The position numbers and the translations under genes are program-made. A DNA stretch of 64,000 nt from Collinsella sp. BA40 (GTDB lineage Bacteria; Actinomycetota; Coriobacteriia; Coriobacteriales; Coriobacteriaceae), in NCBI RefSeq assembly GCF_008014645.1, contig NZ_VOWY01000016.1:1-64000 (forward strand), given 5' to 3'. Positions within the stretch are counted from its first letter, which is position 1, and each line of letters opens with the position of its first letter. Positions 1 through 64,000 of this stretch are shown here, piece after piece. The notes beneath the pieces were generated by a model. That model ran no database searches. It saw only the letters and a program-made list of their open reading frames with translations, and was not told the origin of the DNA.

Positions 1-63
1 GTAGCTCCGCGGACGGCCGGGCCGGTTTTGCCTCTTGACAATGTTCAACTCATATTAAAGGGG

Positions 64-94
64 GGGGGTGCAGCTCGCATCGAGTTGCACCCCC
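64..94 (-). terminator. Hairpin downstream of yitT
   Basis: Two arms of 14 bases, differing only by one G-U type pair, flank a 3-base loop; the outer part is GGGGGTGCA against TGCACCCCC. It lies just beyond the stop of the leftward YitT gene and is followed on that strand by a short T-rich stretch. It probably ends that transcript. Confidence 0.55.
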
Positions 95-144
95 GTCACG
101 TTGGGCAATGTGTGCCGCGGCTTGCTCGACTCCGCGACTGATTC

Positions 145-1152
145 CTAGCGGCCGTCGTCCTGCTGCAGCTCGCTTTGCTTGTGGCGGCGGGCCTGCTTGG
201 AGAGCAAGCGGGCGGGCTTATCGGGGTCCGGGACGGCGGTGGGCAGCGGCTCGTCTACCGCGCCGTGGTACCAGCCGCCTACGAAGTTGTCGGTGCGGAA
301 CACGTTGATGACCGCCCCTGGATCGACATCGCGCACCAGGTCGATGATGTCGGCCGATTCGTACGTGGACACCACGGTGTGCAGCAGCCACATGGTCTTG
401 CGGCTGTAGCCGCCGATGACCTCGGCGCAGGAGATGCCGTGCTGGAACTCCTCGATATAGGCGTCCATGACCTCGTTGGGGCAGCGCGTGGTGATCTGCA
501 GCGTGACGCGGTCGTAGCGGTTATAGAAGCTGTCGATGGTCTTGGTGGCGATGAACTGGAACACGATGGAGTACGCCGCGTTGTCCCAGCCGAACAGGGC
601 GCCGAAGATCACCAGCAGCAGGCAGTTGCTGGCAAAGATGAGTCCCCAGATCGTCTTGCCGGTGCGGTTGGACACGAGCAGCGCCACGAAGTCGGTACCG
701 CCGGTCGAGGCGCCTGCCTTGAGTGCCACGGCGATGGACAGGCCCGATATGAAGCCGCCGAAGATCACGAGCATCATCTTGTCGCCCAGCAGCGGCGCGA
801 AGTTGAAGACGTTGAGGAAGAGCGAAGAGAGCGCGACCTGCATCATGGAGAAGATGACGAAGCGCTTGCTGATGGAGCCCCAGCACAGCGCGGCGACGGG
901 GATGTTGAGGAGCAGCATGCCCACGGAGGTCGAGATGTGCACGCCGCCGAGCGAGGTGATCTGGTTGACGAGGACCGCGACGCCGGTAAAGCCGCTGGGG
1001 AGCAGGTTGGCGGGCTCGACGAACGCCTGGATGAGGAAGGTCTGCAGCAGCGCCGAGAACGTGACGGCGATCGCGGTGATGATGCGGCGTACAACGGCGA
1101 GGCGCGCGAGTTCGAGCGCGCGATCGGTGATGGCGTCAACGGCGTTTCGCAT
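145..1152 (-). CDS. YitT family membrane protein with C-terminal DUF2179
   Basis: This encodes a 335-residue polytopic membrane protein of the YitT/DUF161 family, whose transport or sensing role is not established. Roughly residues 20-195 form five or six hydrophobic spans rich in Gly and Ala. A soluble C-terminal DUF2179-like domain of about 80 residues follows (YDRVTLQITTR, then VIGGYSRKT and VINVFRTDNF). The start is an ATG preceded by AAGGAGGG at good spacing. The charged tail after residue 300 looks disordered. It stands alone, divergent from recQ. Family assignment is firm from the domain order; the function is unknown, and nothing nearby suggests a substrate. Confidence 0.85.
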   Translation of the reverse strand: MRNAVDAITDRALELARLAVVRRIITAIAVTFSALLQTFLIQAFVEPANLLPSGFTGVAVLVNQITSLGGVHISTSVGMLLLNIPVAALCWGSISKRFVIFSMMQVALSSLFLNVFNFAPLLGDKMMLVIFGGFISGLSIAVALKAGASTGGTDFVALLVSNRTGKTIWGLIFASNCLLLVIFGALFGWDNAAYSIVFQFIATKTIDSFYNRYDRVTLQITTRCPNEVMDAYIEEFQHGISCAEVIGGYSRKTMWLLHTVVSTYESADIIDLVRDVDPGAVINVFRTDNFVGGWYHGAVDEPLPTAVPDPDKPARLLSKQARRHKQSELQQDDGR

Positions 1153-1415
1153 GGACCCTCCTTGGGCATCGTGCGCCGGGTGCGGCGCGGCTATTCGTTT
1201 GATCGCGTACAGGGAACGAGAGCGATGATTCTATCACGCATGATAGCCGCTTGATAGGGGGTCGGGCATCCAGCCGCGCGCCCTTTTACACGACGATAAA
1301 AATGTGGGCGTCCAGCGTGCCGCGCGCTGTCCGGTGTCCGGTCGGGCGCTTCCAGCGGGCGGATTGGGCGATAATGGTGCGCACGAGAACACGACGGACG
1401 ATGCGGGGGACCACC

Positions 1416-3365
1416 ATGAACGAGCACGCGCTCCAAACGCTCAAGACCTACTTCGGGTACGGCTCGTTCAGGCCGGGGCAGGACCGCATGGTCGATGCCA
1501 TTCTGGCGGGGCGCGATGCGCTGGGCGTCATGCCCACGGGTGCGGGTAAGTCGATCTGCTACCAGGTCCCGGCGCTCATGCTGCCGGGTATCACCTTCGT
1601 GGTGAGTCCGCTCGTCTCGCTCATGGGCGACCAGGTGCGCGCGCTCAAGGCCGCCGGCGCCCGTCCGAGCTATCTCAACTCCACGCTTTCGCCCGCCCAG
1701 CAGAACACCGTGCTCAAGCGTGCCGAGGAGGGGTGGTACCAGATCATGTACGTGGCGCCCGAGCGCCTGTCCGACCCCCGCTTCCTGGCGTTTGCCCAGC
1801 GCGCGGCGGGCGAGGGCGGCATCGGCGTTCCGTTGGTGGCGGTGGACGAGGCACACTGCGTATCGCAGTGGGGCCAGGACTTCCGTCCCGCGTACCTGCA
1901 GATCGCGGAGTTCATCGAGGCGTTGCCCGCGCGCCCCGTGGTGGCGGCGTTCACGGCGACGGCGACCCAGCGCGTGCGCCGCGACATCGTGGGCATGCTG
2001 GGACTCGAGGAGCCCGAGACCGTCGTGACGGGCTTCGACCGCGCGAACCTTTCATGGAGCGTCGAGGAGTTGGGCGACAAGGCCAAGACGCGTTGGATCA
2101 CGGAGTACGTGGTCGCTCATGCACAGGAGAGCGGCATCATCTACTGCTCCACGCGCAAGGCGGTGGACGCGTTGTCGGCCGAGCTCGCGCTCGCGCTCAT
2201 GCCCCACGGCATCTCCGTGGGGCGCTATCACGCCGGCATGGCCATGGGGGACCGGCAGGAGAGCCAGGCGGCGTTCATCGATGACCGTGTGCCGGTGATG
2301 GTGGCTACCAACGCGTTCGGTATGGGCATCGATAAGCCCAACGTGCGATACGTGATCCACAACAACGTGTCCGAGAGCATCGAGGCGTACTACCAGGAGG
2401 CGGGGCGTGCGGGCCGCGATGGCGATCCGGCGAGCTGCTATCTGCTGTGGAACGGTCGCGACTTCGCACTGCGCCGCATGATGATCGACCGCGACCCGGA
2501 CGATGACGGGCTGGACGAGGAGCAGCGCGAGCAGGCGCGCGCGAATCGGTACCGGCTCCTCGGCCAGATGGAGGGCTACTGCCAGACAACGGGCTGCCTG
2601 CGCGAGTACATCCTGCGCTACTTCGGCGACGAAGCGGCAGCGGGCGAACTGCTGCACGAGGCGCGCGATCAGGCGGCGGGCTGCGGCGCCTGCTCCAACT
2701 GCCTGGGCGCGTTCGAGGTCGAGGACGTGACGGAGGCTGCTCGCGAGGCGGTGCGCTTCGTGGCGGCGCGGCCGGGCCGGTTCGGCAAGGTGTTGATCGC
2801 CGATGCTCTGCACGGCTCGAAGGCCGAGAAGGTGCTGCGCGTGCACTTGGACGAGGCGGAAGGGTACGGCGCGCTGCACGCCATGCCCATCGCGCATATT
2901 CGCAAGCTGCTGGACCAGCTGGCGGGGCGCGGTTATCTGGCGGCATCGCAGGGCGAGTATCCGGTGCTGGAGCTGGGACCGCGCGCGGTGGAGGTGTTGG
3001 GCGACGCGGAGGGCCGCTTCCGGTTCTCGGTGAAGCGCCCGGCGGGTAAGCGCGCTCAGTCGTCGAGGGCGCAGCGCGCCGTGGACCTGCTGCGTGACGA
3101 GGCGGCGCTGGATGCGCGCCCGCGCGTGGGCGACGACGCGGAGCTCTTCGAGCGCCTGCGCGCTTTGCGTACCGAGCTGGCACGCGAGCGCCAGTGGGCG
3201 CCGTATATGGTGTTTGCCGATAAGGCTCTGCGCGGCATGTGCCGCCAGCGTCCGCGCACGCGCGACGAGCTGCTGGAGGTCTCGGGCGTGGGCGAGAAGA
3301 AGGCCGACGACTTCGGTGAGCGCTTCCTATCCGAGATCGCGGCGTTCGAGGACGGGCAGCGGTAG
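1416..3365 (+). CDS. recQ: ATP-dependent DNA helicase RecQ
   Basis: This is a superfamily 2 3'-to-5' helicase acting in recombination and replication-fork repair. The 649 residues carry the full RecQ order: Walker A TGAGKS at about 41-46, DEAH box at 144-147, a helicase C lobe containing GRAGRDG, a zinc-binding Cys cluster (CQTTGC at about 388 and CGACSNC near 425-431), a winged-helix RQC region, and a C-terminal HRDC-like domain ending near the stop. The reading frame is open further upstream, but the ATG at 1416 follows GGGGGACC and begins the conserved helicase core, so it is preferred. It is monocistronic, with non-coding DNA on both sides. Confidence 0.93.
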   Translation: MNEHALQTLKTYFGYGSFRPGQDRMVDAILAGRDALGVMPTGAGKSICYQVPALMLPGITFVVSPLVSLMGDQVRALKAAGARPSYLNSTLSPAQQNTVLKRAEEGWYQIMYVAPERLSDPRFLAFAQRAAGEGGIGVPLVAVDEAHCVSQWGQDFRPAYLQIAEFIEALPARPVVAAFTATATQRVRRDIVGMLGLEEPETVVTGFDRANLSWSVEELGDKAKTRWITEYVVAHAQESGIIYCSTRKAVDALSAELALALMPHGISVGRYHAGMAMGDRQESQAAFIDDRVPVMVATNAFGMGIDKPNVRYVIHNNVSESIEAYYQEAGRAGRDGDPASCYLLWNGRDFALRRMMIDRDPDDDGLDEEQREQARANRYRLLGQMEGYCQTTGCLREYILRYFGDEAAAGELLHEARDQAAGCGACSNCLGAFEVEDVTEAAREAVRFVAARPGRFGKVLIADALHGSKAEKVLRVHLDEAEGYGALHAMPIAHIRKLLDQLAGRGYLAASQGEYPVLELGPRAVEVLGDAEGRFRFSVKRPAGKRAQSSRAQRAVDLLRDEAALDARPRVGDDAELFERLRALRTELARERQWAPYMVFADKALRGMCRQRPRTRDELLEVSGVGEKKADDFGERFLSEIAAFEDGQR

Positions 3366-3959
3366 GAGGCGCCGGGGTCTGCGCCGCATCGTTGCGGCGA
3401 GGGGTGTGCGCGTCGTGTCGAGGAAGGGTGCGTCGGTGCATGCTGGTGCGCCATTTGACGGTGCTGGGTGCAAAACGCATATTTTTTAGGTTCTTCTGTA
3501 TAGGTTTTGCCGTAAAGCCTGACTGCTGGGCGCCGCGGGCCCGTTTTCGACGGTCTTGTGGCAGTAAACGCAAAAAATGAGTCTTTTGCTGTAGGCTGCA
3601 GCGACCATCGTGTGGGTACGTTGCTAATTTGAACGTGGTCTGCGCGTCGAGCAGGGCGTTTTGGCCTCCCATCTCGCCTCGGCAACCCCTATTGACGAAC
3701 ATATGTGGTGTATCTTTTTATGCATCGCATTATTGCGGCTGCCAAAAGACTCAAATCTTGCATTTAATGCCCGGCGGTCCGCCACCCCCTCAAGCGATTG
3801 GGCTATTTCGCGCCCCGGCGCCATCGAGCGGTCTGGAATCGGCTGGCGGCGCGCTCTGCAGGGGGCTCCCGCGCGCGGAATTCACGCGACGGGGGTTGAA
3901 ATAAGCGGGTATCGTATTCTGTACGTGTACCGAGAGAACCGAGCAACCGCGAGGTGACC
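3366..3959. other. Intergenic region between recQ and metA
   Basis: No convincing gene is seen in this stretch of about 590 bases; the short open frames lack ribosome binding sites and coding bias. It is less G+C-rich than the flanking genes and contains the paired inverted arms at 3560-3590 and 3741-3771, annotated separately. Just before metA a TTGAAA-like box and a TATTCT-like box are present, but at non-ideal spacing, so the promoter is not resolved. No SAM riboswitch pattern was recognised upstream of metA. Confidence 0.6.
3560..3771. repeat. Paired 31-bp inverted arms, copy A
   Basis: The left arm (3560-3590) and the reverse complement of the right arm (3741-3771) match at 24 of 31 positions. 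They share GGCA, TAAA, and TGAGTCTTTTG in order. About 150 bases lie between the arms and show no gene. The same two-arm arrangement, with the same consensus and nearly the same total length, recurs at 18203-18404. The interiors of the two copies are not alike by eye. This could be a MITE-like remnant, a large structured RNA or a protein-binding element. Confidence 0.7.
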
Positions 3960-4880
3960 ATGCCCATTCGAATCCCCGACGCCCTTCCGGCAACAGAGAC
4001 GCTCGAGAGCGAGAACATCTTCGTGATGACCGAGTACCGCGCGCTGCATCAGGACATCCGTCCGCTGCGCGTGCTCATCTTGAACCTCATGCCCACGAAG
4101 GTCGCCACCGAGACGCAGATCATGCGCAAGCTTTCCAACACGCCGCTGCAGGTGGATGTGGAGCTGCTGCGAACCGCCAGCCATGAAGCAGCGCATGTGT
4201 CGGCGAGTCATCTCGACACGTTCTACCGCACGTTCGTCGAGGTGGAAAACGACTACTACGACGGCCTCATCATCACGGGCGCGCCGGTGGAGCAGATGCC
4301 GTTCGAGGAGGTCGACTACTGGCCCGAGCTCTGCCGCATCATGGATTGGTCCACCACGCACGTGCACTCCACGCTGCACATCTGCTGGGGCGCGCAGGCC
4401 GGCCTCTACCACCATTACGGCATCGACAAGCACGACCTGCCGCAGAAAGCGTCCGGTGTGTTCGAGCATCGCATCCTCAAGGCGTCGAGCCCGCTCGTTC
4501 GCGGCTTCGACGATCGCTTCTGGGCGGTCCACTCGCGCAACACCGACGTGCGCATCGAGGACGTGGAGGCGTGCGCGGAGCTCGAGATCGTGGCGGCGTC
4601 GGATGAGGTGGGTCTCTACCTGGTGAAATCGACCGATAGCCGTCGGTTCTTCGTGTTCGGGCACCCCGAGTACGACCGAGAGACACTCAAGCTCGAGTAC
4701 GAGCGCGACGTGGCGCGCGGCATCGATCCACAGGTTCCGCGCAATTATTTCCCTGATGACGATCCGTCCCGCGAGCCGCGCAACACCTGGCGCTCGCAGG
4801 GTCAGCTCCTCTATACCAACTGGCTCAACTACTACGTGTACCAGACGACGCCTTACGACATCGAGCGCGTGGGCGCGTAG
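3960..4880 (+). CDS. metA: Homoserine O-acetyltransferase (MetA type)
   Basis: This enzyme acylates L-homoserine, the first committed step of methionine synthesis. The 306 residues cover the MetA/HTS family from end to end: N-terminal [11 protein letters not shown], an ILNLMPTK strand, the catalytic Cys in HICWGAQAG, and the His/Glu of the triad in FGHPEYD. In the acyl-CoA pocket the segment GAPVEQ carries Glu where succinyl-CoA-using E. coli MetA has Gly. Family studies link that Glu to acetyl-CoA use, so acetyltransferase is inferred. A GTG two codons earlier is possible, but the ATG follows GAGGTGA at proper spacing. It has no partner genes and no recognised riboswitch. Confidence 0.92.
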
Positions 4881-4900
4881 GGGTGCTTCGGCTCGGGGCC

Positions 4901-5470
4901 GTCGCGAGCGGAGGGCGCCTGCGGCCTGCCGTCGGTGTTTGTTCATGGAGGGCCCCTCGTGCCGAAAACCTGACGCGAATGGCGGCGCCTGGGGCTTACC
5001 GTCGCTTTTTGTGCACGAAGGGGCGCCTCATACCGGAAAGCCGACGCATACGATGGCGACTGAGACTTAGTGTCAGTTTTTGTCCACAACATTCCCCTCG
5101 TACTGGAAGGCTGACGCGGAACGGGGGGCGTATGAGGCTTAGCGTCGGTTTTGGGTGCGAAAGGGCGCTTCGGCCCTGAAAACCGTCGCGAGCGAAGGGC
5201 GCCCGCGGTTTTCTCCCGCGAGGGACGCTTGCGAGGGCCCCTAGGCGTCAGGAATCCGCGCATCGCTGCCGCTGCCGTCAGGGATCCGTGCAGGGTGGCC
5301 CTTTCAATCCGGAAAGCTGACGTGAGCGGGCGCCGCCCGCGGCTTGCCGTCGGGTTTTACGCACGAGAGGTCCCGCGTGCTGGAAAGTTGACGCATGCGG
5401 CGGCGCTTGAGGTTTGGCGTCGGTTTTTGTTTACGGTTGCGCTTCGGCTTTGAAAGCTGGCACGAGAGGG
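4901..5470. repeat. Degenerate ~70-bp direct tandem repeat array
   Basis: Units begin near 4901, 4971, 5042, 5112, 5184, about 5250, 5318, 5389 and 5458 (last one partial), so the spacing is 67-72 bases. Each unit starts with a version of TGACGC, then a G+C-rich stretch, CGTCGGTTTTTGT, an acidic-looking CACGAAGG block, and ends in TGGAAAGC or CCTGAAAAC. Copies 5 and 6 are the most diverged. No reading frame stays open through the array with a ribosome binding site, so it is probably non-coding. It fills most of the gap between metA and the convergent M16 peptidase gene. Confidence 0.8.
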
Positions 5471-5556
5471 GCACCCGATTCCCGGCCCCGCGCTCGCAGC
5501 CCCGAGATCTGGCCCGTTCGCATTCTGTCGCGGCAGCGCCCGTCCCGCCCGAATCC

Positions 5557-5620
5557 GGCGCCCATCCCGCCCGCGCCCGCTGACGCCCGGCGCCCATCCC
5601 GCCCGCGCCCGCTGACGCCC
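5557..5620. repeat. Two identical 32-bp direct repeats
   Basis: Bases 5557-5588 and 5589-5620 are identical, beginning GGCGCCCATCCC and ending CTGACGCCC. A truncated relative lies just upstream near 5535 and a partial copy just downstream. The stretch is C-rich and lies beyond the stop codon of the leftward M16 gene. No function is apparent; it is a likely site of copy-number variation. Confidence 0.8.
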
Positions 5621-5670
5621 GGCGTCGCGCGCCGCACGCCGTGTCGGGCGCGCGGCGCACGGGCGGGCGC

Positions 5671-8637
5671 TTACGCCATCAGGTCGATCACGTTGAGGTC
5701 GGCCTCGCTCGCCTGAAGGATCTCACGCCCTCCGAAGACACACAGTGGTGCCTCCGCGGCCACGCGCGAGACGGCGGCACCGAGCTCGCGCAGATGCTCG
5801 GGCGTGGTGGCAAGCAGCTCCTCGCGCAGCTGCGCCCGCCAGGTGGCGGGGCGCTTGGCCAGGTAGTTGATGTCCTGGCGCTTGGCGAGCCCATAGGGCT
5901 TCACGGGTGCGTCGAATCCTGCGGCGCAGCTCACGATGAGGCCGTCGAAGGCATCTGCATCGGGCTCGTACGACGCCAGCCACGCGCCCGCCTGGGTGAT
6001 GCGCTCGAGCGATGGGTCGACAGCGGGGTCGCGGTAGGTGTAGAACGCGAGCTGCGAGCCCGCCACCGAGCGGAAGCCGCAGCCGTAGGCACCGCCCTTC
6101 ACGCGGATCTCGTTCCAGAGGTACTCGTAGGTGAGCGCCTGCGAGACCGCGCTCCACGAGCCGTCGGTTTCGATACCGAGTACGCGCGGGTCGGTGGCGC
6201 GGGCCACGTAGCAGACGTCGCTGGGGATGATGAACGCCTCGCGCTTGGGTTCGGGCATGGGGACGTACAGCTCCTTGGCGGGCGCGGTGCGCGGGGCCAG
6301 GCCCAGGCTGCCGGCTGCCTCCCAATAGCGACGGTAATCCTCGTTGCTGCCGGTGAAGCTCGTCACCAGCCCGGTAGATGTGAAGATGCGCTCTTGCAGC
6401 TCGCGCAGCGTGGCGCACAGCTCGTCCTTGCGCTCATCGAAATGGTCGAGCAGGTCGCGCAAGAAGCGGTAGAAGTCGACGCCCGACAGCTTCTGGGCGA
6501 CGACCGCGGCAGGGGAGACGTAGGACAGCGCGCGGCCGAGCGCCGCCTGGTGCCCGGCGTTGAGGAACGACTGCTCCATGCCGATGCGCATCTGCACGAG
6601 CACGTCGTGGATGCGGTCGGTGTCTTCGAACACGGTCTCGCTCCACACCTCGCGCGGGATGCGCGCGAGGTGCTCGATCTTCTCGGACAGGGCGCCGGCC
6701 GATACGGTGAGCTTGGGCGCGGCGAGCTTCCAGTTGGGCTGGCCGATCACCTCGCAGCGGAACGACAGGAAGCCCAGGTTGGAGTCGATATAGCTGTCGA
6801 GCTCGGCGGCGGTGCGGTTCTTGGTGGCGAGCTGCTGCATGAGGCGCGCGAGGATGGTGGCGTAGGGGAGCTCGGCGAAGGAGAGGTGGGAGATGTCGAA
6901 GTAGGCCACCGCGTAGGCGAGCTGGTGCGTCGGGATGTCGTGCTTGAGGCAGGGCAGCGGCGCCTGCGTATCGAGCGCAAACGAGGGCTCGGGGCGCGCC
7001 TCGCCGATATCGGAGACGTGCAGGCGCGGCAGCGTGGCCCTGGCCTCCGTCGTGTCCTCGGCCTCCTGGGCGGCGCGCAGGGCGTCGACGTTGGCGCAGA
7101 CCTCGTCACGGGCTCCATCGGACATCCGTGCGAGCGCGGCTGCGAGCTCGGCCTCCTCGCCGGCGTCCCCTTCGGTCGCGTCGCCCGCAACGGGCACGAG
7201 TTCGACGAGGGCGCGATGCTCGCTTTCCAGTACGAGCTCGCGCAGCAGGTCCTCGAAATAGGTGGTATCCAGCAGCTCGCGCAGCTCGGCGTAGATGGGC
7301 GCGTACTGCAGGGCCAAGGTGGCGTCGTCGTCGCTGTAGAGCCAGGTGCCCAGCGCGTCGCAGGCTATGGCCACGCCGTCGGGGTAGCCGAAGTCGCGCT
7401 GGCGCAGGTCGTATTCCTCGCTGGCGAGCACGGCCTCGAGGCGCTCGCGCGGGATGCCGTCCTCCACCAGGCGGCGGCACTCCTCCTCGACGATGCGCCG
7501 CAGCTCGCGCGCGGCCCCGGGCTCGGCGTTTTGCACCATGATGAGCTCGTAGGGTTGCAGGCGGTCGCCCGCGGTGTAGCTGGTGATGTTGCCGCCCAGG
7601 TTCGCCGCCATGAGGGCCTTCTTCACCGGCGCCTCGTTGGAGCCCAGGATGGCGTCGAAGATCATGTCGGCGGCGACCAGGCGCTTGCGGTCGTGCGCGG
7701 TGCCTATGACGTAGGCGAGGCCTGCCATGGCGTTCTCGGGCGTGGTGCGCATCTCGATACGCTTATGCTCGCAGATGACGGGCGCCTGCATCTCGAGCGC
7801 GTTGGGCGCGCCGGCGCCGGCGCGCGAGGCGCGGTTCTCGCGCGAGAGGAACTCGTCGTCCAAAAAGGCGAGGAAACGATCGATATCGAGGTCGCCATAG
7901 AGCGTGATGTAGCTGTTGGCGAGGTTGTAGTGGCGGGCGTGGTTGTCGAGGAACCCCTCGTAGGTGAGCGTGGGGATCGCGCGGGGGTTGCCGCCCGATT
8001 CGAACGCGTAGGCGGTGTCGGGGAACAGCGCGCCGTTGATGGCGTTGTCCAACACGTCCATGGGGTCGGACAGGGCGCCCTTCATCTCGTTGAACACCAC
8101 GCCGTTGTAGCGCAGGCGGTCGTCGGCGGGTGTCTCGCCGCGGTCCAGTTCGTAGTGCCACCCCTCCTGCTCGAAGATGGCGCGCTTGGTGTAGATGGCG
8201 GGGTTGAGCACGGCGTCCATGTAGACGCTGGCGAGGTTCATGAGGTCTTGCTCGTTGGTGGAGGCGACCGGGTAGACGGTCTTGTCCGGATAGGTCATGG
8301 CGTTCAGGAACGTCTGCATCGAGCTCTTGATGAGGTCGACGAAGGGCTCCTTCACGGGATAGCGGTCCGAGCCGCACAGGACCGAGTGCTCCAGGATGTG
8401 GAAGACGCCCGTGTCATCGGCCGGCGGGGTCTTGAAGGCGATGGAGAACGACTTGTTCTCGTCCTCGCAGGGCAGGTACAGCAGGCGGGCGCCAGATGCG
8501 TCATGGCGCAGCACGTAGGCGTCGGCATCGAGTTCGGGTACCGCTTCGTGGGAGAGCACGGAGAAACCGTGCTGCGGCGCGATGCGGCCGAGCGAGGCGG
8601 CGGCGCGTGCGATGACATCGGGTACGGGTGTGGACAT
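5671..8637 (-). CDS. M16C metallopeptidase, presequence-protease (PreP) type
   Basis: This is a large zinc peptidase of the insulinase superfamily, clan ME, subfamily M16C. Bacterial members are thought to degrade peptides in an enclosed chamber. The 988 residues fit the single-chain PreP size. The inverted zinc motif HILEH lies at residues 80-84, and NEQDLMNLAS downstream supplies the likely third ligand. The C-terminal half carries the second, inactive M16 repeat, including LWNEIRVKGGAYG. The frame runs further upstream, but the ATG at 8637 follows TAAGGAGC. No signal peptide is visible, so it is probably cytoplasmic. It is divergent from the DMT exporter 203 bases away. Confidence 0.92.
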   Translation of the reverse strand: MSTPVPDVIARAAASLGRIAPQHGFSVLSHEAVPELDADAYVLRHDASGARLLYLPCEDENKSFSIAFKTPPADDTGVFHILEHSVLCGSDRYPVKEPFVDLIKSSMQTFLNAMTYPDKTVYPVASTNEQDLMNLASVYMDAVLNPAIYTKRAIFEQEGWHYELDRGETPADDRLRYNGVVFNEMKGALSDPMDVLDNAINGALFPDTAYAFESGGNPRAIPTLTYEGFLDNHARHYNLANSYITLYGDLDIDRFLAFLDDEFLSRENRASRAGAGAPNALEMQAPVICEHKRIEMRTTPENAMAGLAYVIGTAHDRKRLVAADMIFDAILGSNEAPVKKALMAANLGGNITSYTAGDRLQPYELIMVQNAEPGAARELRRIVEEECRRLVEDGIPRERLEAVLASEEYDLRQRDFGYPDGVAIACDALGTWLYSDDDATLALQYAPIYAELRELLDTTYFEDLLRELVLESEHRALVELVPVAGDATEGDAGEEAELAAALARMSDGARDEVCANVDALRAAQEAEDTTEARATLPRLHVSDIGEARPEPSFALDTQAPLPCLKHDIPTHQLAYAVAYFDISHLSFAELPYATILARLMQQLATKNRTAAELDSYIDSNLGFLSFRCEVIGQPNWKLAAPKLTVSAGALSEKIEHLARIPREVWSETVFEDTDRIHDVLVQMRIGMEQSFLNAGHQAALGRALSYVSPAAVVAQKLSGVDFYRFLRDLLDHFDERKDELCATLRELQERIFTSTGLVTSFTGSNEDYRRYWEAAGSLGLAPRTAPAKELYVPMPEPKREAFIIPSDVCYVARATDPRVLGIETDGSWSAVSQALTYEYLWNEIRVKGGAYGCGFRSVAGSQLAFYTYRDPAVDPSLERITQAGAWLASYEPDADAFDGLIVSCAAGFDAPVKPYGLAKRQDINYLAKRPATWRAQLREELLATTPEHLRELGAAVSRVAAEAPLCVFGGREILQASEADLNVIDLMA

Positions 8638-8840
8638 ACAGCTCCTTATGATAGGGCCCGTGGCGAGGGACGCCGATGCGCCGGGAGGGCGCGGCGTTTC
8701 CGCACAGGGCATGGCGAGTCTATCCGATAGCTTACCCATCCGGGCTTGTTTTGGTGCGCGGAACCTTGGGAATGACGCGTCATCCGTGAGGTGGCATGAT
8801 ATAAGGTTGAGGAAATCGGTTTGAACGGGGGAATGCATCT

Positions 8841-9863
8841 ATGACACGGGAGGACGCAGGTCTCGAGGTGGAGCGGTCCGACGGCTCGTCGCGGCATGGC
8901 GGCGCCGGGCACCTGGTGGACGATGGCGCCGATGCGGCGTCGCGCGCACGCCGCCGGGCATGGCGGGAGCGGCTGAACGACCAGGCGGGACGTCAGGCCC
9001 TGGTGGGCGTGATCGCCACGCTGCTGGGCGGTACGTTCTGGGGGTTCTCGGGCACGTGCGCGAGCTTCCTGTTTGCCAACTACGAGATCGACACGATGTG
9101 GCTCACCTGTATCCGGCAGATCCTGGCGGGCGCGACGTTCCTGATCGTGGTGCTGATCTTCGACCGCAAGCGCCTGTTCAAGCTGCTCACCACGCCGCGC
9201 CATATGGTGACCCTGCTAGCGCTTGCGGCGTTCGGCGTCTTCTTCAACCAGTTCTTCTATCTGCTGACCGTGCGCCTGACCAATGCGGGAACCGCCACGG
9301 TGCTCCAGTGCCTGCAGCTGGTGCTCATCATGGGCTATACCTGCGTGACCGTTCGGCGCCTGCCGCGCCGCCGCGAGCTCGCCGGCCTGCTGCTGGCGTT
9401 CGGCGGCACCTATCTCATCGCCACGGGCGGCGACCCCACCCAGCTGGCGATTCCGCCCGAGGGCTTGGCGGTGGGGCTCATCGCCGCGTTGGGCGCCGCG
9501 TGCATGACGATCATCCCCACGAGCATCCTGCCGGTGTACGGCTCGGCCATCGTGACCGGAACCGCGATGTTCATCTCGGGTATCGTGAGCTCGATCTTCA
9601 TCCAGCCGTGGAACAACGTGCCCGTGCTGGACGGCATGGGTTGGGGCGCGCTGCTGGTGCTTATCTTCGTGGGCTCGTGCCTGGCGTACGCGCTGTACCT
9701 GCAGGGCGTGAAGGATATCGGCTCGGTACGCGCGAGTTTGCTGGGCACGGTCGAACCCGTGTCGGCCACGGTGACCAGCGCGGTGTTCCTGGGGACGTTC
9801 TTCGCCCCCACCGACATCCTGGGCTTCGCGTTTATCATCGCCATGGTGTTCCTCACGGCATAG
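8841..9863 (+). CDS. EamA/DMT family transporter
   Basis: This is an inner-membrane permease of the drug/metabolite transporter superfamily, 340 residues with ten predicted hydrophobic spans in two EamA repeats. The first begins near GGTFWGFSGTC after a charged cytoplasmic N-terminus of about 50 residues. Such proteins export metabolites or amino acids, but the substrate cannot be read from sequence. The start ATG follows GGGGGAA. The last span ends abruptly (IAMVFLTA) a little earlier than usual, so the C-terminal tail is short. It is convergent with the Crp/Fnr gene, only 33 bases away, with no obvious terminator between them. Confidence 0.85.
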   Translation: MTREDAGLEVERSDGSSRHGGAGHLVDDGADAASRARRRAWRERLNDQAGRQALVGVIATLLGGTFWGFSGTCASFLFANYEIDTMWLTCIRQILAGATFLIVVLIFDRKRLFKLLTTPRHMVTLLALAAFGVFFNQFFYLLTVRLTNAGTATVLQCLQLVLIMGYTCVTVRRLPRRRELAGLLLAFGGTYLIATGGDPTQLAIPPEGLAVGLIAALGAACMTIIPTSILPVYGSAIVTGTAMFISGIVSSIFIQPWNNVPVLDGMGWGALLVLIFVGSCLAYALYLQGVKDIGSVRASLLGTVEPVSATVTSAVFLGTFFAPTDILGFAFIIAMVFLTA

Positions 9864-9896
9864 GCGGCGCGATCCCGCCGTGCGGAATGGGGCGCG

Positions 9897-10478
9897 TTAC
9901 GCCTCCGGCACCTCTTTGCGTACGCGCGAGAGGGTGACCTGCGTCATGCCGAGATACGATGCGATGTAGTGGTGGGGGATGAGGTCGATCACGCCGGGAT
10001 AGGCGTCGAGGAACCACAGGTAGCGTTCGCGCGCGGTTTTCTGGCATACCGCCGTTTTTATATCCCAGTGCATCTGCCAGGCGTTTTGCAGAATCGCGAT
10101 GAAATCGTGCGCGAAGGGAAGGCTGGTGCCGAGGAGGCTCTGGACGGCTTCGATCGGCATGCTCGCCACGTGGGAGGGAATGATCGCCTCGATGCGAACG
10201 GGCGAGGGCCTGCTGAAATCGGCGCATGGCGCGATGACCATGCCTCTCTTGGTGATGAGGCAGTCGGTGGTGTCGCGGCCCGCGCTGTCGATAAGCGCGG
10301 TCCGCACCGCACCGTCGATCAAGACCGCGATTTCCGCCTGATGCTCGCCGGCCTGCAGGAGGGCTTCGCCCTTGGCAAGCGCGCGCACGGTCGCATGGGC
10401 GGCAAGGGTCCCCGCCGCCTGCGGGTCTTTGATGCCGGCCGAATCTTGCAGGAACTGTGCGACGTTGATGGTGTTCAC
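9897..10478 (-). CDS. Crp/Fnr-family transcriptional regulator
   Basis: This encodes 193 residues with an N-terminal cyclic-nucleotide-binding-type beta barrel (AKGEALLQAGEHQAEIAVLI) and a C-terminal helix-turn-helix (IASYLGMTQVTLSRVRKE). The recognition helix matches the short Crp_2 class. No cluster of Cys residues is seen, so an Fnr-type iron-sulfur sensor is unlikely. The ligand is unknown. The start is a GTG after TTGGAG. Upstream, a TTGATA box and a TCTATG box at 17-bp spacing (about 10515-10545, minus strand) could form its promoter. It is convergent with the DMT exporter, which may or may not be a target. Confidence 0.85.
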   Translation of the reverse strand: MNTINVAQFLQDSAGIKDPQAAGTLAAHATVRALAKGEALLQAGEHQAEIAVLIDGAVRTALIDSAGRDTTDCLITKRGMVIAPCADFSRPSPVRIEAIIPSHVASMPIEAVQSLLGTSLPFAHDFIAILQNAWQMHWDIKTAVCQKTARERYLWFLDAYPGVIDLIPHHYIASYLGMTQVTLSRVRKEVPEA

Positions 10479-10790
10479 GAATGCTCCAAGCGCCTTGACT
10501 CTGGGTTCGTGTTAACCAAACCATAGAATCCCGAACCGCGTCATTATCAAACGTTAAAAATGCAACAAATGGCGCAGATTCTGTGCTGTATGCAACGAAG
10601 CGTCCCTGGTGCGCCCTTGACCGCATTTCCGCCGCATCCGCGCGGCTCGTCTGGTCGGGGCGCAACCCGCGTGTTCCAGCCTGCCCGCGGCATAGAAACG
10701 GGGAGGCCGCAGCCTCCCCGTTTGATGGATCCGAATCGGGCTCGCATCGTTTGCCGGCGCCGGGCGATGCGCGTTCGGCGGCGCGCTTTC
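10479..10790. other. Intergenic region between Crp/Fnr gene and SPFH gene
   Basis: About 310 bases without a supported gene. The right part is the promoter region of the leftward Crp/Fnr gene, with an A+T-rich patch at 10540-10570. The left-reading SPFH gene terminates into it through the hairpin at 10696-10723. Nothing else was recognised. Confidence 0.55.
10696..10723 (-). terminator. Rho-independent-type hairpin after the SPFH gene
   Basis: The arms AAACGGGGAGGC and GCCTCCCCGTTT are perfectly complementary around a tiny loop. The hairpin lies downstream of the leftward SPFH gene stop, with a T-run formed by the arm end on that strand. It could also work in the other direction. Confidence 0.75.
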
Positions 10791-11738
10791 CTACGCCTGG
10801 GTTCCGGCGTCGTCCTTCGCAACCTGCTCGGCGGCGATGATCTGCTCGAACATGCTCGCTGAGTCGCGGAAGTCCGTCGGCAGCACCACGGTGCTCGCCC
10901 GACCGCTCTTGGCGAACTCGTTCATCATCTCGGTCCACTGCGTGAACATGAAGAGCTGGTTGGCCTCGTCGTTGCCCACGCCCGTCTCCTGGATGGTTTC
11001 GAGCGAGTCCTTGATGCCCAGCGCGATGGCCTTGCGCTGGTTGGCGATGCCCTCGCCGGCCTTCTCCATGGCCTCGGCCTCGGCCTTCGCCTCGGTGACC
11101 CGGCGGATGCGGTCGGCCTCGGCCAGGTCCTGCGCCGCGGCTTTGGTGCGCTGTGCGGCGTTGATCTGGTTCATGGAGTCCTCGACTTCGGCGGGCAGCG
11201 CGATCTTGGTGATGAGCGTGCTCACCAGCGTGAAGCCGTAAGCGTCCATCTGCTCGGACACGGTGGCGTTCACGTCCTTGGCGATATCGTCCTTCTTGGC
11301 GAAGACCTCGTCGAGGGTGTAGACGGGAATGGACGAGCGCAGGGCGTCGGTGATGAAGTCGCGCATCTGTGCCACGGGCTGCTGGAGCATGTAGTAGCTC
11401 TTGTAGACGCCGGAGTCGGCGGGACCGGCGCCCATCTCGTAACTCACGTGGTACTGCGCCGAGACCTCGAGGCCGATGGTCACGTTATCCTGCGTCTTCA
11501 CGTCGATGTCGAAGCCGTTCTTCATGGTGCGCAGCGATACCGTGGCCGCCTTGCGATCGATGAGCGGGATCTTCGCATGGAAGCCCGCGCCCACGATGCG
11601 GTTGAATTTGCCCAGGCGCTCGATGATCACGGCGTGCTGCTGCTTGACTACGAAGAACAGGTTGCCGGTGAGCGCGCCCACGACAATGAGGACGAGCGCG
11701 ATGCTGAACAGTCCTCCCAGCAGGTCGAAGATGAACAT
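10791..11738 (-). CDS. SPFH/band-7 (stomatin-like) membrane protein
   Basis: A 315-residue SPFH-domain protein with one N-terminal membrane span (about residues 3-27, LLGGLFSIALVLIVVGALTG). The band-7 domain follows (VVKQQHAVIIERLGKFNRI), then a charged coiled-coil rich in Ala, Glu and Lys (AQDLAEADRIRRVTEAKAEAEAM), and a short C-terminal tail. Such proteins form large membrane cages that may organise proteases or lipid domains. No partner NfeD-type protease gene is adjacent. The open frame extends 89 codons upstream, but the ATG at 11738 follows AAAGGAA and starts the membrane helix, so it is chosen. It is divergent from the GH123-like gene. Confidence 0.9.
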   Translation of the reverse strand: MFIFDLLGGLFSIALVLIVVGALTGNLFFVVKQQHAVIIERLGKFNRIVGAGFHAKIPLIDRKAATVSLRTMKNGFDIDVKTQDNVTIGLEVSAQYHVSYEMGAGPADSGVYKSYYMLQQPVAQMRDFITDALRSSIPVYTLDEVFAKKDDIAKDVNATVSEQMDAYGFTLVSTLITKIALPAEVEDSMNQINAAQRTKAAAQDLAEADRIRRVTEAKAEAEAMEKAGEGIANQRKAIALGIKDSLETIQETGVGNDEANQLFMFTQWTEMMNEFAKSGRASTVVLPTDFRDSASMFEQIIAAEQVAKDDAGTQA

Positions 11739-11839
11739 GGCGGTTCCTTTCCGTCGGCTCGCCTGGTGCGGCGAGCGAATTAGAAAGAGGATACCCGTTT
11801 CCTTTTCGGCGAACGGTCTGCTCTCGGTGAGCGGAATAC

Positions 11840-11867
11840 ACAATTCGGATGCAATTGTCCGTATAAT
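11840..11867 (+). promoter_or_regulatory. Putative promoter and operator of the GH123-like gene
   Basis: A perfect -10 box TATAAT is at 11862-11867. Just upstream, ACAATT and AATTGT form an inverted repeat (11840-11858, 7-base spacer) covering the -35 position, where no good -35 box exists. This layout suggests a regulated promoter with an operator, but the regulator is unknown. Confidence 0.45.
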
Positions 11868-11982
11868 AGGCAGCTGCGAAAATGCGCAAACGATGGTGCC
11901 AGACGAAAACGTGTGCGCAATCTCGCATATTGGTTCGCCCCTTATACAGAGGTCCGCCGAATGGGCGGAGGAAAGGAGCAAA

Positions 11983-14817
11983 ATGTCATTACAGCATGCT
12001 AACAATCGAAAGCGAGGTGTCTTTTCGGCAGCCGTCGCGGTCCTCGCGGTCGTCGTCTTGGCGCTCGGCGTGGCCCTGCCCGCCTACGCCGCGAGCGTGA
12101 GCATCGGCGGCACGAAGGTCGATATGGACACGGCCGTCCCCACGAAGATCGACGATTCGGTCATGGGCGACGCAGCCTTCCAGTTCAACTACAAGGGCGA
12201 CTGGAGCCCTGAGGCCGGTTACGACCAGTTCTTCAATGGAACCGACCATTATTCCAATACCGTGGGCGATTCGTGGAGCATGAAGTTCACCGGCCCCAAG
12301 ATCGATATCTACGGCAGCAAGAACCCCGCTCACGGCACCTACGCCGTGACGATCGACGGCAAGGCGCAGAAGGATATCGTCGCCACCGCAGGCTCTGCGC
12401 AGCACAAGCAGCTGCTCGGCTCCTATGAGGGCCTCGATGCCGACGCCGAGCACACCATCGCCGTCGAGCTGAAGAGCGGCGGCGCGATTCAGGTCGACTA
12501 CGTGGTCGTCGAGCGCAAGCCCGTGGCCGCCACCGACTTCACCCTGTCCACGCGCGCCAAGGTGCTCGAGAGCGGCAGCTCCTTCGAGCTGTCCTACAGC
12601 GTGTCCCCCAAGGGCGCGGTCGATCCCGGCGTCACGTACGATTTCGACGAGAAGCTGCTGGAGATCGACGAGACCGGCGTGGTGACGGCGAAGCAGGTTT
12701 CCAAGAAGACCGTTACGTCCATCACCGCCGCGCTCAACAACGAGAGCGGCGCCTCCCACAAGATCGACGTCACCATCTACCCGCAGGTAGAGGGCTTCAA
12801 CGCGTTTGTGGGCAACGAGAAGCTGCTCGATACCCAGGAGGACTGGGAGGCCAAGAAGGCCGATCGCACCGATTCCTGGTCGGGCACCGCATGGCTCGCG
12901 GACGAGCGCGCCAGCAAGATCGGTATCGCCACCCGTGCCGAGGGCGCCAAGAACGTGCGGATCATCGCCGGCGACCTGGTCGCCGCCGACGGCTCCGTGA
13001 TCTCGGGCAAGGATATCGAGGTCAAGTGGCTGCGCAACGTGCAGGCCAAGGAGGGCCGCAACGCGCAGGGCAGCCTGAAGAGCTATCCGGATGTCATCTA
13101 CTATGACAACACCGGTATGGATGTTCCCGCCAATACGCTGCAGTACGCTTGGCTGACCATTCCCGTTTCGGCCAGCGCCCATGCCGGCACCTACACCGGC
13201 ACCGTGCAGGTCGTTGCGGATGGCGTCGATCCCGTCGAGCTCACCTATACGCTCGAGGTCATCGGCATCAAGCAGCCCACGGCCGACGAGGCCGATTTCG
13301 AGGTGCAGGTCTGGCAGCACCCCTTCAGCGTGAGCGGCTACTATTTCGCCAACAGCACGGCTGACGCCGCTACGGGCACGGGCACCAACGCGCCCATCGA
13401 TACGTTCCTCAGCAAGGAGCACAAGGACCTGCTGCGCGGCTCGCTGAAGGAGTACGCCTCCATCGGCGGTCACGACCTGGTTGCCAACATCGTCGAGGAG
13501 GCCTGGAACCACCAGTCCTATTACGGCGACACCTCCATGGTCACCTGGATCTTGAACGATAAGGGCGAGTGGACCTTCGACTACACGCTCTTCGATAAGT
13601 GGATCGCGTTCGCCACCGAGTGCGGCGTCATCGATCCCGCGACCGATCTGGGCCAGATCAAGTGCTACTCCATGGTGTCGTGGGGCGGCTTTAAGTACAA
13701 GGACGCCGAGACCGGCGAGATGAAGTCCTATAACATGCAGCTCAACGGCAACAACCCCGAGGGTGAGGCCGCATGGACCGCGTTCCTGAAGGACTTCTAC
13801 AAGCACTGCCAGGAGCTCGGCATCTGGGATATCACCTACATCTCGATGGACGAGCGCGATTACGGCCAGCTGAAGCCGGTCGTCGACCTGGTTTCCGCCG
13901 TTGAGGAGGAGCTTGGCATCAACATCAAGCTGAGCTCCGCGCTCAACGTGAGCACCGACCAGAACATCGTGTCGCTCTCCGATAAGATCGACGACATCTC
14001 GGTGAACACCGGCAACGTCGACGACGGCTTCCGCGGCCTGGCCGACGCCCGCGCCGCCAAGGGCTTCACCACCACGATCTACAACTGCACCGGCAACTAT
14101 CCGGGCAACTTCATGATCTCCGACCCGGGCGACAACTACTGGGCCATGTGGTACGCCATGTCCTCCCATGCCGATGGCTTCATGCGCTGGGCTTGGGATA
14201 ACTGGACCAACGATATGTTCGGCAACGCCACCTATCGTTATTGGGAGCCGGGCGACGGCTGGTACATCTACCCGCTCGAGAGCGCCGATGACCTGGCCGA
14301 GAACCCCGACGGCTTCTACAGCACGCCCCGCTACGAGATGTTCAAGCAGGGCATCCGCGATGTGTGCAAGGCCAAGTACCTGGTTCAGAACGAGAAGGTC
14401 GCCGACCGCGTGATGGAGCTGGTCGAGTCCCTGCAGGTGCCGCGTGCGACCACCGTTCACGGTGCCGCCGTCGCGCAGAACGAGGAGCAGCGCATGCTGG
14501 CCCACAGCGAGACGGACCGCATGTACGACGGCATCAACGAGATCGCCCGCGAGCTCGCGCCCGCTCCCGAGCCCGAGCCGCAGCCCGATCCGGAGCCGGA
14601 ACCCCAGCCGCAGCCGCAGCCCCAGCCCCAGCCTGAGCAGAAGCCGGAAGGCGGCCAGGGTGCTACCGGCAAGCCGAACGGTGGCCAGGGCAAGCCCGGC
14701 ACCGACGGCCCCCTTGCCCAGACGGGCGACCCCGCGCTGTTCGCCCTCGTGGCGACGGGCGCCCTCGGCGCGAGTGCGGTGGCAGCCGGCTACCGCGCGC
14801 GCAAACGCTCTCGCTAG
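11983..14817 (+). CDS. Cell-wall-anchored GH123-like (DUF4091) glycosidase
   Basis: This is an exported 944-residue protein. A signal peptide spans about residues 1-36 and ends in AYA. A carbohydrate-binding-like beta domain (about 50-180) and an Ig-like Big_2 module (about 185-265) follow. Next come the beta-sandwich and (beta/alpha)8 barrel typical of GH123/DUF4091. The barrel contains the paired acidic residues Asp623-Glu624 (YISMDERD), which match the family's substrate-assisted catalytic pair. Characterised GH123 enzymes are exo-beta-N-acetylgalactosaminidases, so GalNAc release from glycans is the likely role. A Pro/Glu/Gln-rich spacer, LAQTG, a hydrophobic stretch and RKRSR form a sortase signal. 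The start follows AAAGGAG. Confidence 0.88.
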   Translation: MSLQHANNRKRGVFSAAVAVLAVVVLALGVALPAYAASVSIGGTKVDMDTAVPTKIDDSVMGDAAFQFNYKGDWSPEAGYDQFFNGTDHYSNTVGDSWSMKFTGPKIDIYGSKNPAHGTYAVTIDGKAQKDIVATAGSAQHKQLLGSYEGLDADAEHTIAVELKSGGAIQVDYVVVERKPVAATDFTLSTRAKVLESGSSFELSYSVSPKGAVDPGVTYDFDEKLLEIDETGVVTAKQVSKKTVTSITAALNNESGASHKIDVTIYPQVEGFNAFVGNEKLLDTQEDWEAKKADRTDSWSGTAWLADERASKIGIATRAEGAKNVRIIAGDLVAADGSVISGKDIEVKWLRNVQAKEGRNAQGSLKSYPDVIYYDNTGMDVPANTLQYAWLTIPVSASAHAGTYTGTVQVVADGVDPVELTYTLEVIGIKQPTADEADFEVQVWQHPFSVSGYYFANSTADAATGTGTNAPIDTFLSKEHKDLLRGSLKEYASIGGHDLVANIVEEAWNHQSYYGDTSMVTWILNDKGEWTFDYTLFDKWIAFATECGVIDPATDLGQIKCYSMVSWGGFKYKDAETGEMKSYNMQLNGNNPEGEAAWTAFLKDFYKHCQELGIWDITYISMDERDYGQLKPVVDLVSAVEEELGINIKLSSALNVSTDQNIVSLSDKIDDISVNTGNVDDGFRGLADARAAKGFTTTIYNCTGNYPGNFMISDPGDNYWAMWYAMSSHADGFMRWAWDNWTNDMFGNATYRYWEPGDGWYIYPLESADDLAENPDGFYSTPRYEMFKQGIRDVCKAKYLVQNEKVADRVMELVESLQVPRATTVHGAAVAQNEEQRMLAHSETDRMYDGINEIARELAPAPEPEPQPDPEPEPQPQPQPQPQPEQKPEGGQGATGKPNGGQGKPGTDGPLAQTGDPALFALVATGALGASAVAAGYRARKRSR

Positions 14818-14876
14818 AAGCGACGTCGCGCACGAGTGATGCGCGCATCGCATTGACGCGCGATCCGTGAAAACAA

Positions 14877-14914
14877 GGAAGCCTCCCTTCCCGTTGATAG
14901 GAAGGGAGGCTTCC
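14877..14914 (-). terminator. Strong hairpin between convergent GH123-like and M32 genes
   Basis: Two perfect 15-base arms (GGAAGCCTCCCTTCC and its complement) flank an 8-base loop. A T-rich run (TTGTTTTC) follows on the minus strand, so it best serves the leftward M32 gene, but it can stop transcripts from both sides. Confidence 0.8.
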
Positions 14915-14978
14915 TGCGTTATCGGCGGGATGGCCGTCCGGTGCGATATGGTGCGGGCGGCTGCCTGCGCGCGCCGTC

Positions 14979-16670
14979 CTACAGGTTGTAGAGCGTGCGG
15001 AACTTGCCGCCGAGGTAGTCGCAGTAGAACGTCGCATCAAACGGCGCCCCGCAGGCTCCCTGCACGAGCTCGGGAGCGTCCTTGCCGCGGCCCCAGCGCC
15101 AGATGTTCTCGCCCAGCCAGGTGCGAACCGGAGCGAGGTCGCCCGCCGCGCAGGCGGCTTCGAGGTCCACGCCCGCCGCCTTCATGGCGGGCACGTACTG
15201 CGCGTCGTAGGCGCTGCCCAGCGCGTAGCTGGGGAAGTAGCCGAATGCGCCGCCCGACCAATGGGTGTCCTGCAGCGCGCCCTCGGTATGCGTGGGTACG
15301 TCGAGGCCCAGGTATTGCTTGGTCTTCTCGGCCCACAGCCCCGGGATGTCCTTGGCGGTGGCCTCGCCCGCGAACAGCAGGCGCTCGATCTCGTAGCGGA
15401 TCATGATGTGGAGCGGGTAGGTGAGCTCGTCGGCGTCGCAGCGGATGAGGTTGGGGCGCGCGATGTTGACGGCGCGGTACAGCTCGTCCTCGCCCACGTT
15501 ACCGTAGACCTCCGGCGCGTGGCGACGCAGCAGCTGGAGCAGCGGTCCCATGAAGGCGCGGGAGCGCCCGACGGTGTTCTCGAAGAAGCGGCTCTGGCTC
15601 TCGTGGATGCCCATGGAGGTGCCGCCCTCCAGGCAGGTGAACGCGTACGCGGGGTCGACGCCCAGCTCGTAGATGGCGTGGCCGGCCTCGTGGATGATCG
15701 AGTAGACGTTGCTCATGGCGTTGTCTTCGTAGATGTGCGTGGCCACGCGGGCGTCGCCGGCGCTGAAGCCCTCGGAGAACGGATGCTCGGTGAAGGCGAG
15801 TGTGGTGGATGCCATGTCGAGCCCCACGAGCTTCATGAGGTCGAAGGAGAGCGCGCGCTGGGCCGCCTCGGGGATGCGGGCGTTCAGGAAGGCTGCTTCG
15901 GGCTGCTCGCCGCGCTCCGAGATGTCATGCACCAGCGGCACGACGGTCTCGCGGACCTGGGCGAAGAACGCGTCGTAGGCGGCGGCGTCCATGCCGCGCT
16001 CGTACTGGTCGAGCCAGACGTCGTACGGGTCGCGCGTGCTATCGAGGTAGCCGGCCTGGCGCTTGAGCGCCTCGACCATGCGGTCGATGTAGGGCTCGAA
16101 CGAGTCCCAGTCGTTGGCGCCCTTGGCCTTGTGCCACACGGCATCGGCTTCGCAGGTCAGGCGGCTCCAGCTCTCCACCTCCTCCTTGGGGAAAGCGAGG
16201 GCTTCGCGCTGGTCGCGCTCGAAGACGCGCAGCTCATCGGCCAGCTGCTCGTCGGTGAGCTTGCCCTTGGAGAACGCCTTGCTGAGCTTGCGGACGAGCT
16301 TTTGCGCGCGCTCGCTGGTAAGCAGCTCGTGGTGCTCGCCGGCGAGCGTCGCCATGGCCTCGCCGCGTGCGGCGGCACCGTTTTCCGGTGCGACGGTGGC
16401 GCCGTCGAACTCGGCGATCTTCAGCAGGTAGGAGCGGGTCCAGAGGTCGCGCTCAAGGGCGCGGAACTCCTCGGCGCGCTGCGGGGCCTGGCAGACGTGG
16501 CCCTCTTCGTGGCCGTGGCAGCAGCAGCCGTCGCCGTCGTGCTCCTGGTCGCGTTCGTGCTTGCCGCAGCATTCGTCGGCGCGCTCGGATTGCTTCTTAT
16601 GCTTGCCGCAGCAGCTGCCGTCTTTCTTGTAGTTGCCGCAACATGATTCGTCGTGCTTATGCTTGCCCAT
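14979..16670 (-). CDS. M32 carboxypeptidase (Taq type) with Cys/His-rich N-terminal tail
   Basis: A zinc carboxypeptidase of family M32, 563 residues. The core begins near residue 65 and includes the zinc motif HEAGH (SIIHEAGHAIYE), HESQSRFFE and IRYEIERLLF, all M32 hallmarks. M32 enzymes remove C-terminal residues broadly and usually work in the cytoplasm. The first 60 or so residues are unlike the family: three CCG-[KN]-type repeats, a CCCHGH cluster and many His, Lys and Asp, which look metal-binding. The ATG at 16670 follows a near-perfect AGGAGG; an upstream in-frame ATG lacks such a site. The gene is alone and divergent from the Ntn hydrolase. Confidence 0.9.
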   Translation of the reverse strand: MGKHKHDESCCGNYKKDGSCCGKHKKQSERADECCGKHERDQEHDGDGCCCHGHEEGHVCQAPQRAEEFRALERDLWTRSYLLKIAEFDGATVAPENGAAARGEAMATLAGEHHELLTSERAQKLVRKLSKAFSKGKLTDEQLADELRVFERDQREALAFPKEEVESWSRLTCEADAVWHKAKGANDWDSFEPYIDRMVEALKRQAGYLDSTRDPYDVWLDQYERGMDAAAYDAFFAQVRETVVPLVHDISERGEQPEAAFLNARIPEAAQRALSFDLMKLVGLDMASTTLAFTEHPFSEGFSAGDARVATHIYEDNAMSNVYSIIHEAGHAIYELGVDPAYAFTCLEGGTSMGIHESQSRFFENTVGRSRAFMGPLLQLLRRHAPEVYGNVGEDELYRAVNIARPNLIRCDADELTYPLHIMIRYEIERLLFAGEATAKDIPGLWAEKTKQYLGLDVPTHTEGALQDTHWSGGAFGYFPSYALGSAYDAQYVPAMKAAGVDLEAACAAGDLAPVRTWLGENIWRWGRGKDAPELVQGACGAPFDATFYCDYLGGKFRTLYNL

Positions 16671-16887
16671 GGGGCCTCCTTGCATATCGAAGTGGTCCAT
16701 CGAACAGCAGTGTACCCGTACTCGCGGGGTTATGACGCTTATGACTCCCCCTGTTCGGTTGTTTGACGACGCGGGCTGATGGGGAACGGGTGGGTGCAAG
16801 ATGACAGTTCTCCTTAGGAATTGCAGCAACGATAGCGTACAAATTATGTGAAATGTCTCCGAAAATAGGTGAACGATGCAAATAGGT

Positions 16888-16902
16888 TAACAACTATTGT
16901 TA
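16888..16902 (+). promoter_or_regulatory. Palindrome overlapping a likely -10 box
   Basis: TAACAA and TTGTTA flank a 3-base centre. A TAGAAT box overlaps the right end (16901-16906). It lies about 60 bases upstream of the Ntn hydrolase start and may be its operator and promoter. The -35 is weak. Confidence 0.4.
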
Positions 16903-16962
16903 GAATCCTCTCCGCTGTATGGACGCCCGGCGGGGCGACGATAACGTGAGGGATAGGTTTCT

Positions 16963-18087
16963 ATGCTGCATTCTCAGGGGCACGACAACGCATCGGTGCA
17001 GGCGGGACGCCGGGGCAAGGGCATCGTCGGCCGCGTCATCGCGGTGTTGGCGGGCGTGTGCCTGGCGGCCGCGGGCGCGGTACTGCTCATGTTTGGCGGC
17101 GAGCTCAAGACGCTCGGCACGATCGAGAAGATCGACGAGTACCCGCTCTACACCATGGATTACGCGGCCGATTACGGCCTGGATGAGTTTCTCGAGCAGG
17201 GCGGCGCCTCCAACGACGCCGAGCTCATCGACTTCGTGGTGGGCCGCCTGCTGAAGGGCCTTCCCATCAAGATCGAGCTTCCCAACCTGGCGTGTTCGAC
17301 CTTCAATGCGAAGACGCCCGAGGGCGAGGCGCTGTTCGGCCGCAACTTCGACCTGGAGTTCTCGCCCGGCATGATGGTGCGCACGACGCCGAAGGACGGG
17401 TACGCATCGATCTCGATGGTGAATCTGGCATTTATCGGCTATGGCGAGGATAAGCTGCCTGACGATTTTGCTTCGAGCATCGTGTCGCTTGCCGCTCCGT
17501 TCGCCCCCCTCGACGGCGTGAACGAAAAGGGCCTGGCCGTGGGCGTGCTGCTTATCGATACCGAGGCCACGCACCAGCAAACCGAGCGCGTGGACATCAC
17601 CACCACTACGGCGATTCGACTGATGCTCGATCGCTGCGCTACGGTGGACGAGGCCGTCGAGCTGCTGTCCAGCTATGACATGCATGCGTCGGGCAACCGC
17701 TGCTACCACTTCCAGATTGCCGATGCGAGCGGCAAAAGCGTGGTCGTCGAGTACATCGATAACGAGATGCGTCTGGTGGAACCCAGTGAGGAAGGTTACC
17801 AGGCGGCAACGAACTTCCTGCTCACGCCGGGCGAGTACGACTTCGGCGGCGGCCAGGACCGCTACGAGACCGTGATGGGCGTGCTCGATGCCTCCGACGG
17901 CGTGATGACGGAGGCGGAAGCGATGGATACCCTGCAAAGCGTCAGCCGCGAAGTCAAGATCAAGGATAACGGCGAGGTCTTTCAAACGCAGTGGTCGGTC
18001 GTGTACAACCTGGACCGCGCATCGGCCACGGTGTGCATGGGCGGTAAGTACGACGAGTTGCATGAGATCACGGTAGCGAGGCAATAG
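16963..18087 (+). CDS. Linear amide C-N hydrolase (Ntn hydrolase), membrane-anchored precursor
   Basis: A 374-residue protein of the choloylglycine hydrolase/acid ceramidase-like Ntn superfamily. Residues about 21-46 form one membrane span. The likely nucleophile is Cys111 in LACSTFNAK, followed after about 15 residues by FGRNFDLE, the usual family signature, then NEKGLAVG and TTTTAIRLML. In Ntn enzymes the nucleophile becomes N-terminal after autoproteolysis, so the first 110 residues probably act as a membrane-anchored propeptide. The substrate could be a bile salt, N-acyl amino acid or beta-lactam; sequence alone does not decide. The start ATG is preceded only weakly (GATAGG). A strong terminator follows. 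Confidence 0.78.
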   Translation: MLHSQGHDNASVQAGRRGKGIVGRVIAVLAGVCLAAAGAVLLMFGGELKTLGTIEKIDEYPLYTMDYAADYGLDEFLEQGGASNDAELIDFVVGRLLKGLPIKIELPNLACSTFNAKTPEGEALFGRNFDLEFSPGMMVRTTPKDGYASISMVNLAFIGYGEDKLPDDFASSIVSLAAPFAPLDGVNEKGLAVGVLLIDTEATHQQTERVDITTTTAIRLMLDRCATVDEAVELLSSYDMHASGNRCYHFQIADASGKSVVVEYIDNEMRLVEPSEEGYQAATNFLLTPGEYDFGGGQDRYETVMGVLDASDGVMTEAEAMDTLQSVSREVKIKDNGEVFQTQWSVVYNLDRASATVCMGGKYDELHEITVARQ

Positions 18088-18154
18088 GACCGTAGGAAAA
18101 TGCGGGGGTTTGAATTAATGAATAAAACTTGCTCGCCGCTGCATAGGAAATCAT

Positions 18155-18202
18155 AACGAGACGGCTTCGGTGCGTTATCTGCGCATTCGGAGCCGTCTCG
18201 TT
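18155..18202 (+). terminator. Terminator after the Ntn hydrolase gene
   Basis: Long arms (AACGAGACGGCTTCGG and its imperfect complement ending CCGTCTCGTT) surround a short loop. The hairpin abuts the left arm of the repeat element that begins at 18203. Confidence 0.7.
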
Positions 18203-18404
18203 GGCACTAAATGTCATTTTTGAGTCCGCTTAGAGCCTGTTTGGTTGACCGGCTCCTCATTTTTATGCTGGCGGAGATGCTTTCCCCTCTTGTGGGGATG
18301 CAAAACCGGCCGAGTTACTACACATCTGATGATAAAAAGCGCTTGCAGGAAGTATGCACGCTGTTTTTAGAGAGCCAAAAGACTCAAAATCTGCATTTAG
18401 TGCC
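18203..18404. repeat. Paired inverted arms, copy B
   Basis: The left arm (18203-18230) begins GGCACTAAATG and reaches TTTTTGAGTC. The reverse complement of the right arm (18374-18404) begins with the same 11 bases and ends TTTTGAGTCTTTTGGC. They agree at 20 of the first 24 positions. The element is 202 bases, nearly equal to copy A at 3560-3771, and lies between convergent genes. Its interior holds a small CCCC...GGGG hairpin near 18284-18297 but no gene. Confidence 0.72.
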
Positions 18405-18442
18405 AGCTGGGCCTTTCGTCCGGGGAGAATCGGGTTTTGGCG

Positions 18443-19051
18443 CTATGATTCCGCCTGCAAGGTAGCGCCCTGGGCCATCTCGATGCCCTGCTCGATACCG
18501 TCCAAGCCCAGGCGGCCCTGCCCGTAGGCCACCAGGTTCCCCTCGGCGTCAACCAGGTACGTCACGGGAACAGCGTTGACGCCATATGCGCTGGCGGCTG
18601 ACATCTCGGTGTCGAAATAGATCGGGAACGTGTAGCCCTTCTCCTCGATATAGGTGCGGGCAACGTCTTGCGTCTCGCTGCCGGCGGTGAGGTTCACCAT
18701 CATGAAATGGACGTTGTCGCCATAGGCGGCGTACGCCTCCTCGAAGTCGGGCATGCCGGTTTTGCATACGCCGCACCAGCTGGCCCAGAAGCTCACCACC
18801 ACGGGCTTGCCGCGCAAGTCGGAGAGCTTGACTTCGTTGCCGTCGCGATCGAGCACGGTGAAATCGGGCGCCGGCTCGGGCTTGGGGTCCGTGTCCGCGC
18901 TGACCGAGTCCTGCGGTTGCTTGCCTGCCGGTGCGGCAGCGGGAACGGGGGTCGTGGGCGCGTCGCCCATGGTGCTGTAAAGCACCGCGGCGCCACCGAT
19001 CACCGCTGCGAGTGCGAGCGAGCCCACGAGTGCGAGTTGCTTGTTGTTCAT
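18443..19051 (-). CDS. TlpA/ResA-like thiol-disulfide reductase
   Basis: A 202-residue membrane-tethered thioredoxin-fold protein. A signal anchor spans about residues 6-26, then a Pro/Ala-rich linker, then the AhpC/TSA-Redoxin fold with the active site WASWCGVCK and the cis-Pro loop AVPVTYLVD. It should reduce disulfides outside the membrane, receiving electrons from CcdA. The ccdA gene lies directly upstream on the same strand (58-base gap), so the two form a redox relay operon. No cytochrome c maturation genes are in view, so the target could be surface proteins or a methionine sulfoxide reductase. It is convergent with the Ntn hydrolase across repeat copy B. Confidence 0.9.
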   Translation of the reverse strand: MNNKQLALVGSLALAAVIGGAAVLYSTMGDAPTTPVPAAAPAGKQPQDSVSADTDPKPEPAPDFTVLDRDGNEVKLSDLRGKPVVVSFWASWCGVCKTGMPDFEEAYAAYGDNVHFMMVNLTAGSETQDVARTYIEEKGYTFPIYFDTEMSAASAYGVNAVPVTYLVDAEGNLVAYGQGRLGLDGIEQGIEMAQGATLQAES

Positions 19052-19109
19052 GGGTGGTCCTTTCGAGTGCTCGTATGGGGGCGTGGGTGTGCGAACGTGC
19101 GGCGGCGCG

Positions 19110-19772
19110 CTATGACAGCGCGCCTACCAGGCCGGTCATGGCTCCGGTGGCCATGAGGACGCCCATGGCTATCAGCAGCGCACCGCTTGCCTTGGTGATT
19201 GCGTCATAGTGTCGCTTGATAACATCGAATGCCCCTTTGAACTGGTCGATCAGCAGGGCGCTGGCGAAGAACGGAATACCGAGCCCGGCGGAGTAGGCGA
19301 GCAGCATGAGCATGCCCTCGATGACATGGCCCTGCTGCCCGGCAAGCATGAGGGCGGAGCCCAGAAAGGCGCCGACGCACGGAGTCCAGCCGAGCGAGAA
19401 GACCGCGCCCAGGGCGAGGGCGGAAAAGAAGCCAAGGTCGCGGACTGCGGCAGCACGCCGTGCTCCATGGAACAGGCCGAGCTTGATGACGCCGAGGAAG
19501 TTGAGGCCCAGCACGATGACCACGCTGCCGCATACGACGTTCACCACGGTCTGGTATTCGCGCAACAGGCCGCCGATGGAGCCGGCCAGCGCGCCCATCG
19601 TAACGAATACCAGCGTGAATCCCAGGATGAAGCCGAGGGCGTTCCGTGCCGTCGCCCCGCTTCCGCGCGTCGAGTCGCCGGCGAAGTACGCTATGTAGAC
19701 GGGAAGCATGGGCAGCAGGCACGGTGAGATGAAGGTGATGATGCCTTCAAGAAAGGCGGCGACATAGGGCAT
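19110..19772 (-). CDS. ccdA: CcdA-type cytochrome c biogenesis/thiol transporter
   Basis: A 220-residue DsbD-beta/CcdA family membrane protein with six hydrophobic spans. It carries electrons from cytoplasmic thioredoxin across the membrane to extracellular thiol reductases. The two paired Cys are recognisable: one in the first span region (FISPCLLPMLPVY) and one in the fourth (SLGWTPCVGAFLG). The ATG follows GGAGG. Its only operon partner is the TlpA-like gene downstream, which is the expected electron acceptor. Confidence 0.92.
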   Translation of the reverse strand: MPYVAAFLEGIITFISPCLLPMLPVYIAYFAGDSTRGSGATARNALGFILGFTLVFVTMGALAGSIGGLLREYQTVVNVVCGSVVIVLGLNFLGVIKLGLFHGARRAAAVRDLGFFSALALGAVFSLGWTPCVGAFLGSALMLAGQQGHVIEGMLMLLAYSAGLGIPFFASALLIDQFKGAFDVIKRHYDAITKASGALLIAMGVLMATGAMTGLVGALS

Positions 19773-20084
19773 GCGGGAACCTCCGCGGTTGGATGGCGTT
19801 ACAGGTCTGATGCTGCCCAGTTTAAAGGAGCGGACAGGTTTCTGCGGGTGATAAAGTCACAAATCCTATGGTTGCAGCGTAGGGGCGCCCGGGCCGCTGG
19901 GAGGGGTAAAGCGCGCCGTCTGGCGAGCGGGCTGCCGTGCGACGGCGCGCTCGATTCATACTTACCAAATGGTATTGACAGATCGCGGGCGTTCGACAGG
20001 CGCCGTGCGATACGAAGCGATGCGTTCCGGGTCCCGGCTTGCGCAGACGGTGCCTTCGGACGCGTTTCCTATGTTAGGAGGACC
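19773..20084. other. Intergenic region between divergent ccdA and GH20 genes
   Basis: About 310 bases carrying the two divergent promoters. The palindrome TACCAAATGGTA (19963-19974) directly abuts a TTGACA box (19975-19980) that reads toward the GH20 gene. No matching -10 is found at normal spacing, so the promoter assignment is tentative. No gene is seen here. Confidence 0.45.
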
Positions 20085-23000
20085 ATGTCTGCTTTCCGTT
20101 CCACCTCGTGGCGCCGCGCGACGCGCCTTGTCATCTCCGGTGCGCTCACCCTGGGCGTCGTGGCCGCCCCCGCTTTGCTGCCCCCTCCTGCGGCGTATGC
20201 CGCGCAGCAGCAGAGCTCGCAGGAGCTGTGCGAGCTGGTGAACCCCGTGCTTCAAAGCTACGTTCCCGCAGCGGGGGAGCCGTGGTCGTTCGAATCGACG
20301 TCGCGCATCATCGTCAATGCGAGCGAGGCCAACCTTAAAAACGAGCGCCTCGCCGAGGTCGTCAACCTCATGAATGCCGAGTACGCCGAAAAGGAGCTCG
20401 TCGCCGGCTTCATGGGTATGGTCTACGCCCCCGCCGACTCCGCTGCCGCCGCCGACATCGTCGTCGACGTCGTGCCGGTTGAGCAGATCACCGATCAGAC
20501 GAAGTCCGCCGAGGCCTATAAGATCGATGTCTCCGCAACCGGCGGCGTGCGCATCTACGGCGCGAGCGAGAACGCGGTCATGTTCGGCCTGCGCACCATC
20601 GAGGCCATCATGCAGACCAACAACGGCGAGCTTCCCGCGGGCCAGATCGTCGACTGGCCCAACCTGCAGGAGCGTCGCCTGTTCGTGGATTGCGGCCGCA
20701 AGTTCTTCTCCAAGGATTGGTTCATCCGCCAGATCCATGAGATGGCCTACCTCAAGCTCAATACGATCGACATGCACTTCTCCGAGAACCTGGGCTTCCG
20801 CATCGAGTGCGAAACCGACCCCGCGATTGTGTCCCCCGAGTTCCTCACCAAGGCCGAGGTTCTGGAGATCCTCGAGGAGGCCCGGCTGTACGGCATCAAG
20901 GTCATTCCGTCCATCGACTCCCCAGGCCATGTCGACCAGATCCTTAAGGTGCATCCCGAGTACGGTCAGATCGCCAGCGACGGCAAGACGCACTACGACC
21001 GCGGCCTCGATGTGACCAACCCCGAGGCCATCGCCTATATGAACAGCATCTACAAGGAGTACATCGACCTGTTCAAGCAGGGCGGCACCACCACCGACAT
21101 CTCCATCGGTTGCGATGAGTACATGGAGTTCGACCGCCCGCCGTTCACCTCGATCTACCAGTCCGTCCTGGAGAAGTGGGCCGACGAGAACCTGGGCCGC
21201 GAGTACAGCTGGACCGATACCCTGGCCACCTATATCAACAACCTTGCCGAGTTCTGCCGCGACGAGGGCCTCACGCCCCGCGTCTTCAACGACGGCATCT
21301 ATTATGGCGAGAACACGAGCTATCGCCAGAAGGTGCAGATCCACGACTGGATCGGCGTCGACTTCTGGTCGCAGATGAGCTGGAACTGGAATATCGCCAA
21401 CCTGCGCAAGCTCGTGGACCGCGGTATGAAGGACTTCTACAACTTCAACGCCAACTACGGGTACTTCGTCCTGCGCAACGACAACCGCGGCGCGTCCTTC
21501 GATTTCGACGACAGCCTCGAGCGCTGGTGGAACCAGTGGCGCCCCGGCGATTTCCAGGACCGCCAGAACGCCAACGTGCTGCCCGATACCGACCCGCGCA
21601 TCAAGGGAACGGCTATCGCTATCTGGTGCGACTATCCCAACGTCGCCACCGAGGACGAGGTCGCGCAGGGCATCTCCAAGGAGCTGCGCGCCATGGCGTC
21701 TCGCAGCTGGAACGTCGCCTCCAACCGCAACATGAATCTCGACGAGTTCAAGGCCCTTACCGAGCAGCTCGGGCACGACGGCGCCTGGGACCGGGGCCAG
21801 AAGCTTCCGAGCTCTGGCGAGATCTTGCCCGCCGAGAACGTGGGCAAGGTAACGGTGAGCCACGTCGACGGAGCCGGTAAGAAGCTCGCCGAGGACACCG
21901 TGAAGTACGGCGTCGCGGGCGACCCCTTCAGCATCGAGGCGCCCGAGATCTACGGCTACCGACTGGTGAGCGAGAAGCCCACCGTGACCGGCACCTTCAC
22001 CAAGGAGGGCGTCGAGGTCACCTTCGTCTACGAGCTCTTCACCAATAAGGACTCCCTGCTCGAGGCGCTCGCCACCGCCCCCATCGCATCTATGGGCATC
22101 GACGCCACCTATGAGGGCGTTGCCCGCGCGCTGGCCGACGGCCGTGCCGTATTCGAGGACGAGGAGGCTACGCAGCTGCAGGTCGACGCCGCGCTCAAGG
22201 CCATCAACGACGAGGTCGCCGAGGTCGTCTCGATCGACCGGTTCGCGCTGTACGTCGAGTGCACGCACCCGCTCAAGGCCTCGGATTACGTTGGCGGCTA
22301 CGATGCCTACCAGACGGCGCTCGATAAGGCCAAGGCGCTGCTGCATGGGTCCGATGTGACCGAGGAGCAGCTCGGCGCCGCCCTCGAGGAGATCCGCACG
22401 GCGAAGGCCGGCCTGTCGAAGCCTTCGGGCGAGAGGCCCTCGATCGACGCGACGGTCGATTGGTACACCTTCGACGGCGGATTCCCGTACGACAACATGA
22501 TCGATGGCAACCCCGAGACCAAGTGCTGGTTCAATTCCGCTCAGGAGGCGGGCGACGAGGTCGTGTTCACGTTCCCGCAGGCCTTGCAGATGCGGGCGGT
22601 ATCCATCCTGCAAACCGCCGATCTTGGTGGAGACGCCATCAGGGGCGCGGATATCCAGGTGAGCGCCGAGGCATCGGGCGATGCGTGGACCAAAGTGGGC
22701 AGCATGGATAACTCGAAGGCCGAGTGGACCTTCGATTTCGAGGAGCAGCCGGTCCGCCGCGTCCGCATCCTGCTGACTGAGTCTATTGGCAACTGGTACC
22801 AGATCCACGAGGTGACGTTCGCGTCCAAGCCCGCTGCGCAGGACAACACGCTTGCCGATATGATCGAGAACGGCGAGGACGTCAACGTGTCCCGTGCTTC
22901 GGAAGCCGATGCGAAGGCCCTGGTCGCCGCGCTGCTCGAGGGCCAGAAGGCGCTCGTCGCCGGTCGGACCGATGTCGCCGGCCTGGTCACCGCCATCCGC

Positions 23001-24266
23001 GATGCCGCCCGCAGCGTCGAGGCGAGTACCGGCGTCGCGTCGAGCAAGGACGACCTCAAGGCCTTCTACGATTCCGTGAAGGATCTTTCCTCGAAGAACT
23101 ATGACCCTGCGAGCTGGAAGGCCTTTGCCAAGGCGCTCGAGCAGGCCAAGGTGGTCTTGGACGCCAAGGCTCCCATGCAGGTCGACCTCAACGCCGCGCA
23201 CCTTGCGCTGCAGGATAGCTATTATCGCCTGGTGAAGGGCGAGGGCGAGACGCCCGAGCCCGAGGTCGACAAGACCAAGCTCCAGGCCAAGTACGACGAG
23301 GTCAAGGACATCAAGGCCGACGGCTACACCGCCGACTCCTGGAAGGCCTTCGAGTCCGCCCTCAGGACCGCGAAGACGGTCCTCGAGAGCGATAAGGCCG
23401 GCCAGGCCGACGTCGACCTCGCGCTCCAGATGCTCGCCGACGCGCACGCCGGCCTGAAGAAGGAGGAGGCCCCGCAGGTCGATAGGTCCAAGCTCGAGGC
23501 TGCCGTCGAGGAGGCAGGGAAGCTGAAGGCCGACGACTACAAGTCCGCTTCCTGGAAGCCGTTCGTCCGCGCCCTGGCCGAGGCCGAGAAGGTCCTGGCT
23601 GACGAGAAGGCCGACCAGGCAACGGTCGACGCCGCCGCGAAGGTGCTCGCCGACGCGAGGGCCGGCCTGGAGGGGGTCGAGGAGGTCTCCTTCGTCGACG
23701 TGGTAGCCGGCACGCCGCACAAGGGCGACATCGAGTGGCTCGCCGCCAACGGCATCGCTTCCGGCTGGAAGAACGCCGACGGCACCCTCAGCTTCCGCCC
23801 GTATGCTACGGTGAGGCGCGCCGACATGGCCGCCTTCCTCTACCGCCTTGCCGGCGAGCCGGAGTTCGACGCGAAGGGCGTCTCCTTCACCGACGTCGAT
23901 GAGGGCACCCCGCACTACAAGGCCATCCTGTGGCTGGCGGCCGAGGGCGTTTCCACCGGCTGGGAGGCCGCCGACGGCACCGCCGAGTTCCGCCCCTACG
24001 ACGAGATCGCCCGCTGCGACATGGCCGCGTTCCTCTACCGCATGGCCGGGGAGCCGAAGTTCGAGACCGATAAGGGCTTCGCCGACGTGGAGGAGGGCAC
24101 TCCGCACCGCGAGGCCGTCCTGTGGCTCGCCGACGCCGGCGTGTCCACCGGCTGGACGCTCGAGGACGGCAGCTCCGAGTTCCGTCCCTACGACATGATC
24201 GCCCGCGCCGACATGGCCGCGTTCATCCACCGCATGGACCAGAAGGACCTGGTGGACCTGAAGTAG
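20085..24266 (+). CDS. Modular surface GH20 hexosaminidase/lacto-N-biosidase-like protein
   Basis: A 1393-residue exported enzyme. The order is signal peptide (to about residue 40), GH20b alpha/beta domain (45-190), GH20 barrel (about 195-575) with catalytic Asp344-Glu345 in IGCDEYMEF, MucBP-like domain (586-650), FIVAR-type helices, an F5/8-C (CBM32) module (about 785-915), more FIVAR repeats (920-1200) and three SLH-like repeats (about 1203-1390, FxDV and FRPYD motifs). GH20 enzymes release GlcNAc, GalNAc or lacto-N-biose by substrate-assisted catalysis. The DEYM context resembles bifidobacterial lacto-N-biosidase, but specificity is inferred. SLH repeats probably tether it to wall polymer. 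The start follows TAGGAGG. Confidence 0.9.
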   Translation: MSAFRSTSWRRATRLVISGALTLGVVAAPALLPPPAAYAAQQQSSQELCELVNPVLQSYVPAAGEPWSFESTSRIIVNASEANLKNERLAEVVNLMNAEYAEKELVAGFMGMVYAPADSAAAADIVVDVVPVEQITDQTKSAEAYKIDVSATGGVRIYGASENAVMFGLRTIEAIMQTNNGELPAGQIVDWPNLQERRLFVDCGRKFFSKDWFIRQIHEMAYLKLNTIDMHFSENLGFRIECETDPAIVSPEFLTKAEVLEILEEARLYGIKVIPSIDSPGHVDQILKVHPEYGQIASDGKTHYDRGLDVTNPEAIAYMNSIYKEYIDLFKQGGTTTDISIGCDEYMEFDRPPFTSIYQSVLEKWADENLGREYSWTDTLATYINNLAEFCRDEGLTPRVFNDGIYYGENTSYRQKVQIHDWIGVDFWSQMSWNWNIANLRKLVDRGMKDFYNFNANYGYFVLRNDNRGASFDFDDSLERWWNQWRPGDFQDRQNANVLPDTDPRIKGTAIAIWCDYPNVATEDEVAQGISKELRAMASRSWNVASNRNMNLDEFKALTEQLGHDGAWDRGQKLPSSGEILPAENVGKVTVSHVDGAGKKLAEDTVKYGVAGDPFSIEAPEIYGYRLVSEKPTVTGTFTKEGVEVTFVYELFTNKDSLLEALATAPIASMGIDATYEGVARALADGRAVFEDEEATQLQVDAALKAINDEVAEVVSIDRFALYVECTHPLKASDYVGGYDAYQTALDKAKALLHGSDVTEEQLGAALEEIRTAKAGLSKPSGERPSIDATVDWYTFDGGFPYDNMIDGNPETKCWFNSAQEAGDEVVFTFPQALQMRAVSILQTADLGGDAIRGADIQVSAEASGDAWTKVGSMDNSKAEWTFDFEEQPVRRVRILLTESIGNWYQIHEVTFASKPAAQDNTLADMIENGEDVNVSRASEADAKALVAALLEGQKALVAGRTDVAGLVTAIRDAARSVEASTGVASSKDDLKAFYDSVKDLSSKNYDPASWKAFAKALEQAKVVLDAKAPMQVDLNAAHLALQDSYYRLVKGEGETPEPEVDKTKLQAKYDEVKDIKADGYTADSWKAFESALRTAKTVLESDKAGQADVDLALQMLADAHAGLKKEEAPQVDRSKLEAAVEEAGKLKADDYKSASWKPFVRALAEAEKVLADEKADQATVDAAAKVLADARAGLEGVEEVSFVDVVAGTPHKGDIEWLAANGIASGWKNADGTLSFRPYATVRRADMAAFLYRLAGEPEFDAKGVSFTDVDEGTPHYKAILWLAAEGVSTGWEAADGTAEFRPYDEIARCDMAAFLYRMAGEPKFETDKGFADVEEGTPHREAVLWLADAGVSTGWTLEDGSSEFRPYDMIARADMAAFIHRMDQKDLVDLK

Positions 24267-24320
24267 CGCTACCTGCGTTGCCCCGGAAGAGGGCTGTCGC
24301 TCCTGCCGACCAGGCGATGT

Positions 24321-24351
24321 GAGGGGCCCGGCTTTCGAGCCGGGCCCCTTC
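24321..24351 (+). terminator. Terminator after the GH20 gene
   Basis: Arms AGGGGCCCGGC and GCCGGGCCCCTT surround TTTCGA. The hairpin lies 55 bases after the stop. A second, weaker hairpin (AAGGGCGC and GCGCCCTT, 24365-24386) follows at once. Confidence 0.75.
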
Positions 24352-24499
24352 GCCAACCATCCCGAAGGGCGCCTCGTGCGCCCTTTCATCTTTCGAGTCA
24401 TGGGGCGAGGGCGCATCCGCTTCGATTCGTGCGGCATTCGTCGCGGGCGCACCGTGCTGTGCTATCATAGTGGCGAATGCGTTGACGGAGAGGTTGTGC

Positions 24500-24774
24500 G
24501 CCTCACGCGCTGCGGCACAGAGAGGGTGGGTCACCGGCTGAAAGCCCGCCTGCGGCAGCGAGGACACGAGTTCACTCCCGAGCAGCGACTTGAACGGTCG
24601 CCTCGTCGAGTTCTATCGGGCGGGTGCGCACTCAGTAGGGGAGCCGCGCGGCCCCGCGATATGGGTCAAAAGAGGGTGCGCCGGAGAGAAAACCGGCGGC
24701 CAACCGAGGTGGTACCGCGGAATTCCATCCGTCCTTGGGCAGTGCGAGAGCACGCGCCCACGGGCGGATTTTTT
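24500..24774 (+). promoter_or_regulatory. T-box leader (Phe) controlling pheST
   Basis: A tRNA-sensing riboswitch. Stem I shows the AGAGAGGG and CTGAAAG elements, with a specifier-loop TTC (Phe codon) at 24571-24573 in the context GAG-TTC-ACTCCCGAGC. The highly conserved T-box sequence AGGTGGTACCGCGG is at 24707-24720. A terminator hairpin with arms from ATCCGTCC to GGGCGGAT and a run of T follows at 24727-24774. Uncharged tRNA-Phe should pair with the leader, favour the antiterminator and raise pheST expression. A likely -10 box (TATCAT) lies near 24462. Confidence 0.92.
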
Positions 24775-24814
24775 CATGGATAGACGCGACAACGTAAAAC
24801 CGAGAGGGGTTTGC

Positions 24815-25891
24815 ATGAGTCTGATCGACGAGCTCGAAGAGCTGGAGGCACGCGCCAAGGAGCTGATCGAGGGCGCTGAGTCGAGCGAGAAGCTCGAGGC
24901 GGCGCGCGTGGCCCTGCTGGGCCGCAAGGGCGAGATCACGAGCCTGATGCGCATGATGGGCAAGATCACGCCCGAGGAGCGCCCGGTGCTGGGCAAGCGC
25001 GCCAACGAGATGCGCCGCATGGCCGAAACGCTGCTCGAGGGCCGCATGAAGGAGCTCAAGCGCGCGGCGGTGCGCGAGCTCATGGCCACCGAGGCCGTGG
25101 ATATCACGCTGCCGGGCGTGCGTCCGCAGCTGGGTCACCAGCACCTCATCAACCAGATCATCGAGGAGATCGAGGACGTGTTCTGCGGTATCGGCTACAC
25201 CGTGGAGACCGGTCCGCAGGTCGAGTCGAGCTGGTATAACTTCACCGCGCTCAACGCCCCGCTCGACCATCCGAGCCGCTCGGCGCGCGACACCTTCTAC
25301 GTCGAGGACAACGCGCCGGGCACCGCGGCTCATCCCGAGCAGCATGCGCACGGCGAGTCCGACGTGCTGCTGCGTACCCAGACCTCCGGCGTGCAGGTGC
25401 ACACCATGGAGAACCAGGAGCCGCCCATCTACATGATCGCCCCGGGCCGCGTGTACCGTCCCGACACGGCCGACGCCTGCCACCTGCCCCAGTTCCACCA
25501 GGTCGAGGGTCTCGTCGTCGACCGCGGCATCACGTTCGGCGACCTGAAGGGCACGCTCGACTACTTCGTGAAGTGCATGTTCGGCGAGGACCGCGCCACG
25601 CGCTACCGCCCGCATTTCTTCCCGTTCACCGAGCCTTCCTGCGAGGTCGACGTCTCCTGCGGCGTGTGCGGTGGCGAGGGCTGCCCCTTCTGCAAGCACT
25701 CCGGCTGGATCGAGATCTTGGGCTGCGGCATGGTCGACCCCAACGTGCTGCGCAACTGCGGCATCGACCCCGAGGTGTACTCCGGCTTCGCCTTCGGCGC
25801 CGGTGTGGAGCGCATCGCGGCACTTCGCTACGACCTGCCCGACCTGCGCGCTCTCGTCACGGGCGATATGCGCTTCCTGAACCAGTTCTAA
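24815..25891 (+). CDS. pheS: Phenylalanine-tRNA ligase alpha subunit
   Basis: The catalytic subunit of the class II (alpha-beta)2 Phe-tRNA synthetase, 358 residues, a normal bacterial length. It has the N-terminal coiled-coil arm (about 1-85), then the class II core with motif 2 (PGRVYRPD, TPDA-like region, FHQVEG) and motif 3 (FAFGAGVERIAALRY). A CGVCGGEGCPFC stretch looks like a small metal-binding insertion in the core, which is seen in some actinobacterial and other PheS. The ATG follows GAGAGGGG, 41 bases past the T-box terminator. pheT follows after 227 bases, a longer gap than usual. Confidence 0.95.
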   Translation: MSLIDELEELEARAKELIEGAESSEKLEAARVALLGRKGEITSLMRMMGKITPEERPVLGKRANEMRRMAETLLEGRMKELKRAAVRELMATEAVDITLPGVRPQLGHQHLINQIIEEIEDVFCGIGYTVETGPQVESSWYNFTALNAPLDHPSRSARDTFYVEDNAPGTAAHPEQHAHGESDVLLRTQTSGVQVHTMENQEPPIYMIAPGRVYRPDTADACHLPQFHQVEGLVVDRGITFGDLKGTLDYFVKCMFGEDRATRYRPHFFPFTEPSCEVDVSCGVCGGEGCPFCKHSGWIEILGCGMVDPNVLRNCGIDPEVYSGFAFGAGVERIAALRYDLPDLRALVTGDMRFLNQF

Positions 25892-26016
25892 GCTGACGGC
25901 TTGCCCGGGCACCGCATCTTGGCGTTCAATCGTCGGGCGCCGCATGTCAGGCGTGCACCCTCCTTTTTCGTGCCAACCGAGGCACCCGGACAACCCGTCC
26001 CCGTTGTTGAGTTTCC

Positions 26017-26099
26017 GCCTCAGATTGGTGCCTATCCCCAAATCGAGGCATGAAGTAGAGATAACGCCTCAGATTGGTGCCTGTCCCCAATTTGAGGCT
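26017..26099. repeat. Two hairpin-forming repeats between pheS and pheT
   Basis: Two copies start at 26017 and 26066, 49 bases apart. Each has GCCTCAGATTGG, a TGCC-[TG]A/TGT loop, CCCCAAAT or CCCCAATT, and GAGGC, so each folds back on itself. The GGTGCC/GTCCCC core resembles a REP-like intergenic sequence found in varied bacteria. A third, diverged relative appears near 25965-26005. They lie in the transcribed spacer of the pheST operon. Confidence 0.7.
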
Positions 26100-26118
26100 T
26101 CGATAGAAAAGGTTTGAG

Positions 26119-28593
26119 ATGAAAGTTTCTTACGACTGGCTGAAGAGCATGGTCGAGCTGCCGGAGGATCCCTCCGAGCTTGCAACCGAGTTCATCCGCA
26201 CCGGCACCGAGGTCGAGTCCATCGACACCGTGGGCGAGTCCTTCGACCACATCGTGACGGCCAAGGTCCTCTCCAAGGAGGCCCACCCCGATTCGGATCA
26301 CCTGTGGGTCACCATGGTCGACGTGGGCGCCCACAACGTCGACGCCGAGGGCAACGCGCAGCCGCTGCAGATCGTGTGCGGCGCGCAGAACTTCAATGCG
26401 GGCGACCACATCGTCACCGCCATGATCGGCGCCGAGCTCCCCGGCGACATCAAGATCAAGAAGGGCAAGCTGCGCGGCGTCGTGTCCATGGGCATGAACT
26501 GCTCCGCGCGCGAGCTCGGCCTTTCCGCCGACCACGAGGGCATCATGATCCTGCCCGAGGATGCGCCCGTCGGCATGCCGTTCGCCCGGTATGTTGGCGC
26601 GTCCGACACCGTGCTCGACTGCGAGATCACGCCCAACCGCGCCGACTGCCTGTCCATGATCGGCATCGCGCGCGAGGTCGGCGCGATTTACGACCGCGAC
26701 TTCCATGTGGAGCTGCCCGCCGTGCAAGCCGAGTCCGGCGCCGCGACCGCCGATACCGTCTCCGTCGAGCTCGTCGACGAGGGCCTGTGCGAACGCTACG
26801 TGGCGCGCGTGGTGCGCGACGTGAAGGTCGGCCCCTCGCCCGAGTGGCTCGTCCAGCGCCTCAACGCCTGCGGTATCCGCACGCATAACAACATCGTTGA
26901 CATCACCAACTACGTGATGATGCTCACCGGCCAGCCCCTGCACGCCTTCGACCTCAACGCGTTCGAGGAGCGCGATGGCCGCCGTACCGTGGCCGTGCGC
27001 GCGGCGCGCGAGGGCGAGGTCTTCCGCACCCTCGACGATATGGAGCGCACGCTTACCGCGGGCATGGGCCTCATCGTCACGGGCGAGGGCGGCGCGACCC
27101 CGGTCGCGCTCGCAGGCGTTATGGGCGGCATGGATTCCGAGGTCACCGACGCCACGGTCGACGTGTTGGTGGAGAGCGCCTGCTTCAACGCCGGTCGCAC
27201 CTCCCACACCAGCCGCGACCTCGCGCTCATCTCCGATGCATCCATTCGCTTCGAGCGCCAGGTCGATGAGACCGGCTGCGTGGACGTGGCGAACATCGCC
27301 TGCGCCCTTATGGAGGAGCTCGCCGGCGGCACGGTGGCTCCCGGTTGCGTGGACGTGTATCCTGCGCCCAAGGCCGTCGAGGCCGTCGACCTGCGCTACG
27401 CCCGTGTCCTGGACCTGTGCGGCGCGCCCATCGAGGCGTCCTACATCGAGCGCGTCCTCGGCCGTCTGGGCTGCACCGTCGAGGTTTCGGGCGAGGGTCG
27501 CGAAACCCTGTTCCGCGTGACGCCGCCTACCTTCCGCGCCGACCTCCCGCGCGAGATCGACCTGATCGAAGAGGTCCTGCGCCTGTGGGGCATGGGCCGC
27601 GTCGAGGCCACGATTCCGGCGGCGAAGAACCACATCGGCGGCCTTACGCGCGAGCAGCGCCTTACCCGTAAGGTCGGCAGCGTCCTGCGTGCCTGCGGCC
27701 TCAACGAGACGATGAACTTCTCGTTCGCGGCTCCGGGCGACCTCGAGCGCATCAAGATGGGTACCGAGAACCTCGGCTGCCCGGTGCGCATCATGAATCC
27801 GCTGGTCGCCGAGCAGACCGAGATGCGCCGCTCGCTGATCCCAGGGCTGCTGCAGGCGGTCGAGTACAACATCTCGCATAGCACCGCTAACGTGCAGCTC
27901 TACGAGATCGGCACGTTGTTCCTGGGTCGCGAGAACGCGAGCGCGCCTAAGGAGCGCGAGAGCGTGGCCGGCGTCATGTCCGGCTCGATGGGCGACGTCG
28001 AGTGGAGCCGCAAGCCCATGCCCCTGCGCTTCTTCGACGGCAAGGGCGTCGTCGAGGAGCTGCTGGCCCAGCTCCGCACGCCTAAGGTACGCTTCCGCGC
28101 CGCGGAGGGCGAGGGCTATGCCTTCCTCCAGCCCGGCCGCTGCGCCGAGGTGCTGTCCGGCGGCACCGTTCTCGGCTGGGTCGGCGAGATTCACCCGGAT
28201 GCGCGCGACGTCTACGGCATCGATATCCCGGTGGTCGCCTTCGAGCTCAACCTCGATGCGCTCATCAAGGGTGCGGGCTCGCAGGAGGCCTATCGCGAGT
28301 TCTCCCAGTTCCCGAGCGTCGAGCACGACCTTGCCATCGTGGTGGACGAGGGGTGCACCTGCGAGGACCTGGTTCGCCGCATCACAAGCGCCGGCGGCAA
28401 GCTGCTGGCCGACGTGCGCCTCTTCGACGTGTATCGCGACGCCGAGCGCGTGGGCGAGGGCAAGAAGTCGATGGCGTTCGCGCTGACGTATCGTTCTGAC
28501 GACCATACGCTCACGAGTGAGGAAGTCGAGAAGGCGCACCAGAAGATCGTGACGAAGGTGTGCAAGGCCCTCAACGCCGAGGTCCGCTCCTAG
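26119..28593 (+). CDS. pheT: Phenylalanine-tRNA ligase beta subunit
   Basis: An 824-residue beta subunit giving the full-length bacterial architecture. It has an N-terminal EMAP/OB tRNA-binding domain (about 40-150), B3/B4 editing domain (about 210-400), B5 domain (ARVLDLCGAPI onward), a class II-like core (LTREQRLTRKV, AAPGDLE) and a C-terminal anticodon-binding ferredoxin-like domain (REFSQFPSVEHDLAI to the end). The editing domain hydrolyses Tyr-tRNA-Phe. The start is an ATG after AAAAGG. It is co-transcribed with pheS under T-box control and followed by a strong terminator. Confidence 0.95.
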   Translation: MKVSYDWLKSMVELPEDPSELATEFIRTGTEVESIDTVGESFDHIVTAKVLSKEAHPDSDHLWVTMVDVGAHNVDAEGNAQPLQIVCGAQNFNAGDHIVTAMIGAELPGDIKIKKGKLRGVVSMGMNCSARELGLSADHEGIMILPEDAPVGMPFARYVGASDTVLDCEITPNRADCLSMIGIAREVGAIYDRDFHVELPAVQAESGAATADTVSVELVDEGLCERYVARVVRDVKVGPSPEWLVQRLNACGIRTHNNIVDITNYVMMLTGQPLHAFDLNAFEERDGRRTVAVRAAREGEVFRTLDDMERTLTAGMGLIVTGEGGATPVALAGVMGGMDSEVTDATVDVLVESACFNAGRTSHTSRDLALISDASIRFERQVDETGCVDVANIACALMEELAGGTVAPGCVDVYPAPKAVEAVDLRYARVLDLCGAPIEASYIERVLGRLGCTVEVSGEGRETLFRVTPPTFRADLPREIDLIEEVLRLWGMGRVEATIPAAKNHIGGLTREQRLTRKVGSVLRACGLNETMNFSFAAPGDLERIKMGTENLGCPVRIMNPLVAEQTEMRRSLIPGLLQAVEYNISHSTANVQLYEIGTLFLGRENASAPKERESVAGVMSGSMGDVEWSRKPMPLRFFDGKGVVEELLAQLRTPKVRFRAAEGEGYAFLQPGRCAEVLSGGTVLGWVGEIHPDARDVYGIDIPVVAFELNLDALIKGAGSQEAYREFSQFPSVEHDLAIVVDEGCTCEDLVRRITSAGGKLLADVRLFDVYRDAERVGEGKKSMAFALTYRSDDHTLTSEEVEKAHQKIVTKVCKALNAEVRS

Positions 28594-28684
28594 GGTGCGG
28601 CCCCTCCTGGTGTCCGGTTGCATCTGTTAATCGTCGGGCGATCCAGGCGGCGTGCGGGCCGGTTGATATGATCGTTGTAGCTTC

Positions 28685-28716
28685 GACCTCCTTGGACGCG
28701 TTCCAAGGAGGTCTTT
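28685..28716 (+). terminator. Terminator after pheT
   Basis: Perfect 12-base arms GACCTCCTTGGA and TCCAAGGAGGTC flank a 5-base loop and are followed by TTT. It ends 26 bases before the next gene, whose leader therefore begins close to or within this hairpin. Confidence 0.7.
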
Positions 28717-28741
28717 CCACACCGCGAAGGAGCGGCTTGTT

Positions 28742-29566
28742 ATGCCAAGTTGGAACATCCACCTCGCCCATACCGAAGATGTGCTTGCCCGCAACGGTGC
28801 GCTTGCGCGTGCGCTGTGCGACCGCAACGCGTTTCTGTTCGGCGGGTTGGTCCCCGACATCCGCGTGGGCTACATGGTTCCCGGCGTGGTCGGACTCATT
28901 CCGTATCGCATCACGCACTTCGCCAAGCCCGAGCACATCCCTAAGCCGCGCGAGCACGACTTCTGGATCGAGCATGTGGAGCCGCTGCTTTCAGCGGCGC
29001 CGGCAGCGCCCGTTGCGGCGCGCAGCATCGTCGACGAGCGCGAACGTATCAACCACGTGCATTTTCCCGAACGCTACGACAACGGGGGGTGTCCCATCTC
29101 CGATGCACCGGAGGCGGGGGCGTCCCGGCAGCTCGCGGTTGCGCCTGCGGATCTCGAGGCGTCGCGCCGCGACATGGCGCTGGGGGCGTGGGCCCATCTG
29201 GTGGCCGACAACATTTGGAATACTCGCGTGCACGAATATCTGGCGGCTCACGGTGGCAAGCCGAGCGAGTCGTTCCGTATCAAGAAGCAGAGCGATTTCG
29301 ATTGGTTCGGACGCATGCGGGGGCTTTCGCTCATCCCGGTGGCAAGCTCTCGTCTTGTGGAGGCGGCTGAGCGGTTCTCGCAGTATCCCATCGAGCGCGA
29401 CGATGTGCTGGCGGCCGTGGGCGTGGCGCACGAGACCGTGCGCGTGAACGAGGGAGCCGGCGACCACCCGCCCTACCAGCTGCTGAGCGACGAATTCTTC
29501 AACGTCACCTTTGCCGAGGTGGGCGACACCCTCGAGCGCCTCTATACCGAGCGCGCCGTCTGCTGA
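28742..29566 (+). CDS. Zinc-dependent phospholipase C-like protein
   Basis: A 274-residue protein resembling the bacterial zinc-dependent phospholipase C/S1-P1 nuclease fold, as found in many short uncharacterised Firmicutes and Actinobacteria proteins. Candidate ligands are an N-terminal His in HLAHTEDVL, Asp in GGLVPDI, His in THF, and the typical GAWAHLVADNIWN helix. There is no signal peptide, so it would be cytoplasmic, unlike secreted PLC toxins. An Ala/Pro-rich loop near residues 85-95 is probably disordered. The start ATG follows GAAGGAG. It follows the pheT terminator and stands alone. The fold is moderately certain, the substrate unknown. Confidence 0.7.
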   Translation: MPSWNIHLAHTEDVLARNGALARALCDRNAFLFGGLVPDIRVGYMVPGVVGLIPYRITHFAKPEHIPKPREHDFWIEHVEPLLSAAPAAPVAARSIVDERERINHVHFPERYDNGGCPISDAPEAGASRQLAVAPADLEASRRDMALGAWAHLVADNIWNTRVHEYLAAHGGKPSESFRIKKQSDFDWFGRMRGLSLIPVASSRLVEAAERFSQYPIERDDVLAAVGVAHETVRVNEGAGDHPPYQLLSDEFFNVTFAEVGDTLERLYTERAVC

Positions 29567-29774
29567 TAAACCCGGCGCGTCGCCTGTCGCCCGTTGCTGC
29601 CATGCCCCACGTGAAGGAAGGGGCTCGGGCTCGTTTTCAAGCTGTTGCTGTTTGCGGAACCGGACGCGAAGCCATTCGGCGGTCTTCACGAAAACCGGGT
29701 CGTTCGGAAAAGGGGTTCGGGCGTGTCTTGAGCGCGCCGCCGCGAGAATTGTCGCCGCATGGCGCAGGGGGGCG

Positions 29775-30866
29775 TCACGTCACGGCAAGGCCGCCGCCCA
29801 GCGTCTCCCAACTGCCGAACAGCTCCGACCGGAGGGTGTCGCGCCTGTTCAGCATCGCCTCTGTCTTGGATCGGCGCTTGAAGCGCAGGCGCGCGGCAAG
29901 ATGATCGCAAAAAGCCTCGAAGCGGTCGATGTCTGTCAGCTGCTCATGCGTGACATGGATCACCTCGATGCCCATATGCTGGAGCGCAAGACTGCGATTG
30001 GCGTCGACGCCACCCTGCGCATCCCCGTCGTGCACGCTGTGACCATGACATTCGACGTCGATCGCCGGATGGGTTTCGGTGGCCGGAAAGAAGATATCCG
30101 CATAGCACGTGTGCTTGCCGGCGAGCGTGGCCGCCGTGTGCGAATAGGCGATACGGTAGTTGGCAAAGAATGGCGGGAAGCCCTCTCCGCCCTCGCGGGG
30201 CGGTAGCGAGAGCAGCATGGATAGCCTGGCCTCCAGCGGCGACGCGGTGTTGCCTTGAACGCGCGCTGCGGCGCGCAGGTACTTCTGAGCATTGCGCATC
30301 CCGGATATGCCGCGCGCGAACGCAAGCAGTTCGTGGGTGGTAATAAGGGGGCCGCGCTTCCACAGCGAGGTGGCGAGACCGCGGGTGGTCCGCACCTGTT
30401 GCCAGCCGCCGACCCATGCAAGCCTTGTATTTTCCATATGGTCGATCTGGATTTGTATTTCCCGGTTGGGACGGTAGATGCTCCATGATCCCGTGAGCTC
30501 GTACATGGCCATGATCATTTGCGTAATCGAGAGCTGCGACGCCATGGTGAACACCGTGAATGCCGGAGATGCATACGTGATGCCCAAGTCTTCGTCATCG
30601 TAGAAGGCGCCCGCTGGGAGGTCGCCCGTCCAAACGCGTGGCTTTACAACAAGGCTGGGCCGGCGAAGCGACGGATCGCGCACGATAGCGTGAAGGGGGA
30701 GCGGCCCCAATACGTTTGCCCAGCCGGTTGAACCGTCGTAATCGTGTTTAACCTGGCGTCTCCCCGCGGGAAACCCTATGTCGGGAAAAAGTGGATACAG
30801 CGACTTTACCTGCGGCGGCGTTCGAAGGCAGTGAAAGGCCGTCGGGCCGCAAAACCATTCGTGCAT
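29775..30866 (-). CDS. DUF559-type endonuclease-like protein
   Basis: A 363-residue protein with no assigned function. The C-terminal third looks like a DUF559/Vsr-type PD-(D/E)XK fold: CYADIFFP, then IDVECHGHSVHDG, and NRSLALQHMGIEVIHVT, with the His, Asp and Glu expected of a nuclease core. The N-terminal two-thirds may resemble AbiEi-type winged-helix regulators of this family but is not clearly identified. The start ATG at 30866 follows GGGAGGGAG; ATGs further upstream lack such a site. It stands alone between transcription units. Its base composition is more even than its neighbours, which is consistent with mobility. Confidence 0.6.
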   Translation of the reverse strand: MHEWFCGPTAFHCLRTPPQVKSLYPLFPDIGFPAGRRQVKHDYDGSTGWANVLGPLPLHAIVRDPSLRRPSLVVKPRVWTGDLPAGAFYDDEDLGITYASPAFTVFTMASQLSITQMIMAMYELTGSWSIYRPNREIQIQIDHMENTRLAWVGGWQQVRTTRGLATSLWKRGPLITTHELLAFARGISGMRNAQKYLRAAARVQGNTASPLEARLSMLLSLPPREGGEGFPPFFANYRIAYSHTAATLAGKHTCYADIFFPATETHPAIDVECHGHSVHDGDAQGGVDANRSLALQHMGIEVIHVTHEQLTDIDRFEAFCDHLAARLRFKRRSKTEAMLNRRDTLRSELFGSWETLGGGLAVT

Positions 30867-31012
30867 GGTGCTCCCTCCCTCACGCATGTGCCACGGATAC
30901 CCAAAACGCAGCCGCATCATGCGAGATAGTGCGAAGTGGCGCAGAAAATGCCCTGGTTTTTATCAACATCCGTCTACGACCGGGCACCTGCCGCGAACCC
31001 GATTGCGGAAAA

Positions 31013-31141
31013 GCGCGCGAATGTACGACTTTTTCTAGGAGGGCAAAGTAGAGGGCGGTTTTACAAAACAAAACCGCAGGTAGAGCGCTTGTCATTTTGG
31101 CTATATCTGACACTTCCGCAGAAAATCGTACATTTGCGCGC
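31013..31141. repeat. Nested inverted repeats
   Basis: Outer arms: GCGCGCGAATGTACGAC with a TTTTTCT tail (31013-31036) against the complement of AGAAAATCGTACATTTGCGCGC (31120-31141). Inner arms: GCGGTTTT (31055-31062) and AAAACCGC (31070-31077) are perfect. The whole could fold as one long, branched stem. No coding potential is seen. Confidence 0.65.
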
Positions 31142-31182
31142 ATCGTGCTGGTTGTAAGGGAATTGGCCGCTTCGACGGCATG

Positions 31183-31217
31183 AAAAAGGACCCGATGGCC
31201 ACGCCATCGGGTCCTTT
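31183..31217 (-). terminator. Terminator after pyk
   Basis: AAAGGACCCGATGGC and its complement GCCATCGGGTCCTTT form a perfect stem that, on the minus strand, ends in a run of T. It lies 31 bases past the pyruvate kinase stop. Confidence 0.85.
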
Positions 31218-31247
31218 GCAAGCATGCTGCGAGAGCGCGGTGCCGAA

Positions 31248-32708
31248 CTAGCGCACCTGGGCGACGCACACGACGTTGGTGGACGTGATCTTGTCCTCCA
31301 GCGTGACGGACGTCTTGGGATCACCGGCGGTAACGACGGTGATGTCGCCCTTCTTCAGGTAGCCGCGATCGCGAGCAGCCTCGATGGCGTGCTCGGCGGT
31401 GAGGCTCACGTCGTCACCCTCGGTCTCGACGTGGAAGGGAACGACGCCCCAGTACATGAGCATCTTGGCCACGGCCCACTTGTTGCGCGTGAAGGCGACG
31501 ATGGGCAGGTTGGGACGGAAGTGGCTCACCAGACGGGCAGAGCGGCCGGTGGTGGTGGGCACGGTGATGCAGCGGGCGCGAACGGTGGTGGCCATGTTGA
31601 CGGCGGACAGACCCACGACGTTGTTGATCACGCGGGTGCCGTGGGCGCCGGCGGGCACCTTGAGCTCGCGGTGCGCGGGCAGGTGACGCTCGGTCTCCAT
31701 GGCGATGCTGGCCTGCATCTTCACGGCCTCGACCGGGTACATGCCGGCGGCGGACTCGCCGGAGAGCATGACGGCGTCGGTGCCGTCGTAGATGGCGTTG
31801 GCGACGTCGGCAACCTCGGCGCGCGTCGGGCGCGGGTTGCGCTGCATGGAGTCGAGCATCTGGGTGGCGGTGATAACCGGCTTATAGGCGGCGTTGCACT
31901 TGGAGATGATCTCCTTCTGGACGAAGGGAACCAGCTCGGGAGCGATCTCGATGCCCAGGTCGCCGCGGGCGACCATGATGCCGTCGGACTCCTCGAGGAT
32001 CTCGTCGAAGTTCTCGACGCCCAGGGAGCTCTCGATCTTGGGGAAGATGGAGATGTGCTCGCCGCCGTTGCTGTCGAGCAACTCGCGGATCTCGCGCACG
32101 GCCTTGCCGCTGCGGATGAAGGAGGCGGCAACGTAGTCGACGCCCTCGGAGATGCCGAAGAGGATGTCCTCGCGGTCGCGCTCGGTGATGGCGGGCAGGC
32201 TCAGATCGACGTTGGGGATGTTGACGCCCTTGCGCTCGCCGATCTCGCCGTTGTTCTTGACGGTGCAATGGATGTCGGAGCCCTCGACGCGCTCGACCTG
32301 CAGGTCGATGAGGCCGTCGTCAATCAGGATGTGCGAGCCGGGCTTAACCTCGTTGGGGAGGTTAAGGTAATCCAGCGAGATGTGCTCGGCCGTGCCGAGA
32401 TTCTCCTCGGTGGTGGGCTCGGCGGTCACGATGATGGGGTCGCCGGCCTTGACGGAGACCTTCTTGTGGCCTTCGAGCAGGCCGGTGCGGACCTCGGGGC
32501 CCTTGGTGTCGAGCAGGATGCCGATGGGCAGATCGAGCTCGGCGGCGATGCGGCGGACGCGCTCGATGCGGCCGTGGTGCTCCTCGTAGGAGCCGTGGGA
32601 GAAATTGAAACGGGCGACGTTCATGCCCGCCTTCATCATCTCGCGCAGGATGTCGTCGCTGTCGCAGGCGGGACCCATGGTGCATACAATTTTCGTGCGC
32701 TTGTACAT
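31248..32708 (-). CDS. pyk: Pyruvate kinase
   Basis: This catalyses phosphoenolpyruvate plus ADP to pyruvate plus ATP in glycolysis. The 486 residues cover the A, B and C domains. The N-terminus is KRTKIVCTMGPA, with RFNFSHG, the MVARGDLGIE active-site signature, KPVITATQMLDSM and PTRAEVADVANAI all intact. The C-terminal allosteric domain is complete, and there is no extra PEP-utiliser domain. Start ATG follows an AGATGGAGG-like site. It is monocistronic, with its own terminator and a TATAAT box about 50 bases upstream. Confidence 0.97.
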   Translation of the reverse strand: MYKRTKIVCTMGPACDSDDILREMMKAGMNVARFNFSHGSYEEHHGRIERVRRIAAELDLPIGILLDTKGPEVRTGLLEGHKKVSVKAGDPIIVTAEPTTEENLGTAEHISLDYLNLPNEVKPGSHILIDDGLIDLQVERVEGSDIHCTVKNNGEIGERKGVNIPNVDLSLPAITERDREDILFGISEGVDYVAASFIRSGKAVREIRELLDSNGGEHISIFPKIESSLGVENFDEILEESDGIMVARGDLGIEIAPELVPFVQKEIISKCNAAYKPVITATQMLDSMQRNPRPTRAEVADVANAIYDGTDAVMLSGESAAGMYPVEAVKMQASIAMETERHLPAHRELKVPAGAHGTRVINNVVGLSAVNMATTVRARCITVPTTTGRSARLVSHFRPNLPIVAFTRNKWAVAKMLMYWGVVPFHVETEGDDVSLTAEHAIEAARDRGYLKKGDITVVTAGDPKTSVTLEDKITSTNVVCVAQVR

Positions 32709-33155
32709 TCAGACCTCCATCTGACGTGGCTTATAGCGCTTTACAACCGAGAAGTATTATAGGTGAACGAATCGGCGGAAGTTATAACTTTCGAACGCCT
32801 GAGTCAAGTATTCACTGCGCGAACGGAAGGTTATTCCTGCTAGGCGCTTGGATTCGGATACCCAGCGGCAGCCAAAATCGAGGTCTCGTGTGGAAAAACC
32901 CGCGGCGCTCCACATATTGCGCGCCGGTTGGGCGCTTGCTTCGAGGCGGCCGCGCCCGCTGGCGTCAAGCCCGTGTAAGCGATCCCTGTAGTTCTGGAGC
33001 ATCTGTCGGGTTTCGTACTAAGGGCGCAGCGCTTGGGTACCATATCGACCTATGACAAGCCCTTGCCCCTCCTGGGGGAATTATAATCGGGTGTCATGCT
33101 GTTGGAATGGGGTGCGGGGCACCGCGTCCCTACGGGTAGAGTTCCAGGAGGGAAT
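32709..33155. promoter_or_regulatory. Divergent promoter region of pyk and the calcium ATPase gene
   Basis: About 450 bases without a gene. For pyk (minus strand) a perfect TATAAT lies at 32756-32761. Further out is the 12-bp palindrome AAGTTATAACTT (32779-32790), preceded by TTGACT at 17-bp spacing from a TAACTT box, so a second promoter or an operator is likely. For the ATPase (plus strand) a perfect TATAAT is at 33082-33087 with no good -35, and a GGTGCGGGGCACC hairpin lies in its leader. The middle of the region shows no recognisable element. Confidence 0.5.
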
Positions 33156-35834
33156 ATGGAAAAGGAGTACCTGGTTTCGGCCGAGGACGTGCTCACCAAG
33201 CAGTCTTCCAATGCCGAAACGGGACTGTCCGGCTCCGAGGCCGCTTCGCGTTTGGCGAAGGTCGGCCCGAACAAGCTGGACGAAGAAGAGAAGACTCCCA
33301 TGTGGAAGCGCTTCTTCGAGCAGATGGCGGACCCCATGGTCATCATGCTGCTCGTGGCGGCAGCCATCTCCGTTATCACCGGTTTCATTCAGGGCGAGCC
33401 CGAGTGGGCTGACGCGGCCATCATCCTGTCCGTCGTCATCCTCAACTCGGTTCTCGGCGTGGTCCAGGAGGCCAAGTCCGAGCAGGCGCTCGAGGCCCTG
33501 CAGGAGATGAGCGCTGCGCAGTCGAAGGTCATCCGCGACGGCAAGCTCATGCACCTGCCCAGCTCCGAGCTGGTTCCCGGCGATATCGTCCTGCTCGAGG
33601 CGGGCGATTCCGTGCCGGCCGACTGCCGCGTGATCGAGAGCGCTTCCATGAAGATCGAGGAGGCCGCCCTTACCGGCGAGTCCGTCCCGGTAGAGAAGCA
33701 TGCCGACGTCATCGCGCTCGCCGCCGATGCCGACGACGTGCCGCTGGGCGACCGTAAGAACATGTGCTACATGGGTTCCACCGTCGTGTACGGCCGCGGC
33801 CGCGCCATCGTGGTGGGCACCGGCATGGACACCGAGATGGGTAAGATCGCCACGGCGCTCACCAACGCCAAGAAGGAGCTCACCCCGCTCCAGATGAAGC
33901 TCAACGAGCTTTCCGGCATCCTCACCAAGCTCGTTCTCGCCATCTGCGTGATCATCTTCGCCGTCGACATCGTTCGCCACTTCGGCGAGCTGGGCTCCAA
34001 CCCCGCCATGATGCTCGACACCTTCATGGTAGCCGTGTCGCTGGCCGTCGCCGCCATCCCCGAGGGCCTCGTGGCCGTCGTGACCATCGTGCTGTCCATG
34101 GGCGTCACCAAGATGTCCAAGCGTCAGGCCATCATCCGCAAGATGACCGCCGTCGAGACCCTCGGCTGCACCCAGATCATCTGCTCGGATAAGACCGGCA
34201 CCCTCACCCAGAACAAGATGACCGTCGTGAAGCACGAGCTCGCCGCTCCTGAGGACAAGTTCCTCGCCGGCATGGCGCTGTGCTCCGACGCCGAGTGGGA
34301 CGAGGAGAAGGGCGAGGCCGTCGGTGAGCCCACCGAGTGCGCGCTCGTGAACGATGCCGCCAAGGCGGGCATGAAGACCCTCAAGGCCGAGCGTCCGCGC
34401 GTGGGCGAGGCCCCGTTCGACTCCGGCCGCAAGATGATGTCCGTCGTGGTCAAGGACGTCGACGGCGACTTCGAGCAGTTCACCAAGGGCGCTCCCGACG
34501 TCGTCATCGGCCTGTGCACGCATGTGTACGACAACGGCCAGGTCGTGGAGCTCACCGATGAGCGCCGCCAGCAGATCCTCGCCGCCAACAAGGCCATGGC
34601 CGACCAGGCCCTGCGCGTCCTGGCGCTCGCCAACCGCACCTACGCCGAGGCTCCGACCGACTTCGCGCCTGAGGCCCTCGAGCACGATCTTGTGTTCTGC
34701 GGCCTGTCCGGCATGATCGACCCGGTTCGCCCCGAGGTCACCGCGGCTATCGTGGAGGCCAAGGAAGCCGGCATCCGCCCCGTCATGATCACCGGCGACC
34801 ACATCGACACCGCTGTGGCTATCGCCAAGGACCTGGGTATCGTCGAGGACGCTTCCCAGGCCATCACCGGCGCCGAGCTCGACAAGATCTCCGATGAGGA
34901 CTTCAAGACCCGCGTCACCGAGATCTCCGTCTACGCTCGCGTACAGCCCGAGCACAAGGCCCGCATCGTCGACGCCTGGAAGAGCCTGGGCAACATCGTC
35001 GCCATGACCGGCGACGGCGTGAACGACGCTCCGTCCATCAAGCGCGCCGACATCGGCGTGGGCATGGGCATCACCGGTACCGACGTCACCAAGAACGTCG
35101 CCGACATGGTCCTTGCGGACGACAACTTCGCCACCATCATCAACGCGGTGGAGGAAGGCCGTCGTATCTACGACAACATCCGCAAGGTCATCCAGTTCCT
35201 GCTGTCCGCCAACATCGCCGAGGTCCTCTCGGTCTTCGTCTCCACGCTCATCGGCTTCACCATCTTCCAGCCGGTCCAGCTGCTGTGGATCAACCTCATC
35301 ACCGACTCCCTGCCCGCGCTCGCGCTCGGCATGGAGGAGGCCGAGGGCGACGTTATGAAGCGCAAGCCGCGTAAGGCGTCCGACGGCGTCTTCGCCGACG
35401 GCATGGGCCTTGATATCGCCTTCCAGGGCGTCATCATCACCCTGCTGGTGCTCGCGTCCTTCTTCGCCGGCATGTTCCTGCACAACGGCTACATCGACAT
35501 GGGCATGCTGCTCGACGGCGTGCCGGATGCCGAGGGCGTCACCATGGCGTTCATCACGCTGTCCATGGTGGAGATCTTCCACTCCTTCAACATGCGCAGC
35601 CGCCGCGCCTCCATCTTCTCCATGAAGACGCAGAACAAGTGGCTGTGGGGCGCCGCCGCCCTCGCGCTGGTACTCACGGTCATCCCCGTCGAGGTCGACT
35701 TCCTGGCCGAGGTCTTCGGCTTCATGACGCTCGATCCGATGGCCCTGCTCGCCGCCCTTGGCCTCGCGTTCCTGATCATCCCGATCATGGAGATCTACAA
35801 GGCCATCATGCGCAAGGTCGAGAAGAACGCATAG
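33156..35834 (+). CDS. P2A-type calcium-transporting ATPase
   Basis: An 892-residue P-type cation pump of the SERCA/LMCA class that expels Ca2+ at the cost of ATP. It shows the cation N-terminal domain (1-75), TGESVPVEK in the actuator, IPEGLVAVVTI in M4, the phosphorylation site DKTGTLT with Asp345, MIDPVRPEV, the hinge TGDGVNDAPSIKRADIG and a C-terminal cation ATPase domain with M5-M10. The M4 PEGL, M5 and M6 (NLITDSLPALALGMEEAE) pattern fits Ca2+, with Mn2+ possible. The ATG follows CAGGAGGG. It is a single-gene unit ended by a strong terminator. Confidence 0.93.
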   Translation: MEKEYLVSAEDVLTKQSSNAETGLSGSEAASRLAKVGPNKLDEEEKTPMWKRFFEQMADPMVIMLLVAAAISVITGFIQGEPEWADAAIILSVVILNSVLGVVQEAKSEQALEALQEMSAAQSKVIRDGKLMHLPSSELVPGDIVLLEAGDSVPADCRVIESASMKIEEAALTGESVPVEKHADVIALAADADDVPLGDRKNMCYMGSTVVYGRGRAIVVGTGMDTEMGKIATALTNAKKELTPLQMKLNELSGILTKLVLAICVIIFAVDIVRHFGELGSNPAMMLDTFMVAVSLAVAAIPEGLVAVVTIVLSMGVTKMSKRQAIIRKMTAVETLGCTQIICSDKTGTLTQNKMTVVKHELAAPEDKFLAGMALCSDAEWDEEKGEAVGEPTECALVNDAAKAGMKTLKAERPRVGEAPFDSGRKMMSVVVKDVDGDFEQFTKGAPDVVIGLCTHVYDNGQVVELTDERRQQILAANKAMADQALRVLALANRTYAEAPTDFAPEALEHDLVFCGLSGMIDPVRPEVTAAIVEAKEAGIRPVMITGDHIDTAVAIAKDLGIVEDASQAITGAELDKISDEDFKTRVTEISVYARVQPEHKARIVDAWKSLGNIVAMTGDGVNDAPSIKRADIGVGMGITGTDVTKNVADMVLADDNFATIINAVEEGRRIYDNIRKVIQFLLSANIAEVLSVFVSTLIGFTIFQPVQLLWINLITDSLPALALGMEEAEGDVMKRKPRKASDGVFADGMGLDIAFQGVIITLLVLASFFAGMFLHNGYIDMGMLLDGVPDAEGVTMAFITLSMVEIFHSFNMRSRRASIFSMKTQNKWLWGAAALALVLTVIPVEVDFLAEVFGFMTLDPMALLAALGLAFLIIPIMEIYKAIMRKVEKNA

Positions 35835-35880
35835 CGCGTCTCGCGTCCAAGCCAGAAGTCCTGGCAACCCATGGAATGCA

Positions 35881-35911
35881 AGGGATCCGGATCCGTCCGG
35901 ATCCCTTTTTT
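35881..35911 (+). terminator. Terminator after the calcium ATPase gene
   Basis: AGGGATCCGGA and TCCGGATCCCT flank a 4-base loop and are followed by six T. A second terminator-like hairpin (CCGTG, loop, CACGG inside GCCGC/GCGGC, then CATTTT) is at about 36064-36100. The intervening stretch holds no gene. Confidence 0.88.
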
Positions 35912-36118
35912 ATGGCGCGACGCCGAATGTGTAAGGACGGTGCTTGGAACGTGTGAATCATGTGAGTGGGAATGTGCGGCGATAGAAAACGATTTATTGG
36001 ATACAAGCTCGAGTAGAGCCATAAGGAAACACCCTCTCCGCCCCCATAGGCTCCCATGTGCATGCCGCCCCGTGCTCGGAACACGGAGCGGCCATTTTAT
36101 GTATGGGGCGGCCCTGGT

Positions 36119-36127
36119 TGGTATACT
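36119..36127 (+). promoter_or_regulatory. Extended -10 promoter of rsgA
   Basis: TGGTATACT gives an extended -10 box with a weak -35. Transcription would start near 36134, leaving a short leader to the GTG start at 36168. Confidence 0.5.
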
Positions 36128-36167
36128 CATCACAAGGAAGTACATGGACCCAGTGCGAGGAGCATGC

Positions 36168-37337
36168 GTGGCAAGATCGAAGGGCAAGCCGAAGAAGGCT
36201 CATGGGAAGAGGCGTCCGTCCGGGCCGAGCGCCGAGGAGCTCGTGGAGCAGCTTCCGCGTCTCGACGTGCTGCAGGATGTTCCCCGTTTCGACGATTTCA
36301 CGGTGGATGAAGCGCAGCGCGCGGCGTTCGAGGCATTCGTGGCCAAGATGCGCGCCGACGGCGAGCAAACGGCTGCCGATGCGATGCGCCTGGGCTGGGT
36401 CGTGCGGCTGGACCGCGGATTTCCCCTGGTTGCTACAGACGCTATAACGTTGCGAGCCGAGCATGCCGTGGCGTTTGCCAAGGGCGCCGAGATGCTGCCG
36501 GCCATTGGCGATTGCGTGGCGGTTCGCTGCGATTCCGGCCACGATATGGGCATGATCGAGGCGGTGCTGCCGCGCCGCACCGTATTCGAGCGATGGCGCG
36601 GCAAGAACCGTGGCGAGCGCCAGGTGCTCGCCGCCAACGTCGATACGATTCTGGTGGTGCAGCCGTTGGGTTCGGTGCGCGATACGTTGCCGTTGGTGCT
36701 CGACCGCATCGCCCGTTCGCTGGTGCTCATCCGTGATTGCGGCGCGCAGCCGGTGGTCGTGCTCACGAAGGCCGACCGCTGCGAAGATGCGGAGCTGGCG
36801 GAGTACCTTGATCATATCGAGCGCCTGGTGGGCGCCGGCGCGCGAGTCCTCGTGACGTCCTCGGTGCTGGGCATCGGCTTGGACGAGGTGCGCGCCTGCT
36901 TGCCAGCGGGTACGTGCGGCATGATTCTGGGCGAGTCGGGCGCGGGTAAGTCCACGCTGCTCAACGCGCTTTTGGGACATGAGGCGCTGGCTACGAGCGA
37001 CGTGCGCGAACGCGATGATATGGGCCGGCATACCACGGTGGCCCGCGTCATGGTGTCGCTGCCCGAGCCGTGCGGTGTCATCGCCGATGCCCCGGGGCTG
37101 CGCAGCCTGCCGCTGGTTGGTCATGAGCGCGGCCTGGCCCGATCGTTCCCCGAGATCGTCGAGGCGGCGCGCGCATGCAGGTTCAACGACTGCACGCATA
37201 CGCACGAGCCCGGGTGCGCCGTGCGCGAGGCGGTTGCCGACGGCGAGGTCGATGGGCTGCGCGTCGAGGCGTTCCTTGCGCTGGCGCGGGAGATGCGCGT
37301 GAGCGCGCAAAGCTTGGACCCCGATATCCACTTATAG
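36168..37337 (+). CDS. rsgA: Ribosome small subunit-dependent GTPase A
   Basis: A circularly permuted GTPase that checks late 30S subunit maturation. Along the 389 residues are an N-terminal basic tail and OB fold (about 60-125), then G4 LTKADRC, G1 GESGAGKST, G2/G3 DAPGLRS in permuted order, and the C-terminal zinc knuckle (CRFNDCTHTHEPGC). It is longer than usual at the N-terminus because of the Lys/Arg-rich segment. The start is taken as the GTG following GCGAGGAGC; an ATG at 36144 is an alternative. It has its own promoter and terminator. Confidence 0.92.
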   Translation: MARSKGKPKKAHGKRRPSGPSAEELVEQLPRLDVLQDVPRFDDFTVDEAQRAAFEAFVAKMRADGEQTAADAMRLGWVVRLDRGFPLVATDAITLRAEHAVAFAKGAEMLPAIGDCVAVRCDSGHDMGMIEAVLPRRTVFERWRGKNRGERQVLAANVDTILVVQPLGSVRDTLPLVLDRIARSLVLIRDCGAQPVVVLTKADRCEDAELAEYLDHIERLVGAGARVLVTSSVLGIGLDEVRACLPAGTCGMILGESGAGKSTLLNALLGHEALATSDVRERDDMGRHTTVARVMVSLPEPCGVIADAPGLRSLPLVGHERGLARSFPEIVEAARACRFNDCTHTHEPGCAVREAVADGEVDGLRVEAFLALAREMRVSAQSLDPDIHL

Positions 37338-37417
37338 GACTGTTTCGTGAGCCGTTCGCCCCTTTGCGGGCGGCGGCTCGCGTACGTGTTCGAATAACGC
37401 TATAGATGAAGGAATGG

Positions 37418-37459
37418 CCTTCCGGTTTCTAACAACGCTGTTGGAAGCCGGAAGGTTTT
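37418..37459 (+). terminator. Terminator between rsgA and the Tad locus
   Basis: CCTTCCGG-TTTC-TAACA pairs with TGTTG-GAA-CCGGAAGG and is followed by TTTT. It separates rsgA from the pilus operon. The rest of the 37338-37582 gap shows no gene and no clear promoter. Confidence 0.85.
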
Positions 37460-37582
37460 CCGTTAGCGCTGCGTCCGCATTTTCTGACTGCGTTCGCTCG
37501 CTGCGCCCCCACACGGAACAATGGACTCACGGCGCGTGCGATGGATGTGCGAGCCGGCGGGACGACGAGAAAGGGTGCGGTT

Positions 37583-38233
37583 GTGAAGCGGAGGACGAGG
37601 ATGGTCGTAAGCGTGATATCGGGGGTCGCCGCGGCAGCGATCGCCCTGTTCTATGCGTCGTCGATCAGGGCGGAAGCTGAGCGCGTGCAGCGCGAGACGC
37701 TCGAGCGCTATGGAGGGGACTTGGTCGACGTGTGCGTGGCGACGAGGGAGATCGATGCGGGCGAGACGATCGATGAGTCGAATACTGCGATAGAGCACTG
37801 GGTTGCCGATCTTCTTCCGCCCCAAGCCGCGACGTCCCTGCGCGAGGTGGTTGGCAAGACGGCGACCTCGCGTATTCCGAAGCGGGCGGTGCTGTGCCCG
37901 CTGTATACCGAGCGTCGCGATTCGACGTTGGATATCCCGTCGGGGTGCGTGGCGGTGTCGGTGGCCGTGGATGAGGCCCATGCGGTGGGCGGGGCGCTAG
38001 AGCCGGGGGACGCCGTGGACGTTTACGTATCGAAGGACGCGGTTGCCGACAGGCTGGGCAGGGCCCAGGTGATCGATACGAGCTCACACGCCACCGATGG
38101 TGGAAAGCTTGCGTGGGTGACTGTTGGCGTGGAGCCGGCGGCTGTGAACGAGGTGCTGGCCGCGGCGTCGACGGGCGAGGTCACCTTGGTGGCGCCGCGT
38201 GCTGCCGAGCACGCACGGGGAGGCGAAGAGTGA
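37583..38233 (+). CDS. CpaB/RcpC-like SAF-domain pilus assembly protein
   Basis: A 216-residue first gene of the Tad/Flp operon. One membrane span sits at about residues 9-27, followed by a SAF domain (VCVATREIDAGETI, with IPKRAVL) and an RcpC/CpaB-like region (GCVAVSVAVDEAHAVGGALEPGDAVDVYV). In diderms CpaB works with the secretin; here, with no secretin in the locus, it probably aids pilus passage through the wall. The GTG start follows GAAAGGG; an upstream ATG lacks a ribosome site. Its stop overlaps the next start by one base (TGATG). Confidence 0.82.
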   Translation: MKRRTRMVVSVISGVAAAAIALFYASSIRAEAERVQRETLERYGGDLVDVCVATREIDAGETIDESNTAIEHWVADLLPPQAATSLREVVGKTATSRIPKRAVLCPLYTERRDSTLDIPSGCVAVSVAVDEAHAVGGALEPGDAVDVYVSKDAVADRLGRAQVIDTSSHATDGGKLAWVTVGVEPAAVNEVLAAASTGEVTLVAPRAAEHARGGEE

Positions 38234-39636
38234 TGGGGCGCGTATGGCTGGCCTGCTGCCCGCTGGATCAGTATGCGTATATGCGCGCGGAGCTGTGCGC
38301 CCGCGATGCGGGGGCGCGCCTGCTGCGCTTTGGCGAGATGGATGAGTTCGAGGAATTCGCCTCGTCCATGCCGCAGGCGAACGTCGGCGCGGCGCTGTAC
38401 GTACGAGCCCTGGATGCCGAGGCGGAACGGGCGGTGGGAGAGCTTGCGCGGCTTGGTTGTGCGAGCGAGATCATCGTGTTCGCGCGCGAACTCGACCCCG
38501 GGATCGTCGCCCGCGTGTTCTATGCGGGAGCTACAGAGGTCATCGCCGCGAAGGATGGCGAATCCGAAACGCGGTTGAACTGCGAGGCGCGATCGGAGAG
38601 AGGGCCCGACGCGACCGGTGACGTGCGCCTTGGCGGCGATGACGGACGGCAGGGGGCTTCGATTGCGGGCGTTTGCGATACGCCATCGGAGCCCCTTGCG
38701 GGGCACGGGGGGATGACGCTTGGCGGGGAGGCCGGATCGTCATCGATCGATGGGAGGCCCGCGCCGCCGCCGTCTGATGGGGTGCGCCCTTCGGCGCATC
38801 GTGGTCGAGGCGCGCCGCTCGTGACGTTCATCTCCGGCCGGGGCGGCGTTGGAAAGACGACGCTCGCGGTGGAGTTCGCGCTCTGCGCGGCCAAGTGGGG
38901 CCTGCGCGCCGCCTTGGTTGACTTGGATTTGATGTTCGGGAACGCGGCGGCCCTGTTGGGTGTGAACGAGTGCGCGGATTTGGGAGAGCTTCTGGGCGAC
39001 CGGGATGGATCGTTCGACCGGGCGGTGGAGCGAACGGCGATGCGCGTCGCGCCCGGGCTGACGGTGTGGGGTCCCCTGGCGCTGCCTGAACAGGCGGAGC
39101 TAATGGCCGCGCCGGTCGAGCGCCTGCTCGATGTGCTGCGCGCCGTGGCGGATGTGGTGTTTATCGATACCTCGGCGTTCTGGGGGGATGCCGTGGGCAT
39201 GGCGGTCGCTTCGTCCGATCGCTGCCTGATCGTGGGCAGCGGTTCACAGGGGGTTGCTCCTGCCGTGCGAGCGATGGAGCTTGCGGTGCGCCTGGGTGTT
39301 CCGAAGACGCGTATGACGAGCTTGTTTAACAGACTGGGCGCGCCCGGTTGCGGAGAGGAGCATGCCATGCGTTTCGAGATGGGGACGGCGTTGCAATCGC
39401 GAATGAGGGTAGTCGATGCGGGCTCCGACATGGCTGCGGCTGCAGACTTTGGGCGCGTGACAGAGCTGTTTGGAGCGAACGGTCCCCATGTGAGAAGCGT
39501 TGAAGCGTGCGTTGGTAGGTTGCTGCGGGAGATGGGCTGTCCGGTCGACACCGGTGATCAGGAGGCGAGCGTTGCGCTCGAGGAGCGCCCGCGTATTCGG
39601 CTCCCTTGGGGACGAAGGGTAGGTGAAAGGCCGTGA
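38233..39636 (+). CDS. TadZ/CpaE-like MinD-family ATPase
   Basis: A 467-residue protein. The first part (about 1-110) looks like an atypical receiver domain. It is followed by a low-complexity linker rich in Gly, Asp, Ser and Pro (about 115-195), then a MinD/ParA ATPase with the deviant Walker A SGRGGVGKTT and the A' motif DLDLMFGNAA. TadZ localises the pilus apparatus at the cell pole. Start ATG overlaps the CpaB stop. Its end overlaps the TadA start by four bases (GTGA). The long disordered linker is unusual in length. Confidence 0.87.
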   Translation: MGRVWLACCPLDQYAYMRAELCARDAGARLLRFGEMDEFEEFASSMPQANVGAALYVRALDAEAERAVGELARLGCASEIIVFARELDPGIVARVFYAGATEVIAAKDGESETRLNCEARSERGPDATGDVRLGGDDGRQGASIAGVCDTPSEPLAGHGGMTLGGEAGSSSIDGRPAPPPSDGVRPSAHRGRGAPLVTFISGRGGVGKTTLAVEFALCAAKWGLRAALVDLDLMFGNAAALLGVNECADLGELLGDRDGSFDRAVERTAMRVAPGLTVWGPLALPEQAELMAAPVERLLDVLRAVADVVFIDTSAFWGDAVGMAVASSDRCLIVGSGSQGVAPAVRAMELAVRLGVPKTRMTSLFNRLGAPGCGEEHAMRFEMGTALQSRMRVVDAGSDMAAAADFGRVTELFGANGPHVRSVEACVGRLLREMGCPVDTGDQEASVALEERPRIRLPWGRRVGERP

Positions 39637-40967
39637 GCGTGTACGAACGCGTGCGTGATCGCGAGACGCAGCGGCATGCCGGTGCGGCGGATTCCCATGT
39701 TGGGGCGCACGTGCGAGAGATGGGGCCGACCGTAAAGCGGGCGGTGCTGGAGCGCGTGGGATATGAGGAAGTGGCACGAATCGTGGCACTCGCCGATCCG
39801 AATCGTGCACGTGATGAATTGCGTCCGGCGGTCGAGGCTGTTGTGAACGTGGTGGCGCCCGATGCGCTGGACGGCGCGAAGCGCGACGAGCTCCTTGCGG
39901 CGGTTCTCGATGACATCGTGGGGCTGGGTCCGCTGCAGCCGCTGTTGGAAGACGACACCATCACCGAGGTGATGGTGAACGGGCCGCGCTCCGCTTTCTA
40001 TGAGCAAGGTGGAATGCTGCATCCGTTTGAGCGGCCCTTCGAGAGCGACGAGCAGATCAGACTTATCGTCGACCGGATTATCTCGCCGCTCGGGCGCAGG
40101 ATCGACGAGCGAAGCCCCATGGTGAACGCACGGCTGAGGAACGGGTATCGCGTGAACGCGGTGATACCGCCAGTTGCCCTCGACGGCACGCTGCTGACGA
40201 TCCGCAAGTTTTCCGATCGCATCAGCACCCTTGACGAGCTGGTTGAGATAGGCTCCCTGCCGCGATGGTATGCGACCTTGCTGTCGTTCGCAGTTCGGGC
40301 GCGCGAGGATTTGGCGGTTGCGGGCGGAACGGGTTCCGGCAAGACCACGCTGCTTAACGCGCTTTCCGGAGAGATTCCCGAGGATGAGCGCATCTTGACT
40401 ATCGAAGACGCCGCCGAGCTCCAGTTTTCCCACCATCCGCACGTGGTGCGGCTTGAGGCTCGCGAGTCCTCTATCGAGGGCGAGGGAGCTGTGACTATTC
40501 GCGATTTGGTGGCGAATTCGCTGCGCATGCGACCCGACCGCATCGTGGTGGGAGAGGTACGCGGGGCCGAATGCATAGATATGCTGCAAGCCATGAATAC
40601 CGGGCACGATGGGTCGCTGACAACCCTGCATGCGGGGTCGGCCGAGGAGGCGGTTGTGCGCCTGACGCTGCTTGCGCGGTTCGGCATCGATCTGCCCTCC
40701 GCGCTTATCGAGGAGCAGATCGCTACGGCGCTCGATGGCATCGTGATGTCTGAGCGCCGGGCGGACGGCAGGAGGTTCGTGAGCTCGTACAGCGGTGTGG
40801 GCCGTGCACCATCCGGAGGAATCGAGCTGGCGGAATACGTTTGCTTCGATGTGACGAGCGAGGAGTGGAGACTCGTGTGCGAACCGCCGTTCGTGGAGCG
40901 CGCGATGCGTGGTGACGTGCTCGGTGCAGAGGAGGTGGAGGCATGGAGGCGATCGTTGCCAGCCTGA
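39633..40967 (+). CDS. tadA: TadA/CpaF secretion ATPase
   Basis: The hexameric motor ATPase of the Tad pilus, 444 residues, bacterial type II/IV secretion superfamily. It has an N-terminal helical domain, then Walker A GGTGSGKTTLLNAL (about residue 228 on), the Asp box TIEDAAEL, Walker B MRPDRIVVGEVRG, and the His box STLHAGS-like region (TTLHAGSAEEA). GTG start, translationally coupled to cpaE. It powers pilin polymerisation through the TadB/TadC platform encoded next. Confidence 0.95.
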   Translation: MSVYERVRDRETQRHAGAADSHVGAHVREMGPTVKRAVLERVGYEEVARIVALADPNRARDELRPAVEAVVNVVAPDALDGAKRDELLAAVLDDIVGLGPLQPLLEDDTITEVMVNGPRSAFYEQGGMLHPFERPFESDEQIRLIVDRIISPLGRRIDERSPMVNARLRNGYRVNAVIPPVALDGTLLTIRKFSDRISTLDELVEIGSLPRWYATLLSFAVRAREDLAVAGGTGSGKTTLLNALSGEIPEDERILTIEDAAELQFSHHPHVVRLEARESSIEGEGAVTIRDLVANSLRMRPDRIVVGEVRGAECIDMLQAMNTGHDGSLTTLHAGSAEEAVVRLTLLARFGIDLPSALIEEQIATALDGIVMSERRADGRRFVSSYSGVGRAPSGGIELAEYVCFDVTSEEWRLVCEPPFVERAMRGDVLGAEEVEAWRRSLPA

Positions 40968-41893
40968 TCGGGCTTTTGACGGCGATGTCGGCGTGGGGGC
41001 TGCTGCAGGAGAAAGCTTGGGCCGAGGAGGCGGTTCACGCAGCGCGCGGCCAGGGCGCTGGGACGGTGGGGGTGGCTGCGCGCACGGCGGTGCGCCGGTT
41101 GGATTTGGCGGTGGCGCAAAGCGTGGAGCGCATGCCCGCGACTGCTCGCCGACGGGCCGTTGCCTGTCGGGATCTGCTTGCGTCCCGTCTGCCGGACTGG
41201 TGGGGCGCGCCACCCTATGCATCGATTGCCGTATGCGCGGCTGCATGCGGTCTTGCTGTGGCGCTCCTGGGCGGGTCGTGGGCGGGGTTTGCTGCCGGCT
41301 GCATAGGTTTTGTCGCGGTACTCGGCGTGGAGAGCGCCCGGGAGGAAAAGCGTTCGGCCGAGAAGATCGAGAAAGAGCTGCCCGAGGCGTTTCGCGCCCT
41401 TTCGATTTCTTTGGGATCGGGGCATTCCCTTGCGCGGGCGATGCGCTATGTGGGGTCGCATGCCGACGGGGTGATCAAGGTTGAATTCATGCGCGTCGGC
41501 ATGCTGATCGACTGTGGGACCTCGGCGACCGTGGCGCTCGATGAGTTGCTCGCCCGCATGCCGACGCACGGTATGGATATGGTTGCCCTTGCCTTGAAGG
41601 TGTCGAAGCGAACGGGTGCGCCGTTGTCGGGCTTGCTCGCCGAAGCGGCATGTTGGGCGGGCGATCGTATCGAGCTGAGGAGGACGCTTGATGTAAAGAC
41701 CGCGCAGGCGCGGATGTCCGCGCACATCGTTTCGGCGATGCCGGTGGCCATGATGTTGTTCTTGCTGTCGTTTTCCGCTGATTTTCGCGCTGGGGCGGCA
41801 ACGCTCTCGGGTGCTCTTTGCATAGGGGTTGCCGTGGCCCTCAATGCGGTCGCGGTCGCGGTGATTACCCGAATCATGAGGTTGGAGCTGTGA
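40943..41893 (+). CDS. tadB: TadB-like pilus platform membrane protein
   Basis: A 316-residue GspF-domain (T2SSF) inner-membrane platform protein. Hydrophobic spans occur near the N-terminus (IVASLIGLLTAMSAWGLL), the middle (VAVCAAACGLAVALLG, with a second span) and the C-terminus. The cytoplasmic GspF signature is seen in EKELPEAFRALSISLGSGHSL. The start ATG follows GAGGTGGAGG and lies inside the end of tadA (25-base overlap). It should pair with the TadC-like protein to form the platform moved by TadA. Confidence 0.88.
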   Translation: MEAIVASLIGLLTAMSAWGLLQEKAWAEEAVHAARGQGAGTVGVAARTAVRRLDLAVAQSVERMPATARRRAVACRDLLASRLPDWWGAPPYASIAVCAAACGLAVALLGGSWAGFAAGCIGFVAVLGVESAREEKRSAEKIEKELPEAFRALSISLGSGHSLARAMRYVGSHADGVIKVEFMRVGMLIDCGTSATVALDELLARMPTHGMDMVALALKVSKRTGAPLSGLLAEAACWAGDRIELRRTLDVKTAQARMSAHIVSAMPVAMMLFLLSFSADFRAGAATLSGALCIGVAVALNAVAVAVITRIMRLEL

Positions 41894-42534
41894 TGGATGG
41901 CGTGGCGATGGACGGAATGGCCGTTGCGGTAGGGCTGTGCGCCGCAACCTGCATATGGACGGCGGGCGGTGCGAGCCGGGCAGAGATGCGAGAGATGCTT
42001 GATGGCTGGCTGGATGCTGTCTTGCGGTTGCGGGGTGCCGTCAATCGGGGGATGGGCGCCTTGATGCATTCTCTGGAGCCCGTGCAGCCCGAGACGACAT
42101 TGGGCGAGGTGGCGGAGATGGTTGACATGGTTCGGCTGGGGCTGACGGCGGGATTGTCGTTCGATGCGGCGCTCGATTTGTATTGCGAACACCGATCGAG
42201 CGGCTTGGCGACCGAGTTGGCGCATGCGCGCATGAGGTGGAGGGCGGGTGCTGCAACAAGGGGCGATGCCCTGCACGAGGTGGCTGCGGCGTTGGGGGTG
42301 CGCGCGTTGGAATCGTTTGCAGTTGCTGTCGAGGAGGCTATGGAGCTGGGGGCTCCGCTTGCAGATGCGCTGGAAGCGCAGGGCAGGGAATGTCGGCGGG
42401 CTCACCGCGCCCGCGTGGAGCGGGCTATCGAGCGAGCGCCGGTGAAGATTCTCATACCTACGGGCACGCTCATTCTTCCAGCTCTGCTGTTGTCGATAAT
42501 GGGCCCGCTCATGGCTGCGGGCGGCATGATCTAG
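41893..42534 (+). CDS. tadC: TadC-like pilus platform protein
   Basis: A 213-residue GspF-domain protein, shorter than TadC in proteobacteria (about 300). Here the N-terminal span is MAVAVGLCAATCIWTAGG, the GspF segment is MVRLGLTAGLSFDAALDLYCEH, and the C-terminal span ends ILPALLLSIMGPLMAAGGMI. Start ATG overlaps the tadB stop by one base. It is the second platform component. The short length suggests one transmembrane pair has been lost, as in other monoderm loci, although the exact boundary is inferred. Confidence 0.82.
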   Translation: MDGVAMDGMAVAVGLCAATCIWTAGGASRAEMREMLDGWLDAVLRLRGAVNRGMGALMHSLEPVQPETTLGEVAEMVDMVRLGLTAGLSFDAALDLYCEHRSSGLATELAHARMRWRAGAATRGDALHEVAAALGVRALESFAVAVEEAMELGAPLADALEAQGRECRRAHRARVERAIERAPVKILIPTGTLILPALLLSIMGPLMAAGGMI

Positions 42535-42543
42535 GAGGTTTGC

Positions 42544-42759
42544 ATGAATGGATTGCTGGCTTTGATGGGCGCGCGCGGTTACGCGGCGGCCCGCAGGGTG
42601 CGAGAGATGTGGATGCGTGAGGACCTGGCCCAGGGCACGACGGAATACGCGATTCTCGTAGGGGTGCTGGTGGTTATAGCGATTCTGGCCATCATCGCGT
42701 TTCGCGGCAAGGTGAGTGAGCTATGGAGCGCAATCGAATCGGGCATCAACAGTCTTTAG
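42544..42759 (+). CDS. flp: Flp-type major pilin
   Basis: A 71-residue Flp/Fap pilin. A hydrophilic leader of about 31 residues ends at Gly31, where prepilin peptidase would cut (AQG before TTEYAILVG, with Glu near position +3 and the conserved Tyr). A 20-residue hydrophobic helix (LVVIAILAIIAF) follows, then a short tail. It is the probable shaft subunit. The start follows GGAGG closely. No prepilin peptidase gene is in this window, so maturation must rely on one elsewhere. Confidence 0.92.
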   Translation: MNGLLALMGARGYAAARRVREMWMREDLAQGTTEYAILVGVLVVIAILAIIAFRGKVSELWSAIESGINSL

Positions 42760-43247
42760 GTGGACGACGAGCCTTGTTCGCCGCCTATGCGATCTGCGCG
42801 GCGGCGGTGGCGGGTGCGCTCATATGGGGCGCGTCGTTGGAACGCGACGCCACCGATGGCGCGGCGCTGCGGCAAGCGGTGCATTCAGCTGAAGCGGGCC
42901 TGCGAGGAGACAGCGAGGCCATGGCGTCTTCGGCCGAGGCGTTCTTGGATGATCTGGACGCGGCGCTCGAGCGGGATGCAAAGGCCGATGAGGCGGTGGT
43001 GACGTGGAGGTCGGAAGGGGACGTGATGGAAGCAGGCGCACGTGTCTTAGGGAACTATGTCGAGGGCGGGGTGGGGGCATCGCTGGTGACGAGCGGCTAC
43101 TTGGACATGAGCGGGAATGTCTGGGGGGCGGTTGTGTGGGACGGTGAACACTGGGCGGATGTAGTGCTGGTAACGCAGACGCCCGGTGAGCGGGAAGTGG
43201 CGGTTCGCGTCGCGCGCATGATGGCGCCAGATGGCTCCGGGAGGTAG
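42723..43247 (+). CDS. Unknown membrane-anchored protein of the Tad operon
   Basis: A 174-residue protein that starts inside the end of flp (37-base overlap) after AAGGTGAG. One membrane span occurs at about residues 18-38 (FAAYAICAAAVAGALIWG), followed by an acidic, Ala-rich helical ectodomain and then a compact beta-rich region (GNVWGAVVWDGEHWADVVLV). It has no family resemblance I recognise. Position and topology fit an accessory pilus-assembly or minor-pilin protein. The next 104 bases up to 43351 show no gene. Confidence 0.6.
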   Translation: MERNRIGHQQSLGGRRALFAAYAICAAAVAGALIWGASLERDATDGAALRQAVHSAEAGLRGDSEAMASSAEAFLDDLDAALERDAKADEAVVTWRSEGDVMEAGARVLGNYVEGGVGASLVTSGYLDMSGNVWGAVVWDGEHWADVVLVTQTPGEREVAVRVARMMAPDGSGR

Positions 43248-43351
43248 CGCGGTGTGCACCGGCGTTTTGCGGGTGTGTTTTCGGCGCGGCCATCGGGGCG
43301 CGGCGCAAAGCGGAGCGCGCGGGCGCCGTGGTTTGAATGAGGGGAAGGAAG

Positions 43352-43564
43352 ATGGGGCGATATAGCGGATTGGGGGCGCTGGGGGAGCGGCTGGCGCAAG
43401 GGACGCTCGAGTATGCCGTGGTCACGGGCGTCTTCGTTGCCGTGATCGTAGCGTTGGGCGCGTTGTGGAGGGCGGCTACCGATGGGGCGCTGTCGAGGTT
43501 GGTTGAGGAGGCGGCTTCGCATGTGCTCGATGGGTCGGGGGCCATTGATATCGCGTTGTTTTAA
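43352..43564 (+). CDS. Second Flp-like pilin
   Basis: A 70-residue protein with the same build as the major Flp: a short basic leader, Gly17 in AQG before TLEYAVVTG, then a hydrophobic helix (GVFVAVIVALGALW) and a short acidic tail. Glu and Tyr of the Flp signature are present. It may be a minor pilin or an alternative shaft subunit. The start follows GGGGAAGG; an ATG 15 bases upstream is less likely. It overlaps the next gene out of frame. Confidence 0.75.
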   Translation: MGRYSGLGALGERLAQGTLEYAVVTGVFVAVIVALGALWRAATDGALSRLVEEAASHVLDGSGAIDIALF

Positions 43565-44030
43565 GGTGCTCGTCGAACGCGGGGCGCAGGCGACGGTCGA
43601 GGCGGCCATCTTACTGCCGAGTTTCTGCATCGTGGTGCTCTTGGCGCTGCAGCCGGTGTGTGTGAGATATACGCAGGCGGTGATGGAGGTCGCGGCGGCG
43701 CAAGGGTGCCGGTTGGTGGCGACCGGGGAGGGTACGGACGAGCGGAGCACCCGCGCTTTCATCTTGCGGAGGCTTACCGCCGTTCCCGATATCGCCATAT
43801 TTCACGCGGGGGGTCCGCTGGCGTGGGAGGTTGATTACGGGGGCGAGGGAGAAGCGGGGAGGTTCGTGGAAATCGAGGGCTGGGTGAAGCCCCTGCCTGT
43901 GCTGGGCGTGTTCGTGGGGGCGTTCGGCGAGCGCAACGCTGCGGGCGATGTGCGATTGCGCGTAAGGGCCGCGATGCGCCCGCGCCCAGCGTGGGTGAAA
44001 GGTGATTACGATGCATGGATTCAGGAGTAG
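43521..44030 (+). CDS. TadE-like pseudopilin
   Basis: A 169-residue TadE-family protein with the signature QATVEAAILLPSFCIVVLLAL followed by QPVCVRYTQAVMEVAAAQGCRLVATG, a type IV prepilin-like helix and then a soluble domain. The start is uncertain: the ATG at 43521 has GAGGAGG about 8 bases upstream, while a GTG at 43566 lies closer to the conserved helix but lacks a ribosome site. It overlaps the second Flp-like gene and the following TadG-like gene, so translation is coupled. Confidence 0.72.
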   Translation: MCSMGRGPLISRCFKVLVERGAQATVEAAILLPSFCIVVLLALQPVCVRYTQAVMEVAAAQGCRLVATGEGTDERSTRAFILRRLTAVPDIAIFHAGGPLAWEVDYGGEGEAGRFVEIEGWVKPLPVLGVFVGAFGERNAAGDVRLRVRAAMRPRPAWVKGDYDAWIQE

Positions 44031-46071
44031 GTTGCGGCGCGGGCGGCACCCGATGTCGGGAATCGAGCTGCTTGCCGAGGAAGCGGCATATACGACGATG
44101 GTCGCCGCGGTGACCATCCTGGCCGTGTTGGCGCTCTTGTTCTCGTCTGTCTCTGCCGTGTGGTCTATGGCGCGCTCGGGGGGCGTGCAGGTTGCCGCGG
44201 ATGCGGCGGCGCTTGCCGGCGCTAACGCGGTGTCGTCGTATTACACCGTGGCAACTACGGTCGATGCGACGGTGCTGAGCATGGGGCTTGCGGGGTTCGT
44301 GTCGGTGGGCGCCGGCATGCTGGGAACATTGATTCCAGGGATGGAGCCGGCTGCGCACGATATGCTCGATTCGGGCATCGAGATGCTTCAAGCGCGAAAC
44401 GAGCTCTGCGCGTCAGCGAGCGAGGGGCTGCAGAAGCTGGAGGCGGGACTGCCGTTTGCCGTCGCGGCGCGCGCGACGGGGCTGTGCCGTCAGCAGGGTG
44501 GCGAGCGCCTGTCGTATGCGGGCACGGCGCTGGTGGCGCCACGCACCTCGGATTCGTATTTCCCTGCACTTGAGGGACCAGCGATCGACACCGGATCGAT
44601 GGAGCTTGCGAGCGAGGAGCTTGACGAGGCTGCCGAGCGGCTACGTCGCGCCCGGGAGAAAAGCGCTGCAGAGAAGGAGCGTGCCTGGCTGGCGGATTGC
44701 GGTCGCGATGGTATGAATATGCAGGAGCGGGCCGATCGGCTCTCGGGTATCGCACCCGATCAGAACCCGGATTTCGCATCGAGCGTCACCTGGGCTCCGG
44801 AAGCGGGGTTGCGGCGGGCGCGGGCATACTATCGATGGCGGTTCGAGCACGAGGCGCCCGTGGGGAATAGCGTCGAGGACCGTGCCGATTCTGCGGCGCG
44901 CAAGGTCTTTTACGAGTATGCTGCGGGCGTCGTCGAAGCGGCGCGGGTGGAGGAGGGCGAGAGCGGGTTCGTGAACACGCTCGAGCCGTTGCCGAGGAAC
45001 ACCGATGACGTGCGCGAGACGCCGTTGTATACGGATGCGCGCTGGGCGACATCGATCGAGGCCGCAGGAACGACGCTGCATTACGCCCCGTCGTGCCCGG
45101 GTGCGACGGGGGCGCCCGGGGGAGGGGCGGCTCTGTGCGACGTGGAGGCAGGGCGCGTGCGCGAGTGCGAGACCTGTCGCTTCGGCGTAGGCGATATGGG
45201 GCGTGTGCCAGCGGCTTCGACGTCGATCGAGAATGGTTTCGAATATCATTTCCGGTCGTATACGCTGGCCCTGCGGGACTACGCTGCAGCCCGGGGCGAG
45301 GAACATGCCGCGGAGGAGCATGCGAAGGGGTCGGCAGAGGGTGCGGGCAGCGCGTTCGAGGAAGCGCTTGCGGCGCTTCGCAGCGAGCGCCCGCGCATCG
45401 CGCCGCCCGGGCGCTATGGGTGCGTGGCGCTCGTGGTGTCAGGTGACGTCTCATCGGCAGGAGAGCTATCCAGCTCGTTCGCTTCTGATGTGCATGTGGG
45501 TGCGCGCGGTGCTATTTCGGCGGCCGCTTTGGCGCGAGATCCCGCCACGCACGAGAACAACGTTCTCGCGTCGTTTCTCTCGTCGATATCGTCGGATGGG
45601 GGATTGCCGGGAATGGCCGACGAGGTCCTGGGGCTTTGGGGGCGCTTGTTGCTGGCGTATGGAAACGCGTCCGAGCGAATCGGCGAGGCGCTCGATGACC
45701 TGCTGGGAGGTTCTGCGGGTTCGCCTGATTCCGTGGGCGGCTGGTTGGAGGAGAGGGTGATGGGCGCTTTAAATGGTCTGGGTCTCGAGCCCGTTGACCT
45801 GTCGCTGTGCAAGCCCGTGTTGACCGATAGCGCGCATGTGCTCGCAAGGGGGGACCTAGGGAGCGCTGCCGAACTTCAAAAACGCCTGCGTTCGATTGCG
45901 CCTACGAGCAGCGATCCGATGGACATCTTGCGAGCTGTCGGCTACGAGTTGGAGGAGGCGGTGCTTTCTGCCGAGATCGTGGTCGCGCGTATCCCGTTGC
46001 CGGGAGGTGGGACCCTGCCGCTGACGGTGCGCCTAGGGGATTTCGTTTCGGAGGGCGGTGCTGCTTCATGA
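44011..46071 (+). CDS. TadG-like large pilus-assembly protein
   Basis: A 686-residue membrane-anchored protein. Residues about 22-60 contain a membrane helix followed by VQVAADAAALAGANAV, the hallmark of the TadG N-terminus. The rest is a long exported domain, rich in Ala, Glu and Gly with a few Cys (CPGATGAPGGGAALCD and RECETCRFG), and no von Willebrand domain is evident. The Cys pairs could be oxidised or be targets of the upstream ccdA-tlpA pair, which is only a guess. Start ATG follows AAAGGTG; a GTG three codons earlier is possible. It ends with an ATGA overlap. Confidence 0.78.
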   Translation: MHGFRSRLRRGRHPMSGIELLAEEAAYTTMVAAVTILAVLALLFSSVSAVWSMARSGGVQVAADAAALAGANAVSSYYTVATTVDATVLSMGLAGFVSVGAGMLGTLIPGMEPAAHDMLDSGIEMLQARNELCASASEGLQKLEAGLPFAVAARATGLCRQQGGERLSYAGTALVAPRTSDSYFPALEGPAIDTGSMELASEELDEAAERLRRAREKSAAEKERAWLADCGRDGMNMQERADRLSGIAPDQNPDFASSVTWAPEAGLRRARAYYRWRFEHEAPVGNSVEDRADSAARKVFYEYAAGVVEAARVEEGESGFVNTLEPLPRNTDDVRETPLYTDARWATSIEAAGTTLHYAPSCPGATGAPGGGAALCDVEAGRVRECETCRFGVGDMGRVPAASTSIENGFEYHFRSYTLALRDYAAARGEEHAAEEHAKGSAEGAGSAFEEALAALRSERPRIAPPGRYGCVALVVSGDVSSAGELSSSFASDVHVGARGAISAAALARDPATHENNVLASFLSSISSDGGLPGMADEVLGLWGRLLLAYGNASERIGEALDDLLGGSAGSPDSVGGWLEERVMGALNGLGLEPVDLSLCKPVLTDSAHVLARGDLGSAAELQKRLRSIAPTSSDPMDILRAVGYELEEAVLSAEIVVARIPLPGGGTLPLTVRLGDFVSEGGAAS

Positions 46072-46529
46072 CGGTGATGCGAGAGCGTCGGGCGCAGGCG
46101 ACGGTTGAGATGGCGGTGGTGTTGCCTGTCTTATTGGTGCTCGGGCTTATAACTTCAAACTTGATGCGGTTCGCGGTCGCCGTCGCGCGCTTCGACCGCG
46201 TCGCGCCCGATATCGTGGTCGCCCAGGGGGTTTCTCCCGAGGGGGACGGAGGGGCCGGGCAGGCGGCTTTGGAAGCGGTGCGGGGCGAATTGGCCACGGC
46301 GATGGAAGGGTACGGGGTCGACGTCGAGGTGACGGTGGAGGACCGGGGGTTCGGGTCGGAGGAGACCTTTTCCCTTGCGCCGCTCACGCGTTCGTTTACG
46401 TGCAGCATGGCGATGGCGCCGTGGCCGTCGGTCGTGGAGATCGCCGGGGTGTCGTTGGGGGCTCCCGCGCGGCTTCGGCATGAAAGGACGATGGTTGTAG
46501 ACCCCTGGAAGCCCGGGGTGGTGGCATAG
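46068..46529 (+). CDS. Second TadE-like pseudopilin
   Basis: A 153-residue TadE-like protein with QATVEMAVVLPVLLVLGLI near the N-terminus, followed by a short soluble domain containing a single Cys. The ATGA overlap with the TadG-like gene shows translational coupling. Its probable role is a minor pseudopilin in the Tad assembly. Confidence 0.78.
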   Translation: MTVMRERRAQATVEMAVVLPVLLVLGLITSNLMRFAVAVARFDRVAPDIVVAQGVSPEGDGGAGQAALEAVRGELATAMEGYGVDVEVTVEDRGFGSEETFSLAPLTRSFTCSMAMAPWPSVVEIAGVSLGAPARLRHERTMVVDPWKPGVVA

Positions 46530-46531
46530 GG

Positions 46532-46864
46532 ATGCAGAACGACGAGCGATATGGCCAGGCGGTTCGCGGTCTTGGATGGGCATGCGGCGACATCGTCGTT
46601 GCGCGGACGTTTTGGTGCCGGCTATGGGGTCTGATGGGGCATCGGCCTCGTGGCAGTGGGAATGTCGAGATCATCTTGGTGTTTCCACGGTGTTCATCGG
46701 TGCATACGTTTGGTATGGTGGCGCCGATCGACGTCGTGTTCTTTACGGATGACAACCGTGTGCTGGCGCGCTATGAACGGGTTGCCCCAGGCCGCATCCT
46801 GGCGCATCGGGGCGCCTCGTGGGTATGCGAGCGGATCCATGTGCCGCCGGATGATCGGGGATAG
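46532..46864 (+). CDS. DUF192 family protein
   Basis: A 110-residue DUF192 domain without a signal peptide: CRLWGLMGH, then LVFPRCSSVHTFGM, then IDVVFFTDDNRVLARYERVAPG, matching the typical Cys/His-bearing pattern of this small beta fold. The family's biochemical function is not known. It begins two bases after the preceding stop, so it is the last gene of the Tad operon; linkage to Tad loci hints at a role in pilin or wall handling. No terminator was clearly seen directly after it. Confidence 0.8.
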   Translation: MQNDERYGQAVRGLGWACGDIVVARTFWCRLWGLMGHRPRGSGNVEIILVFPRCSSVHTFGMVAPIDVVFFTDDNRVLARYERVAPGRILAHRGASWVCERIHVPPDDRG

Positions 46865-46910
46865 GGGGGGCGTGTGTAAAAGAAAGTGACAAGAATCTTA
46901 AAAAAGTCGC

Positions 46911-46938
46911 TTGCGCCGCCGCGATGATTTGTTATAGT
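46911..46938 (+). promoter_or_regulatory. Promoter of tRNA-Phe
   Basis: TTGCGC at 46911-46916 and TATAGT at 46933-46938 are 16 bases apart. Transcription would start about 25 bases before the mature tRNA. Confidence 0.6.
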
Positions 46939-46969
46939 AATCAAGCCGTCAGTGAGACGGACATCAATT

Positions 46970-47042
<73 letters not shown>

Positions 47043-47054
47043 CCCTTTAATGAT

Positions 47055-47084
47055 AAAGCCCTCCGCATGTCGGGGGGCTTTTTG
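47055..47084 (+). terminator. Terminator after tRNA-Phe
   Basis: AAAGCCCTCCG and CGGGGGGCTTTTT form the stem with a run of T, directly downstream of the tRNA. The following gap up to 47367 holds a 9-bp inverted repeat (CCGACACGC, 47283-47316) and a TATACT -10 box at 47327-47332, but no gene. Confidence 0.88.
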
Positions 47085-47367
47085 TATACCGTTTCGATGT
47101 GTTCGGATAATCTCCTCCGGATCCGAGCCGGCTGCGGATGCGTGCGAGCATGGGGGAATTCGTTCGAGCCCAGTTCGCCTCGTATTGCGTTCGCATGTCG
47201 CGGATCCCGCGACCGTTTCGGGGCATGCAAGGTTGTGCGCCCGTTGGGCGAGGCCGCGCTACCGTGCTGCAACCTTTCATTTCCGACACGCTTTGCGCCG
47301 CCGATGCGCGTGTCGGGGCGGGCAGGTATACTCTTCAACAATGAGCATCGATGGCTAGGGGGCAGGT

Positions 47368-48441
47368 ATGGACGAGAAGATTCGCGGCGTCAACCTTTCG
47401 GGTTGGTTTATTCCCGAGCCGTGGGTTTCGCCGTCCCTGTTTGCCGCCACGGGCGCGTCGTCCGACGCGGAGCTGCATGACGTATTGGGTAGCGCCGCGT
47501 ATAACGAGCGCCTGCGCCATCACTACGAGACTTTTATCGGCGAGGGCGACTTCCATCGTATGTCGTTGATCGGCTTGAACGCGGTGCGCCTGCCCATTCC
47601 GTGGCATGCCTTCGGATCGCAGGGCGACGCCGCAACCTTCATCCCGGCGATCGACTACATCGATCGCGCGATCGAGTGGGGCGAGAAATACGATATCAAG
47701 GTCCTGCTCGACCTCGCGACGGTCCCGGGCGGTCAGGGCGATTCGAATGAATCGACCACCACCCCCACCACGCCCAACTCGACCGCTGATTGGCATTCGT
47801 CGGTGAACGGGCGCCATGTGGCGCTCGAGGTGCTCGAGAAACTTGCCGCTCGCTACGGCAAGGCCGAGAGCCTCTACGGAATCGAGCTGCTGGACAGTCC
47901 CGTCATGAGCGTGCGCAAGAACCTCTTTTCCATGACGGAGGGCATCCCCAGTCATTATCTGCGTAATTTCTATCGCGATGCCTACGAGCTCGTGCGCGCG
48001 CATATGCCGGTCGAGAAGGCGGTCGTGTTCTCCGCCTCCGCGCACCCGGAGATGTGGAAGCATTTCATGCGTGGTTCGCGTTACGAAAACGTAGTGATGG
48101 ACGTGCACCTCTATCATTATTACGACGAGTTTGCGCAGGATATCACCTCGCCGCGCGGCCTCTCCTCTGCTGTCGCGCGCAACCGCAAGGTGATTCGCGA
48201 GGCGCGTTCGGCCGGCTTCCCCGTGCTGGTGGGCGAATGGTCGGGTGCCGCGGTGATGTCGAGCGCGTCCGTGACTCCCGAGGGTCGTGCCGCTTATGAG
48301 CGCGTGTTCGTGTCCAATCAGCTCGCCTCGTTCGCCGATACGCGCGGCTGGTTCTTCCAAACGTGGAAGACCGAGAAGCGCAACGCGGCATGGGATGCCC
48401 GCCTTGCGTTGGGTACGCTCGAGCGCGCCATGATCGAGTAG
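47368..48441 (+). CDS. GH5-like protein lacking the usual acid/base Glu
   Basis: A 357-residue protein with the fold of GH5 exo-beta-1,3-glucanase types. It starts GVNLSGWFIPEPWVSPSLF, similar to those enzymes, and has the catalytic nucleophile region VLVGEWSGA with Glu290. At the acid/base position, however, the family's LLNEP is replaced by LLDSP (Asp176-Ser177). So the usual general acid/base is missing. It has no signal peptide, so it is cytoplasmic. It may be a non-classical glycosidase, a phospholytic relative or a sugar-binding protein. It forms a two-gene unit with rsmI, two bases downstream. Confidence 0.82.
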   Translation: MDEKIRGVNLSGWFIPEPWVSPSLFAATGASSDAELHDVLGSAAYNERLRHHYETFIGEGDFHRMSLIGLNAVRLPIPWHAFGSQGDAATFIPAIDYIDRAIEWGEKYDIKVLLDLATVPGGQGDSNESTTTPTTPNSTADWHSSVNGRHVALEVLEKLAARYGKAESLYGIELLDSPVMSVRKNLFSMTEGIPSHYLRNFYRDAYELVRAHMPVEKAVVFSASAHPEMWKHFMRGSRYENVVMDVHLYHYYDEFAQDITSPRGLSSAVARNRKVIREARSAGFPVLVGEWSGAAVMSSASVTPEGRAAYERVFVSNQLASFADTRGWFFQTWKTEKRNAAWDARLALGTLERAMIE

Positions 48442-48443
48442 CC

Positions 48444-49364
48444 ATGGGGGAGACGACGAAGCGCCCGCAGGCGGGCAAGCTCTATGTGGTGGGAACTCCC
48501 ATCGGCAACCTCGGCGACCTGACGCCGCGCGCCGCGGCAGCGTTCGAGGCTGCGGATGCCATCTGCTGCGAGGACACGCGCGTGACTTCGAAGCTCCTCG
48601 CGCACCTCGGTATCTCCAAGCCGCTCGTGCGCTGCGACGAGAACGTTATCGCGGGGCGCGCGCCGCAGCTCGTCGAGCGCATGCTCGCCGGCGAGACGCT
48701 CGCTTTCGCGTCGGATGCCGGCATGCCGGGCGTGTCCGATCCCGGCCAGGTGCTGGTGGATGCGGCGCGAGCCGCCGGTGTACCCGTCGAGGTGATTCCC
48801 GGTCCCACGGCTTGCATCACTGCGCTGGTGGCGACTGGCATCCCTTGCGAGCATTTCTTCTTCGAGGGCTTTTTGCCGCGTAAGCACGGCGAGCGCGTCC
48901 GTCGCCTGCGCAGGCTCGCGTCCATTCCCGGCGCGTTGCTCTTCTACGAGTCCCCGCATCGCGCGGAGGATTCGCTCGTTGCGATCGCCGAGGTGTTTCC
49001 CGAGCGCGAGGCCGCGCTCTGCCGCGAGCTCACCAAGCTCCATGAGGAGGTCCTGCGGGCGCCCGCGTCCGAGTTGCTCGAGCTGGTGCGTGAGCGCGGC
49101 GAGATGCGCGGCGAGATGGTGCTCGTAGTGGCGCCGCCGAGCGAGGCCGAGCTCGAGCTCCACGAGGCGGCCCTGGCGGCCGGCGCGGGCGCGGGCGCGG
49201 ACGCCGGCGCGAACCCCGACGACCTGCTTGCCGCGGATATCGCCGAGGCCCTTGCCGCCGGCGAGTCCGCCAACGCGATCGCCAAGCGCCTGTCCCAGAA
49301 GTACTCGCGCAAGAAGCGCGACGTGTACAACCTGGTTCTCTCGACACAGGCTGAGTCTGATTGA
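48444..49364 (+). CDS. rsmI: 16S rRNA (cytidine(1402)-2'-O)-methyltransferase
   Basis: A SAM-dependent methyltransferase of the tetrapyrrole methylase fold that modifies C1402 of 16S rRNA at the 30S decoding site. The 306 residues show KLYVVGTPIGNLGDLTPRA, EDTRVTSKLL, SDAGMPGVSDPG, PGPTACITALVATG and FEGFLPRK, all RsmI signatures. A low-complexity Ala/Gly insertion (AAGAGAGADAGAN) lies before the C-terminal helical domain, an actinobacterial-style expansion. The start is an ATG two bases after the GH5-like stop. Expression is probably coupled to it. Confidence 0.95.
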   Translation: MGETTKRPQAGKLYVVGTPIGNLGDLTPRAAAAFEAADAICCEDTRVTSKLLAHLGISKPLVRCDENVIAGRAPQLVERMLAGETLAFASDAGMPGVSDPGQVLVDAARAAGVPVEVIPGPTACITALVATGIPCEHFFFEGFLPRKHGERVRRLRRLASIPGALLFYESPHRAEDSLVAIAEVFPEREAALCRELTKLHEEVLRAPASELLELVRERGEMRGEMVLVVAPPSEAELELHEAALAAGAGAGADAGANPDDLLAADIAEALAAGESANAIAKRLSQKYSRKKRDVYNLVLSTQAESD

Positions 49365-49390
49365 TGCCGGGTCCGTCCCCGGATGAAGAA

Positions 49391-49432
49391 GATCCCGTCC
49401 ACATGTGCGATGCACTCGTGGACGGGACCTTT
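49391..49432 (+). terminator. Terminator between rsmI and hsdR
   Basis: GATCCCGTCCAC and GTGGACGGGACC form a stem followed by TTT, in the gap between the convergent rsmI and hsdR genes. It probably stops both. Confidence 0.82.
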
Positions 49433-49445
49433 CGCATAGCGGCGG

Positions 49446-52400
49446 CTACCTTGCTCCCGCCTCGTCGCGCATGGGGTAGTGCGCGGTCAGGCTGCGGAAT
49501 CGGTCGTAGAACGCCGAGAGCAGCGCTGTCACGCGCCGGCGCTTCTCCGCTTGCGGGTTGCCCTTGGCGAAGCGCGACACCGGCGGCAGGATGCTGGCCA
49601 CGGCGGTGCCCTCCTGGGGAACGCCGCCCGTCTCGAAGGCCTCGCTCACCAGTGCGCGCGTCTGATCGGGCTTGAGGTGCTCGCACTCGATGATGCCGCC
49701 GAGCTCCGTCTCCATGGACTCGCGTACGAGCTCGCGCCAGTGCGCGGAGACGACCTCGTGCCTGCGCTCTTCGCTCGCCTCCGGGTCGATCGAGAAGGTC
49801 GCGGGCGTCTCGCAGAAGCCCGCCATCTCCAGGAACCGGTCGATGAGGTCCTGCTTGTCGCGCAGCTCGGGCGACGCCGCCACGGAGCTGCGGATGCGCT
49901 CGGCGATCTCGCGGTCGCGCACGTTGTCGCCATGGCGCTTCTCCACGAGCATCAGGATGTAGTCGATGTTGATTTCCAGCTGCCGAACGAGCTCCATCTC
50001 GAAGACCAGGTCGTCGGCGATCGACTCCTTCTCCGCCTGCTCGCGGCCACGCAGCTTGTCGCGCAGGTCGAGGTACACGCTCTGGTAGTCCTGCAGCTCC
50101 CAGACGTCGATGGTGTCGTCCTCCTCGAAGCCGTCGAAGCTCGAGAGGATGTTGCGCAGGCGCAGGATCGCCGAGAACGTCTTGATGAAGTCGCGCTCGG
50201 CCTCCTCGCCCATCGGCTCGTCCAGCGCGTCGAACGAGAACGCCTCGCGCAGGTGCGCGAGCTTCTTGGCGTATTCCTCGAAGTACACGTCATAGGGCTT
50301 GAGCAGCACGATGCCGCCGGCCTTGGGGTCGCCGAACAGCCCGATGGCCTCATCCACGTTTTCCTCGAGGTTGCGGAAGCACACGACGTTGCCGAAGGTC
50401 TTCACCGAGTTGAGGATGCGGTTGGTACGGCTGAATGCTTGGATGAGGCCGTGCATGCGCAGGTTCTTGTCGACCCACAGGGTGTTGAGCGTCTTGGCAT
50501 CGAAGCCCGTGAGGAACATGTCTACCACGATGAGCAGGTCGAGGCACTCGTCTTGCGGCAGCGGCTTGCCATCGACGTCCTCGCCCTTCATGCGGCGGCT
50601 CACGTCCTTGTAGTAGCCGTCGAAGCCCTGGGAGTCCGTGGAGAAGCTCGTGGAGAACATCGCGTTGTAGTTGGCGATGGCACCATCGAGGAAATCGCGG
50701 TCCGCCTGGGGCATCCCGTCGCATTCGAGCTCCTCGTCGTCGATGAAGCCGCAGGGGTCCTCGGGCGCGTTGGGGGCGAACGAGAAGATCGTGGCTACCT
50801 TGAGGTCGCATCCCTCACGCTGGCCGATCATCTCGCGCAGCACGCGGTAGTAGGACTCAGCGGACTTGATCGAGTCGCAGGCGAGGATGGCGTTGAAGCC
50901 GCGCCGCGCGGCCCCCTTCACGCTGTACGCCTGGCCGCTGCGCTTGGTCTTGCGGTCGAAGTTATCCAGGATGTAGCCAGCGATGTTGCGCAGCCGCTCG
51001 GGGTGCAGCCAGGCGGAGTCGGTGTCGATGGCCTCGACCCGCGCATCGGTGTCTTCGGCCTTGCGGTGGAAGGTGCTCACGTAGTCGACCTTGAAGGGCA
51101 GCACGTTGCCGTCGTCGATGGCGTTCACCACGGTGTAGGTGTGCAGGCAGTCGCCGAAGGCTTGCGCGGTGGTGCGCAGCTCGGGGTCGGCGCCCGCCCC
51201 GGCGTTTTGGGCGAAGATCGGCGTGCCGGTGAAGCCGAATAGGTGGTAGTTCTTAAAGTGGCGGGTGATGGCCTTGTGCATCTCGCCGAACTGCGAGCGA
51301 TGGCACTCGTCGAAGATGAACACGGTGTGCCGGTCGAAGACCTCGCGCCTGGCGCTGGGTCGCTTGAGGTAGACCGCCAGCTTGTTGATGGTGGTCACGC
51401 AGATCTTGCGCTGCCCGAGCGGCGCCTCGAGGTTCTCGGCGAGCGCATGGGTGTTCTTGGAGCCGTTGACCGCGCCCTCTTGGAACTTGTTGTACTCCTT
51501 CATGGTCTGGTAGTCGAGGTCCTTGCGGTCCACCACGAACAGGACCTTGTCCACGCCCTCCATGCCAGCGGCGAGCTGCGCCGTCTTGAACGAGGTGAGC
51601 GTCTTGCCCGATCCGGTGGTATGCCAGATGTAGCCGCCGGCGTCGAGCGTGCCCAGGCGACGCTTGTCGTACTCGGAGACGAGGATGCGGTTGAGGATCT
51701 TCTCGCACGCGCAGATCTGGTAGGGGCGCATGACCAGGAGCGTGTTTGTCACGTCGAGCACGCAGTAGTGCGTGAGGATCATGAGCAGGGTTCCGCGCGC
51801 GAGGAACGACGCCGCGAAGGGTACCAGGTCGGCGATCTTGTGGTTGTTCGCGTCCGTCCACCAGCTGGTGAACGCGAAGCTCGCCGAGGACTTCTTGCCG
51901 CGGCGGCTGCTCTCGGTCTTCTGCCAGCGCGTGGTGTTGGAGTAGTACTTGGTGTGCGTGCCGTTGGAGATGACGAAGATCTGGACGAACTCGAACAGGC
52001 CCGACTGGGACCAGAAGCTCTCGCGCTGATAGCGCTCGATCTGGTCGAACGCCTGGCGCAGCGCCACGCCGCGGCGCTTGAGCTCGATGTGCACGAGGGG
52101 CAGGCCGTTGACGAGGACGGTCACGTCGTAGCGGTTCTTGTGCGCGCCCTCGCTGGCCTCGTATTGGTTCATGACCTGCAGGCGGTTCCTGTAGATGTGG
52201 TCGCGGTCGAGCAGCATCACGTTCTTGAGGGTGCCATTCGCGAGGGTGAAGTCGATGACGGGGTTCTTCTGGATGCGGCGCGTCTTCTCCACGATGCCCT
52301 CTGCCTTGTTGGCTACGACCTCGCGGAAGAAGCGCTCCCAGTCCTCGTCGGCGAAGGCGAAGCCGTTGAGGAGCTCGATCTGTCGGCGCAGGTTGGCGAT

Positions 52401-52616
52401 GAGTTCGGCCTCGCTGGCGGGGGAGACGCGCTCGTAGCCCTGGTCCACGAGCTGCTCGATGAGCTCCTTTTCCAACTGGGCCTCGGTTTGATAGGAGGTT
52501 GCGGCCCGCGCGACCTCGGGCACCTGCGCGCACACGGTCGAGCTGGGTCCCTCGAGGATGAGGCTGTAGGAAGGGGCGGGGGAGCCGCCCGCGAGTTCGA
52601 GGTCGTCCGTCAGCAT
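49446..52616 (-). CDS. hsdR: Type I restriction-modification system, R subunit
   Basis: A 1056-residue restriction and translocation subunit. The N-terminal nuclease domain holds Asp164 and the Glu-Leu-Lys in VHIELKRRG at about 178-180. Then come an SF2 motor with Walker A TTGSGKT and DECH (FIFDECHRSQFG), motif III FGFTGTPIF, motif VI QAFSRTNR, and the helical coupling C-terminus. The ATG at 52616 follows AAAGGAAGC; the frame is open upstream but without a ribosome site. It is separated from the other hsd genes by the toxin-like module, and has a nearby own promoter. Confidence 0.94.
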   Translation of the reverse strand: MLTDDLELAGGSPAPSYSLILEGPSSTVCAQVPEVARAATSYQTEAQLEKELIEQLVDQGYERVSPASEAELIANLRRQIELLNGFAFADEDWERFFREVVANKAEGIVEKTRRIQKNPVIDFTLANGTLKNVMLLDRDHIYRNRLQVMNQYEASEGAHKNRYDVTVLVNGLPLVHIELKRRGVALRQAFDQIERYQRESFWSQSGLFEFVQIFVISNGTHTKYYSNTTRWQKTESSRRGKKSSASFAFTSWWTDANNHKIADLVPFAASFLARGTLLMILTHYCVLDVTNTLLVMRPYQICACEKILNRILVSEYDKRRLGTLDAGGYIWHTTGSGKTLTSFKTAQLAAGMEGVDKVLFVVDRKDLDYQTMKEYNKFQEGAVNGSKNTHALAENLEAPLGQRKICVTTINKLAVYLKRPSARREVFDRHTVFIFDECHRSQFGEMHKAITRHFKNYHLFGFTGTPIFAQNAGAGADPELRTTAQAFGDCLHTYTVVNAIDDGNVLPFKVDYVSTFHRKAEDTDARVEAIDTDSAWLHPERLRNIAGYILDNFDRKTKRSGQAYSVKGAARRGFNAILACDSIKSAESYYRVLREMIGQREGCDLKVATIFSFAPNAPEDPCGFIDDEELECDGMPQADRDFLDGAIANYNAMFSTSFSTDSQGFDGYYKDVSRRMKGEDVDGKPLPQDECLDLLIVVDMFLTGFDAKTLNTLWVDKNLRMHGLIQAFSRTNRILNSVKTFGNVVCFRNLEENVDEAIGLFGDPKAGGIVLLKPYDVYFEEYAKKLAHLREAFSFDALDEPMGEEAERDFIKTFSAILRLRNILSSFDGFEEDDTIDVWELQDYQSVYLDLRDKLRGREQAEKESIADDLVFEMELVRQLEINIDYILMLVEKRHGDNVRDREIAERIRSSVAASPELRDKQDLIDRFLEMAGFCETPATFSIDPEASEERRHEVVSAHWRELVRESMETELGGIIECEHLKPDQTRALVSEAFETGGVPQEGTAVASILPPVSRFAKGNPQAEKRRRVTALLSAFYDRFRSLTAHYPMRDEAGAR

Positions 52617-52644
52617 GCCGCTTCCTTTCTGGCGTGGCCGGAGT

Positions 52645-52682
52645 GGCATGGTGGGGTCGGTTAAGGACGGCCCCACCATGCC
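52645..52682 (-). promoter_or_regulatory. Strong hairpin in the hsdR leader
   Basis: A perfect 12-bp inverted repeat GGCATGGTGGGG/CCCCACCATGCC with a 14-base loop lies 28 bases before the hsdR ATG. No T-run follows on the minus strand, so it is unlikely to terminate. It could block translation or bind a protein, which would restrict HsdR expression. Confidence 0.5.
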
Positions 52683-52699
52683 GATGTTTGTGTCCCAAT

Positions 52700-52717
52700 A
52701 TAACTGTCCGTACGGAC
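52700..52717 (-). promoter_or_regulatory. Putative hsdR promoter with palindrome
   Basis: The 12-bp palindrome GTCCGTACGGAC (52706-52717) sits between TCTGAC and TATATT boxes on the minus strand (15-bp spacing). It is a plausible operator for independent control of hsdR. The regulator is not known. A second inverted pair (GGTTTCCC/GGGAAACC, about 52797-52824) follows the immunity-like stop codon. Confidence 0.45.
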
Positions 52718-52829
52718 GTCAGATCTTTTGATCTTCGTGCGGTCTGTGAGTTGCGGGAAAGCGCGGCGTCAATGCTTGGTCGAACCTTCCGGGTTTCCCA
52801 GTATGTGGGTCAGGAGGGAAACCTTCCGC

Positions 52830-53195
52830 TTATTGCGCGTTTCCTTCGGCGCGATATTCCGATATCGCTGCTTGAGCTTTTGGGCCAAATGGGATGAGTG
52901 ATGCCAGGGGGGGTCGATCGAGGGCGATCCATTCAACAATCCCAACAATGGCGACGTTCTCTGCATACTCGTCATTGAGGTTTAGGAGTCGCTCGACGTA
53001 GGCTCCAACCCGCTTGAGAATCTGCTGGTCCTCATCCTTGAACGCTTGGTCGATGAAGGGGTGGAGGACATCCTCATGAGTAAGGAAGCAGCCGGTGTCC
53101 ATACCGTCCCCGTCTTCCTCCATGTAAAGGGTGAGTTCCTCCTTGAGTTCGGGGAAGGCATCCATCAGAATGGCGTTCAGTTCGTGTTCGGTCAT
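52830..53195 (-). CDS. Immunity-like protein (DUF7674 type)
   Basis: A 121-residue acidic protein. It begins LNAILMDAFPELKEEL and continues EDVLHPFIDQAF, AYVERLL and VGIVEWIALD. This fits small helical proteins that are found next to polymorphic toxin domains. The start ATG overlaps the upstream toxin-like stop in an ATGA, so the two are translationally coupled, as toxin-immunity pairs usually are. It is the last gene of the small module before hsdR. Family match is from memory of the pattern and is moderate. Confidence 0.55.
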   Translation of the reverse strand: MTEHELNAILMDAFPELKEELTLYMEEDGDGMDTGCFLTHEDVLHPFIDQAFKDEDQQILKRVGAYVERLLNLNDEYAENVAIVGIVEWIALDRPPLASLIPFGPKAQAAISEYRAEGNAQ

Positions 53196-53608
53196 TGCGT
53201 TCTCCCTAGTGCGTTTTCTAGATCAGCCTTGAGCCTGCGAAGGAGATTCGAGTCTGGTCCGTTGGGGTCTTTCCTCAGTATCTTTGCAATCTGCTTCAGC
53301 CTTTCACGTCCCTTTCTGATGTGCGTTTTTCCACCAACCTTTTCGCCTGTTGCCAGCTCGTGGCGTATGGCATCTGCGGTGCCTCCGTCACCAATTCCAC
53401 CATCTGTATGGTAAAGCTCTTTGATGAGGGTTTTTACCTTTTCCGTTTGAGCTTCTGCCAGTAGGGATTCGCGAGCCGATTTTGCTGTCGGGCTGGTGTC
53501 ATCTGTTGGCTCAGATGAAGGGGTGTTTTTCGCTGCGTATTCCAGTGGCAGCTGTCCAGAACCGTAAGTTGCACCGAAGTTGAGCCCATTGCCTGCACCG
53601 CCTCCCAC
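53192..53608 (-). CDS. Polymorphic-toxin C-terminal-domain-like ORF
   Basis: A 138-residue ORF. An N-terminal Gly-rich, linker-like segment (GGGAGNGLNF and GSGQLPLEYAAKNTPSS) is followed by KTLIKELYH, IGDGGTADAIRHEL, GKTHIRKGRERL and a Leu-rich tail ending LENALG. This pattern resembles C-terminal toxin tips of RHS-like proteins, whose activity I cannot assign. It lies in the same frame as the DUF4417 gene and is separated from it by a single TAA. It could therefore be a broken fusion or be expressed by its own GTG, although GAGGCGG seven bases before is a fair ribosome site. Confidence 0.6.
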   Translation of the reverse strand: MGGGAGNGLNFGATYGSGQLPLEYAAKNTPSSEPTDDTSPTAKSARESLLAEAQTEKVKTLIKELYHTDGGIGDGGTADAIRHELATGEKVGGKTHIRKGRERLKQIAKILRKDPNGPDSNLLRRLKADLENALGRTQ

Positions 53609-54271
53609 TTACACCGCCTCTTCGATTCGAGAATGGGCAATTTCGGCTTGCGTCGGGAAGGAAATGACATTAACTCCCGCTTCGTACGCGGTGTGGAAAA
53701 ACTGTTCAGGAGCCCTTCCATAGACGATGATGTTTTTAGGACGAAGTCGTTTGACCGCCTCATTGACGAAGCGCTTAAAGAAAACACGATCGTCGGGATT
53801 GATGAGGTTTCCAAGGGTTCCCATTGCGATGCTCGCTTCGGTTGGGAGGCCATCGAACGAGTAGAGGAGTCCGCGCGAGTCGGTTGGCCGAAGGTTGGGA
53901 ATGCACTCTCCGCCGAGCCGTTCGTGAAGGCTTCCGAGTAGGCGGCCCCTGAAGCAGTTCCATAATTGGAGGCCGAAAGGCATGTTGCGGTACATGGAGA
54001 AGTCCCAGGAGATGATTCCGGGGTGTTCAAGTAAGGACGGCTCGTACTTGAAGGCATTGTTCCAGACGCGTTCAATCTGGGTGTCGTGTTCGTAGGGCAC
54101 TACCCAGGCATCTGTGTTGTTTCGTTTTGGTGACCGCGAATCTGAGAAGCGGATTAGCTGATCGGGGACCTTATCGGTGCCCTGGATGATCGGCATCTCG
54201 TAGTCCCCAGCATAGGTTGCTCCGTGATAGTAGCGGGTGTGCCAGACGTCATAGGCTGATAGGCTAGGCAT
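53609..54271 (-). CDS. DUF4417 family protein
   Basis: A 220-residue protein of the DUF4417 group, found in mobile and phage-linked contexts. It contains WVVPYEHDTQIERVW, HPGIISWDFSMYRNMP, IPNLRPTDSRGLLYSFDGLP and KNIIVYGRAPEQFF, all in the expected order. The function is not known; some members may be replication- or toxin-associated. The start ATG follows AAAAGGAC. It ends in TAA, after which the same frame continues at once as the toxin-like ORF. Its G+C content is lower than that of the chromosome around it. It could be the carrier part of a modular toxin. Confidence 0.72.
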   Translation of the reverse strand: MPSLSAYDVWHTRYYHGATYAGDYEMPIIQGTDKVPDQLIRFSDSRSPKRNNTDAWVVPYEHDTQIERVWNNAFKYEPSLLEHPGIISWDFSMYRNMPFGLQLWNCFRGRLLGSLHERLGGECIPNLRPTDSRGLLYSFDGLPTEASIAMGTLGNLINPDDRVFFKRFVNEAVKRLRPKNIIVYGRAPEQFFHTAYEAGVNVISFPTQAEIAHSRIEEAV

Positions 54272-54447
54272 GGAAGTCCTTTTCTGCCGGCAAGTGGCAT
54301 AGCGTTTAATTCTCTGCTGAAACGCTGGGGACCATCTGGTTGGTATGGGCATAATTTGGCGTTCGCCCTATACTCTTCCGTGTGGGCGGGTCCATTTGGG
54401 CCCCAGCATTAGTCGCTCTCATTGGCGTGGGGGCGACTATTTTTCGT

Positions 54448-55011
54448 CTATATGCTTTCGATAAGACCGCCTCCTTTCCATGTGGCGTTATTTATGAGCC
54501 ATTGCTCGTGCGGTCGCCAGGTTTCTCCTTCGCGTTTTCGCGCAAGGGCTTGGTCTTTAGCGAAAAGTGCGCAATCGCTGCTCACCTTGAAAACCTCTGT
54601 CAAATTGAAAGCCGGATTACATTTAAGGATCAGGGGGTGGGGAGCAAGTAGATAGCCCGCAAAATAGTCGGCTTCTCTCTCGCGGTTGGGGGTGTCTTCT
54701 CGATGTTCAAGAATAATGTGACCGAGTTCATGGGCTCCGGAAAACCGAGTGCGGTTATGGTACGCGTTGCATGTGTCGTCTAAGACGATGCACGCTTGTG
54801 AATAGTTGGGCGTGCGCACGTGGAAAGCGTCGTTCGATGCGGAGCGGGCGAGCGCAAGCTCTTGGGGCTGCAGGCAGGAGTAGGGAACAAGATCGATTCC
54901 GAGCGTCTCGACTATTCGTTTGATACTTATGGGGTATTCTGTGATTCCAAAATCGGATAGCAGTTCGACCACTGCGGTTTCGATTTCGATTTCTCTTGTC
55001 CTGGACGGCAT
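54448..55011 (-). CDS. ImmA/IrrE family metallo-endopeptidase
   Basis: A 187-residue zinc peptidase with HELGH at about 84-88 (GAHELGHIILEH) and a downstream Glu in REREADYFAGYLLAP. ImmA/IrrE proteins cleave partner XRE repressors to release induction after DNA damage or mobile-element signals. The XRE gene lies directly upstream (13-base gap), so the pair is likely functional. The start ATG has AGGAAC about 10 bases before it; ATGs further upstream overlap the XRE gene. The 54272-54447 gap before DUF4417 holds no clear gene. Confidence 0.88.
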   Translation of the reverse strand: MPSRTREIEIETAVVELLSDFGITEYPISIKRIVETLGIDLVPYSCLQPQELALARSASNDAFHVRTPNYSQACIVLDDTCNAYHNRTRFSGAHELGHIILEHREDTPNREREADYFAGYLLAPHPLILKCNPAFNLTEVFKVSSDCALFAKDQALARKREGETWRPHEQWLINNATWKGGGLIESI

Positions 55012-55024
55012 TGACAATGAGTTC

Positions 55025-55330
55025 CTAACGCTTGAGTAGTGTTGTAATGAGCTGAGCGCGTTGTTCCTCTGTGAGGGAATTTGAGTTACGAGCGATAAGC
55101 TGGACAGCCCCATCGATCTCCTGCTCCTTTTGGGTGCCCAGAAGATCCGAAGGTTGGACGTCGAGTGCCTTTGCGATCCTTGCAACAACGATGGCCCGGG
55201 GCATTCTGTCTCCGCTTAGATAGCGGCTGATTGCTGCTGGAGTAAGGCCTGTGCTTAGTGCAAGTTCTTTTTGAGTGAGGTCGCGTTGGCTTAGCAACGC
55301 CGAGAGCCTCATGGGGAACAGCTCGGACAT
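55025..55330 (-). CDS. XRE family transcriptional repressor
   Basis: A 101-residue protein with a compact helix-turn-helix (LTQKELALSTGLTPAAISRYLSGDRM), typical of phage- and ICE-like repressors. It ends in a short Gln/Leu-rich tail. The ATG follows AAAGGAAT. It is the probable cleavage substrate of the ImmA/IrrE peptidase and should bind the repeated TTACC/GGTAA sequences just upstream. It likely controls the module below it, perhaps the DUF4417 and toxin-like genes. Confidence 0.88.
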   Translation of the reverse strand: MSELFPMRLSALLSQRDLTQKELALSTGLTPAAISRYLSGDRMPRAIVVARIAKALDVQPSDLLGTQKEQEIDGAVQLIARNSNSLTEEQRAQLITTLLKR

Positions 55331-55347
55331 GGGATTCCTTTCGGTAG

Positions 55348-55384
55348 TTACCAATATACGGAAATAATTACCGTATGATGGTAA
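55348..55384 (-). promoter_or_regulatory. Repeated operator-like sites upstream of the XRE gene
   Basis: TTACC and GGTAA elements recur: TTACC at 55348-55352, and a TTACC-GTATGAT-GGTAA palindrome at 55368-55384. The inner ATACGG and CCGTAT also pair with each other. The stretch is A+T-rich and overlaps the expected promoter, so autoregulation by the XRE protein is likely. Confidence 0.55.
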
Positions 55385-55453
55385 TGATAGCACAAATGGA
55401 ATCCCTAGATTGGGTTCTGGATCTTATGCCTCGCGGTAGACTACGGAGAGCGT

Positions 55454-56278
55454 TCACCCGTCCTCGGAGACCCATTCGGTCCAACCGTTTTGGCTGCCGC
55501 CGAGGACGAACACGGCGGCAGCGCTGGGCGTATCGAAGCTCACATCGTGCGCGAGACGCCATGCGCCTCCGTCGTTCGAGAGCGCTCTCTCTGCTCGCAG
55601 GGAAGCACGCAGTTCCTCGAGGCGCTGGGTGGGCCTTGCTTTGGTGCCGCATTGAACGTCGAGGTCGATTTGCGAACCGGCCAGGACGGTGAATTTGCCT
55701 GCAGATGAGTCGTATCGCCCGCGGGCGTCGATGTTGCGACGGGGCGTGTGGAACGCAAGGCCGTCGTCGGTCACGCTCTCACCAACGGCGTCGAGGTCGT
55801 ATCCCAAGACGCCCATCCTAAAGAGGATGTCCTCGTGCAGGCTTGCGATGAATGACTCTGTGTAAGGGCTCACGAACGGATTGGGGAGGTTACCGTTGTC
55901 CGTGGCGTACGAGCCATGTTCGGCGATGTAGGCGATCATTTGTCTCTCAAGGCCGCTCACCACGTCGAGCGAGAATTCGCTATCGGGTCCGAGGAACATA
56001 ACCGCCGTGTTCCACCAGCCCTTCTTTGCGTAATGGTCATCCAGGCGGGAGATTCCTTGGACCGTCTGGCCGGCATAGACGCGACGCAGGCGCCCCTTGT
56101 TATCGTCAAGCAGATAGTAGACGCCGCGCTTGGGAATCTCGGGCAGCTTCTTTGCCTGCGCGAGCAGGTCGCGGGGAATCACGACGGTCACAAGCGTGGA
56201 ACCCGTCAGGCGGCAGATCTTGATGCCGTTGGGCTCGCCATCGATCAGCTGCAAGGTGAGCGTCTTGAGGTTGATCAT
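55454..56278 (-). CDS. GIY-YIG nuclease domain protein with C-terminal DUF4357
   Basis: A 274-residue protein. A GIY-YIG-like region is seen at about 50-75 (GVYYLL, then RVYAGQT), followed by a helix-rich region and a C-terminal DUF4357-like motif (DTPSAAAVFVLGGSQNGWTEW). Proteins with this pair are often found next to type I R-M genes, and their role in defence is not known. The start ATG overlaps the hsdS stop by four bases (ATGA), so it is translated together with the specificity subunit. Confidence 0.82.
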   Translation of the reverse strand: MINLKTLTLQLIDGEPNGIKICRLTGSTLVTVVIPRDLLAQAKKLPEIPKRGVYYLLDDNKGRLRRVYAGQTVQGISRLDDHYAKKGWWNTAVMFLGPDSEFSLDVVSGLERQMIAYIAEHGSYATDNGNLPNPFVSPYTESFIASLHEDILFRMGVLGYDLDAVGESVTDDGLAFHTPRRNIDARGRYDSSAGKFTVLAGSQIDLDVQCGTKARPTQRLEELRASLRAERALSNDGGAWRLAHDVSFDTPSAAAVFVLGGSQNGWTEWVSEDG

Positions 56279-57459
56279 GCTGCCGACTCCTTTCGGGGAA
56301 AGCTGAGGAGCTTGTCGCGGTAGTACTCGTATTGCTGGCGGCGCGCCTCGATCTCGGCGGGGAGGCCGTCGGTGAGCGAGGTGGTGAGGGCGTCGAATCG
56401 GTCGAGGATGTCGACGACCTTCTGCTGCGTCTCGAGAGAGGGGACCAAGAACTCGACTTCTTTGAGTTTTCCCACGGCGAGTCCTGGTTGGGCTCCAGCT
56501 GATTTATACCTGTTCAAATTTCTGTTTACGAGCATGTGATAGGCATAGTCTTGGAGCACTAAATCGCTGCATGTCGCCACAACCGCATGCTCGGTGGCAT
56601 AGAAATCCTCTTCGACGCGATAGACATTTCCGCACAAAGCGCCTTGCCTTCCGATGAGAAGCGCCTTGCCGGAGTGGCTTGGTGACTCGACGAAACCACG
56701 AAGGCCATTTCCTCCATAGCAAGGTGTCGTCTGAACGGCGCTCTTGCTTTCAGAGATGTTGCTGGCGGCGATGTGCGTACCCGCCTTCATGTAGAAGAGG
56801 TCTTCCATTTTCAGCCATCTACTCTCTCTCTCTCTCTCTCTCTCGAAGGAGAGCAGCTTGTCGCGGTAGTAGGCGTACTGGGCTTTCCTTGCCTCCAGCT
56901 CCGCTTCCAGCTCCGCTTCCAGCTCCGCGAATTTGTCAAGGATTCTGACAATTTCTTTTTGGATTTCGATGGGCGGGATGGGTGCCTCAAATGTGGCCAT
57001 GGCATCGCCGCTGACGCGAAGAACTTTAGTGCCCGTGATTCTGCGTTTCTTCTGCGCTTGGAACGAAGCGGAGCAGAAAAGGTAGGCCATGTATTTTGGG
57101 TCTGCCGAGTGCGAATAAATGTAGGCGTCGCCGCTCACTGCACACGGCTCATCTCCGAGCCATGCGCAACATTTGCAGACATCATCTTCGTTTTCACTGG
57201 TGGTCGCAATGATGAGGTCGCCATGCTTCGCCTTCTTACGAGTTGCATAGAGTTCTTCCGAGATGAGCGACTTCGTTTCCGAAGCTTCAAGTCCGTAGTA
57301 GGTGTAAATCTGCCCATAGTGGATGCATGGTTTACCGTCATCTGTGAAATCAGATTTCTGAATACCGGCACCGCGCGTAAATGTGCCGATATCCCCAAGC
57401 CGCTTGTACTCCACGCCGTCCGGGCAGAGCTCGGCAATCATCTCGTCGATTCTACTCAT
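56275..57459 (-). CDS. hsdS: Type I restriction-modification system, S (specificity) subunit
   Basis: A 394-residue subunit with two target-recognition domains (about 1-150 and 215-340), each followed by a helical spacer. The central conserved region has a 4-residue LEAE-type unit three times, then QYAYYRDKLLSF and a RERERERES run, and the C-terminal spacer ends EYYRDKLLSF. The RERERE run is coded by the (CT)n tract at 56822-56844, so slippage changes the frame. Its start overlaps the AlbA_2 stop by eight bases. It should decide the site bound by HsdM and HsdR. It is in frame over its full length here. Confidence 0.94.
   Translation of the reverse strand: MSRIDEMIAELCPDGVEYKRLGDIGTFTRGAGIQKSDFTDDGKPCIHYGQIYTYYGLEASETKSLISEELYATRKKAKHGDLIIATTSENEDDVCKCCAWLGDEPCAVSGDAYIYSHSADPKYMAYLFCSASFQAQKKRRITGTKVLRVSGDAMATFEAPIPPIEIQKEIVRILDKFAELEAELEAELEARKAQYAYYRDKLLSFERERERESRWLKMEDLFYMKAGTHIAASNISESKSAVQTTPCYGGNGLRGFVESPSHSGKALLIGRQGALCGNVYRVEEDFYATEHAVVATCSDLVLQDYAYHMLVNRNLNRYKSAGAQPGLAVGKLKEVEFLVPSLETQQKVVDILDRFDALTTSLTDGLPAEIEARRQQYEYYRDKLLSFPRKESAA
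56822..56844. repeat. (CT)11.5 dinucleotide tract inside hsdS
   Basis: Twenty-three alternating bases, reading (GA)n on the coding strand, code for the alternating Arg-Glu stretch between the two recognition halves of HsdS. A gain or loss of one unit would put the second half out of frame. This is a typical phase-variation tract. Confidence 0.9.
56894..56929. repeat. Three 12-bp repeats coding LEAE units in hsdS
   Basis: TCCAGCTCCGCT is found at 56894-56905 and 56906-56917, and TCCAGCTCCGCG at 56918-56929. Each adds four residues in the central spacer helix. In other HsdS families the number of such units sets the spacing between half-sites, so copy-number change could alter specificity. Confidence 0.85.
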
Positions 57460-59035
57460 TGCTATCTTTCTTGTCGGAGTCGGTGCTGTTCATGGGATTA
57501 TCCGAATTGAGAGTGGAGAGGGTATTCCGTCCCTGTTCCGTTAGTCGATATTTCTGCAGGCGGCTTTTGGGTTTGTCGGGAACGGTGCGCTCGATGAGCC
57601 CGGCGTCGAGGGCGGGATTAAGATAGTTTTCCCTAAAGGTGGGGCGATGGGTTAGGCGCAGGGCAGTCATCGCGTCGATGGCGCTGGTCTCCGAGTCCTG
57701 GATGTAGGCGAGGAGTGCAGCGACTTGGTCGGTGACTTGGTCGGTGACTTGGTCGGTGACTTGGTCGGTGACTTGGTCGGTGACTTGGGGGGCGGCTGGG
57801 TCGATGTCGGGCACTGCTTCATCCTCGGTTGCTACGACGCCCTTAAGGTCTGCCAGCCTGACCTGCGCAATCGTGCCAGCCTGTGCATCCCAGCGCATGT
57901 TGTACAGGGTCACGTAGAACGCATCACAATAGTTTTTGAACGTGGGCTTGAATTGCGGCTTGTAGGTCTCTTCGCGCGCGGTTGATTGGCAAATGAGCAT
58001 GAGGCCGGAACCTCGGCGCTCCATGAAGTTCATGCGGCCCATGACATCGGCGAGGATTGGGTTCTTGCGATGGCTCTTTTGTCGTTGGTCGCCAGCACGC
58101 TCCAAGTCGATATCCGCCGGCACGGTGCCAGGGGACGAGATCTCGATCTTGTCATCGTAGATGTCGATGCTGACCTCCGATCCGAGGTCGAGGTAGTTTC
58201 GGTGCACCAGCGCATTCACGAGCGCCTCGGTGATGGCCCTCTCGTTATAGCAGAGCAGCTCCGCGTGGTCATCTACCCGCTTGACCCACTGGCGATAGTT
58301 GTAGCGGCGGATGAACTCCTCGGCATTGTGCAGCAGCATGGTGAGGCCGCCAGAGTACTCCTCGGTATCCAGGATGTGAGTCTTGTCCATACCATCCCAC
58401 CTTGTGGCAAAGACGCGCGAATGCCTCAAGAGGGGTTGGTCGGCAAACGCGGCGCCGGCGTAGGTGAGGTGCTCGCCATCCTCGGTCACGAGGCCGAACG
58501 AATGGTAGTCCTCGTCCACAAGGTCTATTCCTGCGCGCTGGGCGAAGGTCGCGCGCAGGTGCGTAAAGCTCGCCCTCGATACGGGAATGTGGGAATCAAG
58601 GGAATCCCAGGTGCGGTGCGTGCCTTCCAGCACGAGTCCCAGCAGCTTCTCGCGCGGGGCGAGCTCGCTTCTATCGCCGTGACGGACGTAGACCTCACGT
58701 CTGCCGTCGCCGATGCAGAAATAGGGCTTGGAATCTCCCTGTTCAACATTGAGTATGACAACGGCCGCGGTTTCCACGGTCTCGACCTCAAGCGCGAATT
58801 CGGGAACCGGGTCTATGCGGTCGTGAATGACTTGCGAGATGAACTCAATATCGGCTTGAGGATCGGTGACGCCGCAGGGCTCGTGCGTGTCGTCGTCAAC
58901 GCCGAACAGAATCGACCCGCCTTGCGTATTCGCAAAAGCAGCGACGCTCTTCAGCCAGCTTTTTGGTTTCTTGCGTTCCACGCAGCGCTTGAAGTCGCAC
59001 GTGGTTGTTTCTGCCGCGAGGTGCTCCATGTCCAT
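57452..59035 (-). CDS. AlbA_2 (Schlafen-type) DNA-binding/ATP-binding domain protein
   Basis: A 527-residue protein between hsdM and hsdS. The N-terminal AlbA_2 domain (DFKRCVERKKPKSWLKSVAAFANTQ and GGSILFGVDDD) is followed by the ATP-binding C-terminal region (ALVNALVHRNY and ERRGSGL). A VTDQ tandem repeat (about residues 415-435) comes next, and a winged-helix-like C-terminus. Such genes are common in type I R-M operons of gut bacteria, and their role there is unclear. The ATG follows GGAGGGG just after the hsdM stop. The VTDQ linker is coded by a 12-bp repeat that may change in length. Confidence 0.85.
   Translation of the reverse strand: MDMEHLAAETTTCDFKRCVERKKPKSWLKSVAAFANTQGGSILFGVDDDTHEPCGVTDPQADIEFISQVIHDRIDPVPEFALEVETVETAAVVILNVEQGDSKPYFCIGDGRREVYVRHGDRSELAPREKLLGLVLEGTHRTWDSLDSHIPVSRASFTHLRATFAQRAGIDLVDEDYHSFGLVTEDGEHLTYAGAAFADQPLLRHSRVFATRWDGMDKTHILDTEEYSGGLTMLLHNAEEFIRRYNYRQWVKRVDDHAELLCYNERAITEALVNALVHRNYLDLGSEVSIDIYDDKIEISSPGTVPADIDLERAGDQRQKSHRKNPILADVMGRMNFMERRGSGLMLICQSTAREETYKPQFKPTFKNYCDAFYVTLYNMRWDAQAGTIAQVRLADLKGVVATEDEAVPDIDPAAPQVTDQVTDQVTDQVTDQVTDQVAALLAYIQDSETSAIDAMTALRLTHRPTFRENYLNPALDAGLIERTVPDKPKSRLQKYRLTEQGRNTLSTLNSDNPMNSTDSDKKDSNE
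57722..57788. repeat. 12-bp repeat coding VTDQ units
   Basis: GACTTGGTCGGT occurs five times without a gap from 57722 to 57781, plus a partial copy to 57788. It stays in frame because each unit is 12 bases, so a change in copy number would lengthen or shorten the linker in the AlbA_2 protein without a frameshift. Confidence 0.9.
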
Positions 59036-59038
59036 CGC

Positions 59039-60607
59039 TTACCCCTCCAGGTCGGCGACGATGGCGTCGAGCTGCTCGCGCAGCTCCTGCTGGCGCGCCA
59101 CGATGCCCTTGATGCGCGCGTTGAGCTCCACGATGTCGATCTTCTCGCGCGTGTCCTCTTTCTCGACCCACGTGGACACGGAGAGGTTGTACTTGTTCTC
59201 GCCGCCCAGCTCGTCGATGCCCACGAGGTGCGAGAGGTACTGCTCCTCGGTGCGCTCCTGCACCAGCGCGTTGATCTTCTCGATGTGCTCGGGCATGAGC
59301 TTGTTCTTGTTGCCCACGTGCTCAAAGAGGTTGGACGCGTCGATGAACAGCACCTTGTCGTCTGTCTTGGACTTGGAGAGCACGATGATGCAGGTGGCGA
59401 TGGTCACGCCGAAGAAGAGGTTGGCGGGCAGCTGGATGACGGCCTCAACGTAGTTGCCCTCCACCAGGTACTTGCGGATCTTCTGCTCGGCGCCACCGCG
59501 GTACAGCACACCCGGGAACTCGACGATCGCCGCACGCCCCTTGGACGAGAGCCACGAGAGCATGTGCATGGTGAAGGCGAGGTCGGCCTTGGACTTGGGC
59601 GCGAGCACGCCGGCGGGTGCGAAGCGCGGGTCGTTGATGAGGGTGGGGTCGTCGTCGCCGATCCACTTGGTGCTGTAGGGCGGGTTGGACACGATGGCGT
59701 CGAAGGGCTCGTCGTCCCAGTGCATGGGGTTGATGAGCGTGTCGCCGCGCTCGATGTTGAACTTATCGAACGGCACATGGTGCAAGAACATGTTGATGCG
59801 GCACAGGTTGTAGGTGGTGGGGTTGATCTCCTGGCCGAAGTAGCCCTGGCGGATGTTCTCGGTGCCCAGGATCTTGGCGAACTTGAGCAGCAGCGAGCCC
59901 GAGCCGCAGGCCGGGTCGTACACCTTGTTGATGGCGGTCTTGTTGCCGATGACGATGCGCGCGAGCAGCTCCGAGACCTCCTGCGGGGTGAAGAACTCGC
60001 CGCCCGACTTGCCCGCGCTGCTGGCGTACATGTTCATGAGGTACTCGTAGGCGTCGCCGAACAGGTCGATCTGTGCGTCGCGCACACGTCCGAAGTCCAG
60101 GTCGCGGATGCCGGTGATGATCTTGGCCAGGCGGGTGATGCGCTCCTCGAGCGTGGCACCGAGTTTGTTGGAGGTTACGTCCACGTCGTCGAACAGGCCC
60201 TTGAAGTCCTTCTCGGACGAGCAGCCCACACTTGACCCTTCGATCGATTTGAAGATCTCGGCAACGTGGATGTTGAGCTCGGGGTCCTTCTCGGGCGCTT
60301 TGGCGACGTTTTGGAAGAGCTGGGAGGGGAGGATGAAGTAGCCCTTGAGCTCGACCAGGTCCTCGCGGACGCCCTCCGCCTCCTCGTCGGCGAGGTCGGC
60401 GTAGGAGAAATCGGGGTTGCCGGCAGCGCGCTCGTCCTCGTCGATGTATTCCGCCAGGTCCTCGGAGATGAAGCGGTAGAACAGGAAGCACAGGATATAT
60501 GCCTTGAAATCCCAGCTGTCCACGGCGCCGCGGACCTCGTCGGCGATTTTCCAGATGGCTTTGTGGAGCTCGGTGCGCTGAGTCTCGCGGTTCGACGGGG
60601 CTGCCAA
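59039..60607 (-). CDS. hsdM: Type I restriction-modification system, M subunit
   Basis: An N6-adenine methyltransferase subunit, about 522 residues. The N-terminal HsdM_N helical domain ([15 protein letters not shown]) is followed by SAM motif I ([13 protein letters not shown]), the catalytic NPPY (IVSNPPYS) and a C-terminal coiled coil that meets HsdS. No ATG with a good ribosome site was found; the TTG at 60607 lies nine bases after AAAGAGG and is chosen, although TTG at 60613 is close by. It heads the operon hsdM-AlbA_2-hsdS-GIY-YIG. Confidence 0.93.
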
Positions 60608-60876
60608 GGTCAAGCACCTCTTTCTTGCCGGCGGCTCGCGCGGCGCAGGAATGGGCGTACAGTTGGAATCAGTGTAACCCCTCGTGCGGACATCGCGCGG
60701 CGTCGTTCCGTCCGTCCCCCGCTTCCTAGGTGGGGATGCGTATGCTTTGCTGTGTCTAGCTACGGTTATCCAGCAGCGCACGATGAGCATCATGAGGGTT
60801 GGCATGGCGGAAACTATAGGAAGAGTGTCCCCGGCAAGCGCATTCGTCGATTGAACGAGTTTTAGGAGGCATCGGA
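60608..60876. other. Divergent region between hsdM and the small L7/L12-like gene
   Basis: About 270 bases with the promoters of both units. A TACACT-like -10 for hsdM is at about 60671-60676 on the minus strand. No further gene or repeat was recognised; a short GATGAGCATC palindrome is at about 60781. Confidence 0.4.
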
Positions 60877-61191
60877 ATGGACATGATGATTGGAATTAAG
60901 CTGCCAATAGGTGAGGTGCCGGCCAAGGTCTGCATGCTGATTAAAAAGACGACGGGCCTTGCCCTTGGAGAGATCAAGGCGCGTGCGCGCGATGATGAGT
61001 ACATCTTCGAATGCCCGGCTTGCGACGATGACGGGCTCAAGCTTATCAACTCGTTGAATGACGAACTCGAGAGGCATGGTATCAAGGCGAGGCTGTTCGG
61101 TCGCGGGCGCGAGGAAAGCTCCGAGCTCTTTAGAAATCTCGAGAAGACGTATGAAGAAATCAACAGGACGTGCGATAGCATCCCGTGGTAA
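60877..61191 (+). CDS. Small protein with L7/L12 C-terminal-domain-like pattern
   Basis: A 104-residue protein without an assigned function. The ATG follows TTAGGAGG. The stretch [21 protein letters not shown], followed by about 20 residues and [22 protein letters not shown], copies the order of the ribosomal L7/L12 C-terminal fold (VIKAVRxxTGLGLKEAK, then LKKALEEAGAEVEV). Two Cys (CPAC) are inserted in the turn between them. A charged helical tail follows. It might bind a translation factor or be a stand-alone domain of the same fold. It lies upstream of metG, 87 bases apart. Confidence 0.6.
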
Positions 61192-61278
61192 ATCGCGCGG
61201 CGTGGGTGGCGAATTGCGCGGCTTCCCTGCTAGAATGAAGAATTGCATAAAAACCAAGAGGGAAGGGATTCTCGCGTC

Positions 61279-62880
61279 ATGAGCACGAAGCCGTCCTATT
61301 ACATCACCACGCCCATTTACTACGTGAACGCCGACCCGCATCTGGGCACCGCGTACTCCACGATCATCGCCGACGTCCAGGCGCGCTACCGCCGCGCCGC
61401 CGGCTACAGCGTCAAGTTCCTCACCGGCATGGACGAGCACGGCCAGAAGGTCGCCGAGGCCGCCGAGAAGCACGGTATGACCCCGCAGGAGTGGTGCGAT
61501 TCCCAGGCCCCGCACTTCCATGAGCTGTGGAATGAGCTCGAGATCTCGAACGACGACTTCATCCGCACCACCGAGGAGCGCCAGAAGCGCGCCGTCCAGT
61601 ATCTGTGGGACCGCATGGAGGAGTCCGGCTACATCTACAAGGGCAGCTACGACGGCTGGTACTGCGTGCCGGACGAGACCTTCTTCACCGAGACCCAGGT
61701 CGACAAGGCCGACGAGGCCCGCGGCACCAAGGGCGAGCACCTCTGCCCCGACTGCGACCGCCCGCTCGAGCGCGTCAAGGAGGAGAGCTGGTTCTTCAAG
61801 CTCTCCGCGTTCCAGGACAAGCTGCTCGCGCTCTATGACGAGCATCCCGATTTCGTCCAGCCCGACTTCCGCATGAACGAGGTCCGCTCGTTCGTCGAGG
61901 GCGGCCTGAACGACCTCTCCGTCTCTCGCACGTCCTTCGACTGGGGTATCGAGGTGCCCTTCGATAAGGAGCACGTCACCTACGTGTGGTTCGACGCCCT
62001 CACCAACTACATGACCGCCGTGGGCTATGGCCAGGAGGGCGACGAGGCTGCGGCCGACTTCGCCTACCGCTGGCCCGCGCAGACCCACATCGTGGGCAAG
62101 GACATCATCCGCTTCCACTGCGTGATCTGGCCCGCCATGCTCATGGCGCTGGGCGAGGCCCTGCCCGAGCACGTCTTCGCCCACGGCTTCCTCACCGTGA
62201 AGAACGAGGAGACCGGCAAGGCCGAGAAGATGTCCAAGTCCCGCGGCAACGCCATCGCCCCGCGCGAGGTCATCGAGAAGCTGGGCGTCGAGGGCTACCG
62301 CTATTACTTCATGACCGACGTCACCCCCGGCACCGACGGCGCCATCAGCTTCGGCCGCATGGAGCAGGTCTACAACGCCGACCTGGCCAACAGCTGGGGC
62401 AACCTCATCTCGCGCTCGACCAACATGTGCATCAAGTACTTCGAGGGCGCCACGCCCGAGCGTGACGCCGCTGCCGCCGGCTATGCCGAGAACCCGCTGG
62501 CGGCGACCGCCGAGGGCATCTTCGACCGTTATGCTGCCAAGATGGAGGCCTTCGCCTACGGCGATGCCGCCAAGGAGATCATGGACCTGGTCCACGCTGC
62601 CAACCACTACATCGAGGACTCCGAGCCCTGGACGCTTGCGAAGGACCCCGCCAAGGCCGGCGAGCTCGCCAACGTGATCTGGAACCTGCTCGAGGCGATT
62701 CGCATCTCCGCGCACCTGCTCATGCCGCTCATGCCGAGCACGAGCGCCGAGGCCCTGCGCCGCATCGGCTGCGAGGCGGAAGGCCTGACCGACGATATGG
62801 CCGCTGCCTGCGCCTGGGGCCAGCTCGCCGCCGGCCTGCCGGTGGAGAAGGGCGAGGCGCTCTTCCCCCGCCTGGGTTAA
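61279..62880 (+). CDS. metG: Methionine-tRNA ligase
   Basis: A class I synthetase of 533 residues that charges tRNA-Met. The HIGH-like motif is HLGTAY (DPHLGTAYSTI), the KMSKS loop is EKMSKSRGN, and the connecting domain holds a CPDC zinc half-knuckle. The C-terminal helical anticodon domain ends ALFPRLG, so there is no EMAPII-type dimerisation tail, which gives the short length. The ATG lies eleven bases after GAGGGAAGGG. No T-box leader was recognised upstream. rsmA follows. Confidence 0.95.
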   Translation: MSTKPSYYITTPIYYVNADPHLGTAYSTIIADVQARYRRAAGYSVKFLTGMDEHGQKVAEAAEKHGMTPQEWCDSQAPHFHELWNELEISNDDFIRTTEERQKRAVQYLWDRMEESGYIYKGSYDGWYCVPDETFFTETQVDKADEARGTKGEHLCPDCDRPLERVKEESWFFKLSAFQDKLLALYDEHPDFVQPDFRMNEVRSFVEGGLNDLSVSRTSFDWGIEVPFDKEHVTYVWFDALTNYMTAVGYGQEGDEAAADFAYRWPAQTHIVGKDIIRFHCVIWPAMLMALGEALPEHVFAHGFLTVKNEETGKAEKMSKSRGNAIAPREVIEKLGVEGYRYYFMTDVTPGTDGAISFGRMEQVYNADLANSWGNLISRSTNMCIKYFEGATPERDAAAAGYAENPLAATAEGIFDRYAAKMEAFAYGDAAKEIMDLVHAANHYIEDSEPWTLAKDPAKAGELANVIWNLLEAIRISAHLLMPLMPSTSAEALRRIGCEAEGLTDDMAAACAWGQLAAGLPVEKGEALFPRLG

Positions 62881-63025
62881 TCGACCTGCTCGACCACCCG
62901 GGGCACCCGACCCTGCCGCCTGACCGTCGCCTGCGCGTCTCAAGCGCGCTGCGTTTCGCGTTCGCGGCGATCTCGGGCGCTTCGGGCGGTCGTTTTCTTT
63001 GCTGAGCTTTTGAATGGAGCGGCCT

Positions 63026-63916
63026 ATGACTACCTCCCCGCTTGCGAACCCTACGGCCACGCGCGAGATGCTCGAGGCGTTCGGGCTGGCAACCAAGCAT
63101 CGCCTGGGCCAAAATTTCCTCATCGACAACCACGTCATCGAGCACATCATGGCGCTGGCCGAGCTCGATGGAACCGAGCGCGTGCTCGAGGTGGGCCCGG
63201 GTATCGGTACGCTCACGCTCGCGCTCCTGCAGGAGGCTGCGCGCGTGACGTCCATCGAGATGGATGCCGAGCTCGAACCGGTGCTTTCGGCTCACGCCAT
63301 GGATCATTCGAACTTCCGCTTCATCATGGGCGACGCCCTGACGCTCCCGCCCGCGGCGGTCGCCGAGGCGCTGGACGGCGAGCCCGAGCTGCTCGTGGCG
63401 AACCTGCCCTACAACGTGGCAGCCACCATTATCCTGCAGTTCTTCCAGACCATGCCGACGCTCCGCCGCGCCGTGGTGATGGTACAGAAAGAGGTGGCCG
63501 ACCGCATCGCCGCGGTGCCGGGCACCAAGGCGTTTGGCGCCTACACGGCCAAGCTCGGCCTGTACGGCGAGGTCACGGGCCGCTTCGAGGTGCCGCCGCG
63601 CTGCTTCATGCCCGCGCCGCACGTCGACTCCGCGGTGGTGCGCATCGATCGCCTGGCCGGCGGGTCCGTGTGCGAGCTGCTGGCCGACGGCGCCGACCGC
63701 GCCCGGATCGCCCGCGTGATCGAGGCGGCCTTCGCCCAGCGCCGCAAGACCATCCGCAACTCCATGTCGGCCATCGGCTTCGATAAGGCGCAGCTCGACG
63801 AGGCCTTCGCCGCCTGCGGCATCGCGCCCGCCGCGCGCGCCGAGTCGCTGCAGGTCGAGGACTTCATCCGCTTGGCCGCCGCGCTGTCGCACGCGGCGGG
63901 GGATGCCGCATGCTAG
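63026..63916 (+). CDS. rsmA: 16S rRNA (adenine(1518)-N6/adenine(1519)-N6)-dimethyltransferase
   Basis: KsgA/RsmA dimethylates two adjacent adenines in the 3' hairpin of 16S rRNA as a late 30S checkpoint. The 296 residues have the GQNFLID start, SAM motif VLEVGPGIGTLT, the catalytic NLPY (VANLPYNVAAT) and QKEVADRI, then the C-terminal helical domain. The ATG at 63026 follows GGAGCGG; an in-frame ATG at 63014 is possible. The last seven bases overlap the next gene. The 145-base gap after metG shows no extra gene. Confidence 0.95.
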   Translation: MTTSPLANPTATREMLEAFGLATKHRLGQNFLIDNHVIEHIMALAELDGTERVLEVGPGIGTLTLALLQEAARVTSIEMDAELEPVLSAHAMDHSNFRFIMGDALTLPPAAVAEALDGEPELLVANLPYNVAATIILQFFQTMPTLRRAVVMVQKEVADRIAAVPGTKAFGAYTAKLGLYGEVTGRFEVPPRCFMPAPHVDSAVVRIDRLAGGSVCELLADGADRARIARVIEAAFAQRRKTIRNSMSAIGFDKAQLDEAFAACGIAPAARAESLQVEDFIRLAAALSHAAGDAAC

Positions 63917-64000
63917 CCGCGCCCCAGGCGTCGTACGACCCGCGCTTCGAGCTGGCGTTCTACAAGAAAAAGAAGCGCTTCGAGGCGCCTGTCCCTGCAG
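63910..64000 (+). CDS. Partial gene of unknown function (window edge)
   Basis: An open frame begins with ATG at 63910, overlapping the rsmA stop, and runs to the window edge for 30 codons (starts MLAAPQASYDPRFELAFY, then KKKKRF). The Lys-rich stretch and the overlap suggest a true coupled gene, but it is too short to identify. In related genomes a kinase for isoprenoid synthesis may follow rsmA, but that is not shown here. Confidence 0.5.
   Translation, partial: MLAAPQASYDPRFELAFYKKKKRFEAPVPA

Follow-up and report, generated by a model that had tools for sequence, protein, structure and literature searches.

The window, a 64-kb stretch of DNA from Collinsella sp. BA40, contains hsdR, hsdM and hsdS genes together and thus codes for a type I restriction-modification system. 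The methyltransferase subunit is encoded by hsdM (59039–60805, minus strand; TIGR00497, E=1.6e-205; Pfam N6_Mtase and HsdM_N), whose true start probably lies downstream of the ORF start because the HsdM homology begins at residue 76. The restriction subunit, which carries an EcoR124_C domain, is encoded by hsdR (49446–52679, minus strand; TIGR00348, E=1.2e-150; PF12008, E=3.9e-52). Both HsdM and HsdR are presumed to be active from their homology. Several other genes are interspersed in this region. Between hsdM and hsdS lies a gene with domain matches to AlbA_2, HATPase_c_4 and Fic-like_C (57452–59035, minus strand); it contains a 12-bp repeat encoding DQVT in 5.6 perfect copies (57722–57788), a third in-frame slippable repeat of the hsd gene cluster. 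An XRE regulator and an ImmA/IrrE-like peptidase form a pair between hsdS and hsdR (54448–55393), with capH and capP as best PADLOC matches, and a gene containing DUF4357 (55454–56278; best PADLOC match PDC-S14) shares 4 nt with the end of hsdS.

The specificity subunit gene, hsdS (56275–57459, minus strand), codes for 394 amino acids with two stretches of Methylase_S similarity and is in frame (ON) as assembled. It is the only Methylase_S gene in the 1.93-Mb assembly. Sequence and fold searches retrieve S subunits, including those of EcoR124I (7bst), PacII, EcoKI and T. tengcongensis. Target-recognition domain 1 (about residues 1–163; 56971–57459), delimited by the Methylase_S matches and the structure model, is followed by a central conserved helix (residues 164–204; 56848–56970), supported by the model and by conserved alignment columns, whose last residues are YAYYRDKLLS. 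Target-recognition domain 2 (about residues 214–341; 56437–56820) comes next and then, according to alignment and model, the C-terminal conserved helices (56275–56436), which end in YEYYRDKLLSF and are the partner of the central helix.

The original prediction that a (CT)11.5 tract and 12-bp LEAE repeats occur in one hsdS gene was confirmed: both repeats are perfect, both lie inside the single ORF, and neither pattern appeared in any of 100 dinucleotide-preserving shuffles of the window. The (CT)11.5 of the plus strand (56822–56844) reads as 23 nt of perfect GAGAGA... on the hsdS coding strand, that is, a frame-shifting (GA)11.5 tract that encodes ERERERE (residues 206–212) in the linker between the helix and the second recognition domain; it is the sole run of (GA)8 or longer in the assembly. 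The LEAE array (unit TCCAGCTCCGCT, 2.9 copies with 100% matches; 56894–56928, minus strand) is located 49 nt upstream of the GA run in the reading direction of hsdS, inside the long spacer helix, where it aligns with the TAEL repeats of EcoR124. In a structure model based on an alignment of 45 homologues (mean pLDDT 92.6, dropping to 70 at residues 201–210), one helix spanning residues 164–204 holds the LEAE repeats, the ERERERE stretch falls in a coil (205–213) that is among the least confident spots of the model, and residue 214 is the first of domain 2.

Frames computed for different tract lengths give two classes of product. With n or n±3 GA units, HsdS has 392–396 amino acids; with n±1, n±2 or n±4 units, it has 210–218, corresponding to recognition domain 1 and its long helix, so that domain 2 is absent at two of three tract lengths. 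The gain or loss of one unit brings a stop 0–4 codons from the tract (product of 216 or 212 amino acids). No stop can come from the tract itself, which encodes Glu-Arg repeats in whichever frame it is read. The GA tract determines if the two recognition domains are made as one protein.

The genomic background may favour such length changes. Neither MutS_I nor MutL_C had a match in this genome, and MutS_I was found in 0 of 60 genomes of relatives, while the MutS/MutL search was positive in 11 of 14 control genomes, E. coli among them. The genome has a weak partial match to NucS; mycobacterial NucS is not known to correct small insertions and deletions. Slippage of dinucleotides may therefore largely escape correction.

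Tracts and junctions in homologous hsdS genes

Runs of (GA)8 occur in 27 of 397 genomes of the order, and in six of these 27 the run lies in hsdS right after the end of a conserved helix. The gene is in frame in two of them (the window gene and L134) and out of frame in the others (L126, L131, L132 and L138). Among the tract-bearing homologues of the order, the LEAE copy number exceeds that of the window gene by one in L126 and falls short of it by one in L131. Three further genomes of the 27 (L117, L127 and L136) have a (GA)n tract in other DNA methylase genes (N6_N4_Mtase), type III mod-like; in L117 and L127 it is situated near the gene start. Searches for a second allele of the window hsdS found none, the nearest relative, including within the genus, being 60% identical. 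A virus scan yielded five distant matches, and phage records seven distant matches only.

To survey the junctions more broadly, we used 80 hsdS loci gathered by protein similarity to the window HsdS. They contain 30 frame-shifting repeats in or beside hsdS, 27 of which start no more than 75 nt beyond a YYRDxLLxF-type motif, a zone that represents 11% of the searched length. The corresponding binomial value (4e-23) overstates the certainty of this position bias, since the genes are related and the 75-nt zone was chosen when the data had already been looked at once; one of the 27 junction tracts, a poly-A at a gene end, is perhaps incidental. The units found at the junction (GA, AC, G, C, GCAA, CAGA, ACAG and GCCT) differ between homologues, an argument for their having arisen more than once. 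In 15 of the 80 loci a first-junction tract is accompanied by perfect 12-bp repeats. Homologues from E. coli, Klebsiella and Salinivibrio plasmids have TAEL-type repeats, with no junction tract in the five examined, and were therefore left aside as material for a population test.

In every out-of-frame copy that could be followed (11 of 11), the next domain is intact in the shifted frame (180–227 amino acids) and has its own conserved helix at the end, unlike a permanently broken gene, which would not be expected to keep such a domain. These comparisons argue strongly for switching. They also bear on the possibility that the repeats are neutral, or stem from misassembly, and switch nothing. 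The tract length in the window gene is a reading from one assembly, and one genome of the species is available, which would be compatible with such an explanation; yet differing repeat units at the same place in distant phyla, together with downstream domains kept intact out of frame, make it extremely unlikely.

A variant of this arrangement is found in hsdS loci with three recognition domains (L064, L076, L084, L089, L103, L104, L105 and L132), in which a slippable tract comes after the second of the conserved helices. Most of them have the third domain out of frame; in L084 a single ORF encodes all three. In two other loci (L065 and L094), the contigs stop within the tetranucleotide tract that follows the second helix; the repeat probably broke the assembly there. 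We see an even chance that the junctions after the YYRDxLLxF helices of type IC genes are recurrent, probably convergent, sites of phase variation, and that in a subset, where the tract lies behind domain 2, slippage decides if translation continues into a third domain (two-domain versus three-domain HsdS). The window gene is of the first sort and belongs to bacteria without detectable MutS.

A probable switch placed between two half subunits

We consider it likely that the locus encodes a type IC-like restriction-modification system whose hsdS is phase-variable through slippage of a GA tract placed between two half subunits. With the tract in frame, a single 394-aa HsdS with two different recognition domains would direct methylation to a bipartite asymmetric motif. 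Out of frame, at two of three lengths, translation would yield a half subunit of about 210–218 amino acids made of domain 1 and the spacer helix; two such halves, associated with HsdM, would methylate an interrupted palindrome built of the domain-1 half-site. We infer slippage of the GA tract in this strain, activity of the short form and the resulting changes of motif. The short product breaks off after the first conserved helix, as does the half subunit of the gonococcal system NgoAV, a form with proven activity; hence the expectation of a palindromic motif.

Alternatively, the tract might act as a plain ON/OFF switch, the truncated HsdS being inactive and the out-of-frame state lacking type I methylation and restriction. 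The protein is indeed truncated at two of three tract lengths, and many gonococcal NgoAV loci are predicted to be inactive, though via additional mutations (PMC9577141). However, the truncation spares the whole first domain and the spacer helix, which is the design of the active NgoAV and EcoDXXI halves, and the tracts are concentrated behind the helix end instead of being scattered over the gene, a placement that an off switch would not need. We therefore regard the ON/OFF explanation as unlikely. By analogy with NgoAV, EcoDXXI and EcoR124, in which half subunits work as homodimers with a palindromic target, a change of motif seems likelier than a loss of activity. The predicted toggling of the second half of HsdS by the tract thus holds in so far as the tract sets the joining of domain 2, but the out-of-frame form is probably not a simple loss of the second half.

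A different possibility is that ribosomes in the out-of-frame state resume translation at an ATG a short distance beyond the tract (KMEDL), so that both halves are made as separate proteins and AA, AB and BB enzymes coexist in a cell. This ATG marks the beginning of domain 2 and is preceded by the purine-rich GA tract, and co-expressed EcoDXXI halves restore wild-type activity (PMC3874165). Nevertheless, such a start is not conserved: most homologues lack one in the vicinity or offer just a GTG or TTG within the domain. Re-initiation at domain 2 was consequently rejected as a general mechanism; for the window gene we hold it very unlikely.

The LEAE repeats had been proposed to change the gap between the recognised half-sites, and a change in copy number would shift it by about 1 bp per copy. 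The helix sets the spacing in EcoR124-type enzymes and copy numbers differ between homologues, in agreement with that proposal. Such changes are nonetheless expected to be rare, as the array, with only about three copies (fewer than three complete ones), is a weak slippage substrate and ought to change length much more rarely than the GA tract.

Slippage of the tract, if it occurs, would divide a clone of this bacterium, a likely inhabitant of the gut, into subpopulations that differ in methylation and restriction specificity, with effects on phage resistance and DNA uptake and perhaps on gene expression. A slippable run just after a YYRDxLLxF motif provides a rule for finding such switches, and out-of-frame hsdS copies should not be annotated as pseudogenes.

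Comparison with known systems

The window HsdS is homologous to that of EcoR124 (PDB 7bst, E=5.8e-34) and has tandem four-residue repeats in its central conserved region, as expected for type IC (EcoR124-like) enzymes. The window HsdR has the EcoR124_C domain, the repeats occupy the same helix position as in EcoR124, and in the alignment the spacer helix has as many residues as the 7bst EcoR124 sequence, the GA-encoded residues falling in the linker before domain 2. In EcoR124, TAEL repeats set the gap between half-sites (PMC3874165), but no frame-shifting tract has been described there, unlike in the window hsdS. The halves of EcoR124 and EcoDXXI, the latter known to be active (PMC3874165), arose via deletion or transposon insertion, as opposed to a frameshift in a tract.

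Slippable repeats are shared with other phase-variable hsdS genes: in a REBASE survey (Atack et al. 2020, as cited in PMC9577141), 7.9% of hsdS genes were reported to have slippable simple-sequence repeats. Mycoplasma pneumoniae also has 12-bp repeats in the dimerisation helix, encoding AELS/TELS, with copy numbers that differ between strains and resequenced stocks (PMC4537597). Its hsdS genes, which are numerous, are not known to contain a GA tract, and it has no intact hsdR.

The closest parallel is NgoAV of N. gonorrhoeae. Like the window hsdS, it has, in one hsdS gene, a central conserved region with tandem four-residue repeats and, downstream of them, a frame-shifting tract. In the window gene, the tract lies just after the central helix and truncation leaves domain 1 and the helix, matching NgoAV, whose tract position we take from the papers. 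NgoAV hsdS has 0–3 LEAT repeats and a poly-G tract, with the motifs GACN6TGC, GACN7TGC and GCAN8TGC (PMC6789123), and its polyG length ranges from 6 to 9 across 92 strains (PMC9577141). Untruncated strains with one or two LEAT repeats methylate GACN6TGC and GACN7TGC, and the naturally truncated HsdS, which ends after domain 1 as the short form of the window HsdS would, recognises GCAN8TGC (PMC6789123, PMC9577141). The two systems differ in the tract, poly-G in Neisseria versus GA in a coriobacterium, and in the AlbA_2 gene inserted between hsdM and hsdS in the window cluster. Moreover, the repeat combinations of NgoAV (hsdS1/hsdS2) have been tied to three methylation motifs, whereas the window system is known from its sequence. 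The two-repeat hsdS design was therefore already known from NgoAV, complete with methylomes, and the window gene is a further example of it. The three-domain variant seen in homologues may be less known, and the junction bias across phyla, together with the homologues that have a third domain behind the tract, may be new to specialists.
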